Made by a program: the position numbers and the translations under genes. Positions 1 through 64,000 of a stretch of DNA of 64,000 bases are shown here, piece after piece. The notes beneath the pieces are model-generated. The model was not told the origin of the DNA. It did not search any database and saw only the letters and a list, made by a program, of their open reading frames with translations. The stretch comes from Streptococcus sanguinis SK355 (GTDB taxonomy: Bacteria; Bacillota; Bacilli; Lactobacillales; Streptococcaceae), in assembly GCF_000212855.1 (NCBI RefSeq), contig NZ_GL890993.1:150519-214518 (forward strand). Reading direction: 5' to 3'. Positions within the stretch are counted from its first letter, which is position 1. The number at the start of each line of letters is the position of its first letter.

Positions 1-530
1 CGACCAACAGATTCAGGCAGAGGAGAACTATCAGGAACAGCATCAGTTCCTGATAAAGTCTCTCCAGTAAGTCCAATGTAGACATTATTTGCTACATTAT
101 GAGTTAAATTATCAGCAATTATACCGATGTATCGTGCACCCGTTTCGCTCGTTCTAATCACCCCTGTTCCAAGAACCGGAGAAGTTCCTTGTGCTATATT
201 ATAATTTAAAGATCCGATAGGGGTTAGAACTTCTTCAGGCACTGGCTGAGGATCAGGAGTCACGTATGTTCCCAACTCAGTAAACGTCACTCCAGCCAAT
301 TTTCCAAATGTGCCATCAAATACATCATAAACTTCTTCTCCAACAATACCCAAAGCAGTCGTTGGAGTAGAAAAAGGCTTGCCAGTTTCTGTCCCCCACA
401 TATTAGGGTTCCTTCTTTCTCCTGTATTTGTTGTATTTGTTGCAGAGACAGTGTAATCAGCCTCCAAGGGAGAGTAATTACCCCAAGCATCGTTTCCCAA
501 AACGTTGAAAGTTTCATTTGAATCACCTGT

Positions 531-957
531 CAAACCGCTGCCAAGGTCAGCAGAAGATTCGGAGCCAGTTCTATCGGCTGGTTTATCCGAAACGAAACTG
601 CCTAAGCTGTCCGGATTAGCTGTCAAACCATTGCCTGCGGAAGCCGCAGTGCTTGATTCAGTTGCCGAATCTGTCAAATTAGGCTTGTCAGAGCCTGCCG
701 AGCCTACTGGCTCAGTTGTAGAATCTGATTCTGAGATAAAACTACCTAGACTATCTGCATCTGCAGTCAAACCACTGCCCAGGTCGGTAGAAGATTCGGA
801 GCCAGTTCTATCGGCTGGTTTATCCGAAACGAAACTGCCTAAGCTGTCCGGATTAGCTGTCAAACCATTGCCTGCGGAAGCCGCAGTGTTTGATTCAGTT
901 GCCGAGTCTGCCAAATTAGGCTTATCAGAGCTTGCCGAGTCTACTGACTCAGTTGTT
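531..957 (-). repeat. 79-residue (237-bp) direct duplication in the Ser/Asp-rich protein
   Basis: Bases 531-720 and 768-957 are nearly identical, with an offset of 237 bp that preserves the reading frame. The encoded unit contains the phrases LGSGLTAD, LGSFVSDKPADR and ASAGNGLTANPDSLG. The copies differ by only a few substitutions, so the duplication is recent or homogenised. Confidence 0.85.
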
Positions 958-1250
958 TGATTAGCTGAATCTATAGGAGTCGAGGAAGCCGTCGTTTCAT
1001 CTGTAGTAGTGACAGAATTAGTTGCATCCGTAAGGGGTGTGGGAGCGGTCGCTACTGCTGCATCTGGTGTGCCCGCCATTATCTCATCTGTGCTCGTTGT
1101 TGGATTGCTTGATTCTGTAGAAACTGGGGCAGAAATATTCCCCAGATTAGTCAAATTATCACCATCATTTGCTGACGCATCCAAAGAATCAATAGTTGGA
1201 ATATCTGAAGCGAAGTCACCTAAACTATCCGGATTAACGGTCAAACCGCT

Positions 1251-1480
1251 GCCCAAATCAGAGGAAGAATCATCATCAGATGTGTCATCGTCAGAATCCG
1301 AAGAGAAGTGACCTAAATCATCTGCATCAGCAGATAAGCCACTGCCCAAATCAGAGGAAGCATCATCGTCAGATGTATTATCGTCAGAATCCGAAGAGAA
1401 GTGACCTAAATCATCTGCATCAGCAGACAGGCCGCTGCCCAAATCAGAGGAAGAAGCATCGTCAGATGTGTCATCGTCAG
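1251..1480 (-). repeat. 93-bp tandem repeats (31 residues, about 2.5-3 copies)
   Basis: The motif GCCCAAATCAGAGG recurs at 1251, 1344 and 1437, with a period of exactly 93 bp. Each unit encodes LGSGLSADADDLGHFSSDSD-like Asp/Ser-rich sequence. The period keeps frame, so copy number can change protein length without a frameshift. Confidence 0.85.
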
Positions 1481-1790
1481 AATCTGAATCATTAGACGAG
1501 CTGAAACTACTAGAATCTGAAAAACTATCAGAGTCACTGCTATCAGCACGGACTTGTCCTATCCCAATAAATATGGAAATTAGTAAAATTAAAAAAATAG
1601 TAGTCGTTTTTTCATAAACACCCACTCCTTTCTTTTTATACTAATTCACTGTACCATATTTCTCTTTGATTTTCTTGATTTTTCCACCATGTAAAGATAT
1701 TTTAACCTCTTTGCATTCGAACTTTTATAATTGACACCTTGTCCAGTAAAAAAGAAACCTTGCTTTTACAAGATTTCTAAGACCTATTTA

Positions 1791-1863
1791 TGCCGATTGC
1801 AGGGATCGAACCTGTGACCTACGCGTTACGAGTGCGTTGCTCTACCAACTGAGCTAAATCGGC
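1791..1863 (-). tRNA. tRNA-Thr (anticodon CGT)
   Basis: 73-nt cloverleaf on the minus strand: GCCGATT/AATCGGC acceptor stem, D-arm AGTTGGTAGA, anticodon loop CTCGTAA and T-arm GGTTCGATCCC, with discriminator A. CCA is not encoded. The last anticodon-stem pair is A-C. It stands alone, not in a cluster. Confidence 0.95.
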
Positions 1864-1913
1864 GCCTTTCCCCTTTATTTTAGCATCTTGAGCTTTTTTG
1901 TCAAGGGAAAATT

Positions 1914-2372
1914 TCACAATTTTTTAACCCAAATCAAACAAGGGTTGCTTTTATCCCAAAGTTCAGGAAAGATTTCTAACTTTTTAAAGCCCTGAGCCTG
2001 ATAAAAAGCGTTAGTCCTGTCGTAAGTAGGATAATGACCTGGTGCTACCGTTTTTACTTGCAGATAGGATGCTTTTTGACGAGCAGATTTTTCTAAAACT
2101 TCTAGAAGTTGACTGCCAATTCCCGCTCTATGATAGAATTTTTTAACAGCTAGGCAGTCAATCTCAGCACAATCTTCACTAGAGTATGATAAGCTTACAA
2201 AGCCAGCCAAATCACTCTCCTGATAGGCAGCCCAAACTTGCAAATCCTTGGCTCCTTCAATGTAAGCTCGTGTACTTTCAGGTATTCCAAACCATTCTGG
2301 TAGATCCTTCAAAACTTCGCTAACCACTATCATCTTTTGTTTTTCTTCCTTCACTTCTTCAATTACTATCAT
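1914..2372 (-). CDS. GNAT family N-acetyltransferase
   Basis: 152-residue protein with the GNAT fold signature. The acetyl-CoA pyrophosphate loop reads RAGIGSQLLEVLEKSA (motif A) after the strand IDCLAVKKFYH, and a C-terminal FYQAQGFKKLE segment is typical of motif B. It would transfer an acetyl group from acetyl-CoA to an amine, but the substrate cannot be read from sequence. It lies between tRNA-Thr and the ABC-2 exporter genes on the same strand; the ~50-bp gap to the exporter allows separate transcription. The first ATG is used; a start a few codons further in (MIVVSEVLKDL) is also possible, because the N-terminal residues repeat MIV-E. Confidence 0.85.
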   Translation of the reverse strand: MIVIEEVKEEKQKMIVVSEVLKDLPEWFGIPESTRAYIEGAKDLQVWAAYQESDLAGFVSLSYSSEDCAEIDCLAVKKFYHRAGIGSQLLEVLEKSARQKASYLQVKTVAPGHYPTYDRTNAFYQAQGFKKLEIFPELWDKSNPCLIWVKKL

Positions 2373-2422
2373 CTGAAAATCCTTTCTTGATTTAAGCTTT
2401 AGGACTAAACATATGTTCTATC

Positions 2423-3208
2423 TTACGAACCTGCACTCTCGTAGGCGTCTAAGCCTCTGTCCCATAGTTTCAAAGAAATGACAAAGAAGATAAGAGAAGT
2501 CAGAATCAAACCACCGATATTAAAGAGTCCATTCTTGTCCTGCAAGAAATAGCTAGCTGGATAGTAGGCCGTAAAGGCGAAAGGCACGATAAAACTAATC
2601 AACCAACGGATAAGCGAGTGGTAAATCGAAATCGGATACTTGGCAAAATCATTGAACATATAGAAAATGTAAATCATGGCGCCTGACTGCTTGGTCCAAA
2701 AAGCGATACTGGCTGTCGCGATTTTCAAAGAAGTATAAATCAAGGTCGCAAAAGGAATACAAACTAGGAAAAGCAAAAATTTAGGAAAGGTCCAGCTAAT
2801 ACTGGTGACCGTTGTCGCCAGAAGGATCCCACCAACCAAAAGTTCGCCCAAGGCATCAATCTGAAAAGTCTCGACTAGGATGTGAAAGAGAGGATTGATA
2901 GGCCGAGTCAGGTATTTGTCAAACTCTCCTTTTCGCACCAAGCGTTGCCCCAGTGCCCAGAGATTGTCAAAAAAGAGATGGTCCAATCCCTTGGGAATCA
3001 AGGAAAAACCATAGATAAAGGCAATCTCTTGAAAGGTCCAGCCTTCAAGCGAGGGAATGTGTTGAAAGAGTACATTGAGAAACAAGAGGTTCAAGCCTTG
3101 AGTCAGGAAAACACCTAAAACACCAACCACAAAATCAACCTTGTATTCCATGATTTGCTTGATGTATTGTCTGATAAAAATCAGATGCATGCGCTGATAT
3201 TTTTTCAT
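2423..3208 (-). CDS. ABC-2 type transporter permease
   Basis: 261-residue polytopic membrane protein with about six hydrophobic segments (for example VGVLGVFLTQGLNLLFLNVLF and FLLFLVCIPFATLIYTSLKI). It resembles the DUF990/ABC-2 permeases found in pairs with a daunorubicin-type ATPase. It is the last gene of a three-gene minus-strand operon, one base after the stop of the second permease, so it probably forms a heterodimeric exporter with that protein. The transported substrate is unknown. Exporters of this ATPase-plus-two-permease layout are widespread in streptococci and often lack assigned function. Confidence 0.88.
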   Translation of the reverse strand: MKKYQRMHLIFIRQYIKQIMEYKVDFVVGVLGVFLTQGLNLLFLNVLFQHIPSLEGWTFQEIAFIYGFSLIPKGLDHLFFDNLWALGQRLVRKGEFDKYLTRPINPLFHILVETFQIDALGELLVGGILLATTVTSISWTFPKFLLFLVCIPFATLIYTSLKIATASIAFWTKQSGAMIYIFYMFNDFAKYPISIYHSLIRWLISFIVPFAFTAYYPASYFLQDKNGLFNIGGLILTSLIFFVISLKLWDRGLDAYESAGS

Positions 3209-3209
3209 A

Positions 3210-4028
3210 CTAACCTCCTTGAATGGTGATAAATGATTGGACTCTTTTCCAAATCAACTGAGACAAGCCCACCATCACTATAAGCCAAAACAACTGCAGG
3301 AAAAGAGCCTGTAGAATCTGACTGGTATTGTATTTTCCAACGATAATCATTACCGGAGTATAAATCAAGGATGAAAAAGGCAAAAAGGACAGAATATTTG
3401 AAACAATCTTAGGAAAGAAAACCAAGGGAATCAAACTCCCCGACATAAAGGCAATCAGAGAATTCTTGAGCAGATTAGAGCCCCATAAATTTTTAAACAC
3501 AAAAGCTGAAAATCCAAAACAGATATTAAAGAAAAAGTTAATCAGGTAGGCTATCGTTAAGCTAAAGAGATAAAGGACAGTTAGTCCTAGCACTTCTACA
3601 ATCCCTTGCCCAGAAAGGATTTTCATCAAAACAATCACACTTAAGAAAGGAAGTCCAACGCTGACAAAAATCAACCACTTGGAACCAAGCTCGGTGAAGA
3701 GATAAGAGGCCGCAAAATGAACTGGTCTCAGCAAGCGCATGATAATGGAGCCATCCTTGACCTCCTCTCCAATCATAAAAGAACTATCAGACCTAGTCAA
3801 AATATTAGTCACAAAACTCATGATGATATAGAGGGTGATATCCGCCATACTGAAGCCCTGAATCAAAGACTCTTGCGAGGAATCGAAGACTGCCTTCCAA
3901 AGATAAAAAGCGACAAAGGCCCCCATGACATCGCCAATCCGATAGAGAATAAAGTTTACTCGATAGGTAATCAACTCCTGAATCCCTGCATTGATAAAGG
4001 GTTTATAACGTCTCCACAATTTGACCAT
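3210..4028 (-). CDS. ABC-2 type transporter permease
   Basis: About 272-residue membrane protein with six predicted helices (GVMGAFVAFYLWKAVFD, ADITLYIIMSFVTNIL, KWLIFVSVGLPFLSVIVLM and others). It belongs to the DUF990 permease family. I place the start at ATG 4028 (MVKLWRRYKPF), because it follows an AAAGGAGCT ribosome binding site that overlaps the end of the ATPase gene. A longer reading from 4070 would overlap the ATPase by 41 bp and adds an unlikely polar extension. It is translationally coupled to the ATPase upstream and to the second permease downstream. Confidence 0.88.
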   Translation of the reverse strand: MVKLWRRYKPFINAGIQELITYRVNFILYRIGDVMGAFVAFYLWKAVFDSSQESLIQGFSMADITLYIIMSFVTNILTRSDSSFMIGEEVKDGSIIMRLLRPVHFAASYLFTELGSKWLIFVSVGLPFLSVIVLMKILSGQGIVEVLGLTVLYLFSLTIAYLINFFFNICFGFSAFVFKNLWGSNLLKNSLIAFMSGSLIPLVFFPKIVSNILSFLPFSSLIYTPVMIIVGKYNTSQILQALFLQLFWLIVMVGLSQLIWKRVQSFITIQGG

Positions 4029-4029
4029 C

Positions 4030-5022
4030 TTAGAGCTCCTTTCGGTAGAAGCGACGGATAATATCTTCAATATCCGTATCCACCATCTTCAAATCGCGAA
4101 TCTCAAAATCAGACAAGGTTTGCTTGATAATATCAGCCGTCTGATAGCGGGAACTATCAAATTCAATATTGAGGCTATTTCCTCGTCTATCAACGGTCAT
4201 ATCAGGTAGGCCTTCATAGTGGGAGTCGAGATGACTTTGCCCTGGCACCAGTTCAAAGGAAAGAGTCTTCATCTTGCCAAAGGTTTCCTTGAGCTGGCTC
4301 ACCGTTCCATCAAAAATCTCCTGCCCCTTGTCAATCATAAAAATCCGATCACAAAGTTGCTCAATATCACTCAAGTCATGAGTGGTCAAGAGAATGGTTG
4401 TTTCTTCTTCCTGATTAATCTGGGTGATGGCCCGGCGAATGTTATCCTTGACCGAAACATCCAAACCAATGGTCGGCTCATCTAAAAAGAGAACCTTGGG
4501 ATTGTGGAGCAAGGAAGCTGCAATGTCCGCACGCATTCGTTGACCAAGCGACAGAGTCCGCACGGGATCCTTGATAAATTCCTTCAAATCCAAGACTTCA
4601 TTCAAAAAGTCCATGCGCTTATGGAAAAGCGAGTCAGGCACATCGTAAATCTCCTTCAAGACCGTGTAGGTCTCTTGCAGAGCCAAATCCCACCATAGCT
4701 GGGTTCGTTGCCCGAAGACCACTCCAATATCCTTGACATAATCTTGGCGATTGTCCTGCGGAATCTTGCCATTAATCCGACACAAACCAGATGTCGGCTT
4801 CAAAATCCCTGTCAGCATTTTAATGGTTGTTGACTTTCCAGCACCATTGGCCCCGATAAAGCCTAAAATCTGTCCTTTTGGAACCTCAAAAGTCAAATCC
4901 TTGACCGCTTCAAAGGTCTGCTTTTCAGGATGAATAAAGGAGCGCAAAGCCCCCTTCAAACCTGGTTCCTTAACAGTCTTCACAAAATTTTTCTGAAGAT
5001 GCTCCACTTCTATCATTGCCAT
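4030..5022 (-). CDS. ABC transporter ATP-binding protein (daunorubicin/ABC-2 type)
   Basis: 330-residue ATPase. The Walker A motif is GANGAGKST, the signature is LSLGQRMRADIAASLL, Walker B is KVLFLDEPTIGLD, and the H-loop is TTHDLSD. The C-terminal ~90 residues form the extra domain usual for the DrrA/YhaQ-like subfamily. I choose ATG 5022 (MAMIEVEHLQ), which has GGGGAG six bases upstream, over the ATG at 5055. It energises the two downstream permeases, probably for export of a lipid-like or peptide compound at the membrane. No drug-resistance role can be read from sequence alone. Confidence 0.92.
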   Translation of the reverse strand: MAMIEVEHLQKNFVKTVKEPGLKGALRSFIHPEKQTFEAVKDLTFEVPKGQILGFIGANGAGKSTTIKMLTGILKPTSGLCRINGKIPQDNRQDYVKDIGVVFGQRTQLWWDLALQETYTVLKEIYDVPDSLFHKRMDFLNEVLDLKEFIKDPVRTLSLGQRMRADIAASLLHNPKVLFLDEPTIGLDVSVKDNIRRAITQINQEEETTILLTTHDLSDIEQLCDRIFMIDKGQEIFDGTVSQLKETFGKMKTLSFELVPGQSHLDSHYEGLPDMTVDRRGNSLNIEFDSSRYQTADIIKQTLSDFEIRDLKMVDTDIEDIIRRFYRKEL

Positions 5023-5259
5023 ATCTATCTCCCCTATCGTAAGGAATAGCAACATTTTATTTTTGACTGCAAATATTCTAAATCCTTACTTTCTACACCT
5101 TCTCAAGGTTATTATTACAGAAGGCTTTATACCAACCTATTATAGTCCAACAAAAAATAGAATGCAAGCGTTTGCCTATAGAGCATGAAATTGAAAATTT
5201 CTCTCTTAAAATAATACTTTTAATACAAACTTCTGGTTTAATAGTTTCCTTAAAACACC

Positions 5260-5286
5260 AAAAAACCTACCCTTGCGGGCAGGTTT
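5260..5286 (-). terminator. Duplicate of the fba terminator
   Basis: Stem AAACCTGCCC / GGGTAGGTTT with loop GCAA, then a T run, reading on the minus strand. It differs from the hairpin directly after fba (9272-9299) at one loop base. It is probably the original fba terminator, displaced by the insertion. Confidence 0.85.
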
Positions 5287-5302
5287 CTGTTTTGTAATGT
5301 TC

Positions 5303-5329
5303 AGCTAGATTAAGCTTTACCTTCTGAAC
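5303..5329. repeat. Left 27-bp direct repeat (att-like core) matching the 3' end of fba
   Basis: All 27 bases are identical to 9316-9342, which covers the last codons and stop of fba. Sequence similarity continues on the terminator side but ends abruptly after GAAC on the other side. This is the arrangement left by a tyrosine integrase acting at the 3' end of a gene. Confidence 0.85.
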
Positions 5330-5557
5330 ATAAATCATTTATTTACTATACTTCCTCATACACTAAAAAGAGCTATATTCAGGTATTCTTCTACCCACAC
5401 TGTATTAGAAATATGCTTCATTATTCCCTTTAGTTCTTAAAAAAGTGTGGCAAAATAGGGGCAAAATCTTAGGTTGAATTTGCCATAAATCCTAGTATAG
5501 ACAGCAGAAATTTGGAGAATATTTAATAAGCTTTTTTTGCAGTGAATATGAATCATA

Positions 5558-6466
5558 CTAACAAACTGGAACTCTTCCTATAAAACAGAATTTTATAAGA
5601 TCTTTAAATACCTTTTGTTCTTTAGTGCTAGATAAATAAAGATCTAAATCATGCTTTCTATATTCGACTACAGCTTCTTCGAAATCTCTATAAAAACCAT
5701 GTGATGACAATTGGACATCAGTGTTATTCAGAACGGATACTAATAGACTATAACAATTAGAATGATTTCTTAGCTTAAGAGGTAAAACATTCTGAGAAAA
5801 ATTCTCCTCATATTCGATAATTTCTGATTCTGAAGGATAAATTACATCTTGAAGAAATTTACTATTATTATATAGCCAAAATCTAGCTTCATCAATCCCT
5901 CTAGCCTTAACGATAGACAAAAGAAACTTGTCTAGTAGTTGAATATTATCATACCCTATGATATCAATTATTTTTTTCAAAGTTCGATATCTAATTTCAG
6001 GAGGTAAAACAGAGAACAATGTCAAGATATTTTTGTCTGTTTTTAAATTCAGACTATATTTCAAAAAATATTGTACAAATAAATAAGAAAATAAATCCCA
6101 AATGGAGTCTTCGGCTATAATCAATTCATCTACATTAGCATTCGATATATTTGCTGTATGAGTGTATTTATTGCCTAATTTTCTTAACCTATCTATAGTT
6201 TTTTCAAAATCCTTGACTAGTCGTTTATCTACCTTTTTATACCTTTCTGTTACTTTAAACTTTTCATTTTTCTCATGAGTAGTTATATCTCCCAGATTCA
6301 TGGGTTCTCCTGCTCCCAAGTTCAAAAATTTGCGAACTAATAACTCTGTCAATTTTCTGAGTAATATTATCCTACTTCCCATACTGATAGTTGAATAATA
6401 TATATCTGCAATTAAATCAGATAAAACTAATTCATAATCGTAATTTTTAAAAGGAGCAATTGCCAT
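5558..6466 (-). CDS. Hypothetical protein with DUF4145/HEPN-like motif
   Basis: 302-residue, AT-rich gene with GAGAGGTC upstream of its ATG. Around residue 95 it has RKLGNKYTH, which matches the R-x-x-G-N-x-x-x-H pattern of DUF4145 proteins, a HEPN-like helical family often found in phage-defence and accessory loci. The rest is mostly helical with no other motif I recognise. It is the leftmost cargo gene between the two fba-derived repeats and has no obvious operon partner; the HxlR gene is 260 bp away. A defence role is a guess from family and location. The base composition is clearly more AT-rich than the core genes nearby, consistent with transfer. Confidence 0.75.
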   Translation of the reverse strand: MAIAPFKNYDYELVLSDLIADIYYSTISMGSRIILLRKLTELLVRKFLNLGAGEPMNLGDITTHEKNEKFKVTERYKKVDKRLVKDFEKTIDRLRKLGNKYTHTANISNANVDELIIAEDSIWDLFSYLFVQYFLKYSLNLKTDKNILTLFSVLPPEIRYRTLKKIIDIIGYDNIQLLDKFLLSIVKARGIDEARFWLYNNSKFLQDVIYPSESEIIEYEENFSQNVLPLKLRNHSNCYSLLVSVLNNTDVQLSSHGFYRDFEEAVVEYRKHDLDLYLSSTKEQKVFKDLIKFCFIGRVPVC

Positions 6467-6725
6467 AATTTGACCTCTCTAAAATGGTATATAGTAAGAC
6501 TCTAATACCATAAAATTGCAGAAGGATGTGCTTATTTTTTCTTACTAACTCAGACTCTTTTGACAAGTTTATTGGCTTGATATCTAATAATACTTTATCT
6601 ATGGATAGACAAAAGATATATCATACTTAATTATTTGTAATTTAATATGAGGAATTTGTTCTCAAAGAGTATATTTTTCAATTAATTTATTAAACTAGAG
6701 GGCATTTAGTCGTGTTGAGAGAAAT

Positions 6726-7091
6726 TTATTTATCAACAGGAAGCTCGTTACCATTTTTAAATAAAATTTGATTATATTTATTTCCCCATCTATTCATTTC
6801 AACTACTACTGGTTCTAAAGTTCTTCCAAGTTCAGTTAGTGTATACTCTGTTATCGGAGGCATGATAGAGTAAATATCTTTATGAATAATTTTGTCCAAC
6901 TCCAATTCTTTAAGTTGCAACGCTAACATCCTTCTAGAACAACCGGGCATTAATTTTTCTAATTCGCCAAATCGACAAATTTCATTATTTAATAAGTGAA
7001 ATAATATTACGCACTTCCATTTGCCAGAAATTACTTGGAGAGTGGTTTCTACTGGACATCCATTAGCACAATCATAAATTTTTCTTACCAT
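6726..7091 (-). CDS. HxlR family transcriptional regulator
   Basis: 121-residue winged-helix protein with the family hallmarks CPVETTLQVISGKWKCVILFHLL, the recognition segment CSRRMLALQLKELE, and YTLTELGRTLEPVV near the C-terminus. N-terminal cysteines (residues 7 and 11, CANGC) are present; in related regulators such as YodB/HypR, cysteines sense quinones, aldehydes or disulfide stress. It is transcribed divergently from the zinc-type alcohol-dehydrogenase-like gene at 7220, the classic arrangement in which HxlR proteins repress a detoxifying oxidoreductase. The repeated AGTTAC at the promoter is a candidate operator. Confidence 0.93.
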   Translation of the reverse strand: MVRKIYDCANGCPVETTLQVISGKWKCVILFHLLNNEICRFGELEKLMPGCSRRMLALQLKELELDKIIHKDIYSIMPPITEYTLTELGRTLEPVVVEMNRWGNKYNQILFKNGNELPVDK

Positions 7092-7219
7092 AATCTACCC
7101 ATCTTTCTATCTTAAGTTACTAAAATATCACTAGTTACAAAAACTTCAATATTGTTATTTTGCAGTATTTGTCTATAATTAACATTATACCAAATAAAAT
7201 AAGGAAAGGAAATTGAACT
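7092..7219 (+). promoter_or_regulatory. Divergent HxlR/oxidoreductase promoter region
   Basis: For the rightward gene, TTGTTA (7152-7157) and TATAAT (7174-7179) are spaced 16 bp apart, with an AAGGAAAGG ribosome binding site before ATG 7220. Directly repeated AGTTAC motifs lie between the two genes at about 7114-7137 and are candidate HxlR sites. Confidence 0.55.
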
Positions 7220-8251
7220 ATGGCAACTATGAAAGGGGTCGGATTATACAGATATTTACCTATTGATGATAAGAGAAGTTTTGAAGACGTTGAGTTAAAT
7301 AAACCTTTTGCTAAAGGAAAGAACTTACTTGTTGAGGTTAAAGCGATTTCAGTAAATCCAGTAGATTATAAAGTTAGATCTCCAAAAAGTAAAGTCGAAG
7401 AATCCCCGAGAATCTTAGGATGGGATGCTTCAGGAATTGTCTCAGAGGTAGGGGAAGATTGCGAGTTGTTTTCTGTTGGCGATGAGGTATTCTATGCGGG
7501 AGATTTAACAAAATCGGGGTCCTATGCTGAATATCAACTTGTAGATGAGCGTATTGTTGGGAAAAAACCAAATACCTTATCTTTTGAAGATTCTGCGGCC
7601 TTACCCTTAACTTCCTTAACAGCATATGAGGGTTTATTTGAAAAATTAAAAATCCCATTTGATAAAAGCAAAAATTATACTAAGAGTATATTAATCATCG
7701 GAGCAAGTGGTGGAGTAGGATCAATAGCTTGTCAGTTAGCTCATAATGTTGGGTTAACTGTTATTGGAACTGCTTCCAGAGATGAAAGTAAAAAGTGGGT
7801 TTTGGAGCATGGAGCTGAATTTGTAATTAATCATTTTGAAGATATGGATAAAGAGCTTAATGAAATTGGATTCTCAACAGTTGATTACATTTTCTGTTTA
7901 AATAATACTGAAAAGCATTGGGATTTTATGGTAAAAGCTATTAAACCTCAAGGAAATATCTGTTCTATTGACGAAACTAAAGAAAAAGTCAATTTGTCTG
8001 CACTACAGTCTAAAGCAGTTAGTTTTTCATGGGAATTTATGTTTGCAAAATCAATGTGGCAAACAGAAGATTTGATTAGTCAACATTATATTCTTAATCA
8101 AATTGCAGATATGATTGATAATGGAGAGCTAAAAACGACGGTTACAAAAAGATTATCTCCAATGAATTCAATAAACATTAAAGAGGCTCACAGGCTTCTA
8201 GAAACCGGTCGAACCATAGGAAAAATTGTTATCAGCAATTCAAAAGAGTGA
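7220..8251 (+). CDS. Zinc-type alcohol dehydrogenase-like / quinone oxidoreductase (MDR family)
   Basis: 343-residue medium-chain dehydrogenase/reductase. The N-terminal GroES-like domain includes VKAISVNPVDYKVR and ILGWDASGIVSEVG. The NAD(P)-binding Rossmann motif is GASGGVGSIACQLA (about residue 157). The structural four-cysteine zinc lobe and usual catalytic zinc ligands are not evident, which fits the quinone-oxidoreductase-like branch that uses NADPH to reduce quinones or enals. Control by the divergent HxlR gene suggests induction by electrophiles. It is intact and flanked on the right by an IS630 remnant, inside the fba-bounded segment. Confidence 0.92.
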   Translation: MATMKGVGLYRYLPIDDKRSFEDVELNKPFAKGKNLLVEVKAISVNPVDYKVRSPKSKVEESPRILGWDASGIVSEVGEDCELFSVGDEVFYAGDLTKSGSYAEYQLVDERIVGKKPNTLSFEDSAALPLTSLTAYEGLFEKLKIPFDKSKNYTKSILIIGASGGVGSIACQLAHNVGLTVIGTASRDESKKWVLEHGAEFVINHFEDMDKELNEIGFSTVDYIFCLNNTEKHWDFMVKAIKPQGNICSIDETKEKVNLSALQSKAVSFSWEFMFAKSMWQTEDLISQHYILNQIADMIDNGELKTTVTKRLSPMNSINIKEAHRLLETGRTIGKIVISNSKE

Positions 8252-8545
8252 AAAATTAGAATTAATTAATGGAGAAAGAAAGAATAAATAGATATAATGA
8301 GTCTCGTGTAATTAAAGATAGCATAGTAAAGCAATAGGTCCGTGAATTTTCCAAGAACAGATTTGGCTTTTATTTCATAGAAAGGGATATTCCCCGAAAA
8401 AGTAAAATGATTGTCAGCATTACCTGTCTTAAACTTGTAAAATTACCTTGATATAATAAAAATGGAGTAAGCAAATGTAAGAATTTGCCACATTATTTTT
8501 AGTGCCTCTATCTGCAATTTTATTTATTGCCTGTTCTAACCAATC
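8252..8545. other. Intergenic region with a possible gene scrap
   Basis: No intact gene. On the minus strand from about 8565 to 8430 there is an open run of about 44 codons with coding-like composition (KELLDWLEQAINKIADRG), ending at a stop near 8430. It has no start or RBS and I do not recognise it. It is probably debris next to the IS630 remnant. Confidence 0.4.
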
Positions 8546-9078
8546 AAGTAATTCTTTAGATGGTGAACACTATAGCCAATTGAAACAAGAACAAGACAAA
8601 AGAGCCTCGAAAAAGTATTACAACTTGATAATACCTTTTTGAGGTGTTTTTTGATATGAGCTCATGTTTTCTCAATAGGATTGTACTCAGGTGAGTAGGG
8701 AGGAAGAGGTAAAAGTTTATGCCCAAACTCTTCACATAAGAGCTCCAGCTTATCCATTCTATGGAATCTTGCATTATCCATAATAATAACTGATGGTGTA
8801 TTCAATTTTGGTAGGAGAAACTTCTGAAACCAAGCTTCAAAAAAGTCGCTCGTCATCGTCTCTTCGTAAGTCATTGGAGCGATTAACTCACTATTTGTTA
8901 GACCTGCAACCAAAGAAATCCTCTGATATCTTCTTCCAGACACTTTACCTCCTATTAACTGACCTTATAATGAGCGACCGTATTCTCGATAAAAATAAGT
9001 ATCGAATCCCGTTTCATCAATATAAACAGGTGCTAAGTGCTTTAAACTATTAAATTTTTTGAAAGTTCTATCATTCAT
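8546..9078 (-). pseudogene. IS630-family transposase remnant
   Basis: Reading from ATG 9078 the product begins MNDRTFKKF and continues through IDETGFDTYFYREYG (first catalytic Asp), an in-frame TAA after GRSL, then VIIMDNARFH (second Asp) and PPYSPEYNPIEKT (catalytic Glu). A TGA follows exactly where the family has Trp (EKTWAHIKKHLKK), and near the C-terminus one T is missing from a T run. It matches the DDE part of IS630-Spn1-type elements. Two nonsense codons and a frameshift make it inactive. The upstream orfA part and terminal inverted repeats are not recognisable. Confidence 0.88.
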
Positions 9079-9271
9079 TTAGCCACTCTGTATTCCTAAA
9101 AATTAGATGTTCCAATTTACTTTGGGAAAGACAGTGATTTCCTTTGAAAACAGGCGTAAAGCTGTTATATTCGTTCGCCAAGGGTAGTCTTAGAATCATT
9201 GTAAAAAATTACATTCGTTTAGCAACTTTGGATGTAGTAGTCTTAAGTATATTCTCTATAAAAGCAAACAC

Positions 9272-9299
9272 AAAAAAACCTACCCTTACGGGCAGGTTT
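9272..9299 (-). terminator. fba: fba terminator
   Basis: Hairpin AAACCTGCCC-GTAA-GGGTAGGTTT followed by a T run, 17 bp after the fba stop on the minus strand. It is near-identical to the hairpin at 5260-5286. Confidence 0.9.
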
Positions 9300-9315
9300 C
9301 TGTTTTATATGGTTA

Positions 9316-9342
9316 AGCTAGATTAAGCTTTACCTTCTGAAC
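9316..9342. repeat. Right 27-bp direct repeat (att-like core) within the fba 3' end
   Basis: Identical to 5303-5329. It covers the final codons (GSEGKA) and stop of fba plus seven bases beyond, so an insertion here leaves the gene product unchanged. Confidence 0.85.
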
Positions 9343-10204
9343 CGAATACGTCGATACGTTCTTCAACTGATGCTTGGATGGCTTTTACACCGTCAGCCAA
9401 GAATTTACGTGGGTCGAAGAGTTTCTTCTTGTCGTATTCTGCTTCGTTTGCTTCGTAGTCGCGAGCGAATGCACGAGTTGCATTAGCGAATGCGATTTGG
9501 CATTCAGTATTAACGTTAACTTTCGCAACACCAAGTTTGATAGCTGCTTGGATTTGGTCATCAGGAATACCTGAACCACCGTGCAATACGATTGGGAAGC
9601 CTGGAAGAGCTTCTGTCAATTTCTTCAAGTGGTCAAGATCAAGACCTTCCCAGTTTGCTGGGTATGGACCGTGGATGTTACCGATACCAGCTGCCAAGAA
9701 GTCGATTCCAGTTTCAACCATTGCTTTAGCGTCTTCGATTGGAGCCAATTCACCTTTACCGATGATACCGTCTTCTTCACCACCGATAGTACCAACTTCA
9801 GCTTCTACTGAGATACCTTTAGCGTGTGCTTTTTCAACGACTTCCTTAGCCAATTTAAGGTTTTCTTCTACTGGAAGGTGTGAACCATCAAACATGATAG
9901 AAGTGTAACCAACTTCGATACACTCAAGTGCATCTTCGTAGTGACCATGGTCCAAGTGAATCGCAACTGGTACAGTGATGCCCATTGATTCTACAAGGTT
10001 AGCGATCAAGTTGCGAGCAACTTTGTAACCACCCATGTATTTAGCAGCACCCATTGAAGTTTGAATAAGCACTGGTGCTTTCTTAGCTTCTGCCGCACGC
10101 AAGATAGCTTGAGTCCACTCAAGGTTGTTTGTGTTGAATCCACCAACTGCGTAACCATTGTCACGAGCTGCTTGGACAAATTTTTCTGCTGAAACGATTG
10201 CCAT
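9323..10204 (-). CDS. fba: Class II fructose-bisphosphate aldolase
   Basis: 293-residue class II (zinc-dependent) aldolase that cleaves fructose 1,6-bisphosphate to glyceraldehyde 3-phosphate and dihydroxyacetone phosphate in glycolysis. Zinc ligands and active-site signatures are visible: AIHLDHGHYED (His pair), EAEVGTIGGEEDG and VLHGGSGIPD. Length and start (MAIVSAEKFVQAARDNGYAV) match streptococcal orthologues, with an AGGAGG ribosome binding site upstream. It is transcribed alone, ending at a strong terminator. Its last codons form one copy of the 27-bp repeat bounding the accessory segment to the left, so it has served as an insertion target without losing coding sequence. Confidence 0.98.
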   Translation of the reverse strand: MAIVSAEKFVQAARDNGYAVGGFNTNNLEWTQAILRAAEAKKAPVLIQTSMGAAKYMGGYKVARNLIANLVESMGITVPVAIHLDHGHYEDALECIEVGYTSIMFDGSHLPVEENLKLAKEVVEKAHAKGISVEAEVGTIGGEEDGIIGKGELAPIEDAKAMVETGIDFLAAGIGNIHGPYPANWEGLDLDHLKKLTEALPGFPIVLHGGSGIPDDQIQAAIKLGVAKVNVNTECQIAFANATRAFARDYEANEAEYDKKKLFDPRKFLADGVKAIQASVEERIDVFGSEGKA

Positions 10205-10381
10205 TCTTATCAGGCCTCCTCTTATTTTTTGTGGTTAAACCACTTACATTGTTTATTTTATCACTTTTTCACTAAAATTGCTAGTTTTTCCTGAAATTTT
10301 AAAGAATTACAGGGAGACACTCAGCCTTTTTAAGCGTCTCTAGTGGAAAAAGAAAAAGCTGACCGAAGCCAGCTTACTTGA

Positions 10382-10467
10382 TGCGGAGAGAGGGACTTGA
10401 ACCCTCACGACCTAAAGCGGTCACAGGATCCTTAGTCCTGCGCGTCTGCCAATTCCGCCATCCCCGC
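10382..10467 (-). tRNA. tRNA-Leu (anticodon AAG)
   Basis: 86-nt class II tRNA with a long variable arm (TGACCGCTTTAGGTCGT). The acceptor is GCGGGGA/TCTCCGC, the anticodon loop CTAAGGA and the T-loop GTTCAAGTCCC. The first anticodon base A34 is presumably converted to inosine. Confidence 0.95.
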
Positions 10468-10611
10468 GATTGAGTACCTTACTAGTATAACAGGACAGCT
10501 AAGGCTTGTCAAGAAAATTTTTGACTTTATTTCAAAAAATCAACTTTCTACTCAATCAACAAATCTAAAAAATCTAAGCGAAAATGAAGCTAAGGCAGAA
10601 ACACAGAAAAC

Positions 10612-11022
10612 TCAGTGCTGCTGAGTCGCAACAAAGACAGCCACCGTTTGGTCGGGATCATATTTTTCAAAGTCAATAGTGTAGTCCCGATGAAGCTCAC
10701 CTGTTTCTTCTGCCTCCCAAATCCTCTGCCAAGCATGAAGAACCGCTTGAGGATCCTCCTTATCCGCTTCAAAAACTTGATAGGTCTGCTCGGATGTGTC
10801 AAAATCATAGACTTCCTCATCTGTCAAACGGCAGATAGAGAGACTGTAGTCTCCTTTGTAATCACTGGCATAGTCATGATAGACAGCATAGACCGGTTCC
10901 CCTTGGACAAAAGCTTCTTTCACAGCTCCCTCTTGTTCCTGCCAGAGAGCTTGGATTTTTTCTATACAATGCTCATCTTGAAAATTATTAGTACGAATAC
11001 TAGCTAAAATGTTTAGAAACAT
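10612..11022 (-). CDS. GyrI-like / effector-binding domain protein
   Basis: 136-residue stand-alone protein. The stretch VYAVYHDYASDYKGDYSLSICRL resembles the GyrI-like small-molecule (AraC effector-binding) fold, in which a YxxY/ESDYxGxY motif is common. No DNA-binding domain is attached. It lies between tRNA-Leu and pyrG, on the same strand as both but with its own RBS (AAGGAGGGAAGA). Related stand-alone proteins bind or hydrolyse small cyclic or aromatic compounds. The exact role here is unknown. Confidence 0.65.
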   Translation of the reverse strand: MFLNILASIRTNNFQDEHCIEKIQALWQEQEGAVKEAFVQGEPVYAVYHDYASDYKGDYSLSICRLTDEEVYDFDTSEQTYQVFEADKEDPQAVLHAWQRIWEAEETGELHRDYTIDFEKYDPDQTVAVFVATQQH

Positions 11023-11092
11023 CTTCTTCCCTCCTTTTGCTATTCATTATAACATTTCTCTAGAAAAGCCGCTTAGGTTAGACAAAGCAAGT

Positions 11093-12706
11093 CTATCTAT
11101 CCGAGCTCTTTTCTACCGCTGCTGTGACAAATGCCGTATAAAGACCTTCAGGTCGGTTCGATCGGCTGGAAAGCTCTGGGTGATACTGACAAGCAACGAA
11201 GAATTTGTTTTCTGGGATTTCTACTATTTCGACCAAGCGATTATCTGGTGAAACTCCTGAAAATACAAATCCGGCTGCCTCAAACTGCTCGCGAAAAGCA
11301 TTGTTAAACTCATAGCGATGACGGTGACGGCGCTGCACGACTTCTTGATGGTCGTAAGCTGCTGCTGCCTTAGAGCCACTCTTAAGCTTAGAAGGATAGA
11401 GACCCAATCTCAGCGTTCCACCCAAGTCTTCGACATCAATCTGATCTCGCATGAGGTCAATAATCGGAAATGGTGTGTCTGGATTGAGCTCCGCTGAGTT
11501 AGCATCTGACAGACCTAGGACGTGACGGGCGAATTCGACACAGGTTAGCTGCATGCCCAAGCAAATGCCCAACATAGGCACATCCTGCTCACGTGCATAT
11601 CGGATTGCCTGAATCTTACCCTCAGTTCCTCTCTGACCAAAGCCGCCCGGAACGATAATCCCATCCGCACTTCCAAGAAGCTCTGCGGCGTTTTCGGCAG
11701 TTACCTGATTCGCATCAATCCAGTCAATCTTAACCTCCGCATCATTGGCATAGCCGGCATGCTTGAGCGCTTCGACAACTGAAATATAGGCATCTGGCAA
11801 CTCGACATACTTGCCGACCAGAGCAATACGGACCTGCTTTTCCAGACTCATCACTTTCTCTACCATGGCTGACCATTCAGTCATATCCGCTGCCGACACA
11901 TCCAGCTTCAGATGGTCACAGACGATTTGGTCCATCTTTTGCGCCTGCAAATTGAGAGGAATTTGGTAAAGATGCTCCACATCTAGCGACTCAATGACCG
12001 CCTCCGGCGCCACATCACAGAATTGAGCCAGCTTATTTTTGATATTTTGTCCAGCCGGCTTCTCTGTGCGGATGACCAGCATATTAGGCTGAATCCCCAG
12101 ACCTCGCAGCTCTTTGACAGAATGCTGAGTCGGCTTGGTCTTCATTTCGCCAGCCGCCTTGAGATAGGGCAGGAGGGTCGTATGGATATACATGACATTG
12201 TCTGCTCCGACGTCCGACTTCATCTGGCGCAAAGCTTCTAAAAAAGGAAGAGACTCGATGTCGCCCACTGTGCCACCGACCTCTGTGATAATCACATCCG
12301 AGTCCGTCGTCCGTGCTGCTCGCTTGATCTTGTCCTTGAGAGCATCTGTAATATGCGGAATGACTTGGACCGTCGCCCCCAGATACTCGCCTTTACGCTC
12401 CTTGCGCAGGACTTCGCTATAGATTTTACCAGTGGTGACATTGGAGTATTTATTGAGATTAATGTCAATAAAACGCTCATAATGCCCCAGATCCAGATCC
12501 GTCTCGGCTCCATCATCTGTGACAAACACTTCCCCATGCTGGTAAGGGCTCATGGTACCGGGATCAATATTGATATAAGGGTCAAATTTCTGAATTGTAA
12601 CCTTGAGACCGCGATTCTTCAAAAGCCGACCCAAGCTGGCTGTCACAATCCCTTTCCCGATAGAAGAAACCACACCGCCGGTGACAAAAATATATTTAGT
12701 TGACAT
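11093..12706 (-). CDS. pyrG: CTP synthase
   Basis: 537-residue CTP synthetase that aminates UTP to CTP using glutamine and ATP. The N-terminal synthetase domain begins [20 protein letters not shown] (P-loop). The C-terminal class I glutamine amidotransferase domain carries [13 protein letters not shown] (nucleophile Cys) and the YHPEL histidine/glutamate pair. The ATG is preceded by AAAAGGAGCACGT. The upstream leader has a GGGC transcription start and a hairpin terminator, suggesting CTP-sensitive attenuation (see separate entries). Monocistronic, ending 70 bp before the GyrI-like gene. Confidence 0.98.
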
Positions 12707-12795
12707 ACGTGCTCCTTTTCATAAAACTATTCATTCCAGCAACCACGTCGTTGCTGGAAACTTATCTAGAGGAGGATTTTCCATAATCTGTCTGA

Positions 12796-12828
12796 AAAAG
12801 AAAAATAGCTCCCTGAACACAGGAAGCT
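12796..12828 (-). terminator. pyrG leader attenuator hairpin
   Basis: On the minus strand AGCTTCCTG-TGTT-CAGGGAGCT is followed by ATTTTTCTTTTTC. It lies about 22-55 nt after the predicted pyrG transcription start and about 90 nt before the pyrG ATG. The pyrimidine-rich 5' arm could pair with a 5' run of extra G residues. Confidence 0.75.
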
Positions 12829-12846
12829 CTGACCTCTAAAAGAGGT

Positions 12847-12886
12847 GCCCGAACAGTATCATATCGCAAACCTAAAAAATTGTCAA
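12847..12886 (-). promoter_or_regulatory. pyrG promoter with GGGC initiator
   Basis: TTGACA (12886-12881), a 17-bp spacer and TATGAT (12863-12858), then after 7 bases GGGC (12850-12847). The GGGC start matches the initially transcribed sequence required for reiterative G addition at the Bacillus subtilis pyrG promoter when CTP is scarce. Confidence 0.8.
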
Positions 12887-12903
12887 ATGATTTCATTCGG
12901 TTT

Positions 12904-13590
12904 TCATCCATTTTCAGCAATACTGATGACATGTGTTTCGAATTCTAAATCGGGCATAGACTCTGCTAAATCGTGTCGGATTCGTTCCAAGGCTTCCAGA
13001 CGCATTTCGACAGAGGTATTGGCATTCCCCTGAATGATGAAAATGGCATCCTTGGTCTCTTCATCAAACTTATAATACTCACTGTCACGAACATCCAGCC
13101 AAGCCAAAATGCCCTTGGCATCCCGATAGACATAGTCCGTCTTGGCAACATGCTTCTCCTTGGACAAAATAGGCAGAAAAACATCTTCCTTTTGGCTTAC
13201 GGTGAATTCTATCTGATCTTCAATCTTGTCAAAATCATGCCCTCCAATAGCCAGTAGGGAATGCAGGGCTTCAACGTTATAAATATCAATAATGCTATTA
13301 ATATGAGGGAGCGAGCCTCGGTGCTGGATATTGCGAATCAGCGCGGGAACCGTCGGAGGATTTTTCTTGACACTGCGACCTACGCGCTGGAGTATTTCTA
13401 TATAACCTTGAACCACTGGCGACTCAAGCACCTCATCCAAGTCACAGGCCAGAGCCCAGTCTTCCATTTCCTTTTTCTTTTTTAGAAATGAGGAAGACAG
13501 TTCTGCCTGCGGATTGACATTCTTGGCAATCCCGATTACAACACTCTTAATGCCTAAATCACCCAGACTCTTATCAATGACAAATTTCAT
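12904..13590 (-). CDS. B3/B4 (tRNA-synthetase beta-like) domain protein
   Basis: 228-residue protein starting MKFVIDKSLGDLGIK. ATG 13590 has GGAGG upstream, while the ATG at 13617 gives a poor extension. It resembles stand-alone B3/B4 domains of phenylalanyl-tRNA synthetase beta chain: VPALIRNIQHRGSLPHINSIIDIYNVEAL and the C-terminal IIQGNANTSVEMRLEALERI are typical. Such proteins are thought to have tRNA-editing-like or substrate-binding roles, but function is unproven. It lies between rpoE and pyrG on the same strand, and the pyrG promoter begins right after its stop codon. Confidence 0.85.
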   Translation of the reverse strand: MKFVIDKSLGDLGIKSVVIGIAKNVNPQAELSSSFLKKKKEMEDWALACDLDEVLESPVVQGYIEILQRVGRSVKKNPPTVPALIRNIQHRGSLPHINSIIDIYNVEALHSLLAIGGHDFDKIEDQIEFTVSQKEDVFLPILSKEKHVAKTDYVYRDAKGILAWLDVRDSEYYKFDEETKDAIFIIQGNANTSVEMRLEALERIRHDLAESMPDLEFETHVISIAENG

Positions 13591-13670
13591 AGCAGCATAC
13601 CTCCATCTTTTCTTCATTAAATTTTATTAGTATTCTACACCTTCCGAACTTATATTTCAAGGAATATTAA

Positions 13671-13701
13671 AAGAAACAAGGGACGAAATCCCTTGTTTCT
13701 T
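13671..13701 (-). terminator. rpoE terminator
   Basis: Perfect stem AAGAAACAAGGGA / TCCCTTGTTTCTT with loop TTTCG, ten bases after the rpoE stop codon. T-rich on the minus-strand exit. Confidence 0.85.
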
Positions 13702-13710
13702 TTGGTTGAT

Positions 13711-14301
13711 TTATTCTTCCTCTTCGGTCTCCGTATCTTCATCAGAGTAGTCGTCATCTTCTTCGTTGAGTTCGACTTCTTCACCTAGATCATCTGGAGC
13801 AATTTCGTTGATTTCAGCATCGTAAGCTTCCACTTCGTTCTTCTCATCGTCTGGATTTTCCTCATCGTATGAGAGAGCCGGATCTGCTTCGTAGCCGTCC
13901 TCATCTTCTGGATCGTCATCGCTGTAGTCAATGGCATCCTCGTCGCCATCCATAAAGGCATTAACGCGTTTCTTCTTGCGTTTCTTAGGTGCATCATCCT
14001 CATCAGTCTCTTCCAAGGCGATGATTTCTTCATCCACTTCGTCGATAGCATACCATGAACGCAGGCCCCATTTATTATCTCCCAGCGGAATAAAGCTGCC
14101 GTCTACATTGAGTTCTGTGTAGAATAAAGGCAGAGCATCACGAATCTCACTGTTTGATTTTTCCAGATAGTTTTGAATTTCATTGACCAGATCATTAAAA
14201 TACATCTCATGGTCGCGGCCGCGGGCTTCCAAAATGGCACGCGCCACTTCAATCATAGAAAGCTCACTTTTTTCCTGTCCAGCAAATACTTCTAATTCCA
14301 A
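13711..14301 (-). CDS. rpoE: DNA-directed RNA polymerase subunit delta
   Basis: 196-residue delta subunit of Gram-positive RNA polymerase. The N-terminal ~85 residues form the folded HARE-HTH domain ([27 protein letters not shown], then [15 protein letters not shown]). The C-terminal half is an extremely acidic disordered tail of Asp/Glu, ending in several consecutive Glu, which mimics nucleic acid and speeds polymerase recycling. It is monocistronic, with a terminator immediately after, and lies between the trigger-factor gene and the B3/B4 gene as in many streptococci. Confidence 0.97.
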
Positions 14302-14425
14302 AGTTGATCTCCTTTAAGATTAAGTAAAGGCTTGTCGCCCTCTTGCAATTTTTCGCTACTTTCTATTGTACGATAAATTTCTATTTTCGTCAAAAGAAAA
14401 TCCAGGAAAAATCACGGAACAAGTA

Positions 14426-14459
14426 CAAAAAGAAACTAGTGCATCTGTACACTAGTTTC
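14426..14459 (-). terminator. tig terminator
   Basis: Stem GAAACTAGTG / CACTAGTTTC followed by TTTTT on the minus strand, about 30 bp after the trigger factor stop. Confidence 0.88.
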
Positions 14460-14486
14460 AAATGATCTCATTTTGAATGATGAAAT

Positions 14487-15770
14487 TTATTTCACTTTCG
14501 CAGTGCTTGTAATCACTTCAACAGCTTTCTTGATAGCAATGTCGTGTTTCAGCATGTCTTCTGACAGCAATTGACGAACACGTTCTACTTCCATGTTGTA
14601 GTCTGTAGCCAATGAAGTTACTTCTGCTTCGATTTCTTCTGCGCTAGCTTCAAAACCTTCTGCCTTAGCAACAGCTTCTACGACAAGGTTTGTCTTAGTG
14701 CGTGACTCAGCATCTGCTTCGTATTGCTTGTGCAGGTCTTCCTGACTAGTACCAGTGATTTGGAAGTACATGTCAGGTGAGATTCCTTGGCGTTGCATAT
14801 TGCCCAAGAATTCATTAACTGCACGGTGTACTTCTTCGTGGACCATTTCCGCTGGCAAGTCAACGATTTCCGCGTTTGCTACTGCTTGATCAATAGCTGC
14901 TGCTTCTACCGCATCGTTATAAGCTGTTTCCTTAGCTTCTGACAATTCTTTGCGGTACTTTTCTTTCAGCTCGTCAAGTGTTTCAACTTCTTCGTCGATA
15001 TCTTTTGCAAGTTCATCGTCCAATGCTGGAACTTCTTTTTCTTTAACTTCATGAATAGTTGTCACAAACTTAGCTTCCTTGCCTGCCAAGTCTTCTGCTT
15101 GATAGTCTTCTGGGAAGGTTACGACAACGTCCACTGTTTCACCTGCACTGTGGCCAACCAACTGCTCTTCAAATCCTGGGATGAATTGACCGCTGCCAAG
15201 TCCAAGTGAGAAGTTATCGCCCTTGCCGCCGTCAAATTCAACGCCGTCAACAGATCCAACAAAGTCAATCACAACTGTATCACCGTCAGCTGCTGGACCT
15301 TCTTTGAGAACCAACTCAGCCAAGTTGTTGCGCTCACGCTCAATGCGCTCATCTACTTCAGCGTCAGTCACTTCTTTAGTAGCTTCAACAGTTACTTCCA
15401 AGTCTTTGTATGCACCTAACTTAACTTCTGGCTTAGTGACTACTTCAGCTTTGATGACCCAGTCTTGGCCTTTTTCCATAGACTCGACATCAAACTGAGG
15501 CTGAGCAACTACTTCGATACCTGCTTCTTTGACAGCAGCTTCGTATGCTTCTGGAAGAAGAGCGTTCAAAGCATCTTGGTAGAGGGCTTCTTCACCAAAA
15601 CGTTGGTTGAAGATAGCACGTGGAAGGCGACCTTTACGGAAACCTGGTACAGCAATATCTTTTTTTACTGAGTTAAATACACGGTCCAAGGCAGGCTTGA
15701 TTTTCTCTTGACTGATGCTAAAAGTCAAAAGACCGCGATTTGTTTCTTTGTTTTCAAATGATACAGACAT
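14487..15770 (-). CDS. tig: Trigger factor (peptidyl-prolyl isomerase)
   Basis: 427-residue ribosome-bound chaperone. The N-terminal ribosome-binding domain contains [23 protein letters not shown], including the conserved GFRxGxxP signature that docks on ribosomal protein L23. The central FKBP-like PPIase domain begins near residue 160 ([20 protein letters not shown]). The long helical C-terminal domain binds nascent chains. Length is the usual one for streptococci (RopA). It is a single gene with its own terminator; the start has an AAGGAG site in a T-rich leader. Confidence 0.98.
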
Positions 15771-15849
15771 TCTGTCATTTCTCCTTAAAATTTATTGAAT
15801 ACAACCCATTATAGCATAATTAGAGTTTTTTTCAAAATTATTTTTCCTT

Positions 15850-16413
15850 TTATCCCTTCCTGATTTTATCCTCTATATAGGCCGCTCTGGCGCCGCCAAT
15901 TAGCTTGGGACGGCTGGCTAAAGCCGTGACATGAGCAGCCCCCAACTCCTTGAGAATCGGTCGGATAGGAATCTGCACGTGCTTGACATGCATGCCGATG
16001 GCAGTATCGCCAATGTCCAGCCCCGCCTGAGCGACAATAAACTCCACCTCGACAGGATCCTTCATGTATTGGAAAGCTGCTAGCTGACCGCTGCCTCCAG
16101 CATGAAGAGTAGGCAGAACATTGACAATTTCCAAATCCTTCTTGTTTGCCAAGGCTCTTTCGACTACGAGGGCACGGTTGAGATGCTCACATCCCTGAAC
16201 TGCTAGAAAGATACCCTTCTCTTCTAAGATATCCAGTATGGCTTTGACAATAACCTGTCCAACTTCCAGACTGGAATTCTGACCGATATGGCCTCCGACA
16301 ACCTCACTAGAGGATAGACCCAGAACAAAAATATCTCCCTCGACCAAGGCAGCCTTGTCCAAAACATCTAGAACAATCTGACGAGTTTCTGCTCCAATCT
16401 TAGCTAAGTCCAT
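15850..16413 (-). CDS. UPF0340 (TIGR01440/DUF436) family protein
   Basis: 187-residue protein of the UPF0340 family, seen as VFVLG-like [36 protein letters not shown] and [11 protein letters not shown]. Family function is unknown. It ends a tight operon truA / pyridoxal-type kinase / ECF S component / UPF0340 with 12-bp spacing to the S component. Co-occurrence with coenzyme uptake genes suggests a role linked to vitamin B6 or related metabolism, but that is inference. The start [13 protein letters not shown] follows a GAGGTGAG site. Confidence 0.9.
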
Positions 16414-16425
16414 GTCTCACCTCGT

Positions 16426-16908
16426 TTATTTCACTGTGACTGTCTTTTTCAAACTCTCTGGGAAGGCTTTGTAAAGGGCAAAACCGACTGCTAAACCAAA
16501 TGCATTCTGCATAAAATTGCCCAAGATTCCAGCCAGACCTGCTCCGACGCCATTCATGATACTGTCAAAGAGGGCGTAGCCACCGACCATAGCTACTGTA
16601 GCCAAGACCAGCCCAAGGTAGCGTTTCTTGCCCTCAAAGCCAGCAAAGAACCCTTGAAGTCCGTGGCAAATCAGGCTGAAAATCATCCACTGGGGATAGC
16701 CGGCAATCATATCAATCAAAAAGCCTGAAAGGCCTCCGACAATAGCCGCTTCCTTGCGGCCAAAGTAGAAGGCAGTAAAATAAATCCCTGCATCCAACAA
16801 GGTCAAAAAGCCAGTCGCCGTTGGGATTTTCACAAAATTCCCCAAAAGCACAGACAGTGCTGTGATGAAAGCTAAGAACACTAATTTTTTAACTTGATTA
16901 TTTCTCAT
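16426..16908 (-). CDS. ECF transporter S component (vitamin/pyridoxine type)
   Basis: 160-residue integral membrane protein with about five to six helices (FLAFITALSVLLGNFVKI, LDAGIYFTAFYFGRKEAAIVGG, LATVAMVGGYALFDSI and others). The short size, the conserved N-terminal helix and the absence of any ATPase nearby identify a substrate-binding S component that shares a common EcfAAT module encoded elsewhere. Its neighbour is a pyridoxal/HMP kinase whose stop codon it overlaps by 11 bp, so the likely ligand is a pyridoxine or hydroxymethylpyrimidine-type vitamin. Confidence 0.88.
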   Translation of the reverse strand: MRNNQVKKLVFLAFITALSVLLGNFVKIPTATGFLTLLDAGIYFTAFYFGRKEAAIVGGLSGFLIDMIAGYPQWMIFSLICHGLQGFFAGFEGKKRYLGLVLATVAMVGGYALFDSIMNGVGAGLAGILGNFMQNAFGLAVGFALYKAFPESLKKTVTVK

Positions 16909-17659
16909 ACTGAACTACCCCATATTGATCTGAGCGCTGAATCGCTCGGTAAACAAAATCTTTAGACAATTGAACTGCTGCAAGTGGAGACTTGCCTAGA
17001 AGCAGCTGACTGGCAATGCTGGAAGCAAATGTGCAGCCCGCTCCGGTATTGTTGCTGGCCAGCACTGGCGATTCAATGACCTCAAACTCTCGGCCGTCAT
17101 AGTAAACATCCACCGCCCGCTCCTTGCTCAAGCGATTGCCACCCTTTATCACTACATGCTTGGCTCCCAAATCATAGAGCTCCTTGGCTGCAGCCTGCAT
17201 ATCCTTCAGACTTTTGATTTCTTTTTGGGTCAATAGCTGAGCTTCTGCCAGATTTGGCGTAATGATGCTGACATGAGGGAAAAACTTGATGATTTCTTCT
17301 CTCAGCGCACTGACTTCCAAGTCATGATTTTCCTTGCAGACCAGAACAGGATCCAGCACAACTGGTATATCCGCATGCTGCTTGACAAAAGCCAAAGCCT
17401 GCTCTGCTATTTCCAGATTGGGTAAAAGTCCTATCTTAATAGCAGAAAAAGGAATATCCTTGAGACTGGCTAACTGCTGGGCAAAAACCTCTTCCTCAAC
17501 TGGAATGACCTCAAATCCCTTGTCGGTCATAGCCGTCAGGCAAGTCACAGCTACGAAACCATGCAGACCATTGACCGTATAGGTAGCCAAATCAGCATGC
17601 AGCCCGCCGCCGCTGAAAATATCATTGCCCGAAAGGGCTAAAATCAACTTATTCTTCAT
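16898..17659 (-). CDS. Pyridoxal kinase / hydroxymethylpyrimidine kinase (ThiD/PdxK family)
   Basis: 253-residue ribokinase-fold enzyme. Near the N-terminus it has [20 protein letters not shown]; the phosphate-binding signature [15 protein letters not shown] lies near residue 208, and KIGLL and [11 protein letters not shown] are typical of ThiD-type kinases. It phosphorylates pyridoxal or hydroxymethylpyrimidine with ATP. It overlaps truA upstream by 11 bp and the ECF S component downstream, so transport and trapping phosphorylation are coupled. Streptococcal homologues are annotated either pdxK or thiD. Lack of other thiamine genes here favours vitamin B6, without certainty. Confidence 0.9.
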
Positions 17660-18398
17660 AACGAATCTCCTTTAGATAGAGGCCGTTTGGACCGGCTGTC
17701 GGCCCTGCCAAATAGCGGTCTTTCTCCTCTAAAATCCTCTGAATCTGCTCTACCGGCATGCGCTTATTGCCAATCTTGAGCAGAGTGCCGACCATATTGC
17801 GGATCTGCTTGTAGAGAAAGCCATTGCCTGAAAAAGTAAAGACCAGAAAATTGCGCTCTGCATCATAGCGGACCTTGGCCTCGGTAATGGTCCGAACCTT
17901 GTCTTCCACGCTGGTTCCCGAAGCCGTAAAACCAGTAAAATCATGCGTCCCCTCTAACTGAGCAATCGCTTCTTCTATCAGACCCAGCTCCAAAGGATAT
18001 GGATAATGCGTGGCATAATGGCGCATCATAGGATTTTTAGGCCGGCCGATGTCCACCAAAAATTCATAGGTCTTGCTGTGCTTATTGTAGCGAGAATGAA
18101 AATCATCCGACACCTGCTCCACCCTGATAAAATCAATATCTTCCGGCGTCTGTGTATCCAAAGCAAAACGCAATTTCTCTTCATCCCGCTCTTCTGGTAA
18201 ATCAAAATGCAGCACCTGGCCCAGAGCATGGACGCCGCTGTCGGTTCGGCCCGCTCCATGAATCACCACAGGCTGGCCTTTATTGATACGGGTCAGGGTC
18301 TTTTCAATCTCTTCCTGAACGCTTCTGGCATGGGGCTGTCGCTGAAAACCAGCAAAGTCATAACCATCATAGGAAATAATAGCTTTATAACGTGTCAT
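17649..18398 (-). CDS. truA: tRNA pseudouridine(38-40) synthase TruA
   Basis: 249-residue pseudouridine synthase acting on U38-U40 of the tRNA anticodon stem. The catalytic Asp lies in [19 protein letters not shown] (about residue 52). [15 protein letters not shown] is the conserved C-terminal signature. It is the first gene of the four-gene operon, overlapping the kinase gene by 11 bp. The start [21 protein letters not shown] is the canonical N-terminus. Confidence 0.97.
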
Positions 18399-18527
18399 GT
18401 GTTTATTTTAGCAGGAAAAAAAGCCCCCAGCAAGCCCTAAAAGCAGGAACTGTCTGGGGACAGATTTTTTGAAAAATATCGTTTAAGAATCAGGTTTTTT
18501 TCTGTTCCGGCTTGCCATCATGCAACA

Positions 18528-18592
18528 AAATAACCCATCTGAATCAGACTGTCAGTGACAACACAAACAGAGCTAATTCAAATGGGTTATTT
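18528..18592 (-). terminator. Long inverted repeat after the M26 protease gene
   Basis: 17-bp arms (18528-18544 and 18576-18592, core ATAACCCAT) with one mismatch and a 31-base loop. It lies 60 bp beyond the protease stop. The exit is TTTTG, so it is a weak terminator or an RNA-stabilising structure. Confidence 0.5.
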
Positions 18593-18653
18593 ATCGCATA
18601 TTTCTAAAGGGCATTATTTGCAGTTACACATGCAGCAAATCTGACATTTTGAC

Positions 18654-21600
18654 TTAAGAACCCCAAATGGAGTTTTCATCCATAAAGCTGTTGGTGTTCT
18701 TCAGCAACTGCGTAAAGATAGCATACTTGAAGTCCTTGGTTGTGCGTTCATCGACACGAGACTTCTTCAGATCCTTGTCAACAGCTTCTGCAAAGCCAGC
18801 TTTCAGCTCTTCATAAGTAGTATAGACTTTTCCGTTGATCGTCACTGGCTTAATACCTGAGGTTTGTGCTTTGTCCACAACTTTTCTGAAGTAAGCTTTC
18901 TTGAAGGCTTCCATGGTTTCGAATTCGCCTTCAGAAATTTGCTTGATGATAAAGTTGTCGCTCAAACCAGTCACACCTTGCTCATTGGCAGTCTTACGGT
19001 GTTTATTGGAAGCATAGCTTACAAAGCCTTTTTCATAGCCATAGTAACCCCAGATTCTGAAGGTATTATGCTTGAACATCAAGGCGCCTGGCGCTCCAGT
19101 ATTGTTTTGGCCGCCACCATAGATACCCGTCATAAAGTCAATAGCAATGTAACTAGAGTCATAGTCGGCAGGATTATAAGTTCGATTGTCAACTGCACGG
19201 TTAGACAGCAAGCCTTGGTCAACCAAGTCATCTACAGATGAAACTGACATGGCTGCTTTCTCCTCTGCCGTCAACTCTCTTACGACGTCGTATTGAGTCC
19301 GAGCATCTACAACCTTCGGTTCAACCTTCTTGAACCATTTAGCTGCTGCTTCATTTCCTTTGGCAACAACGGCTTGTCCTTCAAGGTAATCCAGCAGCAT
19401 GAGGGTGTCATTATAACCCTTCATGTAATGGTCAATGTCTGCTCGGTTCTTGAAGAGACTTGGCGAGCTATTGAAAATGAGACTACCATCATTTGGACGT
19501 TCAAAGGCCATATTGAGACCCAGAGCACCCCAGCCCGGCTGATCAGGAACAGGTGATTGGAGCATACCTTGGGCATAGCCTTCTGGTCCGATCCCTTGTC
19601 GTCTGCCATGTCCGCCCAGATAAATATCTCTGTCATTGACGTGGGTAAGCTCGTGCGTGAAGACGGACACACCGTATTCCGTCAAGAGGTCAAAGGCCTC
19701 GAAGTTCACACGGATTGAACCAGCAGCATGGGCACCATAGCCATTTGACTTGTACCAGCCACCAGCTCTGCCGCCAACTAGGTTAAAGAACTCGCGGGAT
19801 GGTGCATAAGGATTGCCCTTATTATCATTTCCGTTGACATCAATCCAGCCACGTCCTTCTACATCAAAACCATCCCATACAGCCGTTACATTTTGCTTGA
19901 CCATTCTGGACTTGATATCATCTGAGAGAAGCTTGTACCAAGTGTCTACGTGATTTCTATGCTGGGTCGCTACTTCCTTGATGCGCGCATTAAATCGTTC
20001 ATCAGACCATGACCGGCGTTTATCTCTGTTGACAAAGGCCATCGTGCTATAGTTTGACAGAATAGCTAAACGCGTATTCTTCAAGGTTAGCAGCGGAAGG
20101 ATATAGTTGCTGAAATATTCAGAATTGAGGTTATCAAAGACGCGATACTTAGCAGACTTGATCTCCTCGACTTCTGACTGGCGTTCTTCAAACTGAATAA
20201 AGCCTCGAGTTGCATCCTTGAACCAAGTATCCATGTCCGCAAAGTCAGTCAGCAGGCGTCGGTTGTAATCCAAGTAAGCCACCAAATCACTAGACTTGGA
20301 CTCAGCCTTCAACTGACGTGCAAACATATTGACATTGTCTGCTCCTTTCAGTTGATTTTCTGTCGAACGACCAATCTTAATCAAGCGATCTAGCAATGGT
20401 ACTTTTTCACCATAGAAGTCTGGTTTGAAGAGCACCAGCTCCTTGAGGTTGTAATCGCCAAACTTGAGATCGTAATAACGGTTGAGGTAGATCAGACCGA
20501 GCATGATAGCGGTCTTGTTCTCTTCGATTTTAGCTTTCAGAGCTTCATTGGCTGCTGGATTGTCAGCATGGAATCTTGTCCATTCATTAGCCAAGAGCTT
20601 ACCAAGCATATCCTGCAAGTTGGCTTTCACCTCAGCCAGAGATTCATCCAAGAAGAGGCGCTTGACTTTATTGACCTTGTCATTATCATTCGGAAGGCCA
20701 ACTGAACGATAGACTTCATCGCTATAGAGCTCAAAACTCTTCAAGCTCTCTGTCAGCTGAGTCAGCAAGTCTTCTTTGACTGCGGTTGAGTGATTTGGAG
20801 TATAGACTGTACCAAGCTCTGCGATTTGATATTCTGGCAGGGCAGTCTGCTCAAATCGTGCTTGATTTTGAAGATTGTAGATGATCTTGCTTCCGTCTGC
20901 AAAGTGGACTAAGATCTTATCTGCATCCGTTCCACCAGCAACAAACTGGTTGCCCTTCAGTGCTTGAACAGATAGAACTTTCTTAGTCAACAGGTCGCCC
21001 GCCTTACCAGCGTCCACCAGCTTGTTGGCCTCATGAATCAAGAATTCTTGATTGTAGAAAGGCATAAAGCGTTCTAGGTTCTGATAAAGCTGTTCATTTT
21101 CTGCCTTGTACTCTGGCTTATCTTGATAAGTACTTGTTCTCAGGATAGCAGCATTTAGCTTCTCAGTTGTTACTTCATTTGCGCTGGTTTGCTCAAGAGC
21201 CGTAATCTGATAGCTCTTGACTTTTTGCTCAGCTTCTGCTTCTGTCAAGCGACGGAACTTGGCATCTTTACCTGTCTTGGTTCCAGAGCTTTGTCCCTGA
21301 ACACCAAAGAGGTTTTGGAGTTTTTGTCCCATCCAAGCATCGGTAATCTCATTATCTGAGCTAAAGAGCTCTTTTCCGTTCACTACGGTGGCATAGCTGA
21401 CAGTGTCATTGATAGTTCCATATGGCCAAATGGAAGCAGCGATACCAGCTGAATTTCTTGAGCCTGCATCCTCTAACTTACCTTTGGCAACCGACTGCAT
21501 CAATCTACCCCAATTACCCCAGCCTGAACCTGAATAGTCAGTGAAGTTTTGAGCGACCAGCATACCTGCATTTTGGCCACTCTTGACCCAAATATCCGCT

Positions 21601-24467
21601 TCAACGTAGGCTCGTTTCACCAAGGACATGGCGTTGGTTCCTGCGATACCGGCTGTAACAGAATTTCCACCCTTGGACTTAATCTGACCCTTAAAGGAGA
21701 CATTTTCAACGCGAGATTGGCCTTCTATATTGTTAACCAAACCGGCAATATGGTCTCTTCCTTCCAAATATCCTTGGACATTGACGTTTTCGATTACTCC
21801 TTTATTCTTCAAGCGGGCAGCAATTGTCGCAATTGTATCGCCCGCTTGCGAATCTGGATAAACCATATTGACCCGCTTAAAGTCAATATCCTTGACCGTT
21901 CCGCCAGTAATCGTATCAAATAGAGGATGCGCCAAGTCTAAAATTGCATGGCGCTCGCCATTTTGACCACCAATCAGCTGGCCTTTGAATTCACCTTGCA
22001 GGTAAGACTTGCTGTTGGCAGGTTTGTCAATCAGTTTGGCACTGATACTGCGGCCCAAAATAAAGGTTCCAGAAGGATCTTCCTTGATACCGTCCAAAAG
22101 ATCTTGGAAGTCATAGTAGACATTTCCTTCCCGCTTCTTAGCCTTTTCCAGATAGAAATCAAAGCTGTTTTGAAGACCAGTTGCGCTTCTTTGCAGCAAG
22201 TCTGGCAGCTGAGCCTGAATCTTAAAGACAGGCTGGTTATCAACGACCACTTCCTCAATAGAGGTAACTGGCAGGACAGTGTCCTTGAACTGGTCGGATG
22301 TAAAGTGCAGGTAATATTGATCCAGATTTGCTGGTTTTTCAGCCAGAGTAGGCATCAATTTTGTCTGACCATTTTCAACTTTCATCAAGGCGACATTAGT
22401 AATGGACTTGAGCTCCACCTTCTTCAGGTCCAGCTGGACTGTTTCTTGAGCTAATTCTTGACTTTCAGGGCCATTTCCTAAGTCATAGGACAGAGTCGTC
22501 TCAATCTTATAAGGTGTATAGTAGTCCAAACCAGTGAAGTTGGCTGCTAGTTGGCCTGCAGCCAAGTTCTGCTCTGCTATCAGCTGGCCATCCTTCTTCA
22601 GACGAACATGAGCATTAGTAAAGGCTTGATCTCTGTCCGTTAGCTGGTATTGGACCTGAACTGATTTCTGCAATTCATCCTTCTTAACTGCTGAAACAGT
22701 CAGAGTCGGGGCTGCTTTAAGGGCCAATAAGTCAGCTAAAGCCTGCTTGAGTTGGTTGACACCCGCATCTACTTCATCTTGACTCGACGAAGTTTGATAA
22801 ACCGTCGCAGCCATATTCTTAATTGCCTGCAGCTGTTGATAGGATTGATTGGTGTAAACGGCTGGATCCACAGCCGCTGCTAAAGCTAGCTGCTTGCTCA
22901 ATTCTTCTTTATTGATGCGAGCCTTGCTGCCTCGAGTGACCACTGTATCAACTGCTTCATGCAAGATTCTTTCAGTTGTTCGTGGTTCTGATATGCGATT
23001 ACCATCTAAGGTTTCATAGCTGGTTACAATTTCTTTTTGGCCTAGAGTTCCTTCGACAGTAGTCTCTTCATCAAGATACTTGCTATCATCTGTCTTGTGA
23101 ACAACTTGAGGCTCAATCGTTTCTAGCTTGATGTCTGTATGCAGACTAGGCAGTTCTGGCTGAACTGTTGATTCGCCGTTAACGCCACCTGTGTATTCTG
23201 GGAGGGCGGGCTGGACCGGAGCTATGTCTCCTGCTGTACCTACCGGAGCAGTGTAGGCTGGAAGTTCTTCTTGAACTGCTGATTCTCCATTAACATCACC
23301 TGTATATTCTGGTAAAGCGGGCTCGACCGTTGCTGTATCGCTAACTACACTTATCGGGGCTGTGTAGACCGGATTTTCTGCTTGAACTGCTGATTCCCCA
23401 TTAACGCCGCCCGTGTATTCTGGCAAAGCGGGCTCGACTGGAGCCACGTCGCTAACTGTAGCTATTGGAGCATCATAGACTGGATTGTCCGCTTGAACTA
23501 GCGATTCACCATTAACACCGCCCGTGTATTCTGGCAAAGCTGGCTCTACCGGGGCTGTATCTCCTGCCGTTCCTTCCGAAATTGTATAGCTAGGATTTTC
23601 TGCTTGCACAGTTGATTGTCCATTAACGCCGCCGCTATACTCTGGCAAAGCTGGCTCTTGTAAGCTTTCCCCTTTTGCCGTCTCTGTAGTTGGATTTGGT
23701 GGCTGAGGAGCTGGAAGCTTCCCTGATTGCCCTGAATCATTTGCAGCAGGGTTCAGCTGATACAGCAACCCTGCCTGAGCAGCTCGATCAATAGAGTCAG
23801 AGTCCTCTTTTGAAGCTTCTGATAATTCTGCTTGCCCTTGAGCTTCTTGACTAGCTGACAGGGAGGCCGGCTTGCTTCCTGTCAAAGCCAGCAAATCAGA
23901 AGCGGTAAAGTAACCGATATAGTTATAGCCTGCAATGGTCACATCCGCTTCAGAGACTGCTGACGAAACCGCAACTTGACGATTATAAGAAAGCAATTCC
24001 CGATTTTCTAGCGCAAACGCTTGAGGAGACTGTAACACAGTTTGTCCCAAGCTACCTAGCAAAAGCACTCCTAGTAACTTACCAGATTTCTTACGTGAGA
24101 ATACCAAGACAGCCAAAATAGCAGTTCCCGCAAATAAGCCGAGAAGCGGCTGACCGTTATTTCCTGTACTCGGCAAGACAGTTTGCCCATCTTGCTTCCG
24201 ATAAATCAAGTAATAATTTTCCCCTGTTTGCAGATTTTCAGGCAGACCTTTCTTAATCAGCCCTTTTTCCTGCTCTGTTAGCTCTTGCTCTTCGACATAG
24301 CTATAGTGAGCAGTCGCACCGCCTCCTACTTCATCTGCAGCAACTGTCGAACTGGACAAAGAGCTCCCAAAAATCAGAGCTGCAATGGCAACTGAGCCCA
24401 CACCGACAGACAATTTGCGAATCGAATATTTCTGAATTCGCTCCTGTACTTTTTCAAAACGTTTCAC
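18654..24467 (-). CDS. M26 family zinc metalloprotease (ZmpB/ZmpC/IgA1 protease-like)
   Basis: 1937-residue surface protease. The order from the N-terminus is: a YSIRKLSVG signal peptide (residues 14-45); an N-terminal LPSTG sorting motif (98-102) followed by a hydrophobic segment and KKSGK; a second hydrophobic stretch near residue 140; five ~37-residue PALPEYTGGVNG repeats (about 270-440); a G5-like domain (TTVEGTLGQKEIVTSYETL); then a helical region and the peptidase domain. Zinc site: HELTH at 1605-1609 with Glu1629 (PEGYAQG) 20 residues on, as in M26. The N-terminal position of the anchor motif is characteristic of this family. Substrate (IgA1 or another host glycoprotein) cannot be told from sequence. 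It is monocistronic with its own promoter. Confidence 0.93.
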   Translation of the reverse strand: MKRFEKVQERIQKYSIRKLSVGVGSVAIAALIFGSSLSSSTVAADEVGGGATAHYSYVEEQELTEQEKGLIKKGLPENLQTGENYYLIYRKQDGQTVLPSTGNNGQPLLGLFAGTAILAVLVFSRKKSGKLLGVLLLGSLGQTVLQSPQAFALENRELLSYNRQVAVSSAVSEADVTIAGYNYIGYFTASDLLALTGSKPASLSASQEAQGQAELSEASKEDSDSIDRAAQAGLLYQLNPAANDSGQSGKLPAPQPPNPTTETAKGESLQEPALPEYSGGVNGQSTVQAENPSYTISEGTAGDTAPVEPALPEYTGGVNGESLVQADNPVYDAPIATVSDVAPVEPALPEYTGGVNGESAVQAENPVYTAPISVVSDTATVEPALPEYTGDVNGESAVQEELPAYTAPVGTAGDIAPVQPALPEYTGGVNGESTVQPELPSLHTDIKLETIEPQVVHKTDDSKYLDEETTVEGTLGQKEIVTSYETLDGNRISEPRTTERILHEAVDTVVTRGSKARINKEELSKQLALAAAVDPAVYTNQSYQQLQAIKNMAATVYQTSSSQDEVDAGVNQLKQALADLLALKAAPTLTVSAVKKDELQKSVQVQYQLTDRDQAFTNAHVRLKKDGQLIAEQNLAAGQLAANFTGLDYYTPYKIETTLSYDLGNGPESQELAQETVQLDLKKVELKSITNVALMKVENGQTKLMPTLAEKPANLDQYYLHFTSDQFKDTVLPVTSIEEVVVDNQPVFKIQAQLPDLLQRSATGLQNSFDFYLEKAKKREGNVYYDFQDLLDGIKEDPSGTFILGRSISAKLIDKPANSKSYLQGEFKGQLIGGQNGERHAILDLAHPLFDTITGGTVKDIDFKRVNMVYPDSQAGDTIATIAARLKNKGVIENVNVQGYLEGRDHIAGLVNNIEGQSRVENVSFKGQIKSKGGNSVTAGIAGTNAMSLVKRAYVEADIWVKSGQNAGMLVAQNFTDYSGSGWGNWGRLMQSVAKGKLEDAGSRNSAGIAASIWPYGTINDTVSYATVVNGKELFSSDNEITDAWMGQKLQNLFGVQGQSSGTKTGKDAKFRRLTEAEAEQKVKSYQITALEQTSANEVTTEKLNAAILRTSTYQDKPEYKAENEQLYQNLERFMPFYNQEFLIHEANKLVDAGKAGDLLTKKVLSVQALKGNQFVAGGTDADKILVHFADGSKIIYNLQNQARFEQTALPEYQIAELGTVYTPNHSTAVKEDLLTQLTESLKSFELYSDEVYRSVGLPNDNDKVNKVKRLFLDESLAEVKANLQDMLGKLLANEWTRFHADNPAANEALKAKIEENKTAIMLGLIYLNRYYDLKFGDYNLKELVLFKPDFYGEKVPLLDRLIKIGRSTENQLKGADNVNMFARQLKAESKSSDLVAYLDYNRRLLTDFADMDTWFKDATRGFIQFEERQSEVEEIKSAKYRVFDNLNSEYFSNYILPLLTLKNTRLAILSNYSTMAFVNRDKRRSWSDERFNARIKEVATQHRNHVDTWYKLLSDDIKSRMVKQNVTAVWDGFDVEGRGWIDVNGNDNKGNPYAPSREFFNLVGGRAGGWYKSNGYGAHAAGSIRVNFEAFDLLTEYGVSVFTHELTHVNDRDIYLGGHGRRQGIGPEGYAQGMLQSPVPDQPGWGALGLNMAFERPNDGSLIFNSSPSLFKNRADIDHYMKGYNDTLMLLDYLEGQAVVAKGNEAAAKWFKKVEPKVVDARTQYDVVRELTAEEKAAMSVSSVDDLVDQGLLSNRAVDNRTYNPADYDSSYIAIDFMTGIYGGGQNNTGAPGALMFKHNTFRIWGYYGYEKGFVSYASNKHRKTANEQGVTGLSDNFIIKQISEGEFETMEAFKKAYFRKVVDKAQTSGIKPVTINGKVYTTYEELKAGFAEAVDKDLKKSRVDERTTKDFKYAIFTQLLKNTNSFMDENSIWGS
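23145..23665 (-). repeat. Five ~111-bp tandem repeats in the M26 protease gene
   Basis: Five imperfect copies encoding PALPEY(T/S)G(G/D)VNGxSxVQ followed by a variable Pro/Val/Thr-rich spacer of about 20 residues. They are in frame and lie just before the G5-like domain, as in other streptococcal IgA1 proteases, where such repeats vary between strains. Confidence 0.9.
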
Positions 24468-24751
24468 TTTATAAATCCCCTTTTTCCTAAAATGTATAAA
24501 GTTAATCTCCCATTATCTTCCTAACCAACTCCCCAGCAGGCTAAAAAGATGCGTTTTATACATATAGTATTATCATATATCTTTTAGGAAATTTTTACAA
24601 TAGATTTTACTTAAAAAAACAATTAATTTTTGTAAGAGTAAATAGAGAAAATCTCTTTACGCTTTTTATTGTGAATTTCTTTTAATTAAAAGGCTGATTA
24701 GAGCTGCTCTCTTACTTGACTACATTTGCCAAATGTCCTTCTAGAAAACAT
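24468..24751. other. Intergenic region between the M26 protease and dnaJ
   Basis: AT-rich and non-coding. It contains the protease promoter (24572-24600) and ends at the dnaJ terminator. A GAGAAAATCTC inverted repeat near 24650 is the only other structure I see. Confidence 0.6.
24572..24600 (-). promoter_or_regulatory. Predicted promoter of the M26 protease gene
   Basis: TTGTAA (24600-24595), 17-bp spacer, TATGAT (24577-24572) on the minus strand, followed by a ~105-nt leader to the ATG at 24467. Confidence 0.55.
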
Positions 24752-24780
24752 AAAAAGAACAGCATTAGGCTGCTCCTTTT
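24752..24780 (-). terminator. dnaJ terminator
   Basis: Stem GAGCAGC-CTAAT-GCTGTTC followed by TTTTTATG, directly after the dnaJ stop on the minus strand. Confidence 0.88.
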
Positions 24781-24787
24781 TATATGA

Positions 24788-25921
24788 TTACAAATCTTCC
24801 AAGGCATCTTTCATTTTGTCGAAGAAGCCTTTTTTCTTAGGATTGACCGAGATATTGCCAGCTTCCGCAAATTCTTTGAGGGCCGCTTTTTGACGGTCGT
24901 TGAGGCCAGTCGGTGTCACGACATTGACAGTAACATACTGGTCACCCATGCTTCCACCACGCAGACTCGGTGCTCCCTTGCCACGCAGACGGAAACGCTT
25001 GCCAGTCTGTGTTCCTTCTGGGATATTCAGCTCCACATCCCCGTGAACAGTTGGAATATCCACACTGTCACCAAGAGCTGCTTGGACAAAGTTGAGATTG
25101 AGCTTGTAGTAAATGGTAGAGCCATCTCGCTCAAACTTATCGCTCGGCTCAACTTGGACCACAACATAAAGATCACCATAAGGGCCGCCATTAAAGCCTG
25201 CTTCACCTTGACCAGACAGACGGACCTGCTGACCAGTTTCCACACCAGCTGGGATTTTCACCTTAACGCTGTGAGCCTGTTTTTCATGACCCGTTCCGTG
25301 ACAGGTTTCACAAGGACTTTTGATTTCTTTTCCTCGGCCATGACAGACATCACAGGTCACTTGCCGACGCATCATGCCAAGCGGTGTCTGGGTATCAACA
25401 TTGATGACACCTGAGCCATGGCAGCGACCACAGGTAACAGGGCTAGTTCCTGGCTTAGCACCAGACCCGTCACAGGTACGACAAGTCGCTTCGCGGTTAT
25501 ACTTGATTTCCTTCTCAGCTCCGAAAATGGCTTCTTCAAAGCGGAGATTTACACGATACTGAAGATCATCCCCTTGGCGCGGAGCATTAGGATTACGCGA
25601 AGCGCCACCACCAAAGAAGCTGGAGAAGATATCTTCAAAGCCGCCAAAGCCGGAGCCATCAAAGCCACCGAAGCCGCCTGCACCACCGCCAAAGCCACCA
25701 TTAGCTCCCGCTGCACCGTATTGATCATAGGCTGCCCGCTTTTGCTCGTCGCTCAGCGTTTCATAAGCCTCTTGGACTTCTTTATATTTGTCCTCCGCCC
25801 CAGCTTCCTTATTAATGTCGGGGTGGTACTTTTTAGATAATTTCCGATAGGCTCTCTTGATCTCATCCTGAGAAGCATTCTTAGAGACACCTAGACGGTC
25901 GTAATATTCTGTATTGTTCAT
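24788..25921 (-). CDS. dnaJ: Chaperone protein DnaJ (Hsp40)
   Basis: About 377-residue type I Hsp40 that stimulates DnaK ATPase. The J domain ([11 protein letters not shown] to about residue 70) contains the essential HPD. A Gly/Phe-rich linker follows ([17 protein letters not shown]). The zinc-binding region has four CxxCxGxG-type motifs ([36 protein letters not shown]). I prefer the ATG at 25921 (MNNTEYYDR) to that at 25933. It is separated from dnaK by a DJ-1/PfpI-like gene and a terminator, so it probably has its own promoter, unlike the hrcA-grpE-dnaK unit. Confidence 0.97.
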
Positions 25922-26058
25922 GTAAGATACCAAGACCGTAAAATTCGACTGAAAAATAGGAAATCGGGCGACGGAGCGATGCTCCTAGGCTGATTTCTCT
26001 TTTTTCCGAGAATTTAGGTCGGGTTCAGTTCCTTTCTTTAAATTTTAGAAAATATTGA

Positions 26059-26691
26059 TCAGAGGGTATTTTCAAATTCATGCTTCATTTCAGCAAACTC
26101 TTCTTCTGATAAAGTGAATATCAAGTCCTCTTCCGAATACTGATTCCGTTCTTTAAAATAGTTGTCAGCATTATCTACCAAATCTAGACTAAGAATCACT
26201 TTTCTTGCAAACGCTTGATATGCAAAGCCAACAGCTGTAATGATGTTTTGATCTTGCAGAACAGCTTGAGCTTTGAAATTTTCACGCGGAAGAAATTCAA
26301 AATAGTCAAAGAAATTTTGCCAAATCCCACCAGTAAATTTAGTATCCTTCAATAAACCTGCTTTCGCCAATAAAATGGGCGCTGATGAAATAGCTGCAAT
26401 TAAAACTTCTTGCTGCTTCAAACTTCTTAGGAAAGAAATCAATTTTTCATCATGCAAAGCAGGGACAATAGTTATCATTCCTGGCAAAATCACACAAAAA
26501 TAGTCTTCGATAACTACTTCATCCAGTGTTCTAGTAGGTTGACAGGGAAGTCCATCTTCCGACGTTATAATATTTCTATCTGAACCAGCATAATCAACCT
26601 CAACACCAAAAGATAGAGCTAAAGTACTGGTCAGACTAACTACTTCACAAAGTGAAAAATTAGGATAAATTAAACAGAGCACTTTCTTCAT
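26059..26691 (-). CDS. DJ-1/PfpI family protein lacking the usual nucleophile Cys
   Basis: 210-residue protein of the DJ-1/ThiJ/PfpI superfamily: LIYPNFSLCEVVSLTSTLA at the N-terminus, VILPGMITIVPALHDEKL in the middle, then the nucleophile elbow. The elbow reads AAISSAPILLAKAG, where most members have Cys (ICAAP), so the catalytic cysteine appears replaced by Ser. The start is ATG 26691 (MKKVLCLIYP) after GAGGGTG. It is inserted between dnaK and dnaJ on the same strand, which is unusual for streptococcal heat-shock clusters but seen in relatives. A stress-response role is possible; enzymatic activity is doubtful. Confidence 0.85.
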   Translation of the reverse strand: MKKVLCLIYPNFSLCEVVSLTSTLALSFGVEVDYAGSDRNIITSEDGLPCQPTRTLDEVVIEDYFCVILPGMITIVPALHDEKLISFLRSLKQQEVLIAAISSAPILLAKAGLLKDTKFTGGIWQNFFDYFEFLPRENFKAQAVLQDQNIITAVGFAYQAFARKVILSLDLVDNADNYFKERNQYSEEDLIFTLSEEEFAEMKHEFENTL

Positions 26692-26713
26692 AAGCGTCAC
26701 CCTCTAGTTTAGC

Positions 26714-26742
26714 GAAAAACAGAGGCTGGGTTGCAACCTCTG
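26714..26742 (-). terminator. dnaK-operon terminator
   Basis: Stem CAGAGGTTGC / GCCTCTG-type hairpin (26720-26742) followed by TTTTTCGC on the minus strand, between dnaK and the DJ-1 gene. Confidence 0.75.
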
Positions 26743-26759
26743 GATTTCTTCCTATCATT

Positions 26760-26905
26760 ACGACGTGAAATTTTCAAAACAATATTTTTCGAAAAATTTT
26801 TGACGCGGTAGCTGATTGGATTTTAGGTTCGTCTTTCAGACTCCTAAAAATCCTAATCATCCTCGCGGGGGTTCGACTACGAACTAAAAACTTTCAATTT
26901 TTAGT
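26760..26905. other. Structured intergenic sequence downstream of dnaK
   Basis: Nested inverted repeats: GATTGGATTTTAGG at about 26814 pairs with CCTAAAAATCCTAATC at about 26845, and AACTAAAAACTTT pairs with AATTTTTAGTT near 26882-26903. This may be a small repeat element (RUP/BOX-like) or a compound terminator. I could not match it to a named family. Confidence 0.4.
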
Positions 26906-26918
26906 TCTGTCTCACCGC

Positions 26919-28829
<1,911 letters not shown>

Positions 28830-28885
28830 TTATCTTTCTTCATAGTTTATTGTCGTTTCGGACAAGATTTTTCAAGTTTTCTAGC

Positions 28886-29422
28886 CTAGTTATAGACCAC
28901 TACCATTGCTGGGCGCAGGATACGGTCATGAAGTTTGTAGCCTTTTTGGAAGACCTGCGCGATAGTGTCAGCTGGGTGCTCATCGTCAGCTGGAACTGTT
29001 TGAATGGCCATATGATAGTTATGGTCAAAAGCTCCGTCAGCTGGGATTTCTTCGATACCCTCTTCTTTGAGAGCATGAATCAAGCTTTCCTGCACCATTT
29101 CCAGTCCTTTTTTGACATCATCTGTCAGACCTTCAACGGCAAGTGCGCGCTCCAGATTATCTATCGAAGGCAAAATAGCTTTTGCCAAGTCCTGGCTGCG
29201 GTATCTTTGCAGCTGCTGGCGTTCTTCATTTGCTCGGCGCTGGATGTTCTGCATTTCTGCATGAGCACGGAGATATTTGTTTTCAAAATCTTCTGCCCGC
29301 TCATTAGCTAGTTCTAATTCTGATTTTTCAGGGCTTGCTGATTCAGCTTGTTCAGCTGTTTCTACAACTTCCTCTTTTACTTCCACATCTTCTGGATGTT
29401 CTTCTTGTTTATGTTTTGCCAC
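28886..29422 (-). CDS. grpE: Nucleotide exchange factor GrpE
   Basis: 178-residue DnaK co-chaperone that releases ADP. It has an acidic, Glu-rich disordered N-terminus (about 40 residues), then the long dimerisation helix ([33 protein letters not shown] in pieces), and the C-terminal beta domain with the [16 protein letters not shown] signature. It lies between hrcA (35-bp gap) and dnaK (137-bp gap) in the usual order. Confidence 0.98.
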
Positions 29423-29457
29423 AAGGCACCTCCTTTTTAGGAATATTTATATTATGT

Positions 29458-30492
29458 TTAATGGACTTCGTAGTGATTGCTGCTCAGATAGCGATAGAAG
29501 TCGGTCAGTTTCATGGTCAGCACGCGGTTGACGACATTCATCTGACTGACCAGTCGTTGGTAGTCAAGATTGACCGGACCGACAACTGCCAGCACTCCAA
29601 ATCCTCGATAAGGAATCAGGAATTTGCTGGAAATTAGTGTCAAATCAGCCAAACAGTTTTCTCTACTGTCTGCCACGCGCACGCTTTGCATCTGATCTTC
29701 GGCCAAGCTGTCGCGAATTTCAAAGGCTACTTTCTGCGGGTCATCAAAAAACTGATAAGCCGTCAGGTCTGAGAATTCCAAGAGCTGAACCTTGCCAGAC
29801 AGAATCACATTTTCCTTGAAAATATCACCAAAGATATGCTCAAAGAGCTGGATGACATTGTCCGTCGTAGTGAAATAGCGCTGGATAATCTGCGGAATTT
29901 CCGTCCGAATCTTGTAATGGATGTCCAGCACTGTCTGTCCCAAGAACCGCTCCCTTACTAGGCCTTTAAGCCTATCCAGGTCTTCTCTTAGGAAGTTGCG
30001 CGGAATCATAAACTGACTGGTAATGGTATTGGACTCATCCAAGGTGAAGACCGCCAGAGCCGTGTGCTGACTGAGCACAACGATGTCAAAAGCTGTCAAA
30101 CGCTGCCGACTGGGTTCTACATCCAGTGCAACAACCGTGCATCCACTGAGCTTGGTTAAAAGGTCCGCTGCCTGTTGAAGAATGTCCTCCAAGTTGAAAA
30201 ACTCATGATCAAAGGCTTTGATAACCTCATAAAGTTCATTCTCAGCGAGACGATCAAAGGACAGAGAATGCTTGACAAAGTACTGAAAACCAGCCACGCT
30301 AGGCTTACGGCCGCTGGACGTATGCGCCTTTTCCAGAAGTCCCTGCTTTTCCAAAGCCGCCATATCGTTTCGGATGGTGGCACTACTGGAATTGATAGAA
30401 TCCTGCAGGGCTTTGGAGCTGACCGGCTCGTGAGTCTTGGTAAAGATATCAATAATCAAATTCAAAATCTCATTTTGACGCTCCGTGACCAC
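29458..30492 (-). CDS. hrcA: Heat-inducible transcription repressor HrcA
   Basis: About 344-residue repressor that binds CIRCE operators, folded with help from GroEL. The N-terminal winged helix reads [58 protein letters not shown]. The best start is GTG 30492, eight bases after GGAGG. The ATG at 30531 would include the CIRCE region in the coding sequence and has no RBS. It is first gene of the hrcA-grpE-dnaK operon and autoregulated through the operator at 30525-30551. Confidence 0.96.
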
Positions 30493-30524
30493 GGCATCAC
30501 CTCCAATCAAGATTCTGCTATCAA

Positions 30525-30551
30525 TTAGCACTCAAGCACCTCGAGTGCTAA
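30525..30551 (-). promoter_or_regulatory. CIRCE operator 1 (HrcA binding site)
   Basis: Perfect TTAGCACTC-N9-GAGTGCTAA inverted repeat, overlapping the predicted transcription start and lying 33 bp upstream of the GTG start. Confidence 0.97.
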
Positions 30552-30562
30552 CTCATGATTCT

Positions 30563-30590
30563 ATTATACACTCTTCTACTCCAAAGTCAA
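30563..30590 (-). promoter_or_regulatory. hrcA operon sigma-A promoter
   Basis: TTGACT (30590-30585), 16-bp spacer, TATAAT (30568-30563) on the minus strand, 12 bp upstream of CIRCE 1. Confidence 0.88.
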
Positions 30591-30607
30591 GACAAAAACT
30601 CAAAAAA

Positions 30608-30634
30608 TTAGCACTCTTTTTACAAGAGTGCTAA
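30608..30634 (-). promoter_or_regulatory. CIRCE operator 2, also shaped as a terminator
   Basis: A second perfect TTAGCACTC-N9-GAGTGCTAA lies 18 bp upstream of the -35 box. On the minus strand it is followed by TTTTTTGAG, and it comes 21 bp after the stop of the ABC permease gene, so the same bases can serve as that operon's intrinsic terminator. Confidence 0.88.
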
Positions 30635-30655
30635 AAATCGGTCTAGCGACCTAGA

Positions 30656-31384
30656 TTAGTCGTCCAAGATTTGCAAATTGCGCATCAAATAGAAAGAAAT
30701 TCCTGCAAAAAGAAGCAACCAAACTAGAAGAGCCAAAAATTCTCCGCTCCATAAATGGAAATGAGACCAATCTTTCATATAACTACTAAAGAGGCCCATA
30801 AAGCTATAACGCAGCACCTTAAATAAATCCTCGCTCATATTTGAAAACATAGGAATAAATGCTGCCAAGAGCATAGCCGGAACGCTAAGAGATTGTGCCA
30901 TGACCTGATTTTTACAAAACAGACCAACCATTAAAAAGAAGAAAATTAAGACCAGCATGGTCAATAAGAGAACCAAACTATAGCTGAATACATGATTAGA
31001 AAGCTTAGCTCCTACCAAAATTGGGGTAATGACGATATAAAAAATCCCAATAATCGCAGGCCAGATTAAAGCAGAGAGAATGTATTGACCAGCTGTCACA
31101 CCAGCCAAGCGCAAACTTTGCAAATTACGTTTTTCTCTTTCCTCAGCTAGGATGATAATAATAGGTGTTCCAACAGACATGGCTAGAGAGAAAGGCAGAG
31201 AGATCGTAAGCAACATAGTAGCTAGTTTATCCGCTCCAATTTCCTTACCAGCTCCATTCAAAGAAAAAATAAATTTATAGAGAAAAATAAGGAAAATCGG
31301 CATGAAAACCTGCAATAGAATACTTTTATTAGCTAGTGTCACTTGACCTCTTAGCCAAATCATACCTTTTAATTTATTAGACAT
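30656..31384 (-). CDS. ABC-2 type transporter permease
   Basis: 242-residue membrane protein with six helices (ILLQVFMPIFLIFLYKFIF, MLLTISLPFSLAMSVGTPIIIILA, YSLVLLLTMLVLIFFFLMVG and others) and the EEREKRNLQSLRLAGVT cytoplasmic loop typical of ABC-2 permeases. It overlaps the ATPase gene by 8 bp and completes a PadR / DUF2812 / ATPase / permease operon, a common layout for exporters induced by antimicrobial compounds. The cargo is unknown. Confidence 0.88.
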   Translation of the reverse strand: MSNKLKGMIWLRGQVTLANKSILLQVFMPIFLIFLYKFIFSLNGAGKEIGADKLATMLLTISLPFSLAMSVGTPIIIILAEEREKRNLQSLRLAGVTAGQYILSALIWPAIIGIFYIVITPILVGAKLSNHVFSYSLVLLLTMLVLIFFFLMVGLFCKNQVMAQSLSVPAMLLAAFIPMFSNMSEDLFKVLRYSFMGLFSSYMKDWSHFHLWSGEFLALLVWLLLFAGISFYLMRNLQILDD

Positions 31385-32216
31385 TTAAGGTACCTCCTGT
31401 CAAAGTGATGAAAACATCTTCCAAAGTTGGTTCGCAGGAATGAATACTGATAACATTGGACAAATCCAAACCACCTTGCAGTTCATCAAAGGTAACTGTC
31501 TTCGTCGTCAAATCTTCATATTCTAAACGAACCCTCTTATCTGTATTATACTTTTGGATTATCTCATGCGGACTGCCTACTTCGACTAGTTTTCCTTTAC
31601 TTAGCAAGGCCAAGCGATCACACAAGAGGGTAGCTTCCTGCATATCATGGGTCGTCAGAAAAATAGTTGCCCCCTGCGTTTTTAGTTCCAGCAGCAATTC
31701 GTGAATGGTGCGAGAGGTTGACGGATCCAAACCACTGGTTGGCTCATCCAAAAAGAGCAATTTGGGCTGATTAATCAGGGCGCGAACCAGTAGCATCCGT
31801 TGTTTCATACCCGTAGATAGTTTTTCAGCCACCTTGTTGCGACTATCATAAAGCCCCACTTTTCGGAGAAGTTCATCTACTTCTGTCATCTTAACACCAA
31901 AGAGCATAGCATAAGCCTTGAGATTCTTATAAAGTGATATCTTTTCATAAAAACCGCTGCCATCGCTGACAATCCCAATCTGCTCCAGGACTTCTGCCTT
32001 TAAATCCTCAACCGGTGCAGACAGCACATGAGCTGTCCCAGCATCTGCGGACAACTGTCCAGTCAAGATATTGATAGTCGTCGTTTTACCAGATCCAGAT
32101 GGTCCTAGAAAGCCAAAAATCTCTCCCTCTCGGATGGAAAAATCGATTCCTGCTAGGGCTTCTTGTTCCTTGAATTTCTTTTTCAAGCCTTGCACTTCAA
32201 TAATAGTCTTTTTCAT
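31377..32216 (-). CDS. ABC transporter ATP-binding protein
   Basis: 279-residue ATPase. Walker A is GPSGSGKTT, the signature LSTGMKQRMLLVRAL, Walker B LLFLDEPTSGLD, and the H-loop TTHDMQE. Start at ATG 32216 (MKKTIIEVQGLKKKF) with GAGGAAAACA upstream; a longer reading from 32456 would run antisense to common sense through the end of the DUF2812 gene and lacks family homology. It partners the permease downstream. Confidence 0.93.
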   Translation of the reverse strand: MKKTIIEVQGLKKKFKEQEALAGIDFSIREGEIFGFLGPSGSGKTTTINILTGQLSADAGTAHVLSAPVEDLKAEVLEQIGIVSDGSGFYEKISLYKNLKAYAMLFGVKMTEVDELLRKVGLYDSRNKVAEKLSTGMKQRMLLVRALINQPKLLFLDEPTSGLDPSTSRTIHELLLELKTQGATIFLTTHDMQEATLLCDRLALLSKGKLVEVGSPHEIIQKYNTDKRVRLEYEDLTTKTVTFDELQGGLDLSNVISIHSCEPTLEDVFITLTGGTLNV

Positions 32217-32257
32217 TGTTTTCCTCGCTTTCACAAGAGTATTTAACAAAACTGCAA

Positions 32258-32833
32258 TCAGTCTTTCAGTTCCTGCCTCATTTTCCAAAAACACAAGGCA
32301 ATATGGACCAGTTGGCAGAATAGAATGAGCAATATAACACAATCTATTGCTAAGATTGATTTGAATAATAGACTTGCTTTCAAACTTTTCTGGGAAATAT
32401 CTAGAATGAGATAGGTAGTGACACACAAAACCATGATGGCCGGCAAAAACCGCCATACAAGTAAACGCTTGACCATTTCTAGCTTAGACCAAGCATCATT
32501 ATAGATTTCAAGATCGCTGTCTGCATCAAGCTGAGAAACTGGCTTGCGGAAATAAGAAAATTGATTAAAGTTTGTAATATGCTCCCAGCCACAATCCATA
32601 AACAGTTGATAATAGGATTCTTGCTCCGCCTTCTTCATGGGGCGAAAATCCAATTGATAGGCCACTTCCTGAGGCGGACAGGCTTCAAAAGTATAACGAA
32701 CCGCAACAAGAAAGGGAGAATAACTTACTTTCTTCAATTTCCAGCCCTGGATGTGCATTTTTTTAAAATAAGCTGCTTCTCTGTCATAGTCTGCAATGGT
32801 AAAGATTTTATAGACAATTTTCTTTTCCATCAA
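32258..32833 (-). CDS. DUF2812 domain-containing membrane protein
   Basis: 191-residue protein. The N-terminal ~100 residues are the DUF2812 domain (KIFTIADYDREAAYFKKMHIQGWKL, CGWEHITNFNQFSYFRKP). Two C-terminal transmembrane helices (LLVWRFLPAIMVLCVTTYLIL and ILAIDCVILLILFCQLVHIALC in part) follow. DUF2812 genes regularly sit beside PadR regulators, whose stop this gene overlaps by 4 bp; function is unknown, possibly sensing or modulating membrane stress. Confidence 0.9.
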   Translation of the reverse strand: MMEKKIVYKIFTIADYDREAAYFKKMHIQGWKLKKVSYSPFLVAVRYTFEACPPQEVAYQLDFRPMKKAEQESYYQLFMDCGWEHITNFNQFSYFRKPVSQLDADSDLEIYNDAWSKLEMVKRLLVWRFLPAIMVLCVTTYLILDISQKSLKASLLFKSILAIDCVILLILFCQLVHIALCFWKMRQELKD

Positions 32834-33153
32834 ACTTCCTCCTTACTATTGCGGTAAAGGCGCTCAATCCGCTGGATTTCCAACTCTAAAATCTGTCTTC
32901 CAAGCTCTGTGATAGAATAGAGTTTTCTCTTTTCTTCCTCACGAACAAAGGCAATCAGACCATCTTTTTCCATCTTTGCCAAGGTTCCATACATGGTTCC
33001 AGGGCTGATAGATAGCTGTCCTTCTGTCAGATCCTTGACTTTTTGAGTAATACTGTAGCCATGCCTTTCTTTCTGAAGACAGAAGAGGATATAAAAACCT
33101 GTCTCTGTCATTGGCACATAGACTCTCCTAAGCTTTTCTGTCAATCCACTCAT
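32830..33153 (-). CDS. PadR family transcriptional regulator
   Basis: 107-residue PadR-s1-like winged-helix repressor: ETGFYILFCLQKERHGYSITQKVKDLTEGQLSISPGTMYGTL in pieces, then the wing LIAFVREEEKRKLYSITELGRQIL. It heads the operon with DUF2812 and the ABC exporter. Two palindromic sites at its own promoter are the likely operators, indicating autoregulation. LadR/LtrA-like relatives respond to drugs or phenolics by releasing DNA. Confidence 0.93.
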   Translation of the reverse strand: MSGLTEKLRRVYVPMTETGFYILFCLQKERHGYSITQKVKDLTEGQLSISPGTMYGTLAKMEKDGLIAFVREEEKRKLYSITELGRQILELEIQRIERLYRNSKEEV

Positions 33154-33178
33154 CTTCTCATCTCACTTTCACCTCGAT

Positions 33179-33229
33179 ATATCGAACCTTGATATAAAAA
33201 ATTATATCGCAGTTCGATATAGTTGTCAA
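33179..33229 (-). promoter_or_regulatory. padR operon promoter with two palindromic operators
   Basis: TTGACA (33229-33224), 17-bp spacer, TATAAT (33206-33201). A perfect ATATCG-N5-CGATAT palindrome (33204-33220) fills the spacer. A second copy with one mismatch (33179-33195) lies downstream of the -10, 25 bp centre to centre. Repressor bound here would block RNA polymerase. Confidence 0.82.
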
Positions 33230-33346
33230 GGATTTATAAATTTTTTTTACAAAAAGTGATTCATTTTTATCTATCAATGCTTCAGCTAAAGCTGCTTTAA
33301 GTCAGAAGCATAAGTGATTATAGACCTACATCCTGATAAATCAGCA

Positions 33347-33370
33347 TAAAAAAAGCCAGGAACACCTGAC
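33347..33370 (-). terminator. Terminator of the D,D/L,D-carboxypeptidase operon
   Basis: Stem GTCAGG-TGTT-CCTGGC followed by TTTTTTTATG on the minus strand. Confidence 0.85.
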
Positions 33371-33378
33371 TTACTTTT

Positions 33379-34167
33379 TTATTTTCCTGCTTCCTTGAGC
33401 AGGGCGATGTATTCTTCCAGAACCAGATTGTGCTTCTGCATATACTGGGCATTCTCCACACCGACATAGCGGTAATGCCAATTCTCAAAGTCAACTCCGG
33501 TAATATCACTCTTGCCATCCGGATAGCGAAGGACAAAACCATACTGGGGAGCTAGCTCCGCAATCTTGGCAGCCAATTCATCCTCCTGACCTTCTGGTGC
33601 GCTCATATCAATAGCCAAGCCCGTTTGATGCTCGCTGGCTCCTGGAAGCTGCACCTGCTTCAGCACGATGCTGACTGCTTCTTCATTTGACAAGCCTTTG
33701 GCGACTTCCCCAGCAACTTTTTCGTTATAGAGCTCCTCCTGCTCTGCTCGGCTGCGATAGCCAGAGATTAGAGTTTCTTCAGGAGCTATCGCCTGAGCTG
33801 CTGCTAGGAATTGCCGAGTATTTTCAGCAATGCGGCTGTCGACCTGGATCTCTCCGATCTGAGTCAGATCAGGTGTTTTTTCTTCTTGCTGGTTGTCTCG
33901 ATTGACCAATATCAAATTCCAGTCAGTAGAAGAAACCTTGGGCAAATCAGACTGCGAACTCTCTGAGCTAGAAGAGCCCTTCGTAGCAGAACTACTAGAC
34001 GAACCCGAAAACTGAATCTTTGCAAGCAGATCTTGTAACAAGGACGGACGGAAATAAATCGCCGTTCCTCCAGCTGCCAGACACAAGACGATTAACAGCA
34101 AAAGTGTCAACCCAATCTTCTTAGACTTCGATTTTCTCTTTTCTTTGCGATGTTTAGCGCGTTTCAA
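33379..34167 (-). CDS. M15B D-alanyl-D-alanine / L,D-carboxypeptidase (VanY/LdcB-like)
   Basis: 262-residue membrane-anchored peptidoglycan peptidase. It has a basic N-terminus and one TM helix (IGLTLLLLIVLCLAAGGTAIYF), then a Ser-rich linker (about residues 55-75) and the VanY domain. Zinc-binding signatures: SEHQTGLAIDMS (HxxGxAxD) and ENWHYRYVG (third His). It trims the stem-peptide terminus of peptidoglycan outside the membrane, like DacB/LdcB of pneumococcus. It overlaps the upstream histidine phosphatase by 14 bp. Confidence 0.93.
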   Translation of the reverse strand: MKRAKHRKEKRKSKSKKIGLTLLLLIVLCLAAGGTAIYFRPSLLQDLLAKIQFSGSSSSSATKGSSSSESSQSDLPKVSSTDWNLILVNRDNQQEEKTPDLTQIGEIQVDSRIAENTRQFLAAAQAIAPEETLISGYRSRAEQEELYNEKVAGEVAKGLSNEEAVSIVLKQVQLPGASEHQTGLAIDMSAPEGQEDELAAKIAELAPQYGFVLRYPDGKSDITGVDFENWHYRYVGVENAQYMQKHNLVLEEYIALLKEAGK

Positions 34168-34852
34168 CTTCTTCCTCCATTACTTTGGCACCGGCCTCTC
34201 GATAAGACATGTCTCCGACGCAAGCTACTGTGAATTTACCGTCTTCATAGTCTACAACCGTCACACTACCATTGTCCAAACCATGAGGCCGAGTTCGATT
34301 GATTAGATAGACAAAGGTTCCGATGGTCATGCCGTGGCTGACGACCAGAGCATTGCCACCACCAGCAGCTTCCAGCTCCTCAGCTATGGCTGAAAAGCCT
34401 TCCCAGATTCGGCCGCTGAGCTTTTCCCAGTTTTCCGCCCAGCCAGCTGTATCGACTTCTACAAGACCTTCTGCCAACTCAGCATAGCTAAGCTGATGAA
34501 CATGCTCAATATTGAAAACCCGGGGCATCACACCCATAAAGAGTTCTCCATCATAACCACCATCAAAGCTACCAAAGCACCATTCGCGAATCCGTTTGTC
34601 AAAGGTATAAGGAATCTGATCTGTCAGGCCCAGTTCCTCTAGAATAATTCCCATGGTCTGAATAGTTCGGCCGCTGTCGCTGGAACGGGCCAATTTGAAA
34701 TCAAGCCCAGCTTCTCTCAGGCCGATGCCCAACTCATGAATGCCACGTTCCCCGACTTCAGTCAATGGGGTATCGGACCAACCTTGAGCTCGGCCGATAG
34801 TATTAAACATGGTTTTGCCATGACGAACCAAGTATAATCTTGTTTTTGCCAT
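34154..34852 (-). CDS. Histidine phosphatase family protein (phosphoglycerate-mutase-like), copy 1
   Basis: 232-residue enzyme of the histidine phosphatase superfamily. The catalytic motif is YLVRHGKTMFNTIGRAQG (RHG near residue 10), and the second His is in VVSHGMTIGTF. REWCFGSFDGGYDGELFMG is characteristic of this streptococcal subfamily. Substrate unknown; annotation as phosphoglycerate mutase is superfamily-level only. It is about 70% similar to the next gene upstream (34952-35653), so the pair is a tandem duplication. Confidence 0.9.
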   Translation of the reverse strand: MAKTRLYLVRHGKTMFNTIGRAQGWSDTPLTEVGERGIHELGIGLREAGLDFKLARSSDSGRTIQTMGIILEELGLTDQIPYTFDKRIREWCFGSFDGGYDGELFMGVMPRVFNIEHVHQLSYAELAEGLVEVDTAGWAENWEKLSGRIWEGFSAIAEELEAAGGGNALVVSHGMTIGTFVYLINRTRPHGLDNGSVTVVDYEDGKFTVACVGDMSYREAGAKVMEEEVETR

Positions 34853-34924
34853 TTCATTTCCTCCGTTATTCTTTTCATATTATACCATTTTATGAAGAAA
34901 TTGGCTCCATCTGGCTTTCAAAGC

Positions 34925-34951
34925 AAAAAGCAGGAGTCTCAAAACTCCTGC
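34925..34951 (-). terminator. Terminator between the two histidine phosphatase genes
   Basis: Stem GCAGGAGT / ACTCCTGC with loop TTTGAG, followed by TTTTTGC on the minus strand. Confidence 0.85.
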
Positions 34952-35653
34952 TCATTCTTGATTTTCTCGATCCAATATAGCTGCACCAACCTGACGGTAA
35001 GACACATCACCCAAGGCCTGGATGCTAAAGCGACCATCTTCATACTCCAGCACTGTGACACTGCCATTGTCGACATTAGGATTTTTCGTGATATTCTCAT
35101 CAACCAGATAAGCCAAAGTACCAATGGTCATACTGTGGCTGACGACCAGAGTATTGCCGCCGCCTGAGGACTCCACCTCTCTAGCAATGGCTTCAAATCC
35201 TTCTAAAATCCGACCGCTAAGCTTGTCCCAAGGCTCAGCCCAGCCAGCCGAATCCACTTCTACCAGGCCATTCGCCAAATCCGGCCAACTGAGTTCTTTG
35301 TAATTATCCGTCTTAAGAACTCGTGGGATAACGCCATGAAAGAGCTCACCACCATAAGCACCATCAAAACTGCCGAAACACCACTCCCGGATGCGCTTGT
35401 CATAGCGATAGGGAATCTGACCAGTCAGGCCCAGCTCCTCTAGGATAATCCCCATGGTCTGAATGGTCCGACCACTATCACTGGAAAAAGCCTTGACAAA
35501 AGGCAAACCAGACTCTCGCAATCCGATACCCAGCTCGCGAATACCGCGCTCCCCCTTAGCAGTCAGCGGGGTATCAGACCAACCTTGAGCCCGGCCGATA
35601 GTATTGAACATGGTCTTGCCATGACGGATAACATAGAGTCTTGTTTTTGACAT
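34952..35653 (-). CDS. Histidine phosphatase family protein, copy 2
   Basis: 233-residue paralogue of the adjacent gene, sharing YVIRHGKTMFNTIGRAQGWS, GIRELGIGLRESGL, REWCFGSFDGAYGGELFHG and VVSHSMTIGTLAYLV. Note SHS in place of SHG next to the second catalytic His; the His itself is kept. A terminator separates the two copies, so each probably has its own expression control. Physiological substrate unknown. Confidence 0.9.
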   Translation of the reverse strand: MSKTRLYVIRHGKTMFNTIGRAQGWSDTPLTAKGERGIRELGIGLRESGLPFVKAFSSDSGRTIQTMGIILEELGLTGQIPYRYDKRIREWCFGSFDGAYGGELFHGVIPRVLKTDNYKELSWPDLANGLVEVDSAGWAEPWDKLSGRILEGFEAIAREVESSGGGNTLVVSHSMTIGTLAYLVDENITKNPNVDNGSVTVLEYEDGRFSIQALGDVSYRQVGAAILDRENQE

Positions 35654-35789
35654 AGTTTACCTCTTTTATTTTTGTTTGTTATAGTATATTTTGAAAAAGG
35701 CCTTCGAATTCTTTATGATAAAGAAGAGGGAGAACCCGGTTTCCCACTATGATAGACAGCGGCTCACCGTGAAATCAGCATCTAATCAA

Positions 35790-36686
35790 CTATAGAGACT
35801 TAATATGAACTTTGACGGCACTGACACACCCAAGAATAATGTACAGATAATGGAGCCAATAATTAAGACCAAACTGTCCGGATAAAGCAGCTTTATTAAT
35901 AGCGATAATGGCTTGCAAAATATTGCCTTCCCCTTGGTAAAAAGAATTGGCATAACCAATTTGAACAGCTACAAAGCTCATCGCTAAAGTAAAAAAGAAA
36001 CTTGCCACAATTCCTAAAACAGAAATACCTTTGACAAACTTTTCATAGCAAGCAATGCTAAATAGCAGTGTAAAACCTGATATGAAGCCCATGGCCAAGG
36101 ATGCACCTGTCAGAAAGAAGACAAGACATGCACCAAGTAAGCTCGTCAAGAATGCTCCGAGAACACCCAGAAAATAATGTATTTTCTGCGGACTTTGATG
36201 AGGAAGGGAGCGCTTTGTCACCTTATCCTGCGAGATGGAAACCATCCGCTCATAGCTAGATGGCGTGAGAAAGAGCCAATCTCCTTTGATCTGATACAAG
36301 TCCACATCTCCGGTTTCACCAGTTTTTTCACAGGCGCTAACCAGCCCTTGCTCCTCAAAGTAGCGGGTGCAGTCTTCGATAGCCTCCTCCAAAATATCCG
36401 GCAGCAGATCCCGATCCTGATTAGCTAAAATCTGACAGGCCAGGTTATAGCCAGCTCTCTCAAAATCAATCAAAACCTCAGAATCATTGATCAAAGCTTC
36501 CAAGGCATCTCGACCGATATAGCCCTGCTCACATCTGACTGAAAAGAAAATCGCAAATTCATCGCCATCTGTTATGGTCTCTAGATAAAAAGCATAATCC
36601 CTTCTACGGCCATATATAATGCCGCTCTCCTTATCAAAATCCAAACCTAAATCAAGGGCCAGCTCAGCTAGCTCTCTTTTATTCAT
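35790..36686 (-). CDS. Hypothetical membrane protein, four C-terminal helices
   Basis: 298 residues. The N-terminal ~180 residues are soluble, acidic and rich in short helices (MNKRELAELALDLGLDFD; AIEDCTRYFEEQGL). From about residue 185 there are four hydrophobic helices (FLGVLGAFLTSLLGACLVFFL, LAMGFISGFTLLFSIACYE, GILVIASFFFTLAMSF-like and a terminal one). I recognise no named family. No operon partner is close, and the gene sits on the minus strand between the phosphatase pair and the PFL gene. Confidence 0.8.
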   Translation of the reverse strand: MNKRELAELALDLGLDFDKESGIIYGRRRDYAFYLETITDGDEFAIFFSVRCEQGYIGRDALEALINDSEVLIDFERAGYNLACQILANQDRDLLPDILEEAIEDCTRYFEEQGLVSACEKTGETGDVDLYQIKGDWLFLTPSSYERMVSISQDKVTKRSLPHQSPQKIHYFLGVLGAFLTSLLGACLVFFLTGASLAMGFISGFTLLFSIACYEKFVKGISVLGIVASFFFTLAMSFVAVQIGYANSFYQGEGNILQAIIAINKAALSGQFGLNYWLHYLYIILGCVSAVKVHIKSL

Positions 36687-36818
36687 AACCTAAACAATCT
36701 CCTTATAATCCCCTATCTTTCAAGCATCCAGCTAGACTCAATCCCGCAAACTCCTAATCAGAAACTGAATAGCTGTCCTTGACGATGCTTTCTTAAAAGC
36801 TGTTTCAAATCTAACTTT

Positions 36819-38156
36819 TTAGTTTTTAAAGCTGTGAATGGGCGCTGGAATCTGACCGCCCCGCGCGATAAAGGCAGCAGACGAAGCTTGATTGACCTTC
36901 ATGACCGGAGCTGTTCCCAAGAGCCCGCCAAATTCAATCATATCGCCTTCCTTGCCTTTCGGAATAATCCGCACAGCTGTTGTCTTCTGATTGATAACTC
37001 CAATCGCCGCTTCATCCGCAATCATGGCTGCGATGGTTTCAGCCGGTGTCGCTTCTGGAATGGCAATCATATCCAAACCGACCGAGCAGATAGCTGTCAT
37101 CGCTTCTAACTTTTCTAGATTGAGCGAGCCATTTTGGACAGCCGCAATCATACCCTCGTCTTCTGAAACAGGGATGAAAGCACCAGATAGACCGCCAACC
37201 TGATTGCAGGCCATAACACCGCCTTTTTTAACTTGGTCATTGAGCAGGGCGAGTGCCGCTGTCGTGCCATGAGTACCGACTGTTTCCAAGCCCATTTCTT
37301 CCAAGACTCGGGCTACTGAGTCCCCGACTGCCGGTGTCGGAGCCAGACTCAAGTCAACAATCCCGAACTTGACACCTAGGCGCTCGCTGGCCATCTGACC
37401 GACTAACTGACCGATACGAGTGATTTTGAAGGCTGTTTTCTTGACCGTTTCAGCCACCACGTCGAAGCTCTCACCACGGACCTTTTCCAAGGCCCGCTTG
37501 ACAACACCTGGCCCAGAAACACCGACATTGATGACCACATCTGCTTCACCGACACCATGAAAAGCGCCCGCCATGAAAGGATTGTCCTCTACCGCATTGG
37601 CAAAGACGACCAGCTTGGCCGCACCCATGTCAGAAAGCTGGGCCGTTTCCTTAATAATCCTCCCCATATCCGCCACTGCCGTCATATTGATACCGGTCTT
37701 GGTTGAGCCGATATTGACAGAGGAGCAGACCTTGTCCGTCTCAGCCAAAGCACGTGGAATAGAATTAATAAGAATTTCATCCCCTTTTTGATAACCCTTT
37801 TGGACCAAGGCCGAGAAGCCACCGATAAAGTCAACACCGATCTCTTTAGCCGCCTTGTCTAAAGCCTTGGCTAGCGGCACATAATCTCTGCTGTCTGTCG
37901 CTGCCCCAATCAGAGAAATCGGAGTCACTGAGACCCGCTTGTTGACGATGGGAATCCCGAGCTCGGCAGCAATTTCATCCCCAACTGCTACCAGGTCTTT
38001 CGCTTTGGTCGAGATTTTTTGGTAAATCTTTTCCGCCGCTCGATTAATATCTGTGTCAATGCAATCTAAGAGTGAAATGCCCATGGTGATGGTCCGAATA
38101 TCAAAATTCTGCTCCTCAATCATGGCAATGGTTTCTGTTACTTGTCTAATATCCAT
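36819..38156 (-). CDS. PFL family protein (UPF0210/DUF711)
   Basis: 445-residue protein of the UPF0210 family with glycyl-radical-enzyme-like fold. Signatures: [27 protein letters not shown] region, [16 protein letters not shown] and [24 protein letters not shown]. Function is not established. It is paired with a small ACT-domain protein 10 bp upstream, an association kept across Firmicutes, so the ACT protein probably acts as its ligand-sensing partner. Confidence 0.92.
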
Positions 38157-38166
38157 CCTTCACTCC

Positions 38167-38433
38167 TTAGATATTGTACATGGCATCAAAAATGGCTGCG
38201 CTTTGAATATTGATTTTAACGTTGAGCTCTTGGCCGAAAGCTTCAAACTCATTGCGAAGGGCCGTAAAATCTTGCTTTTCATCGCTTGACACCAAGGCCA
38301 TCATGGTGAAATATTCCTCCAAAACGGTTTGGGAAATATCGTCAATATTCAGCCCCAGCTCCGCAATCTTAGTGGAAACTCCGGCTACAATCCCTGTTTT
38401 ATCTTTTCCGACAACGGTAATAATTGCTTTCAT
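38167..38433 (-). CDS. ACT domain-containing protein (UPF0237)
   Basis: 88-residue single ACT domain: MKAIITVVGKDKTGIVAGVSTKIAELGLNIDD in pieces, then ISQTVLEEYFTMMALVS. I choose ATG 38433 with GAGCCAAGC upstream rather than 38445. ACT domains bind amino acids. It forms an operon with the PFL protein downstream. Confidence 0.92.
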   Translation of the reverse strand: MKAIITVVGKDKTGIVAGVSTKIAELGLNIDDISQTVLEEYFTMMALVSSDEKQDFTALRNEFEAFGQELNVKINIQSAAIFDAMYNI

Positions 38434-38624
38434 GCTTGGCTCCAATCATTTTCAGTTTGTCTCATTGTAGCATAAATTCGAGGATTTTGTATACTATTTC
38501 AGAAAATAAAGGCAGAAGGTTCGGATATTGCAAATAGCACTCGGAACAAGGAATATCCCCCTATGCTCAGCAATTCATCTGAGAAATCATTTTGGGCAAC
38601 TTTGTATGTTTTTTCTATTTTTTA

Positions 38625-38653
38625 TTGAAAGCGCTTTCTATATTTGTTATACT
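38625..38653 (+). promoter_or_regulatory. Promoter with overlapping cre site (CcpA operator)
   Basis: TTGAAA (38625-38630), 17-bp spacer and TATACT (38648-38653). The palindrome GAAAGCGCTTTC (38627-38638) matches the cre consensus and covers the -35 box and spacer, so CcpA bound here would repress the M14 carboxypeptidase gene in rich sugar. Confidence 0.85.
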
Positions 38654-38687
38654 CAATACAGAACATTTTACAAAAGGAGATTTCCTA

Positions 38688-41600
38688 ATGAACGATTCAT
38701 ACAAAAAGCGTCTCTATACTCAGGCCTTGAGTTTATCAGCCGCAGTATTGATGGCTGTCTTAGCTCAGGGTAAGGCCGCAGCTGACCAGCAGAACAGCAC
38801 CGACTCACAGCCAGCTGCCAATCAGGTAGAGGCTGTCACTCCTGCAACAGAAGCAGCTCAAGCTGCTCCAAATCAGACAGGAGAAAAAGAACAGACTCCT
38901 GCTCCTGCAGCGGACAATCCAGCTGTCTCTGCAGCAGGTCAACCAAGAGCAGCTGCTTCTGAAGAAGCCAAGACCCAGCTGGCCGACAGTACCGTTTATA
39001 TGTCTGAGCCTGCAGAGCTCAAGGAAACAGTCCAAGGACAGGCTTCTCAGGCGGGCAAGCTGACCTGGACTCTGGACAATAAACCGATTCCTGACTGGAA
39101 AACCTGGAACATGGACACTGGCACCTTTACTGGGCAACCCTTTCTCACTATCGAGGAAAAAGCCGACGGAAATGACCTTCATCTGAATCTGCAGTTTAAG
39201 GAACTTTTCGGACAAGATCTCAGCCTGCGCTCTCCCAACAATATCCGCCGCACTTATCGGAACTTCATCGGGAGCCATGAACTGGTTGGTACGAGCCAGG
39301 ACTTGAGCCTGACTATTCGTAAAAATATCGTCTTGCGCCCTTATGAAGACTTCCACAGCCATGAGGAGATGCTGGCGTCTATTGAAAAGAGCAGACAGGA
39401 TGCCAAGACCGATCGCTTGGTACAGATTGAGGATATCGGAAAGAGCGCTCAGGGTCGTGATATCAAGCTGGGTATCATCAGTTCTGACCAAAAGAGCATT
39501 GACGACTACCTCAGCACAACTAATCCGCAGGCCTTGACCAAACCAGCAGAAATGCTGGCAGCGCTCAAAAATGGCAACCTAGACTATAAACTGCCTGTGC
39601 TCATTAACAACACCCACGCTGATGAACAGCCTGCTATTGATATTATCACAGGTCTATTTAAGACCTTTGCAACCAAAGACCAAGTCAGATTCAAAACAAC
39701 CGCTGCCGATGGTTCTGAAAAACTTGTCACTCTCAAAATCCAAGATTTACTGAAGAAGTTTATCTTCCTCTTTGACTTTACGGAGAACCCTGACGGCGAT
39801 GTCCTCAACACTCGGGCTCTGGCCAATGGCCTTGACCCTAACCGTGATACTGGCTACCAAACCAATCCCGAAACCCGCACCGTTGCTGGATTGATTAACA
39901 AATGGAACCCAATTGCCCTCTATGATATCCACGGCTTTGTCAAGGAATTCCTGATTGAGCCGGCAACCCCGCCGCATGATCCTAACTTTGAATATGACCT
40001 TTTGGCAGACCTCATGCTGGACAATGCCCACCACATGGGGCGGGCCGGCGTTGCCAACTCTGGCTACGACAAATACATCATTCCAAAACTGGACTGGGGA
40101 GACGGATGGGACGATTCCTTCTCCGGCTACACAGCGGTTTATTCTATGTACCATGGCATCCTGGGACATACCATTGAAATTCCCGAGGGCAATCAAGAGT
40201 CCTACAAGGCTGGATATTATGCAGTTCTAGGAGGTCTTGACTATCTAGTCCAAAACCCCGACAAGCTCATGGAGATGCGTCTCAACTTCTACCTGCGCGG
40301 CATCAATAAAGTCGAAGATCCTAAGGCAGAAAATGAACTCGTCGGACCTGATGGTCAGGTCGTAGGCCGGATTAAAAAAGGCCAGGAAAAATTCTTCCCA
40401 GACTACTATGTCATCCCGATGGGAGTGGACAAGGACAACGATACCCAAGAAGCCTTTAATATGATTAACTATTTCAAGCGCAACGGTGTCCTTGTCAAAG
40501 AACTCAAGGAAGACAGCGGCAACTATAAAAAAGGTGATTTGGTTGTCGATATGGCGCAGGCCAAGCGTGGCTATGCCAACCATGTCCTCTACAAAGGCTC
40601 AAATGAATCCAAGTGGGCAGCCATGTACGCGGAATTGGTCGTCAATTTTCCTGATATGAAAGGCTTCAAAGCCCAGCCAGTCTTCGGCGACAAGCTCTTT
40701 GAAGGCAAGCTAGGCGACGTGACAGCCCTCCGTGCTGCACGTACTAGTCAAGTTGACGAGAAAGCGCCGTATTATGTCATTGCCAATACGTCCGAAAGTG
40801 CCGTTAAGGCCATCAATCAAGCTCTTGCAGAGGGCAAAAAGGTTTATCTGACAGAAGATGGCTACATCGTTGATACACCGACCTTTACCAGCCTCCTAGA
40901 TCGTTATGCTATTTACGGTGACGCCCTTTATAAGATTCCACAAGGACCGACTCTGAAGCCTCTCAAGGTCTATGCACCGCCACATCAATTTTCATGGGCA
41001 GGCGTGGACGCACCAGCTCATACTGCCTTAGCTCTGAAGAATATGGGCTTTGACATCGTCGATCACCCAGAAGATGCAGATGTCATCGTCCTTGAAAGCA
41101 ACAACTATGACAAGTCTCTTGTCGGACTCAAGCCAACTATCGTTGTCGGAGGCTCTGCTATGCAGCGCCTGGAAAAACTAGGAATCCTAGACGGCTTTGA
41201 TGCTGAGCGCTTCAAGAACGGCAGTGATTATGAAGGACTGATGAAGGCCGTTATACAAGAACAAGACCCGCTGACCAGCGGTTACAAGAAGGATGGACTC
41301 TTTTACTCCAACTCTGGTAACTGGATTGCTAAGATTCCTGCCAACTTTAGGACTCTTGCCAGCATTGCTGGCAGTGACTTCTACATCGCTGGCTGGTGGC
41401 CTGGCAATGAGCAGCTGGCCAACAAAGTTGTAGCCATTGCTGGTACCTATAACGAGAAGCCTCTCTTTGTCTACGCCGGCAATCCGACTAACCGCCTTCA
41501 CCCTGTTCATTTCTATCGCTGGATTTCCAATGCTATCTTTGGCGGCCAGTTAGCTGAGCTGACAGACTTATCAAGTCCTGCGACACCTGACCCAACCTAC

Positions 41601-41795
41601 CAAGCTCCAAGTCAGACTGTCCTTGACTGGAAGCCTGCTACAGTGAATCCACCGGCTCAAGAGGTAGTCCTGACCTACAAGAGTCGAAGCCTTCCGCAGA
41701 CCGGCAGCCAAGAAAAACCTGCTAGCTTCGCTCTAGCTGGACTTCTAATTGCAGGAGCAGCTGGACTCTTCCTCCTAAAGAAGAAGGAAGACTAA
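38688..41795 (+). CDS. LPXTG-anchored M14 zinc carboxypeptidase
   Basis: 1035-residue cell-wall protein. It has a signal peptide (MNDSYKKRLYTQALSLSAAV to about residue 40) and a Pro/Ala/Gln-rich linker, then an M14 carboxypeptidase domain. Zinc ligands are in NNTHADEQPAIDII (HxxE) and GILGHTIEIPEG (His plus catalytic Glu). The C-terminus LPQTGSQEK, hydrophobic span and LKKKED form a sortase A signal. ATG 38688 follows AAAGGAGATTTCC; reading from 38592 is spurious. Promoter with cre suggests carbon catabolite repression. It should trim C-terminal residues from proteins or peptides at the cell surface, probably for nutrition. Confidence 0.94.
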   Translation: MNDSYKKRLYTQALSLSAAVLMAVLAQGKAAADQQNSTDSQPAANQVEAVTPATEAAQAAPNQTGEKEQTPAPAADNPAVSAAGQPRAAASEEAKTQLADSTVYMSEPAELKETVQGQASQAGKLTWTLDNKPIPDWKTWNMDTGTFTGQPFLTIEEKADGNDLHLNLQFKELFGQDLSLRSPNNIRRTYRNFIGSHELVGTSQDLSLTIRKNIVLRPYEDFHSHEEMLASIEKSRQDAKTDRLVQIEDIGKSAQGRDIKLGIISSDQKSIDDYLSTTNPQALTKPAEMLAALKNGNLDYKLPVLINNTHADEQPAIDIITGLFKTFATKDQVRFKTTAADGSEKLVTLKIQDLLKKFIFLFDFTENPDGDVLNTRALANGLDPNRDTGYQTNPETRTVAGLINKWNPIALYDIHGFVKEFLIEPATPPHDPNFEYDLLADLMLDNAHHMGRAGVANSGYDKYIIPKLDWGDGWDDSFSGYTAVYSMYHGILGHTIEIPEGNQESYKAGYYAVLGGLDYLVQNPDKLMEMRLNFYLRGINKVEDPKAENELVGPDGQVVGRIKKGQEKFFPDYYVIPMGVDKDNDTQEAFNMINYFKRNGVLVKELKEDSGNYKKGDLVVDMAQAKRGYANHVLYKGSNESKWAAMYAELVVNFPDMKGFKAQPVFGDKLFEGKLGDVTALRAARTSQVDEKAPYYVIANTSESAVKAINQALAEGKKVYLTEDGYIVDTPTFTSLLDRYAIYGDALYKIPQGPTLKPLKVYAPPHQFSWAGVDAPAHTALALKNMGFDIVDHPEDADVIVLESNNYDKSLVGLKPTIVVGGSAMQRLEKLGILDGFDAERFKNGSDYEGLMKAVIQEQDPLTSGYKKDGLFYSNSGNWIAKIPANFRTLASIAGSDFYIAGWWPGNEQLANKVVAIAGTYNEKPLFVYAGNPTNRLHPVHFYRWISNAIFGGQLAELTDLSSPATPDPTYQAPSQTVLDWKPATVNPPAQEVVLTYKSRSLPQTGSQEKPASFALAGLLIAGAAGLFLLKKKED

Positions 41796-41806
41796 TACTT
41801 AAAAAC

Positions 41807-41838
41807 ACACCTCCCAATTGATACGGGAGGTGTATTTT
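41807..41838 (+). terminator. M14 carboxypeptidase terminator
   Basis: Stem ACACCTCCC / GGGAGGTGT followed by ATTTTTAG; it can also face the convergent dehydrogenase-like gene. Confidence 0.88.
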
Positions 41839-41853
41839 TAGTTATAAGCTCTG

Positions 41854-42888
41854 CTATTTTTCCACATAGGTATGAAGCGGATAGGTCGGATAAGCCAACT
41901 CACGCGCTAATTCTGAAGTCACATAACCTGCTGGTGCATCTAGCACAGAAGGGATTCGATTGACGATAGTGGCACAGGTCAAGGCTACAGTATCAGGCTT
42001 GCTGACTGAGAAGACTAGATTTGGCTCGCCAGTAATTTCCCAATCACACATATCTCCGTCATTTTCACGATAGACCTTGCCAATACATTCTACTTCCAAC
42101 TCAATTCCCTGATGGGTATGAATGGTCGTCACAGCTGACATACCCGTTACTTGCCCCGCTGGAACCGTTCGTCCTAGCGTTTCAGAATAAACATCTTCAT
42201 CCAAAATATAAGGCACGCTCTTTTGCGAAATATCCTGAATAGTCCAGTTCATCTTAGAGCAAATAGCTTCAGCAGCATTCCACATATAGGACGGCAGGCT
42301 CTCAGCACTGGCAATTTCCTTTTCAAATCGCTCTGAATCGTAACCAGCACCATGCGCTTCTGCCAAAGCCAGACCATAATCTTCCACATTATAGCTGACA
42401 ACCCCTTTCACCTTTTGAATGCGATTAAGGCCAGCCATAGCCAAGCAAGGCATATTAATCCAGTAAATATCCTGCATACCAGATCCCATTACAGTGACAC
42501 CATATTCTTTCGCCAGCTTGTCCAAGCGGTTTGTTTCAGATGGCGACGTCGTCCAAGGGTAGATAGCTTCCTCACAGGTCGTGATGATATTCACCCCATG
42601 CTTGATAGCTGTTTCAAAAAAATCATACATTTCCGGCATATAGGAAGCAATGGTGACAATGGCAATGTCTGCGTCACACTCTCCAAAGACATGTTCAGCA
42701 TTATCAGAAATCAGGACACCAGTCTTATGGCCTAGCTCTGCAAAATCACCAACATCCTGTCCTACTACAGCAGGATTGTTATCAATAGCTCCGACGATTT
42801 CCACACCGTGATCCAGTAGGTACTTGAAAATCACTTTAGACATCTTGCCGCAGCCATACTGGACAGCACGAATTTTTGTATTTCTCAT
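41854..42888 (-). CDS. NAD(P)H-dependent dihydrodipicolinate-reductase-like dehydrogenase
   Basis: 344-residue protein resembling 2,4-diaminopentanoate dehydrogenase (Ord) and DapB-like reductases. The Rossmann motif [17 protein letters not shown] starts near residue 7; [33 protein letters not shown] and [13 protein letters not shown] follow. Start at ATG 42888 ([10 protein letters not shown]) after TGGAGGGTTTGCC. Substrate cannot be fixed. It is divergent from a MerR regulator through a promoter with the 19-bp spacer typical of MerR activation. Confidence 0.85.
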
Positions 42889-42927
42889 GGCAAACCCTCC
42901 ATTAATTGTTATTATTTTCACAATTAT

Positions 42928-42958
42928 AGTATAATATCTCTAGTAACTAGAGAGTCAA
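42928..42958 (-). promoter_or_regulatory. MerR-type promoter with 19-bp spacer and palindrome
   Basis: On the minus strand TTGACT (42958-42953) and TATACT (42933-42928) are 19 bp apart, and the palindrome CTCTAG-N3-CTAGAG (42938-42952) lies in the spacer. Overlong spacers with a central dyad are the hallmark of promoters twisted into activity by MerR regulators. Confidence 0.88.
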
Positions 42959-42974
42959 TAGAGAGTTTAAAAAA

Positions 42975-43811
42975 ATGAAAAAAATTTTGCGTATCGGAGA
43001 GTTTTCCCAAATAAATCAAATTTCCATCCAAACTCTAAGATTCTATGACCAAATCGGTCTTTTAAAACCCTATAAAGTCGATCCAGAAACCAACTATCGC
43101 TACTACCACATCAATCAATCTTCTCTGGTTGACTCCATTCAGTACCTGCGTCAACTGAATTTTTCTCTAGAAGACATCAAAGAAATCCTATCTGACAAGG
43201 ACCATTTTCAACTGCACCAGCTTATCGAGGAGCGCTATCAGCGCCTTCTAGAGGAAAAAGAAAATTTAGAAAAACAAATCCAAGAAATCGAAATCTTTCG
43301 GTCTGGTGCCCGTATCTATGGCGAAAAACAGAGCGAGCAAGAACTGGAAATCCTAACTTTTCCTGAACGGCAGCTGCTTACTTTTGAAATCGATCAAAAT
43401 ATTTATCAAATGAAAAGTGAGGAATACGAACTTGCTCTCCGCTACTTCAAGCAAGAAATCCTGCGTTACAGTCCTTTTTTCACTCATTTCAGCCGTGTTG
43501 GCTCCATTATGAAACAAGAAGATTTCCAAAAAGAAAGATGGATTTCCAAGCAACTCTGTCTCTTCCATCATACTCCCAATGAACTCCCTCACTTAAATCG
43601 AATATTGCTGCCAGCAGGAAATTATGCTGTTGCTTACTGCTCTTCCTTCGCAGATGAACTTAGAGCTCTGCCGCATTTTCACCAAGCTCTAATCCAAGCT
43701 GGATATACTCCTGTGGGTGATTATATCTGCGAGGTCATCCATGAACAGCCACAACTCCAGGAGCAGCACCGCGATATGTTCATCCGGATGCAAGTTCAGA
43801 TAGAGGGATAA
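42975..43811 (+). CDS. MerR family regulator with C-terminal effector-binding domain
   Basis: 278-residue regulator. N-terminal MerR winged helix (LRIGEFSQINQISIQTLRFYDQIGLL, YRYYHINQSSL), coiled-coil dimerisation helix (about residues 75-115), then a GyrI-like effector domain ending VGDYICEVIHEQP. It resembles BmrR/Mta-type multidrug sensors. It is divergently transcribed from the dehydrogenase-like gene, which it probably activates. The ATG lies 17 bp after the operator, with weak RBS, so its own transcript is short-leadered and likely autorepressed. Confidence 0.92.
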   Translation: MKKILRIGEFSQINQISIQTLRFYDQIGLLKPYKVDPETNYRYYHINQSSLVDSIQYLRQLNFSLEDIKEILSDKDHFQLHQLIEERYQRLLEEKENLEKQIQEIEIFRSGARIYGEKQSEQELEILTFPERQLLTFEIDQNIYQMKSEEYELALRYFKQEILRYSPFFTHFSRVGSIMKQEDFQKERWISKQLCLFHHTPNELPHLNRILLPAGNYAVAYCSSFADELRALPHFHQALIQAGYTPVGDYICEVIHEQPQLQEQHRDMFIRMQVQIEG

Positions 43812-43914
43812 AAAGCAAGCAGATGCATGTAGCGAAATTTCTTGCCAAATACTGGAGCATGCTCAGCTAAAAACCAATTATTTCACAAGCTGTATCTACA
43901 AGCCGTATCTATAT

Positions 43915-43946
43915 CAAAAAAAGATGGGAAAACACCCATCCTTTTT
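43915..43946 (-). terminator. fruA terminator
   Basis: Stem GATGGG-TGTTTT-CCCATC followed by TTTTTTTGA on the minus strand; A-run on the opposite side allows it to serve the MerR gene as well. Confidence 0.85.
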
Positions 43947-43973
43947 ATGTGCAAGTAATCATTGCTTAGCACC

Positions 43974-46900
43974 TTAGCCTTCTTGTTTCTTCCTTCCAGC
44001 TAGAAGACCTATTCCCAGAAAAGCTAAACCAGCCAGAGGCAGAAACTTATCTTCTTGAGTGCCAGTCTTAGGCAGAGCTGAGTCGGGAGCTGGCTGCAAT
44101 CTTGGCGTTGGAATAACTTTTCCTTCCTCACCTTGCTTCAGAGCTTGAGGCTGGGCTATTGTCAAAGGCTGTTTAGCACTTTCAGCCACCACCACCTTGC
44201 TGCCAACTTCTACTAGTTCGTCAACTGCTAGAGAGAGCACTTCCTGACCGAGGACGGTTCGCTGACCGTTCAAGACTTCTACAAAGACTCGCTTTTGACC
44301 CTTTTGGCCAGCTACAAGTATCCGCCGCTGCCCTTGTTCCAGTTCTGGATTTTCCTGTTCTAGAGTCTGATATGCAATTTCTTCCATTACGATTTCTAAG
44401 AACGGCTTTTCTTCCACTAGGTCCTTTATTCCTTCTTCCGGAGTGACCTGATGACTTGGTTTCAGAGCCAGGGCAGCTAGAGCTGTCTTCAGTTCCTGCT
44501 CTGCTTTATCTAAATTCGTCTGCTCCGCTTTTTCATCTGCCAAAAGAGACTGAGCTCGAGCCAAGGCTGCCTGGTAAGCCTGAACTGTCTCATCTGTGTA
44601 GAGGCTCGGATCTAGACTAGCCGTACTGTCTACCACTTTCTGCAGAGAAGCCTTATTAACTGCTGGGTCATGAAGATTGGTCAAAAAGAAATTGCGCGCT
44701 TCCAAATCCCCATCCCAGAGTCCCAGACCGACGTAGGCATCATTATAATAAGGCTCAACCGTATCAAATTGGTGGTTCAGGTATTCTACACCGTCAACAG
44801 ATACACTGACACCATTTTTAGTTTTCACTAGCTTAACATGGTAGAACTGGCCGTCATTAAGATGCTTGCCATTCATGCTACTTTCTGCAATCGTCTCTCC
44901 CATAAAGCGGTAAAGTCGAATCTTATCATTATCACCAAATTGAATAGAATAAGCATTGCGAGGGTCAACATTTTCAGACGCATAGAAAATATTAATCAAG
45001 CCTTTTTGATACTTGAGATCCACATCCAAGTTATATTCAGGGAAAGGAATCTTCTGACCTCCCATATAATAATCATTGGCGCTGGTATTATGATTATAGA
45101 GACTTTCACAGTCGACATACCACTTACCGGAAACAGCTTTTAAATCTGGAACATTGGTCTTAAAGTCATTACGGCTGATATTGATGGTGAAGACCTTGGA
45201 AAGACTTGGATTTTCCTTAGAGGTCGCCGTTACCTTGACCACACCCCTTTGCAGAGCAGTCACTCGCAGCTTATTGCCATCTTCCGTGACAGAGACCAGG
45301 TTTGGCTGATCCACACTCCAGCTGACCGCTTGAGAAACACTTGCTGGCATGACATATGCTTTCAAATCCAAGGTATCTCCGACATAAATATTATTTGTTA
45401 CAGGAGAAGCCTGCACTAGTTCCAGTGGTTTGCTCACTGCCTGTTTGTCTTTCCAGATGCCCTTCAGCGGATAAAGAGCAATGTCAGCCTTAGCAGCACC
45501 ACCTTCTACAAACACACTAGCCGCAAGGCTATTTGGCGCAGGGAAAATCTGATTGGCACCCGCCACAGTATATCCTTTGGCAAAGACTTCTAGACTAGAA
45601 CGATCTACGTAGAGATGCAGATCTATGCTGCCATCCGCATTGCGTTTGACGGACTGACTATCCACCTGAGCAAATTTATTACTGAGAAGAATGCCGGACT
45701 GGCTGCGGTCAATAGAGAGAGTTTCCTTTTCTAGATCATAGATAACTCTAGTCACTTCTCCATCTCCAACCCGCAGGTTAAAACCGACTTTCTTAGTCGT
45801 TTCACTCGGCCGGAAAGTAGAGACAATTTCATACTGATCACCGGAAAAATCTTTCAACAGCTCATTCTTCTCACTAACTTCCACGTCTTTATACAATACA
45901 GCCTTGTCTTCCTGACGCAGAGACTGATAGGCTGCTATTGGCGTCTGAGTCAGCCGATAGCTACCGTCTTGTTTGATAAGACCTAGTTTGAGGTTAAGAT
46001 TGAAGGTGCCGTTGAACTTCTGACCGACGGTATCGGCTACTAGATTACAGTAGTCCTCCCAGGTATTCATCCAGTTAGACTCGATAATGTCAGGTAGGGT
46101 TGGATTAGCCTTGCTGCCAAAGTCCTGAACGTAGTAAGTCATGGCCGCATAAGAGTCTTTACCAAAGTTCATAACCTGATCAGCCTGAGCAAACTCAGCA
46201 TCTGGGACGAAGGTCCACTTGCCCTCCACCTGTCTAAAATCACCGACCTTATAGGAGCGCCCGCCACGAGACAGGACCCATTTTAGGCCACCATCATCTG
46301 CCAGTAGAGGATAGAGATCTGGGCACTCCGTATGGAGATCCGCATAAGTCGACTCCACCTTCCAATTACGCAGATTATCAGACGAATAAATTCTCAGCGG
46401 TCCGCCTGCAACGACCATGAACCATTTGCCCTCCCAACGGAAGACCTTGGGGTCACGGAAATCCTGAGATTGCAGTGGATCATCCGTCCAGTCAGCTGCA
46501 ATTTGATCAAGCTTCGTCCAAGTCCGACCCTCATCTTTACTGTAGGCTAACTTGATGCGCTGACCATTTCCGTCGGCAGTAATCAGTGCGACTAAACCGC
46601 CCTGGTCATTGTCAAATAAACCAGAGGAATTGGTAGTATCTGCTACGATAGAGCCTGAGAACATAGCCCCATTAGCATCCGGATAAAAGGCAATCGGCTG
46701 TTCTTCCCAATGAATCAAATCCTTGCTGGTCGCATGGCCCCAGTGCATAGGTCCCCACTTGGTATCGTCGTAAAACTGATAGAAGAAATGATAGACTCCC
46801 TTATAATAAACCAGCCCGTTGGGATCATTGGCCCAACCGTCCTTGACCGAATAATGATACTGACCGCGATAGAGCTCATTGTAGTATACCTCATCTGCCT

Positions 46901-48194
46901 GCCGACGATGGACATTGAGCCGGTAAGTCAGGCTGACCTCCTGCCCATCCGCATCCGTCACAGTGCTGGTCACAGTCAGATAGTTTGCCCCCACTACCAG
47001 CGGAATATTCTTCAAATCACTATAAACCCTACCTGCAGCATCGGTCACGCTTACCTTGGCAGCAAGATTTTTCGCTACGACAGTCAAGTCTACATTCTCA
47101 GCATCATGTTTGACATACTGGATAGTAATAGGGGCACTAAACTGACCTTTCTGCTCCACTTTCCCAACCGAAGAAGTCACCCTTATATCCTCCAACTCGG
47201 GATTAGACTGAGGAGTGATTTCTTTGTAAAAGGTGTTTTGAAAAAGCAGCTCGCTATTCCAGTTTAGTAAGCCAAAATAACCTTCTGACAGATAAGTATT
47301 CTGCCCCTTATCATCTCTCTGAAGCGTGTAATCTCCTGAGCTGGCCACTAGAATATCATTGACATAGTAGGATACCCAAGAGCCGATAGAAAGAACCTTG
47401 AGCCGATATTTATTATCATCCGTTGGCTCGATATGCTTTTCATTGATAAACTGATAATCACGCCCGCCTTGCCAACGCCAAAACTTCACATTGTTGCTTC
47501 CACCATCAATATTAACTGCATAGCTGCTCTTGTCATCTGGATTATTATTACTGCGGAAAATGAGGGCTGCCGCCCCTTCCTTACTGAGGAAAGTTACATC
47601 CGTTGAGTAAACAAAATCTTTGCCCTGACTTTGAGAGTAAAGGAAACTATCACCTTTGCCTCTGGCATCACTATAAAGTCCTTGCTCTCGGACTTCCCAA
47701 ACTCCATTTTTGTCTCCCTTGGCTTCTGCCAAATTAGTATTGAAGCCTGGTTGCTTATCTACAGTCTCTACGGCAGGGAGTTTTTCCGCAGCAACTTCCT
47801 TCGCTGCTGGCTGTTCGTCTTCTTCCTGTTTGATCTCTTTGGCATTTGCTGTGACTTGTTCTTCCTTATCGGCCTTTTGATTGGCTGACTCTACTGCTGC
47901 ATCCTGACTACCTGCTTCCGTCGCTGCAGTCTCCCCGGCTACAAGGTTCTCTGTCTTATCAGCATTCCTTGTAGAAGCAGCTATTTGTCCGCTCTCAGGC
48001 TCCGAGACAGCTGATGAATCAGCCTGCAAGACCTGCGCAGGAGCTGGATTAGCCTTACCCTCATCTGCATAAACAACTCCACCGCCATCTAACAAGAAAG
48101 CTCCAAAAGCCAGCAAGGCACACCCAAAAACCCAACGCTTTCCGCTTTTTCTCATAAACCAATTTTTACACACTTTTTCCTGATGATTTTTCAT
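43974..48194 (-). CDS. fruA: Cell-wall anchored fructanase (exo-beta-D-fructosidase, GH32)
   Basis: 1406-residue surface enzyme that releases fructose from levan, inulin and sucrose. Signal peptide to about residue 45 (WVFGCALLAFGAFLLDGGGV), an acidic Ala/Glu-rich linker, then a concanavalin-like domain. The GH32 five-bladed propeller begins GWANDPNGLVYY (Trp454; Asp nucleophile), with SQDFRDPKVF (RDP) and TECPDLYPL (acid/base Glu). The beta-sandwich domain, Ig-like BIG2 domain (DLKAYVMPASVSQAVSW) and a second lectin-like domain precede LPKTGTQED, a hydrophobic span and GRKKQEG. ATG 48194 follows GAGGTG. A cre-like site upstream implies catabolite repression as for S. mutans fruA. Confidence 0.93.
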   Translation of the reverse strand: MKNHQEKVCKNWFMRKSGKRWVFGCALLAFGAFLLDGGGVVYADEGKANPAPAQVLQADSSAVSEPESGQIAASTRNADKTENLVAGETAATEAGSQDAAVESANQKADKEEQVTANAKEIKQEEDEQPAAKEVAAEKLPAVETVDKQPGFNTNLAEAKGDKNGVWEVREQGLYSDARGKGDSFLYSQSQGKDFVYSTDVTFLSKEGAAALIFRSNNNPDDKSSYAVNIDGGSNNVKFWRWQGGRDYQFINEKHIEPTDDNKYRLKVLSIGSWVSYYVNDILVASSGDYTLQRDDKGQNTYLSEGYFGLLNWNSELLFQNTFYKEITPQSNPELEDIRVTSSVGKVEQKGQFSAPITIQYVKHDAENVDLTVVAKNLAAKVSVTDAAGRVYSDLKNIPLVVGANYLTVTSTVTDADGQEVSLTYRLNVHRRQADEVYYNELYRGQYHYSVKDGWANDPNGLVYYKGVYHFFYQFYDDTKWGPMHWGHATSKDLIHWEEQPIAFYPDANGAMFSGSIVADTTNSSGLFDNDQGGLVALITADGNGQRIKLAYSKDEGRTWTKLDQIAADWTDDPLQSQDFRDPKVFRWEGKWFMVVAGGPLRIYSSDNLRNWKVESTYADLHTECPDLYPLLADDGGLKWVLSRGGRSYKVGDFRQVEGKWTFVPDAEFAQADQVMNFGKDSYAAMTYYVQDFGSKANPTLPDIIESNWMNTWEDYCNLVADTVGQKFNGTFNLNLKLGLIKQDGSYRLTQTPIAAYQSLRQEDKAVLYKDVEVSEKNELLKDFSGDQYEIVSTFRPSETTKKVGFNLRVGDGEVTRVIYDLEKETLSIDRSQSGILLSNKFAQVDSQSVKRNADGSIDLHLYVDRSSLEVFAKGYTVAGANQIFPAPNSLAASVFVEGGAAKADIALYPLKGIWKDKQAVSKPLELVQASPVTNNIYVGDTLDLKAYVMPASVSQAVSWSVDQPNLVSVTEDGNKLRVTALQRGVVKVTATSKENPSLSKVFTINISRNDFKTNVPDLKAVSGKWYVDCESLYNHNTSANDYYMGGQKIPFPEYNLDVDLKYQKGLINIFYASENVDPRNAYSIQFGDNDKIRLYRFMGETIAESSMNGKHLNDGQFYHVKLVKTKNGVSVSVDGVEYLNHQFDTVEPYYNDAYVGLGLWDGDLEARNFFLTNLHDPAVNKASLQKVVDSTASLDPSLYTDETVQAYQAALARAQSLLADEKAEQTNLDKAEQELKTALAALALKPSHQVTPEEGIKDLVEEKPFLEIVMEEIAYQTLEQENPELEQGQRRILVAGQKGQKRVFVEVLNGQRTVLGQEVLSLAVDELVEVGSKVVVAESAKQPLTIAQPQALKQGEEGKVIPTPRLQPAPDSALPKTGTQEDKFLPLAGLAFLGIGLLAGRKKQEG

Positions 48195-48360
48195 GACACA
48201 CCTCAATATTCTAAAAATAAAGTCAGACTCCTCACAACCAAATTTACTTCTACATAATGCACTCCTTTCACCTTTTCTTGTTCAAAATGAACACTTTGTT
48301 CAGCACCTAACTCCTTTATAAAAAAGGAGCAATCTCAATAATCTAAATATAACAAATTTT

Positions 48361-48374
48361 TGTAAGCGCTTCAT
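48361..48374 (-). promoter_or_regulatory. cre-like site upstream of fructanase
   Basis: ATGAAGCGCTTACA on the minus strand contains the AAGCGCTT core and ARCGYTTWCW half exactly, but lacks one A in the left arm. It lies about 170 bp upstream of the fruA ATG. Confidence 0.5.
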
Positions 48375-48467
48375 CTAACGTTTGTCACAAAAACAAAATG
48401 ACAGATGTCATATTTTGGAAACGAAGTAAAAACAAAAAGCCTCCAAAACAGAAAGCTTTTGTTTGTT

Positions 48468-48797
48468 TTAAATTTGTTCTGGATAGGATGCTGCTAGCTC
48501 GTTCTTTAGATATTCTGCCAGATGCTGATGAGCAAAAATTCCTGCTTTTTCTTCTGCTGTCGGATTATAGTTGGTATTGGTGTTCACGTCATAGACATAG
48601 ATCTGACCTGTCTCCGACTCTACCCACTCAATAGCTGCCACATCAATACCAGCTTGAGCTAGAAATGTCTCGTAAGCCTGTCTTTGACTAGCAAGCAGCG
48701 GCTCCGTGATTTGAAACTTATCTGAGGTCTCTAGCTGAGCAGGCCTTTGTCCAATCTGACACCCATCTGCCGGACAAAGCTGAAACTCACATAACTA
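48468..48797 (-). pseudogene. C-terminal fragment of an ATP-grasp (RimK-like) protein
   Basis: About 107 codons open to the stop at 48470-48468. They read CPADGCQIGQRPAQLE, ETFLAQAGIDVAAIEWVES and GQIYVYDVNTNTNYN, the typical C-terminal metal/ATP-binding part (DVNTNxN) of ATP-grasp ligases. No ATP-grasp N-terminus, start or RBS is present: the homology ends abruptly near 48797 at a stop. It is a 5'-truncated relic left beside the GTPase locus. Confidence 0.75.
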
Positions 48798-48926
48798 CTT
48801 TTATATCTTCAATATCTTTGCCCCCTCTTCATTACAGCTAATAGATCACTGCTAACATTACTTCAATTTCTATCGAAGAATTTATTCTAAAATCTTTAAA
48901 ACAAAGAGATAAACAAAATCATTAAA

Positions 48927-48957
48927 TTGACTCTTTTAATTTCTTATATGATATAAT
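48927..48957 (+). promoter_or_regulatory. Promoter of the small membrane protein / GTPase operon
   Basis: TTGACT (48927-48932) and an extended -10, TGATATAAT (TATAAT 48952-48957), 19 bp apart. Confidence 0.5.
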
Positions 48958-48988
48958 TATTTAAAATATCATATTAGCGAGAAATATT

Positions 48989-49215
48989 ATGTCAAAGACA
49001 AAAGGTAATAAAAAAGAAATTCTTCTAAAGTGAAATATATCTTAGGAAGCGGCGTTTTAATTTTAACCTCTACAGTTCTTCTGCCTAGAGTGTTGAAAAA
49101 AACTAGAAATTATGTATATAAAAAACAAGTAACACTAACCAATCATCTAAAAGACCGTCTTGATTGGAAGGACACGTTAGTTAAAAAATCTGACTATAAC
49201 AAAGGTAGAAGATAA
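48989..49215 (+). CDS. Small single-pass membrane protein, reading frame split near the start
   Basis: ATG 48989 gives MSKTKGNKKEILLK then TGA. A GTG at 49030, overlapping that TGA, opens 61 codons with a transmembrane helix (YILGSGVLILTSTVLLPRVL) and a basic tail. Adding one A to the A6 run at 49011-49016 would fuse both into a 76-residue protein MSKTKGNKKRNSSKVKYIL. Either GTG 49030 is the real start or an indel has occurred. It ends sharing one base with the GTPase ATG, so it is coupled to it and probably its membrane partner. I recognise no family. Confidence 0.6.
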
Positions 49216-50351
49216 TGCAAATCAATACAGATAATATTGCGCAGCAATGTCTCAACGCGATTAATGATAAAATTAATAATTTAAAAAGATTAAACATCAT
49301 CGTCATTGGCAAATCAGGTGTTGGCAAAAGCACACTAATTAATAGTTTGTTTAGAGGTAATTTTGCTGATACTGGACTAGGCCGACCAGTAACTCAGGAA
49401 ATTCGCAAAATTGAAAAAACCGGATATCCTTTGGCTATTTACGATACACCTGGCTTTGAATTGTCATATACCCAACAGGAGAGTGTCAAAGATGAAGTGA
49501 TAAAACTAATTAATGACGGTTACGCTTCTAATGACATCAATGAGGTGATTCACTGCATTTGGTATTGTATTAATGTCGGTTCAAACCGTACCTTTGATAG
49601 CTCGGAAGTGGAATGGCTCAGAGAATTTTCTGAGAAAAATAAACAGTCTAAGGTACCAATCATCGTTGTCCTTACTCAATCTGTACCTAAGAGAAAAGCA
49701 CTAGAAATGAAAGCTCATGTTGAGCAGGAAAACTTAGACGTCTGTAAAGTTGTGCCAATTTTAGCTCAGGATATGGATTTTGATGAGGAATATGTCGCTA
49801 AAGCTTTTGGATTAGATACTTTGATTGATGTAATGTCTGAAGTCTTGCCAACTGAACTACAGGATACACTGCAAAATATCCAAAAAGTATCTCTGGAATC
49901 TAAAAAAAAACATGCTAGGGCAGTCATTGCAACTGCAGTAGCAGCAAGTTTTGGCGAAGGTTTCGCTCCGGTTCCATTCGCAGATGCCTTCATGCTTGTG
50001 CCGACTCAGATAAGCATGATTACTGGCATCACAGTAATATTTGGGCTTGATATAAATAAAACTTTTCTAACCGCCTTTGTATCCTCAACTTTAGGATCTG
50101 GGGGAGCAACATTCCTTGGAAAAACAATTGTTTCTAATATACTCAAATTTATTCCCGGAGTAGGAACGGCAGTTGGTGGAACAATTTCCGGCACTACTGC
50201 TGGATTAATTACAACTGCTTTAGGCGAGGCTTACCTATTTTTAATGGAACAAATATTTAAAGGAGAAATAAGCAAAGAAGCGCTAGGTACTCCCGCCGGA
50301 CAAAAACAAATGACAAAACTTTTTAGAGAACAATTGTCTAAAAAAAGATAA
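49215..50351 (+). CDS. GTPase with C-terminal DUF697-like membrane-associated domain
   Basis: 378-residue TRAFAC-class GTPase: P-loop GKSGVGKST (residues 32-40), switch/G2 Thr near residue 60 (GRPVTQEI), G3 DTPGFE (77-82). The expected G4 NKxD is replaced by LTQSVPKR, as in some YcjX/YfjP-like and Era-like relatives. The C-terminal ~160 residues (ARAVIATAVAASFGEGFAPVPFADAFMLVPTQISMI) match the DUF697 pattern with amphipathic or membrane-inserting helices. One base overlap with the small membrane protein upstream suggests a two-gene membrane GTPase module. Cellular role unknown. Confidence 0.88.
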   Translation: MQINTDNIAQQCLNAINDKINNLKRLNIIVIGKSGVGKSTLINSLFRGNFADTGLGRPVTQEIRKIEKTGYPLAIYDTPGFELSYTQQESVKDEVIKLINDGYASNDINEVIHCIWYCINVGSNRTFDSSEVEWLREFSEKNKQSKVPIIVVLTQSVPKRKALEMKAHVEQENLDVCKVVPILAQDMDFDEEYVAKAFGLDTLIDVMSEVLPTELQDTLQNIQKVSLESKKKHARAVIATAVAASFGEGFAPVPFADAFMLVPTQISMITGITVIFGLDINKTFLTAFVSSTLGSGGATFLGKTIVSNILKFIPGVGTAVGGTISGTTAGLITTALGEAYLFLMEQIFKGEISKEALGTPAGQKQMTKLFREQLSKKR

Positions 50352-50384
50352 TACACCAAGATTTTGAATCTTGGTGTATTTTTA
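50351..50384 (+). terminator. GTPase operon terminator
   Basis: Stem ATACACCAAGATT-TTG-AATCTTGGTGTAT followed by TTTTTAGG, right after the stop codon. Confidence 0.92.
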
Positions 50385-50491
50385 GGTTAAATGACTTTTT
50401 ACATCAAAAAAGACATCCAAGAGAAAACTTTTGAATGTTAGTAAAGTTTGATAACTCCATTGATTCTACCAGTAAACTGGGAATGATAATA

Positions 50492-51004
50492 CTATAGATT
50501 CCTTATCTCAAATACTGCTGTATCCACCCACCCATTATTCATTTGTAAGTCATTTTCTATAATCCTAATAAAAGTGAAACCATTTTTCAAAAGCACTCTC
50601 TTAGAGGCCAGATTATCCGTTGCTGTTCCCGCAATGATTCTATTTAAACCATAAGTATGAAACGCCTTGTCTAAAACGAGTTTAACCGCTTCGCTTGCAT
50701 AGCCTAAATTGGTGTAATTTTCTCCAATCCTATATCCAAGTTCTGCTGTTTTTCTATCATTCCCTAAAACACTTAAATTGATTCTTCCGACCATAGCACC
50801 TTGCACATCTCTAATAATATGCATGTAGGCGTCATGATTATCTTGTTCCATTAACAATTCCCTTGTAATTTCCTTAAAACCTTCTGGATCAAAATAGTTA
50901 CCTGGTCTAGGAGGTAAATTTCGCTCAAAATACTCTTGATTTTCTTTTTCAAAAGTATATACATCTATACTATTTTCTTCAGACATCAGCTCTAAACTTA
51001 TCAT
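50492..51004 (-). CDS. GNAT family N-acetyltransferase (RimJ/RimL-like)
   Basis: 170-residue acetyltransferase of the RimJ/RimL branch: AELGYRIGENYTNLGYASEAVKLVLDKAF (acetyl-CoA motif A region) and NRIIAGTATDNLASKRVLLKNGF (motif B) are diagnostic. It likely acetylates an N-terminus or small amine. The start at 51004 (MISLELMSEENS) is preferred on family length over 51037, though both have weak ribosome binding sites. Single gene on the minus strand. Confidence 0.88.
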   Translation of the reverse strand: MISLELMSEENSIDVYTFEKENQEYFERNLPPRPGNYFDPEGFKEITRELLMEQDNHDAYMHIIRDVQGAMVGRINLSVLGNDRKTAELGYRIGENYTNLGYASEAVKLVLDKAFHTYGLNRIIAGTATDNLASKRVLLKNGFTFIRIIENDLQMNNGWVDTAVFEIRNL

Positions 51005-51086
51005 TGTAAAACATCTCTCACCATTATCTACATTCAAATTTTCTCAAGTTTACACAAAGTGAAATTTACAGAATTTAAACCAATTA

Positions 51087-51869
51087 TTACTGTTCTCTTT
51101 TTTCTTTTAAAATAATTTCCTGAGCCTCTTTATATAAATAATGATAGCTAGTACGACTAATTTCTGATTCATCTATCAAATCAATAAGAAAATCAATTTC
51201 TTCCCTTGCTTCTTGACTTAATTTGAATCTTATATCAACTAGATTCTTTCGTAACTTTTTAAATAATCTGCCATACCCCTCAATTTCATCTTTCTCTTTC
51301 TTTTCTTTCAGTTCTATTTCTTTATTTTTTTCTCTATTGTTCTCTGCCATTGATTGGATTATTTCATAGTTGAATCCATCTCTTTCAATATCATTTTTCA
51401 CTAATTCCATAAATTTTGGTGAAATACGAATGCGATTATATGCTTCTTTTACCACTGAAGTTATATTTGACCAACGAGGAACCTCTGTATACTCTTCGAA
51501 AATTAATATTTCAGAATCCGTTATAACAAGTTTCTTTTCTTCGACTATGAAGTATCCTTTTTCTTTATAATTTTTTATATCAGAAACATATTTCTCTAAT
51601 CCCCATTGTCTCATAATCTTCTTACTATCATCAGATAAAACACTGTCATATACATAATTATATAACCAGTCAGGAAAACCAGCTTCACCTATAGTCCACC
51701 TTTGTTTTTCGTGAGAATATATTTGATTTCTCAATTCACGATCAGGAAATTTAACTTTATTATAAACATACTTAATGACTTCATCGCCATCTTGAACATA
51801 CTCGTTCCAATATTTATCATACTTCGCGTAGGGAGTAAATTGTCTAGTTCTGTAAATAACTATACTCAT
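51087..51869 (-). CDS. Hypothetical protein, orphan
   Basis: 260-residue soluble, highly charged protein starting MSIVIYRTRQFTPYAKYDK; ATG 51869 has AAGGAGTTTACAGG upstream. It is AT-rich, with a central basic/acidic coiled coil (EKNKEIELKEKKEKDE, about residues 185-205) and a helical C-terminus. I recognise no family. It stands alone between a GNAT gene and a non-coding stretch and may be accessory. Confidence 0.7.
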   Translation of the reverse strand: MSIVIYRTRQFTPYAKYDKYWNEYVQDGDEVIKYVYNKVKFPDRELRNQIYSHEKQRWTIGEAGFPDWLYNYVYDSVLSDDSKKIMRQWGLEKYVSDIKNYKEKGYFIVEEKKLVITDSEILIFEEYTEVPRWSNITSVVKEAYNRIRISPKFMELVKNDIERDGFNYEIIQSMAENNREKNKEIELKEKKEKDEIEGYGRLFKKLRKNLVDIRFKLSQEAREEIDFLIDLIDESEISRTSYHYLYKEAQEIILKEKREQ

Positions 51870-51893
51870 CCTGTAAACTCCTTCATTTAACAA

Positions 51894-52125
51894 AATTCAC
51901 AATTATCAATTTTTATTAGATAGTTTTATAGTACCATATTAAATTGATTAATACTGTCTATTTAATACAAATAAAATACATATTTTGAAAAATATCTATT
52001 ATTAGGATTTTTTCTTTACATTTTCTACAAGGATATTTTACATTATATTAAAACAAGATGGTTTTTCTATAGCATATGGTAGACACTATTATAGTATTCT
52101 CAATAACAGCATAGCATAGTTTAAA
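51894..52125. other. AT-rich non-coding stretch
   Basis: No gene or repeat recognised. It precedes the rpsI 3' scrap. Confidence 0.5.
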
Positions 52126-52162
52126 CGAAAAAGCATCCCGTATATTCGATACGAAATGCTTT
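52126..52162 (-). terminator. Terminator belonging to the rpsI 3' end
   Basis: Stem AAGCAT, CGTAT / ATACG, ATGCTT around loop GAATAT with an internal bulge, followed by TTTTTCG on the minus strand, 20 bp after the rpsI-like stop codon. Confidence 0.85.
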
Positions 52163-52181
52163 CAATAAATGTAAATAAGTT

Positions 52182-52226
52182 TTAACGTTTACTAAATTGT
52201 GATGCTTTACGAGCTTTCTTAAGACC
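52182..52226 (-). pseudogene. 3' end fragment of rpsI (ribosomal protein S9)
   Basis: The last 14 codons plus stop read GLKKARKASQFSKR, the C-terminus of streptococcal ribosomal protein S9. Upstream sequence (SKP...) is unrelated to S9. No start or remainder is present. It looks like the attachment-site scar of an element inserted at the 3' end of rpsI. Confidence 0.85.
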
Positions 52227-52383
52227 TGGTTTGGAAAGTATGGGTTTTAGTTAGACTAAAAATAGCGTAATATCAAGGCTTTTCAGAACGATATCTACTT
52301 ATTAATTTCATAAAATTTGAATCAATATTTTTTAAATAGGAGAATTTCTTAATTCAGAACCTTCACTCATACCATAACCCTAA

Positions 52384-53331
52384 TTATCCTAATAAAGTTT
52401 GGAGTATTGGAATAACAATGATAAAGAGCACTGTACTTAGAGTCACCACATTCGTTGAAAACTCAACATCTCCTTTTCCTTGATTGGCAAGGATTGGAAG
52501 AACTGCTAGAGCTGGTGTAGCGGACTGAATCATAAAGGTCTTAAATTCTGCTGTTGCCATATTTGGGGCAAAGAACTTCAATACAAGAAGCATGATCAGA
52601 GGAGCTAGGATAAAGCGTCCAACCAAAGTTACAATTGTATCTTTATCAAAAGCAATCGTATTCAAGCCTGCCTTTGCAAGAACAATACCGATATAGACAA
52701 GAGATAATGGCGTTGTTAAACTACCAATATAAGTCAAGGTACTTTCCGCAAAACTTGGGACAGGAAGACGGAGCACTAAAAATACGAGGGCTACGAGAAA
52801 TCCCAATAAAGGTGCTGGGAAGAGCTTCTTCCAATTGAATTTTTGAGCTTGCTTTGAAGCCCCTTCTTTGCTATCCGAGGTCATTAGATAGACACCTAAT
52901 GTCCAAGTAGATACCGTATTTGTAATATAATACACCAAGAAGTAGGGAAGAGCTTGATTTCCAAACAGAGCTATGTTTAAAGGCAAACCAATAAAAATGG
53001 TATTGGCATTAACAAAGGTATTAGTCATGGTTCCTCGACGGCCTGGGCGTACTTTAAAAAGTTTCACTGCTATAAAGGCCATTAGGTAACCGAGAATGAA
53101 GGCGATAAACGTATACAATAAACCGCCAGACAGGCTAATCAATTTATCTAAAGTTAAATATTTAAGAACAGAGGTAAAAATTGCCACTGGCATGGCCACA
53201 TTCATAATGAGTTTAGATAAATCATTTCCAAAACTCTCTTGAAACCAACCACGAACTTGTAAGAAGTAACCTAGAATGATAATGACGATAATAGGTACAA
53301 TACTCTGAATTGAAGTTAAAAAGATTTCCAT
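52384..53331 (-). CDS. mleP: AEC family transporter, probable malate permease
   Basis: 315-residue auxin-efflux-carrier family transporter with about ten helices in two five-helix repeats (VPIIVIIILGYFLQVRGW at the N-terminus; FMIQSATPALAVLPILANQGKG near the C-terminus). Members of this family import malate or export lactate in lactic acid bacteria (MleP). It is downstream of mleS and oxdC on the same strand, which supports malate/lactate exchange. Gene debris lies between it and oxdC, so it may not be cotranscribed with them. Symbol assigned from context. Confidence 0.85.
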   Translation of the reverse strand: MEIFLTSIQSIVPIIVIIILGYFLQVRGWFQESFGNDLSKLIMNVAMPVAIFTSVLKYLTLDKLISLSGGLLYTFIAFILGYLMAFIAVKLFKVRPGRRGTMTNTFVNANTIFIGLPLNIALFGNQALPYFLVYYITNTVSTWTLGVYLMTSDSKEGASKQAQKFNWKKLFPAPLLGFLVALVFLVLRLPVPSFAESTLTYIGSLTTPLSLVYIGIVLAKAGLNTIAFDKDTIVTLVGRFILAPLIMLLVLKFFAPNMATAEFKTFMIQSATPALAVLPILANQGKGDVEFSTNVVTLSTVLFIIVIPILQTLLG

Positions 53332-53414
53332 AGTTTCCCTTTCTACATGATATAGCGTATATTTAAAGGCGTACGGAACATCTAGTCGTACTCGTACACC
53401 CCATTTCCATTTAC

Positions 53415-53660
53415 TTATTTATATGTTGAATACCATTTCAAATCACGAACTGCTTTAGCCATATCTGTTTCCTTAGCGCGTGCAAGACCTTTCTCTTGCG
53501 TTTTTTTAGCTGTTGCACCCCGATTTATGCTCGTTCCTCACCAATCCCTCGCTTCCACAATGGCCACCTTTCCCCCTGCAAAAGCGAAATTACTAGTCAC
53601 CGTTAGTCCAGCAACACCTCCACTAATCACCAGTAAATCATAGTCATAGCTCGATGGAAC
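53415..53660 (-). pseudogene. Chimeric remnant: FAD-disulfide reductase N-terminus joined to malolactic enzyme C-terminus
   Basis: One frame reads SYDYDLLVISGGVAGLTVTS and FAFAGGKVAIVEARDW, a TGA, then GTSINRGATAKK, matching the N-terminus of a glutathione/mercuric reductase-like flavoprotein (GGTCVNRGCxPKK). It runs on in the same frame into [21 protein letters not shown] and KWYSTYK, which matches the C-terminus of MleS ([16 protein letters not shown]). No start, no RBS, one nonsense codon. It is a deletion scar between two genes. Confidence 0.8.
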
Positions 53661-53677
53661 AAGCCGATTTTCAGGCT

Positions 53678-54871
53678 TTAAAAAGGATTTTTTTCATTTT
53701 TATTAAATGTGGTTTTATCTGGGTCGAACCAAACAACTGGCTGGGCTTCTTGAGGGAAACTCTTCACCACTTCTTCGGAAAGGTTCAAGTGTTCTGCTAC
53801 TGTTTTTGTTGGAGTTGTCGCCAACCATTTATTCAAGGAGATATCTGAGTAATCTGGATTTGGAAAGACCTCTACAAAGACCAGTTTTTCTGTTCCCGTA
53901 TTTTGTACATAGTGACCAGCCACATTTGGAACATAGCCAACATCACCAGCTTTAAAGTCAAATGTTCTTGCCAGGCCATTGGAGTTGAAGACACCCATAC
54001 GTGCTTGTCCTTTGATATAGTATTGCCATTCGGATGATTTTGGATGCCAGTGAAGTTCACGCATACCACCAGGTTCTACTTCTACAATAGCTCCTGCGAT
54101 ACTCTTTGCTGCGGGGAAAACATGTTGATCAATAATCCAAACTCGTCCAGCTTCAGTTTCAATTGGATCGATATCATCCAAGTGGAAGGTTAACGGATGA
54201 ACAGTTTCCCCATTTTTGTTAGGACGTTTTTCTTCTTCAACCGATTTTGGAAGGGTCCCATTAAAGATATATTTTTCTTTTTTAGGAAGGCTTTCAAGTA
54301 CTTCAGCTGTTTGCTTGAAGTTAGCTTGAACCACTTCATTAGGTGTGTGCACCAACCAGTCACTCAAGAGAAGCGTTTCATTCTCAGAGAATGTTGCTTC
54401 ATTAAATACTAGTAGAAACTCACAACCCTCATCCAATGCTTGGATAGAGTGGGCAACCCCTGATTCAAAATTCCACAGATCTCCTGCCTTAACATCATCG
54501 ATAAAGGTTTGACCATGTTCGTCGATACCTGTAACACGTGCGCTTCCGTAAAGCATGAGGCCCCACTCGGCTTCTTTATGCCAGTGCATTTCACGATAAG
54601 CCCCAGGGGCCAGGGCCATGTTAACACCTGCCAATTCATCCGAAACAGGTAATTCGCGAATAGTCACTTCACGAGCCCAACCACCTTCTTCAAGACGGTT
54701 ATGTGCGTCTGAATAGCTATAACGCATGTTTGGAAGAGTCCCATGGTCAGTTACAGGAGGGACGAGAATATCAGGATTTTCTGCATCACGACCAAGGTTA
54801 CGAGGGCCAAAATCAAGCCAGCCTTTGTTGTCTGATTTACGTTCTGGTTGAATCTTATTTTCGTTCGTCAT
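53678..54871 (-). CDS. oxdC: Oxalate decarboxylase family bicupin
   Basis: 397-residue double cupin. Manganese ligands are visible in both domains: YREMHWHKEAEWGLML (first) and MRELHWHPKSSEWQYYI (second), each HxH plus Glu. The segment ATFSENETLLLS resembles the mobile SENST lid of oxalate decarboxylase that carries the catalytic Glu, favouring decarboxylase over oxidase. ATG 54871 follows AAAGGAAAAA. Sits 115 bp after mleS on the same strand. Decarboxylation of oxalate to formate consumes a proton, matching the acid-relief theme of malolactic fermentation. Some relatives prefer other dicarboxylates. Confidence 0.9.
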   Translation of the reverse strand: MTNENKIQPERKSDNKGWLDFGPRNLGRDAENPDILVPPVTDHGTLPNMRYSYSDAHNRLEEGGWAREVTIRELPVSDELAGVNMALAPGAYREMHWHKEAEWGLMLYGSARVTGIDEHGQTFIDDVKAGDLWNFESGVAHSIQALDEGCEFLLVFNEATFSENETLLLSDWLVHTPNEVVQANFKQTAEVLESLPKKEKYIFNGTLPKSVEEEKRPNKNGETVHPLTFHLDDIDPIETEAGRVWIIDQHVFPAAKSIAGAIVEVEPGGMRELHWHPKSSEWQYYIKGQARMGVFNSNGLARTFDFKAGDVGYVPNVAGHYVQNTGTEKLVFVEVFPNPDYSDISLNKWLATTPTKTVAEHLNLSEEVVKSFPQEAQPVVWFDPDKTTFNKNEKNPF

Positions 54872-54986
54872 GTTAATTTTTCCTTTTCTATATTGATTAT
54901 GTAATAGTGTACAATTTTTAAAGGAAGCTCCCTTCCTTACCGAGCGATGAGTGTTTTCATTTCTATCGATAAACAGCAAAAATGAA

Positions 54987-56612
54987 TTATTTATACTCTG
55001 GATACCATTTCAAATCACGCACTGCTTTGGCCATATCTGTTTCCTTGGCGCGTGCAAGACCTTGCTCTTGTGCTTTTTTAGCGACTGCTTCGGCTACTTT
55101 AATAGAAACATCTGCTACATACTTGAATGGTGGCAAGACAGGAGCTCCTGGTTGGCCTGGATTGACAATACCACTCAATGAATGAGCTGCTGCTCCAATC
55201 ATTTCATCCGTCAAAAGACTTGCTTCAGAAGCCAGCATACCTAGACCAAGACCTGGGTAAATCAATGCATTATTTGCTTGACCAATCACATAGTCTACAC
55301 CTTTATAAGAAACCGTATCAGCAGGAATTCCTGTTGCGACAAAAGCTTTGCCATCTGACCATTCAATCAAATCTTTGGCACTTGCTTCGGCTAGCTTGGT
55401 TGGATTTGATAATGGGAAAATCATTGGACGTTCAGTATTTTCACACATAGCTTCTACAATTTCTTTAGTGAAGGTATTTGGCTGAGTTGAAGTTCCTACA
55501 AGAATGGTTGGCTTCACAGTCTTCACTACTTCAAGCAGGTCAGTCAACTTGTCTGCGTTGCTAAAGTCAGCACGTTTCTTAGCAAACGGTTTTTGTTCAG
55601 GAGTTAGGTCATCCATGTCATCAAAGAGAAGACCTTGTTTATCAACCATAAAGAAACGTTTATAGGCTTCTTCTTCAGAAAGACCTTCACTCACCATTTC
55701 ACGAAGAACACGAGAGGCAATTCCTGCACCCGCAGTACCACCACCATAGCAGAGATAAACTTGATCTGTTAATTTTTCACCACTAATATCTAGTGAACCA
55801 AAGATACCACCCAAGGTAACGATTCCTGTACCTTGAATATCATCATTAAAGGTCGGAATTTGTTTCCGATATTTTTCAAGAATATTGGCAGCATTCAAGC
55901 GGCCAAAATCTTCCCAGTGAAGGTAGAGTTTAGGAAAGAGACGTTCTGCTGTTTGAACAAATTGGTCAATGAAGTCGTAGTAACGATCTCCGCGGACCCG
56001 TTCGTGACGATTTCCCAAGTAATTAGGATTGTTCCGAAGTTCTTCACGGTTAGTTCCTGCATCAATGACTAAAGGAAGGACCATAGAAGGATCGATTCCA
56101 GCAGCACCCGTATAGACCATCAATTTCCCAACGGAAATATCGACACCATTTGTTCCCCAGTCTCCAATCCCAAGGATTCCTTCTGCATCTGTTACAACTA
56201 TGAGTCGAATCTCGCGATCCCCGGCAGCATTTTTCAAAGTGGCTTCAATATTTTCAGGATGATTAATATCAAGATATCCCGCATATTGTGGATCTACAAA
56301 GAGGTCACTATAGCCTTCAATCGTATCTGCAATGGTTGGGTCATATACAATTGGATTGAATTCTTCCAAATGTTGAGAAAAAAGGTAATAGAATAAAGTT
56401 CTATTTGTATTAAAGATTTCCATTAAGAACAAACGTTTTTCCAGATCATTGACCTTTGTTTGCATTTGTGCATAAGTTTGCGCTGCTTGCTCTTCAATGG
56501 TTTGAACGTAAGGTGGTAATAAACCAATAAGGCCTAGTTCCTTTCGCTCCTCTAAGGTAAAGGCAGTCCCCTTATTAAGGAAAGGATTGTTTAAAATATC
56601 ATGTGCAGTCAT
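54987..56612 (-). CDS. mleS: Malolactic enzyme
   Basis: 541-residue NAD- and Mn-dependent enzyme converting L-malate to L-lactate and CO2. The start [20 protein letters not shown] is typical of lactic acid bacteria malolactic enzymes; [19 protein letters not shown] is the metal-binding signature, [16 protein letters not shown] the NAD-binding loop. Malic enzymes share these, but the N-terminus and length fit malolactic. ATG follows AAGGAGGTTGCACT. It consumes cytoplasmic protons, giving acid tolerance. The regulator gene normally adjacent is 6.6 kb away beyond the transposon. Confidence 0.93.
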
Positions 56613-56795
56613 AGTGCAACCTCCTTTTTAAATATTGTATCACGTATAATGAATTATTTAAACAACTTTGTTAATTAAATAATACACAATTTAGCATTTA
56701 TGCTATAATGAAGCTACAAATCATAGTTTATAGAAAACTATTTTATTCTATAGCCCCTACTTAAAACACTATTAATGATGATCCTTTGAGATGTT
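56613..56795 (-). promoter_or_regulatory. mleS promoter region interrupted by transposon
   Basis: AT-rich leader upstream of mleS. It contains inverted-repeat tracts around TAATTCATTATA and GCATAAATGC (plausible LysR site), then the transposon target duplication. I cannot place the -35/-10 with certainty. Confidence 0.4.
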
Positions 56796-56803
56796 TTATT
56801 TTA
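56796..56803. repeat. Left 8-bp target site duplication TTATTTTA
   Basis: Identical to 62555-62562 at the other end of the transposon; 8 bp is the length expected for IS1595-family transposition. Confidence 0.93.
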
Positions 56804-56835
56804 GGGAACTATATACCTGTTTACACTAACCACAA
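56804..56835 (+). repeat. Left terminal inverted repeat (32 bp)
   Basis: Exact reverse complement of 62523-62554. Begins GGGAACTATATACCTG. Confidence 0.95.
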
Positions 56836-56867
56836 GGTGTAGTATTTCACAAAACATAAAAAAGACG

Positions 56868-56893
56868 ACTTCCGAATCGGAAATCGTCTTTTA
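56868..56893 (-). terminator. Passenger-operon terminator (bidirectional form)
   Basis: Stem AAGACGA / TCGTCTT with T-run on the minus strand exit (TTTTTTATG), just inside the left inverted repeat. Confidence 0.85.
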
Positions 56894-56901
56894 ATGTGAT
56901 G

Positions 56902-57459
56902 TCAATAATATTTTTTAAGTTTATCTTGATTTTCTTTGAAAAAATCTTCTAACCAATCCATGCCATAAGCATGGCTAAAACCTTCTAGGAGAACAGAGAA
57001 GTCAATACTATCAAATCCCATTTTCTTCAAACCATCAAAGGTGTTGAATGGTGAACGAAAATGCTTGTATTTGATAATCGCACCAATATCTTTCAAATCC
57101 TGCTCTCTGGTACTGACCATTTTCATCCCTAACACATATTCAATTGGAGCAACTAAAACCGTTAGATTTTCAAATGAGTACAAGGTTTCACATAAACTTA
57201 ACGGTGGCTGTGTGTTCATATTTGCCACATTATTGTTGAGCCATAGCTCTTCGTGAGTGTTAAGATTAAACTCTTGTCCGACACGAGCGATAATCTCATT
57301 GATTTTCTGGCTTTCCTCATAAAAAGCATCCACATCTTGCGTCGCACGTAAACCATGATATTCCAAGACATAGCCACCAACGCAGATAATGGTCAAAGTA
57401 AGATTTTCCTGAACCAATTCCTTATTCAAGGCTTCGAAAACAGGTTTCATTTTATCCAT
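56902..57459 (-). CDS. Passenger: DUF6036-type nucleotidyltransferase-like protein
   Basis: 185-residue protein with the nucleotidyltransferase motif ICVGGYVLEYHGLRATQDVDAF (GG ... T-x-D-x-D, about residues 26-47), as in DUF6036 and AbiEii-like proteins. It overlaps the 95-residue gene upstream by 8 bp and is the last gene of the transposase operon. Such NTases often act as toxins or partners in abortive infection systems, paired with a small regulator; whether that applies to this pair is open. Terminator follows at 56868. Confidence 0.8.
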   Translation of the reverse strand: MDKMKPVFEALNKELVQENLTLTIICVGGYVLEYHGLRATQDVDAFYEESQKINEIIARVGQEFNLNTHEELWLNNNVANMNTQPPLSLCETLYSFENLTVLVAPIEYVLGMKMVSTREQDLKDIGAIIKYKHFRSPFNTFDGLKKMGFDSIDFSVLLEGFSHAYGMDWLEDFFKENQDKLKKYY

Positions 57460-57739
57460 GTTTGTATTTCTCCATCATTTTTTGAACATTGGTTAATTTA
57501 GCTGGCTTATTTAACGAAATCACATATTCATGAGTTGGTGTGTGCTCTTGAATGGCATACTTTAAGCTAACCTTTTGAAAATCAGTTAATTCTTTGGAGA
57601 CTAGTAATTTCTCAACATCCTCATTTGTTAAATAAGAATGGTCTTCAAAAATGACTTTTCGCAAATAACGAAACCAATGACTTGCATTGAAACGTGATTG
57701 CTTGGATGCATTTATCATATAATCATACCAATCCATCAT
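57452..57739 (-). CDS. Passenger: small hypothetical protein
   Basis: 95 residues, no known motif. It starts MMDWYDYMINASKQSRFNASHWF and is helical and charged (NVQKMMEKYKHG end). It overlaps the DUF6036-like gene by 8 bp, so the two are translationally coupled and probably act together, for example as antitoxin/toxin or regulator/enzyme. There is a TAGGAGGAAG site upstream of its ATG, so expression looks real. Confidence 0.7.
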   Translation of the reverse strand: MMDWYDYMINASKQSRFNASHWFRYLRKVIFEDHSYLTNEDVEKLLVSKELTDFQKVSLKYAIQEHTPTHEYVISLNKPAKLTNVQKMMEKYKHG

Positions 57740-57786
57740 CTTCCTCCTATAAGATTTAGTTCATGTGATTGTCTATATTCAAAAGT

Positions 57787-58224
57787 CTAGCTTTTTCTCT
57801 TTCTTAACTGTTTATCTTCTTTAGGATTATAATTCAAAGCCTGTTGTAGTTTCAAATCAAAATCAGAAAGTTCTAGTTTTTCCTCCTCAAAAGGAATATC
57901 AGGCAATTCAAACTGAAACTTTTTATAAAAGAAAGTGTCGAACTCCTCTTTGTTATCTGAAATATCTACTAGAGTATCTAGTTCAGAAAGTCGATTCTGT
58001 ATGCTGATTTTTGTAATATCTCCTAGCTTTTGGTAAATCGCGTAATACGATAAATCTTGGAAAAATTTCCGATGTGATTTAACAATCGCCTGAGTATAAG
58101 GGCAATTATAATAACTGAGATATTTTTTGTAAAAATTATCAGAAAGAGAAATTTGGTAATCCACTAACTTATTGTCAATCGTTTTGGAAACTGTTCGCTC
58201 CATTTCTGCATGTAGTTTATCCAT
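57787..58224 (-). CDS. Passenger: hypothetical protein coupled to transposase
   Basis: 145 residues, charged and helical (KLHAEMERTVSKTIDNKLVDYQ; basic end LRKRKS). Its ATG overlaps the transposase stop (ATGGATAA), so it is translated with it. No recognised domain. Position suggests an accessory transposition or target-choice protein, but I have no motif evidence. Confidence 0.7.
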   Translation of the reverse strand: MDKLHAEMERTVSKTIDNKLVDYQISLSDNFYKKYLSYYNCPYTQAIVKSHRKFFQDLSYYAIYQKLGDITKISIQNRLSELDTLVDISDNKEEFDTFFYKKFQFELPDIPFEEEKLELSDFDLKLQQALNYNPKEDKQLRKRKS

Positions 58225-59131
58225 GGATTAGCTCCTTGTATTTTGTACGAACTCCTGAAGATGCTAATAGAAGATTGAAGCGGTCATTATCCGCCATACT
58301 ACGAGTATTGTAGCGGAATACAAATTCATCCACATAGTCCTGCAAATGTTTCTTAGACCATGAATGGTAAATCCCTAATACCCCTCGTTTAAGTCCTGCC
58401 CAGAAACCTTCAATCGTGTTTGTATAAATATCATCAATGACATATTCACGAGCACCATGGTTTACAAAAGCGTGGTCGTACATCTTCGCAACTTTATTAT
58501 AACCCAACCATTCATCAGTGTAAAGTTGAGCGGTATCTTTAACAAATTTAACGACTTGTTCTGTCAGAGTTTTTATACCTGTATCACTTACTTTATGAGC
58601 ATTTAATTTTCCTTCTCGTGCAACCATACCGACAACTGGAGTTTTATCTTTTAGAGAACGACCCTGTGCATTTTTGACCTTTTTAGAATTATGGCGATTC
58701 TTATTTTTACCACCAATATAGGTTTCATCTACTTCGACAGTTCCGTCCAATTCATTGTTATTTTCTGAGCCAAAGCATCTACGAATACGCTCTAACATAA
58801 ACCAAGCGGTTTTCTGAGTAACGTGAATATCTTTTGAAAGTTGAAGCGAGGAGATGCCTTTTTTATGAGAAGTCACCATCCAAATAGCAATAAACCATTT
58901 TTGAAGAGAAACCTTAGTATTATCAAACATTGTACCAGTTTTAACGCTAAAATATTTGCCAGTATTCTTGCACCTGTATTTTCCATTCTTGCACTTATAA
59001 ACCTTAGATGTTTCATCAAAAGGACTGACTACATAGCCATTCCAGCGAATTTTTTCTAAATGTTGTTCACAATGATAATCACTTGGGAAAGCATTCATCA
59101 AATCATACAATGACTTAAACTCACCTAACAT
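58217..59131 (-). CDS. IS1595 family transposase (ISXO2-like DDE)
   Basis: 304-residue transposase. N-terminal zinc ribbon (CEQHLEKIRWNG, YKCKNGKYRCKNTGKYFSV), then helix-turn-helix (ISSLQLSKDIHVTQKTAWFMLERI). DDE/DDN-type catalytic core: VEVDETYIGGKNKNRH (Asp1), AQLYTDEWLGYN (Asp2), TNTIEGFWAGLKRG (Glu). Start at ATG 59131 with AAAGGAGCAGAGAG upstream; a longer reading to 59221 is unlikely. All catalytic residues are present and there is no frameshift, so it is probably functional. Confidence 0.95.
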   Translation of the reverse strand: MLGEFKSLYDLMNAFPSDYHCEQHLEKIRWNGYVVSPFDETSKVYKCKNGKYRCKNTGKYFSVKTGTMFDNTKVSLQKWFIAIWMVTSHKKGISSLQLSKDIHVTQKTAWFMLERIRRCFGSENNNELDGTVEVDETYIGGKNKNRHNSKKVKNAQGRSLKDKTPVVGMVAREGKLNAHKVSDTGIKTLTEQVVKFVKDTAQLYTDEWLGYNKVAKMYDHAFVNHGAREYVIDDIYTNTIEGFWAGLKRGVLGIYHSWSKKHLQDYVDEFVFRYNTRSMADNDRFNLLLASSGVRTKYKELIHG

Positions 59132-59237
59132 CTCTCTGCTCCTTTTATATTCTAAAATCATTATATCATTTAAAACACAAAAGTCAATAATTAGTGTAAA
59201 ATTGGGTATAATTCTTTTCAAAACTAGTATTTTGTGA

Positions 59238-59243
59238 TATAAT
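59238..59243 (+). promoter_or_regulatory. Extended -10 promoter for the repeat ORF
   Basis: TGATATAAT (TATAAT 59238-59243), about 30 bp upstream of ATG 59273. A clear -35 is missing, typical for TGn extended -10 promoters. Confidence 0.5.
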
Positions 59244-59272
59244 AGTATTGTTGTATAAGCAAGGAGAAAAAT

Positions 59273-59371
59273 ATGACAGAAATCAAATCAAATCAAATCA
59301 AATCAAATCAAATCAAATCAAATCAAATCAAATCAAATCAAATCAAATCAAATCAAATCAAATCAAGCTGA
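59273..59371 (+). CDS. Phase-variable leader ORF with 17 ATCAA repeats (OFF state)
   Basis: ATG 59273 with AAGGAG 7 bp upstream begins MTEIKSNQ; the ATCAA tract then encodes repeating IKSNQ. With 17 units the frame hits TGA at 59369-59371. If the unit count were a multiple of three (15 or 18), translation would continue ADYVAIQSFCQ... to TAG 59475-59477, overlapping the methylase ATG at 59471. So copy number could switch translation into the nuclease-methylase start region. The peptide itself resembles nothing I know. Confidence 0.55.
   Translation: MTEIKSNQIKSNQIKSNQIKSNQIKSNQIKSS
59282..59366 (+). repeat. Pentanucleotide tandem repeat, 17 x ATCAA
   Basis: 85 bp of uninterrupted 5-bp units (phased as ATCAA) immediately after the start codon region. 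Five is not a multiple of three, so gain or loss by slipped-strand mispairing shifts frame, as in classic contingency loci. Confidence 0.97.
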
Positions 59372-59470
59372 TTATGTAGCTATTCAGTCTTTTTGTCAAC
59401 CCCTTTTTAGGACTTTTTCACTTTTTTGTGAGGAGGTCTTTTATCATATAATCTCTAAATTGGAGGTTGT

Positions 59471-61435
59471 ATGTTAGTAAGAAAAACAAACGAAAGTGAT
59501 AGCACAGGTAAATTAGTTTATCAGCTTTTTTCAGAAGCTAATTTTTCGAACAAAGACTTCTATGTAGAAAACGCTGGTGAAGCAACATGGATAGAAGCAT
59601 TAAAAGGAGCTTCTAAATCTCTAAAAGGAAAACAAGGAATTCCTGACTTCAATTTTCAATCTGGCAGATTTCACATACTTATAGAAAACAAAAAAGATTT
59701 TTCTAAATTGGAGACTTTCGACGAAAATGGTAATCTATTGATGGATGTTCATTCAATAAAAGAATATGCTGTAAATGGAGCCGTTCATTATGCAAAATGG
59801 ATTGTTGAGCATTCTTCTATTTATGATAAAATCTTTGCATTAGGAATAGTTGGTTCTCCTAGACGATATAAAATACAACCTTATTATATTGAAAATAGGG
59901 AAGATGGTCTTGTTATAAAAAGACTTAGTGATGTATTAAGTTTTGAAAATTTTAAAGAAGAGAATATTGAAGAATATTATAAAGTTTCAGTTCTTGGTGA
60001 GCTATCTCTTTATCAAGAAGAACTGAAAAATATCAATGAAATTGCATATAGTATTCACGAAGATTTGAGAAATTATGGAAATTTAGGAGCAGATAATAAA
60101 GCAACTGTAGTATCAGCTATTTTGTTAGCACTACGACATGGATTGACAGCAAATCAACTAACTGGAGGTGTTGATAGTAGTTCAGATGGTAATACTATTT
60201 TTAGAGCTATCGAAGATGAGTTGAATAATTTGTATCAAGTTAGAAGCAAAAAAATTGGTTCTCTTTTAGATACTTTTCGATTTATTACTACTGATGTGCG
60301 ATTGAATACTAAGTTAACAGAATTAGGCAATAGAACACCTTTATGGTATTTTACAGACCGTTTAAGCAATGAAGTCTATCATAGGGTAGTTGGTGGTACT
60401 CCATTTGATATATTAGGTTCATTCTATAGCGAATTTGTTAAGTATGGTGGCAATGATGGTTCGGATTTAGGTATTGTATTAACACCGTTGAATATTACTT
60501 CCCTAATGGCTGACCTAATTGAAATAAGCCCTACCGACACGGTGATTGACCCTGCTACTGGTACAGGTGCTTTTCTAATTGCTTCAATGCAAAAGATGAT
60601 TGAGCAGGTTGAAAAAGATGATGTCAATTATAAAACTAGTGAAGCTAAAAAACAAGCAATCAAAAAAATAAAGTCAGATAGGTTATATGGAATAGAGTTG
60701 AAGTCCAAACTATATGCAATATCAGCTACTAATATGATATTGCGAAATGACGGTCGTGCGCATTTAGAAGAAGGGGATATGTTTCATCTTTCTTTAGAGA
60801 ACGATGGGAATTTCGATAAACTATTGATGAATCCACCGTATAGTCAAGCCAAAACAAAAGTTACTTCTCATTTATCTGAGATGAACTTTATGATAAAGGC
60901 TTTAGGTAGATTAAAATGCGGAGGTCGAGCAGCATTTATCGTCCCCCAATCAACAATGACCAGTGGTCCAAAAGCTATAAAAGATGCTGATTATAGAGAA
61001 TTAAAACAAGAGCTGTTAGATAATAACAGAATAATTGCAGTGATTACAATGAATCCTAAGACATTTTATCCTTATGGGACAAGTCCGGTTGTTATCGTAT
61101 TGGAACATGGTGTACCACAAAAGGATAGTAGAAGCATTTTGTATGATTTTAGAGATGACGGGAATATTCTTAATCCTCATCTTGGGATGTTAGAAGATGC
61201 TACAGCAACAGAAAAGAGGAAAAGACTGCTAGATACTATTAAAGATAAGATAGATATAGATGGTGTTAACTCAATAAAAACAACTCTGACAGCAGATGAT
61301 GAATGGTTGCACAGTTATTTCTATTTTGATGATTCAATTCCAACTCCAAAGGACTTTTTATCTGCATTAAGAGACTATGCAACGTTTGAATACAGCATGA
61401 AAATTAGCGATAGAGGAGATATTTTTGATGACTGA
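59471..61435 (+). CDS. BcgI-A-like fused endonuclease and N6-adenine methylase (type IIB RM)
   Basis: 654 residues. The N-terminal PD-(D/E)xK nuclease domain reads GIPDFNF (Asp59) then FHILIENKK (Glu72-x-Lys74). The methylase domain has SAM motif DPATGTGAFL (from Asp360) and catalytic LLMNPPYS (from Asn454), typical gamma-class N6-adenine. Architecture and length match BcgI A subunits, which form a complex with a specificity subunit and cut on both sides of the target. TTGGAGG precedes ATG 59471. The stop overlaps the next gene by 8 bp. Type I HsdM would lack the nuclease domain, so BcgI-like is the better call. Confidence 0.88.
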   Translation: MLVRKTNESDSTGKLVYQLFSEANFSNKDFYVENAGEATWIEALKGASKSLKGKQGIPDFNFQSGRFHILIENKKDFSKLETFDENGNLLMDVHSIKEYAVNGAVHYAKWIVEHSSIYDKIFALGIVGSPRRYKIQPYYIENREDGLVIKRLSDVLSFENFKEENIEEYYKVSVLGELSLYQEELKNINEIAYSIHEDLRNYGNLGADNKATVVSAILLALRHGLTANQLTGGVDSSSDGNTIFRAIEDELNNLYQVRSKKIGSLLDTFRFITTDVRLNTKLTELGNRTPLWYFTDRLSNEVYHRVVGGTPFDILGSFYSEFVKYGGNDGSDLGIVLTPLNITSLMADLIEISPTDTVIDPATGTGAFLIASMQKMIEQVEKDDVNYKTSEAKKQAIKKIKSDRLYGIELKSKLYAISATNMILRNDGRAHLEEGDMFHLSLENDGNFDKLLMNPPYSQAKTKVTSHLSEMNFMIKALGRLKCGGRAAFIVPQSTMTSGPKAIKDADYRELKQELLDNNRIIAVITMNPKTFYPYGTSPVVIVLEHGVPQKDSRSILYDFRDDGNILNPHLGMLEDATATEKRKRLLDTIKDKIDIDGVNSIKTTLTADDEWLHSYFYFDDSIPTPKDFLSALRDYATFEYSMKISDRGDIFDD

Positions 61436-61892
61436 AACTTTGAAATATCTACCTTTTGAATTATCAGATACCAGATACTTTAAGTTACACTCGACAAGCT
61501 CTGGTATTGATAAAGTGAGATTAAAGATTACAAATGACCAAGAATATTTTCCATACATTACTCGGACAGATAAAAATAACGGCTGTGATATGTTTGTGGG
61601 AAAGCAGGATAAACCACTTGATAAAGGAAATTCCATTACAATTGGTTTAGATACTCAAACAGTTTTCTATCAACCTACGGATTTTTATACTGGTCAAAAT
61701 GTTCAAATATTAGAATCTAAGTTTATGACTAAAAATATCGCCCTATTTTTAATTCCACTAATAAAAAAACAACTAGTGTTACTTAACTGGGGAGGAAACG
61801 GAGCAACTTTAGGACGATTGCGTGTCAAGAAAATTGTTTTGCCAGTTGATGAAAAAATGAACCTAATTGGGAATACATGGATAGTTTTATAA
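61428..61892 (+). CDS. Specificity subunit (BcgI-B/HsdS-like), first half
   Basis: 154 residues from ATG 61428 (GAGGAG nine bases upstream). It is a target-recognition domain of HsdS/BcgI-B type: ITNDQEYFPYITRTDKNNG, QTVFYQPTDFYTGQNVQILES and GGNGATLGRLRVKKIVLPVDE at the end of the first half. It then leaves frame at the A6 run 61852-61857 and stops at 61892. One more A would give LPVDEKNEPNWEYMDSFINS, joining the second half into a ~330-residue protein like BcgI B. As written, the specificity subunit is split; a half-subunit may or may not be functional. Confidence 0.8.
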   Translation: MTETLKYLPFELSDTRYFKLHSTSSGIDKVRLKITNDQEYFPYITRTDKNNGCDMFVGKQDKPLDKGNSITIGLDTQTVFYQPTDFYTGQNVQILESKFMTKNIALFLIPLIKKQLVLLNWGGNGATLGRLRVKKIVLPVDEKMNLIGNTWIVL

Positions 61893-62425
61893 ATAGTCAA
61901 ATTAAGCCGTTAAAAGAACTAGCTAATAACTCTCTCTTGACTCCTCCGCTCATAGATTTGAATAGTGTTCCTTGGTCAGATTTTTATATATCAGATTTTT
62001 TTGAAGCTGAAAGAGGTAAATCTGGAGCAAAAGGAAAGCTCCAGAGCGGAGAAATCCCTCTTATTTCTGCCCGTAAGCAATTCAATGCTTTTGATAGTTT
62101 CGTTACAGTTGACGAAAGCAAAGTCTTCAAAGAATCAATATCAATAAACAATAACGGCGATGGTGGAGCAGGTTTAGCATTTTTTCACAACTATAAGTAC
62201 GTTGCAACTCAAGATGTGACAGCGCTAATGGAGAGGAAGTTTATGAGTAAAGAAGCTAAACTGTTTATATCTGTTTGCATAACTAAACAAGCTAACAAAT
62301 TTGGGCACGGAAACAAACTGAACTCTAAACGTCTTCTTCATCAGAAGATAATGTTACCTGTAACGATTGAAGGAGAACCTGATTTCGAATTCATGGAAAT
62401 GTATATATCATCAATAATAAGTTGA
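61858..62425 (+). pseudogene. Specificity subunit (BcgI-B/HsdS-like), second half, out of frame
   Basis: Open in the other frame from the A6 tract: NEPNWEYMDSFINSQIKPLKE, then the second recognition domain DFYISDFFEAERGKSGAKG, GEIPLISARKQFNAFDSFV and KLNSKRLLHQKIMLPV, ending at 62425. An internal ATG at 61877 exists but lacks a ribosome binding site. The C-terminal FEFMEMYISSIIS resembles the conserved helix at the end of HsdS. It is probably part of one gene with the previous entry. A terminator follows. Confidence 0.78.
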
Positions 62426-62465
62426 TAGCAATTCCGCTTTTTATAAGTTGTTTAATATCTATACC

Positions 62466-62499
62466 AAAAGCGACCTCTAATATAGAAGTCGCTTTTTTG
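62466..62499 (+). terminator. RM-operon terminator
   Basis: Stem AAGCGAC / GTCGCTT followed by TTTTTTG, about 40 bp after the specificity gene and just before the right inverted repeat. Confidence 0.88.
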
Positions 62500-62522
62500 T
62501 ATATTATCGGAAGCACTACATA

Positions 62523-62554
62523 TTGTGGTTAGTGTAAACAGGTATATAGTTCCC
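62523..62554 (-). repeat. Right terminal inverted repeat (32 bp)
   Basis: Perfect inverted copy of 56804-56835. Confidence 0.95.
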
Positions 62555-62562
62555 TTATTTTA
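62555..62562. repeat. Right 8-bp target site duplication TTATTTTA
   Basis: Matches 56796-56803 exactly. Confidence 0.93.
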
Positions 62563-62679
62563 TACATTTCCGTGCACATAGACAATCTGCTATCATTCTT
62601 TAGCAAACTGTCAAGTAAAAGCCAAAGCAACATTCAAATTTTCCAACCTAATTAAAAATATAAATCTAATTAAAGTTTG

Positions 62680-62733
62680 TTATAAAATACTTTGTATTTT
62701 ATAAGGTGTTTTTTTGTCATACAAAACTTGTAT
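62680..62733 (+). promoter_or_regulatory. Two palindromes upstream of the XRE regulator
   Basis: A perfect 11-3-11 palindrome (62680-62704, core AAATAC-TTT-GTATTT) and ATACAA-AAC-TTGTAT (62719-62733) lie 10-63 bp before ATG 62743. They share GTAT/ATAC half-sites and are likely autoregulatory operators. Confidence 0.7.
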
Positions 62734-62742
62734 TCTATTTAT

Positions 62743-63093
62743 ATGACAACTAAAAACTATTTACAACAATATATTTCCCAAAAAGTGAAATATTTTCGTA
62801 CAAAAAACAAAATGAGCCAGGAAGAACTTTCGGAACAGGCGGGACTTGGTCTTAAGTATATCAATCAACTAGAAAACCAAAATGTGAATCTGACCATTCA
62901 CAGTTTAGAAAAAGTGATTAATGCCTTACAGATGACCTCAGAGGAGTTTTTCAATTTTAGTAGCCTTGAATCCACCTCTGATAAGACTGAAAATCTTTCA
63001 CTAAAGAGATTTAACATGAAGATTAAACAACTTCCTGTTGATAAACGCGAAAAGATGTTAAGCATTTTCGAAAGTATCTTAGATAACCTCTGA
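62743..63093 (+). CDS. XRE family helix-turn-helix regulator
   Basis: 116-residue regulator with an N-terminal HTH_3 domain: KVKYFRTKNKMSQEELSEQAGLGLKYINQLENQ in pieces, then VNLTIHSLEKVINALQ. The C-terminal ~45 residues are charged, possibly for dimerisation. Start at ATG 62743, with no convincing ribosome binding site upstream, so a leaderless transcript is possible. It lies between the transposon and the LysR gene, on the plus strand, outside the transposon ends. Two palindromes upstream suggest autoregulation. It may control nearby island genes. Confidence 0.88.
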   Translation: MTTKNYLQQYISQKVKYFRTKNKMSQEELSEQAGLGLKYINQLENQNVNLTIHSLEKVINALQMTSEEFFNFSSLESTSDKTENLSLKRFNMKIKQLPVDKREKMLSIFESILDNL

Positions 63094-63226
63094 TATCCCT
63101 GACTCACCCACATTATAACTGGTACAAAAACGTATAGTCAAATGAAGTGATACGGATAAATATTATTTATCTGGTTACTTCTCTTAACTTATATTTTATT
63201 TCCCTAGATGTTGAAAGTGAGCCCAT

Positions 63227-64000
63227 ATGAATTTAAAAGATCTACAATATTTTTATGACCTCTGCCAGCTTCAATCCTATACGGAAGTAGCAAAACAACA
63301 CAACATCAGCCAGCCTTCTATTTCTTATGCCATCAAGCGCTTAGAGGAGGCTTTTAATTGTAAGTTGATTCACCACGATCCCTCACACCGATCCTTCAAA
63401 CTGACTAATCAAGGAGAAATCCTTCTGAAACACACAAAGCTGATCTTACCTGAGGTCAGTTCTGCTCACAAAGAAATAAATCGGTCTTTGGCCCATTACT
63501 CTACTGTAGGATTTCCTCCTATTATCATACAGTATCTCTTTGCTTCTCTAAATGAAGAAAAGGAATTTGATTTTTTAAAAAAGGTACGCCCTATCCGCGG
63601 TGGCTCCGTAGAGTTATTAAACCTTCTCCTCAAGGGAGACCTTGATGCAAGCCTACTCGGTTTGATTGAACCATTCAATCATCCTTCAATAGAGACGCAT
63701 GAACTATTTCATAAAGAACTGTATGTCGTTTTATCTAAGAACCATCCTCTTGCTACTGCTTCTTCCCTCACTTTTGAAGATTTAGTAGATCAATCCTTCA
63801 TCCTTTTAGATGAACACTTTGTTCACCTGAAAGCTTTTGAACTACTTAATCAGAAGTATCAAAACAGGGCAGAAATATTCTTTAAGAGTGACGACATTGT
63901 CATTCTTAAAGAACTTTTAAAGAAAGGAATTGGAGTTAGTTTACTAGCTGATATCGCACTTTCTGATGAAGATGATGATTTAATAAAAATCCCTCTAATA
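63227..64000 (+). CDS. mleR: LysR family regulator, probable MleR (3' end beyond window)
   Basis: 258 codons of a LysR-type regulator, truncated by the window edge. The N-terminal winged helix reads MNLKDLQYFYDLCQLQSYTEV, then AKQHNISQPSISYAIKRLEEAF, and the effector domain follows with PEVSSAHKEINRSL and DQSFILLDE. The N-terminus and SxxISQPSISYAIKRLE phrase are typical of malolactic regulators (MleR), and mleS lies upstream across the transposon. It should activate mle genes with L-malate as coinducer; MleR identity is inferred from similarity and context. Confidence 0.8.
   Translation, partial: MNLKDLQYFYDLCQLQSYTEVAKQHNISQPSISYAIKRLEEAFNCKLIHHDPSHRSFKLTNQGEILLKHTKLILPEVSSAHKEINRSLAHYSTVGFPPIIIQYLFASLNEEKEFDFLKKVRPIRGGSVELLNLLLKGDLDASLLGLIEPFNHPSIETHELFHKELYVVLSKNHPLATASSLTFEDLVDQSFILLDEHFVHLKAFELLNQKYQNRAEIFFKSDDIVILKELLKKGIGVSLLADIALSDEDDDLIKIPLI

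What the first reader, a model, noticed from the sequence alone, without database searches (positions are those of the whole stretch)
56796..62562. Complete IS1595-family transposon moving a type IIB restriction-modification system
Ends, target duplication, transposase and cargo can all be read from the sequence: 32-bp perfect inverted repeats, an 8-bp TTATTTTA duplication, an intact DDE transposase, three coupled passenger genes, and a BcgI-like nuclease-methylase with specificity gene. IS1595 elements with passenger genes are known, but I know of none carrying a BcgI-like system with an attached repeat switch. Its insertion site between mleS and mleR shows recent movement. This is my leading candidate for the undescribed system.
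Basis: partly seen in the sequence, partly recalled or inferred. Interest (0 to 1): 0.93.

Follow-up and report, generated by a model that had tools for sequence, protein, structure and literature searches.

The report
Jumping restriction system with repeat switch
A transposon family found in streptococci carries interchangeable DNA-cutting defence genes, usually placed right behind a tiny repeat-filled leader gene that is predicted to act as a random on/off switch for whichever defence gene is plugged in.

Summary
In detail: a 5,751-bp element (56804-62554) with perfect 32-bp inverted repeats, 8-bp TTATTTTA duplications, an intact IS1595-family transposase, three passenger genes and a BcgI-like A subunit plus specificity gene (split here, intact in two relatives). 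Related genomes have the uninterrupted site. But this one element is not the main finding. Of 16 streptococcal elements with both ends found (window included), 14 have exact 8-bp duplications and 15 carry a restriction-modification (RM) type cargo. Elements with 98%-identical cores carry unrelated cargos; elements with 94.5%-identical cores carry the same cargo. Next to the cargo lies a short leader ORF: start codon, a 5-, 7- or 8-nt repeat, and a conserved tail. In one frame of three the tail ends within 10 nt of the cargo start (37 of 41 loci; 0 of 82 in the other frames). A stable hairpin covers the start in 9 of 13 cargo kinds. Cargos behind it include type IIB/IIG, IIG-like, EcoRI-methylase/HNH and type III systems; 41 of 284 streptococcal genomes match the tail. 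I infer a portable phase switch: repeat slippage sets the leader frame, and only an in-frame leader brings ribosomes to the cargo. Expression is untested. The window copy is out of frame.

The parts
56796..56803 (.). left target duplication TTATTTTA
56804..56835 (+). left inverted repeat, 32 bp
   Evidence: recognisable, with up to 9 changes allowed in the scan, at both ends of 16 streptococcal elements
56902..57459 (-). passenger 1: DUF6036 nucleotidyltransferase-like protein, 185 aa
   Evidence: Pfam PF19502 E=2.1e-7
57452..57739 (-). passenger 2: 95-aa protein of unknown function, conserved in the streptococcal platform
57787..58224 (-). passenger 3: 145-aa relative of the C-terminal part of P63C-domain proteins that sit beside related transposases in other phyla
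58217..59161 (-). IS1595-family DDE transposase (D140, D211, E246 of the 309-aa reading from 59146 are invariant in the five sequences aligned)
   Evidence: that these are the catalytic residues is recalled
59238..59243 (+). TATAAT, promoter-like -10 of the leader; present within 70 nt upstream of 29 of 31 leader starts
   Evidence: sequence
59273..59371 (+). leader ORF as it reads now (out of frame with its own tail)
59280..59364 (+). simple sequence repeat AAATC x17; 20 and 22 units in closely related copies elsewhere
59367..59477 (+). conserved leader tail ADYVAIQSFCQPLFRTFSLFCEEVFYHIISKLEVVC*; its stop overlaps the start of the A gene
59437..59482 (+). predicted RNA hairpin; its central 13-bp stem (59445-59457 with 59461-59473) covers the Shine-Dalgarno sequence and start codon of the A gene
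   Evidence: (z -3.13, 0 of 200 shuffles)
59471..61435 (+). cargo: BcgI-like nuclease-methylase (A), PD...ExK at residues 58-74, DPATGTG at 360, NPPY at 454
61425..61892 (+). specificity gene, first half (broken off by a frame change)
61877..62425 (+). specificity gene, second half
   Evidence: intact 332-aa relatives in L062 and L063
62523..62554 (-). right inverted repeat, 32 bp
62555..62562 (.). right target duplication TTATTTTA

Best explanation
This is an IS1595-family transposon with interchangeable restriction-modification cargo, and its repeat-containing leader ORF likely acts as a portable on/off switch for whatever cargo lies behind it. Shown: the element and its relatives, one platform with different RM cargos, repeat units of 5, 7 or 8 nt whose number differs between closely related copies, and a leader tail that ends at the cargo start in one frame only. 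Predicted by folding: a hairpin over the cargo's ribosome site and start in the window, and a stable hairpin at the start in 9 of 13 cargo representatives. Inferred: slipped-strand mispairing changes the repeat number; with the leader in frame, ribosomes translate through the hairpin and restart on the cargo; out of frame they stop 67-131 nt upstream and the cargo stays off. Because the switch lies outside the cargo gene, it would work with any cargo. Inferred: transposition and recombination near the leader spread and swap the cargo.
For: 14 of 16 elements with both ends have exact 8-bp duplications. Core 98.1% and 97.7% identical with no cargo match (L071 against L073 and L081); core 94.5% with cargo 99.9% (window against L063). 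Tail-frame stop within 10 nt of the cargo start in 37 of 41 loci with starts chosen without regard to the leader, 0 of 82 in the other two frames. 31 leaders with a readable start: 11 in frame, 20 out. Long repeats have units of 5, 7 or 8 nt; units of 4-8 nt were scanned, so 6 was allowed and not found. Window against S. sinensis: 5 mismatches and 2 gap columns in 5,668 columns outside the repeat, but 17 against 22 units. Ribosome site unpaired: median 0.17 in 34 cargo starts against 0.48 in 314 control genes, p=8e-10; 13 cargo representatives against shuffles, mean z -3.1, 9 of 13 at -2.6 or lower; window hairpin z -3.13. pN/pS of 31 tails 0.54 in the proposed frame, 0.87 and 0.96 in the others. 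Cargo identified as RM by PADLOC, Pfam, or motifs and fold.
Against: No expression, methylation or switching data. 4 of 13 cargo representatives show no hairpin beyond chance (811 aa z -0.80; 335 aa +0.57; two type III +0.23 and +1.37). In the 763-aa group the ribosome site is only partly covered (unpaired 0.32-0.53), and L192, which has the cargo of L071 behind another leader, has a weak fold (MFE -13.5, site unpaired 0.61, against -20.6 and 0.19 in L071). Related loci are not independent, so the p-values are too small; pN/pS differences are modest. 20 of 31 out of frame also fits neutral drift of a tract that does nothing. L076 and L078 lack the repeat but keep an intact cargo ORF; the L078 leader stops 30 nt before its cargo. 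One genome per species, so variation within a strain was not seen.
Confidence: 0.74

Rival explanations
1. The repeat does switch the cargo, but by transcriptional polarity: untranslated RNA behind an out-of-frame leader is terminated (Rho or hairpin) before the cargo is transcribed.
For: The out-of-frame stops leave 67-131 nt untranslated before the cargo; four cargo kinds, and L192, lack a strong hairpin at the start.
Against: The tight stop/start overlaps (37 of 41 within 10 nt) and hairpins over the start are what restart needs; polarity needs neither.
Confidence: 0.15
2. The leader and repeat are passive: a repeat-prone spacer between transposase and cargo, with the cargo expressed from its own signals.
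For: Two elements without a repeat keep intact cargo (L076, L078); many tails are nearly identical DNA, which shared descent alone could give.
Against: One-frame stop/start coincidence in 37 of 41 loci across unrelated cargos; no 6-nt unit among the long repeats although it was scanned for; lowest pN/pS in the proposed frame.
Confidence: 0.1
3. One reading: one transposon that happens to carry one BcgI-like system; the repeat is incidental.
For: All parts named are present.
Against: The same core, leader and repeat recur with other RM cargos.
Confidence: 0.03

Closest known systems
IS1595-family elements with passenger genes (MTnSag1/tISSag10 of S. agalactiae, tISCpe8 of C. perfringens); passages of PMC5704250 seen
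   Same: IS1595-type DDE transposase, passenger cargo, Gram-positive hosts including a streptococcus
   Different: tISCpe8 is a lincomycin-resistance element (title in that paper's reference list); RM cargo and a repeat leader are not mentioned in the five passages shown. The founding IS1595 paper (Siguier 2009) was seen only as a reference and not read
SSR-switched type III methylase ModS of Streptococcus suis; passages of PMC6265453 seen
   Same: Streptococcus, 5-nt repeat (GAGCA), slippage-driven on/off of an RM gene
   Different: There the repeat and a 119-bp linker form one continuous ORF with mod; here the leader is a separate ORF ending at the cargo start, and it precedes several RM types on a transposon
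Phase-variable type IIG enzyme of Campylobacter jejuni; title and abstract start seen in listings (PMC4889913)
   Same: on/off switching of a type IIG enzyme
   Different: no transposon or separate leader named in the text seen; that the repeat lies inside that gene is recalled
IS-linked movement of the PaeR7I system; title and abstract start seen (PMC3031569)
   Same: an RM system moved with help of an insertion sequence
   Different: laboratory event in E. coli from a plasmid; no constant platform with swapped cargo or switch in the text seen
BcgI-type (IIB) enzymes (the family's make-up is recalled)
   Same: A subunit with nuclease and methylase motifs, separate two-domain specificity protein
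   Different: this copy's specificity gene is split; double-sided cleavage not testable

Membership tests
IS1595-family transposon | ISXO2/IS1595 DDE transposase | tested here: met
IS1595-family transposon | transposase zinc ribbon | tested here: inconclusive
   PF12760 E=5.9e-4, 20.2 bits, under its 25.4-bit cut-off
IS1595-family transposon | inverted repeats and 8-bp target duplication | tested here: met
   (that 8 bp is the family's habit is recalled)
IS1595-family transposon | actual transposition | not testable with these tools
   different duplications around closely related copies imply it
BcgI-like type IIB RM | nuclease-methylase A subunit | tested here: met
   PADLOC 637-aa IIG model over residues 7-653; motifs
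BcgI-like type IIB RM | intact two-domain specificity subunit | tested here: not met
   split into two ORFs in the window; intact in L062 and L063
BcgI-like type IIB RM | cleavage on both sides of the site | not testable with these tools
   needs enzyme assay
SSR-driven phase-variable gene | repeat unit that shifts frame, placed in sequence that reads as an ORF | tested here: met
SSR-driven phase-variable gene | repeat number varies faster than flanks | tested here: met
   17, 20 and 22 units; 5 mismatches in 5,668 columns for the closest pair
SSR-driven phase-variable gene | reversible switching within a strain | not testable with these tools
   one genome per species held
translational coupling | leader stop at cargo start, in one frame only | tested here: met
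   37 of 41 against 0 of 82
translational coupling | downstream start hidden in a hairpin unless the leader is translated | tested here: inconclusive
   predicted fold: met in the window, z -3.13, and in 9 of 13 representatives, not in 4; its opening by ribosomes is untested
translational coupling | cargo output depends on leader frame | not testable with these tools
   needs a reporter

The most novel reading that the evidence does not exclude
A mobile, cargo-independent phase-variation cassette: streptococcal IS1595 transposons carry a plug-in switch (promoter, repeat leader, coupled stop/start, hairpin over the start) that makes any restriction-modification system placed behind it randomly switchable, and the cargo is swapped between elements at the leader, giving a travelling library of switchable defences.
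Probability: 0.68. Interest if true: 0.92.

Novelty: new variant of a known kind. Interest (0 to 1): 0.85.

Why it matters
In the phase-variable RM systems that I saw described, the repeat belongs to the RM gene itself. Here the switch would be a separate, transferable part that works on unrelated cargos, which could explain how several kinds of RM system in streptococci became switchable, and how a transposon can enter a new host with its nuclease off. Scans restricted to repeats inside methylase genes would miss these loci. It also makes a direct test possible: the same leader in front of any reporter should confer repeat-dependent switching.

Tried and rejected
Leader fused to the cargo: rejected for the loci measured; in none of the 42 loci with a cargo start does a frame of the tail run on into the cargo by more than 14 nt. 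Repeat as promoter spacer: not favoured, since a TATAAT lies upstream of the leader start in 29 of 31 and the repeat lies downstream of it. Leader in other collections: no match in viral contigs (one exact 30-nt pattern), plasmids or phages. Spread outside Streptococcus: 10 of 395 genomes drawn from the order matched, nine of them Streptococcus (own included), the tenth by a 21-nt match only. Transposase-binding site in the divergent promoter: a weak repeat-like site is among the top three in 6 of 17 elements; left open. Fold of the P63C-like passenger: pLDDT 68, not searched further. First start-codon choice favoured starts near the leader stop; repeated without that bias. Some leader starts were wrong and redone. 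The largest cargo group (763-775 aa) had no PADLOC hit to 1e-10 and no Pfam hit above its cut-off; motifs and an AlphaFold model whose best PDB matches are MmeI, an MTase and BsaXI (low TM-scores, about 0.2) place it with IIG-like enzymes.

Not followed: 8 of the 29 transposase matches (in G033, G038, G158, G159, G160, G226, G227, G228). Cargo of L194, L199, L200, L201, L202 and L207 was not classified. One of 32 distinct tails, with a stop inside, was dropped before the pN/pS count.

Full report
WHAT IS THERE. The element runs from 56804 to 62554 (5,751 bp) with perfect 32-bp inverted repeats and TTATTTTA on both sides. On the minus strand: DUF6036 protein, 95-aa protein, 145-aa protein, IS1595 transposase. 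On the plus strand: a promoter-like TATAAT, a leader start (59273), AAATC x17, a tail, a BcgI-like A subunit and a specificity gene in two overlapping ORFs. An 85-nt end query matches only the two ends of this element in the 2.37-Mb genome. The joined flanks match 27 of 284 genomes of the genus, own genome included; 14 of the 26 others align across the junction to query base 142 or beyond (72-78% identity), the other 12 match a shorter part. The alignments I printed (11 loci) show a single ATATTTTA-like copy where the window has the duplication.

THE SAME ELEMENT ELSEWHERE. Among 284 genomes of the genus, 28 hold a transposase match (E up to 1e-20) and 34 a relative of the A protein (E up to 1e-30). 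The A protein is 100% identical in two other genomes, which contig lengths identify as S. cristatus A53 and S. sinensis HKU4. Both copies lie inside the same repeats with other duplications, TTAATTTA and AAATGCAA, and have an intact 332-aa specificity gene. Window and S. sinensis copies differ by 5 mismatches and 2 gap columns in 5,668 columns outside the repeat, yet have 17 and 22 repeat units; S. cristatus has 20.

ONE PLATFORM, MANY CARGOS. I fetched 20 transposase loci (8 of the 29 matches were not fetched). With the window, 16 have both ends and 14 of these have exact 8-bp duplications. Among the 21, the three passenger families count 17, 20 and 20 ORFs; some passengers and transposases are damaged or cut. 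The cargo differs: the 654-aa A plus specificity protein (window, L062, L063), 811 aa (L064, L065), 630+367 (L068), 756 (L069, L070, L074), 775 (L071), 763-773 (L073, L076, L077, L078, L081), an EcoRI-type methylase with a GmrSD/HNH nuclease, 327+412 (L079), and 582 aa in an element cut by a contig end (L067) (one representative of each was scanned). One element, in S. anginosus (L075), has neither repeat leader nor a recognised RM gene. Core and cargo have separate histories: L071 against L073 and L081, core 98.1% and 97.7%, no cargo match; window against L063, core 94.5%, cargo 99.9%.

THE LEADER. The part next to the cargo is alike: a start codon, a repeat (AAATC, TCACAGC and others of 5, 7 or 8 nt), then a tail such as ADYVIGRVFCQPLKQAFSHFCEE. 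L076, L078 and a few others have lost the long repeat. A 70-nt tail query matches 41 of 284 genomes, more than the transposase does. I examined 47 loci (17 elements with the window, 30 further loci); 46 had a readable tail. Further cargos behind it are two kinds of type III mod-res pairs (L193; L203, with L204, L214 and L217 alike in their first residues), 688+392 aa IIG plus specificity (L221) and 335+363 aa (L208). L192 carries a 775-aa cargo 99.6% identical to that of L071 behind a tail of the kind otherwise seen with type III genes. L198, L211 and L212 have leader and cargo between repeats with the same 8-bp duplication and no transposase match, so the switch-plus-cargo unit may be moved in trans (inferred).

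FRAME TEST. With the cargo start chosen by ribosome-site strength and codon alone, the tail-frame stop lies within 10 nt of it in 37 of 41 loci (39 within 15; the misses are L077, L078, L208, L213); in the other two frames 0 of 82 stops do. Those stops fall 67 to 131 nt upstream. Of 31 leaders with a readable start, 11 are in frame with the tail and 20 are not, close to one in three. The window leader is out of frame and stops at 59371. pN/pS over 31 distinct tails is 0.54 in the proposed frame against 0.87 and 0.96.

HAIRPIN TEST. In the window a 13-bp stem, 59445-59457 with 59461-59473, covers the ribosome site and start codon of the A gene (z -3.13, 0 of 200 shuffles). Over 34 distinct cargo starts the ribosome site is unpaired at a median of 0.17 against 0.48 for 314 other genes of the same loci (p=8e-10). 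These loci are related and slightly richer in GC than the controls, so I repeated it with one representative of each of 13 cargo kinds against dinucleotide shuffles: mean z -3.1; 9 at -2.6 or lower, 4 with nothing (811 aa, 335 aa, both type III). In the 763-aa group the ribosome site is only partly covered, and L192, with the cargo of L071 behind another leader, folds weakly.

MECHANISM. Inferred: slippage in the repeat sets the leader's frame. In frame, ribosomes run through the tail, open the hairpin and restart at the cargo, whose start overlaps or abuts the leader stop. Out of frame they stop about 100 nt short, the hairpin stays shut and the cargo is off. The hairpin's 5' arm lies in the end of the tail and its 3' arm at the cargo start, so tail end and cargo seem matched in most loci, while the repeat and the first part of the tail are shared by all. 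Transcriptional polarity is the main rival.

REACH. In 11 loci of other genera a gene beside the transposase matches the profile of the window's 145-aa passenger; two of the longer ones carry a P63C domain, so the window's protein looks like a reduced relative. No leader was found in viral contigs, phages or plasmids.

WHAT IS KNOWN. In the listings of ten full-text searches (several matched more papers than were listed) and in passages of five papers I saw no description of this combination. The library lacks most subscription papers, and the 2010 survey of mobile RM forms is not held, so absence is not proven. One 2026 paper reports RM systems on mobile elements of group B Streptococcus (passages); I did not compare those elements. 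Nearest are IS1595 elements with passenger genes (passages), S. suis ModS with the repeat in the methylase ORF (passages), and IS-linked movement of an RM system (abstract start).

VERDICT. The larger finding is a family of streptococcal transposons with swappable RM cargo behind a conserved repeat leader that is predicted to be a portable phase switch. The anatomy is shown; the switching is inferred and directly testable.

Noticed in passing
L088:4365-6671(-), L076:5593-7914(+) and relatives: Common cargo of 763-775 aa with no PADLOC hit to 1e-10 and no Pfam hit above cut-off; an N-terminal D..ExK, DRCAGTG and NPPY motifs and an AlphaFold model whose best PDB matches include MmeI, BsaXI and DrdV suggest a type IIG-like family that these libraries miss; relatives are named by sources as hypothetical proteins of Haemophilus and as MHP7448_0463.
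   Followed up: partly
L198, L211, L212: Leader plus cargo between IS1595-type repeats with the duplication TAAAATAT and no transposase match: a non-autonomous form.
   Followed up: partly
L201, L202: The heptamer repeat begins directly at the inner edge of an inverted-repeat-like sequence, with no separate leader start found.
   Followed up: no
L075:2521-5592 of the reversed locus (S. anginosus J4206): 3.07-kb element with the core genes but no repeat leader; its cargo begins with a 120-aa ORF of unknown function.
   Followed up: no
window 61425-62425: Specificity gene split into two overlapping ORFs by a frame change; intact in two closely related copies elsewhere.
   Followed up: yes
window 59191-59214: A stretch 75% complementary to the left transposon end lies in the divergent promoter region; a similar site is among the top three internal matches in 6 of 17 elements, perhaps a transposase operator.
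   Followed up: partly
L027:4071-4160: (CAGAG)x18 tract downstream of a distant A-protein relative (30% identity); no element end was found in that 4.9-kb locus.
   Followed up: no
window 62743-63093: Small HTH (Cro/C1-type) gene between the right end of the element and the LysR-type regulator.
   Followed up: no
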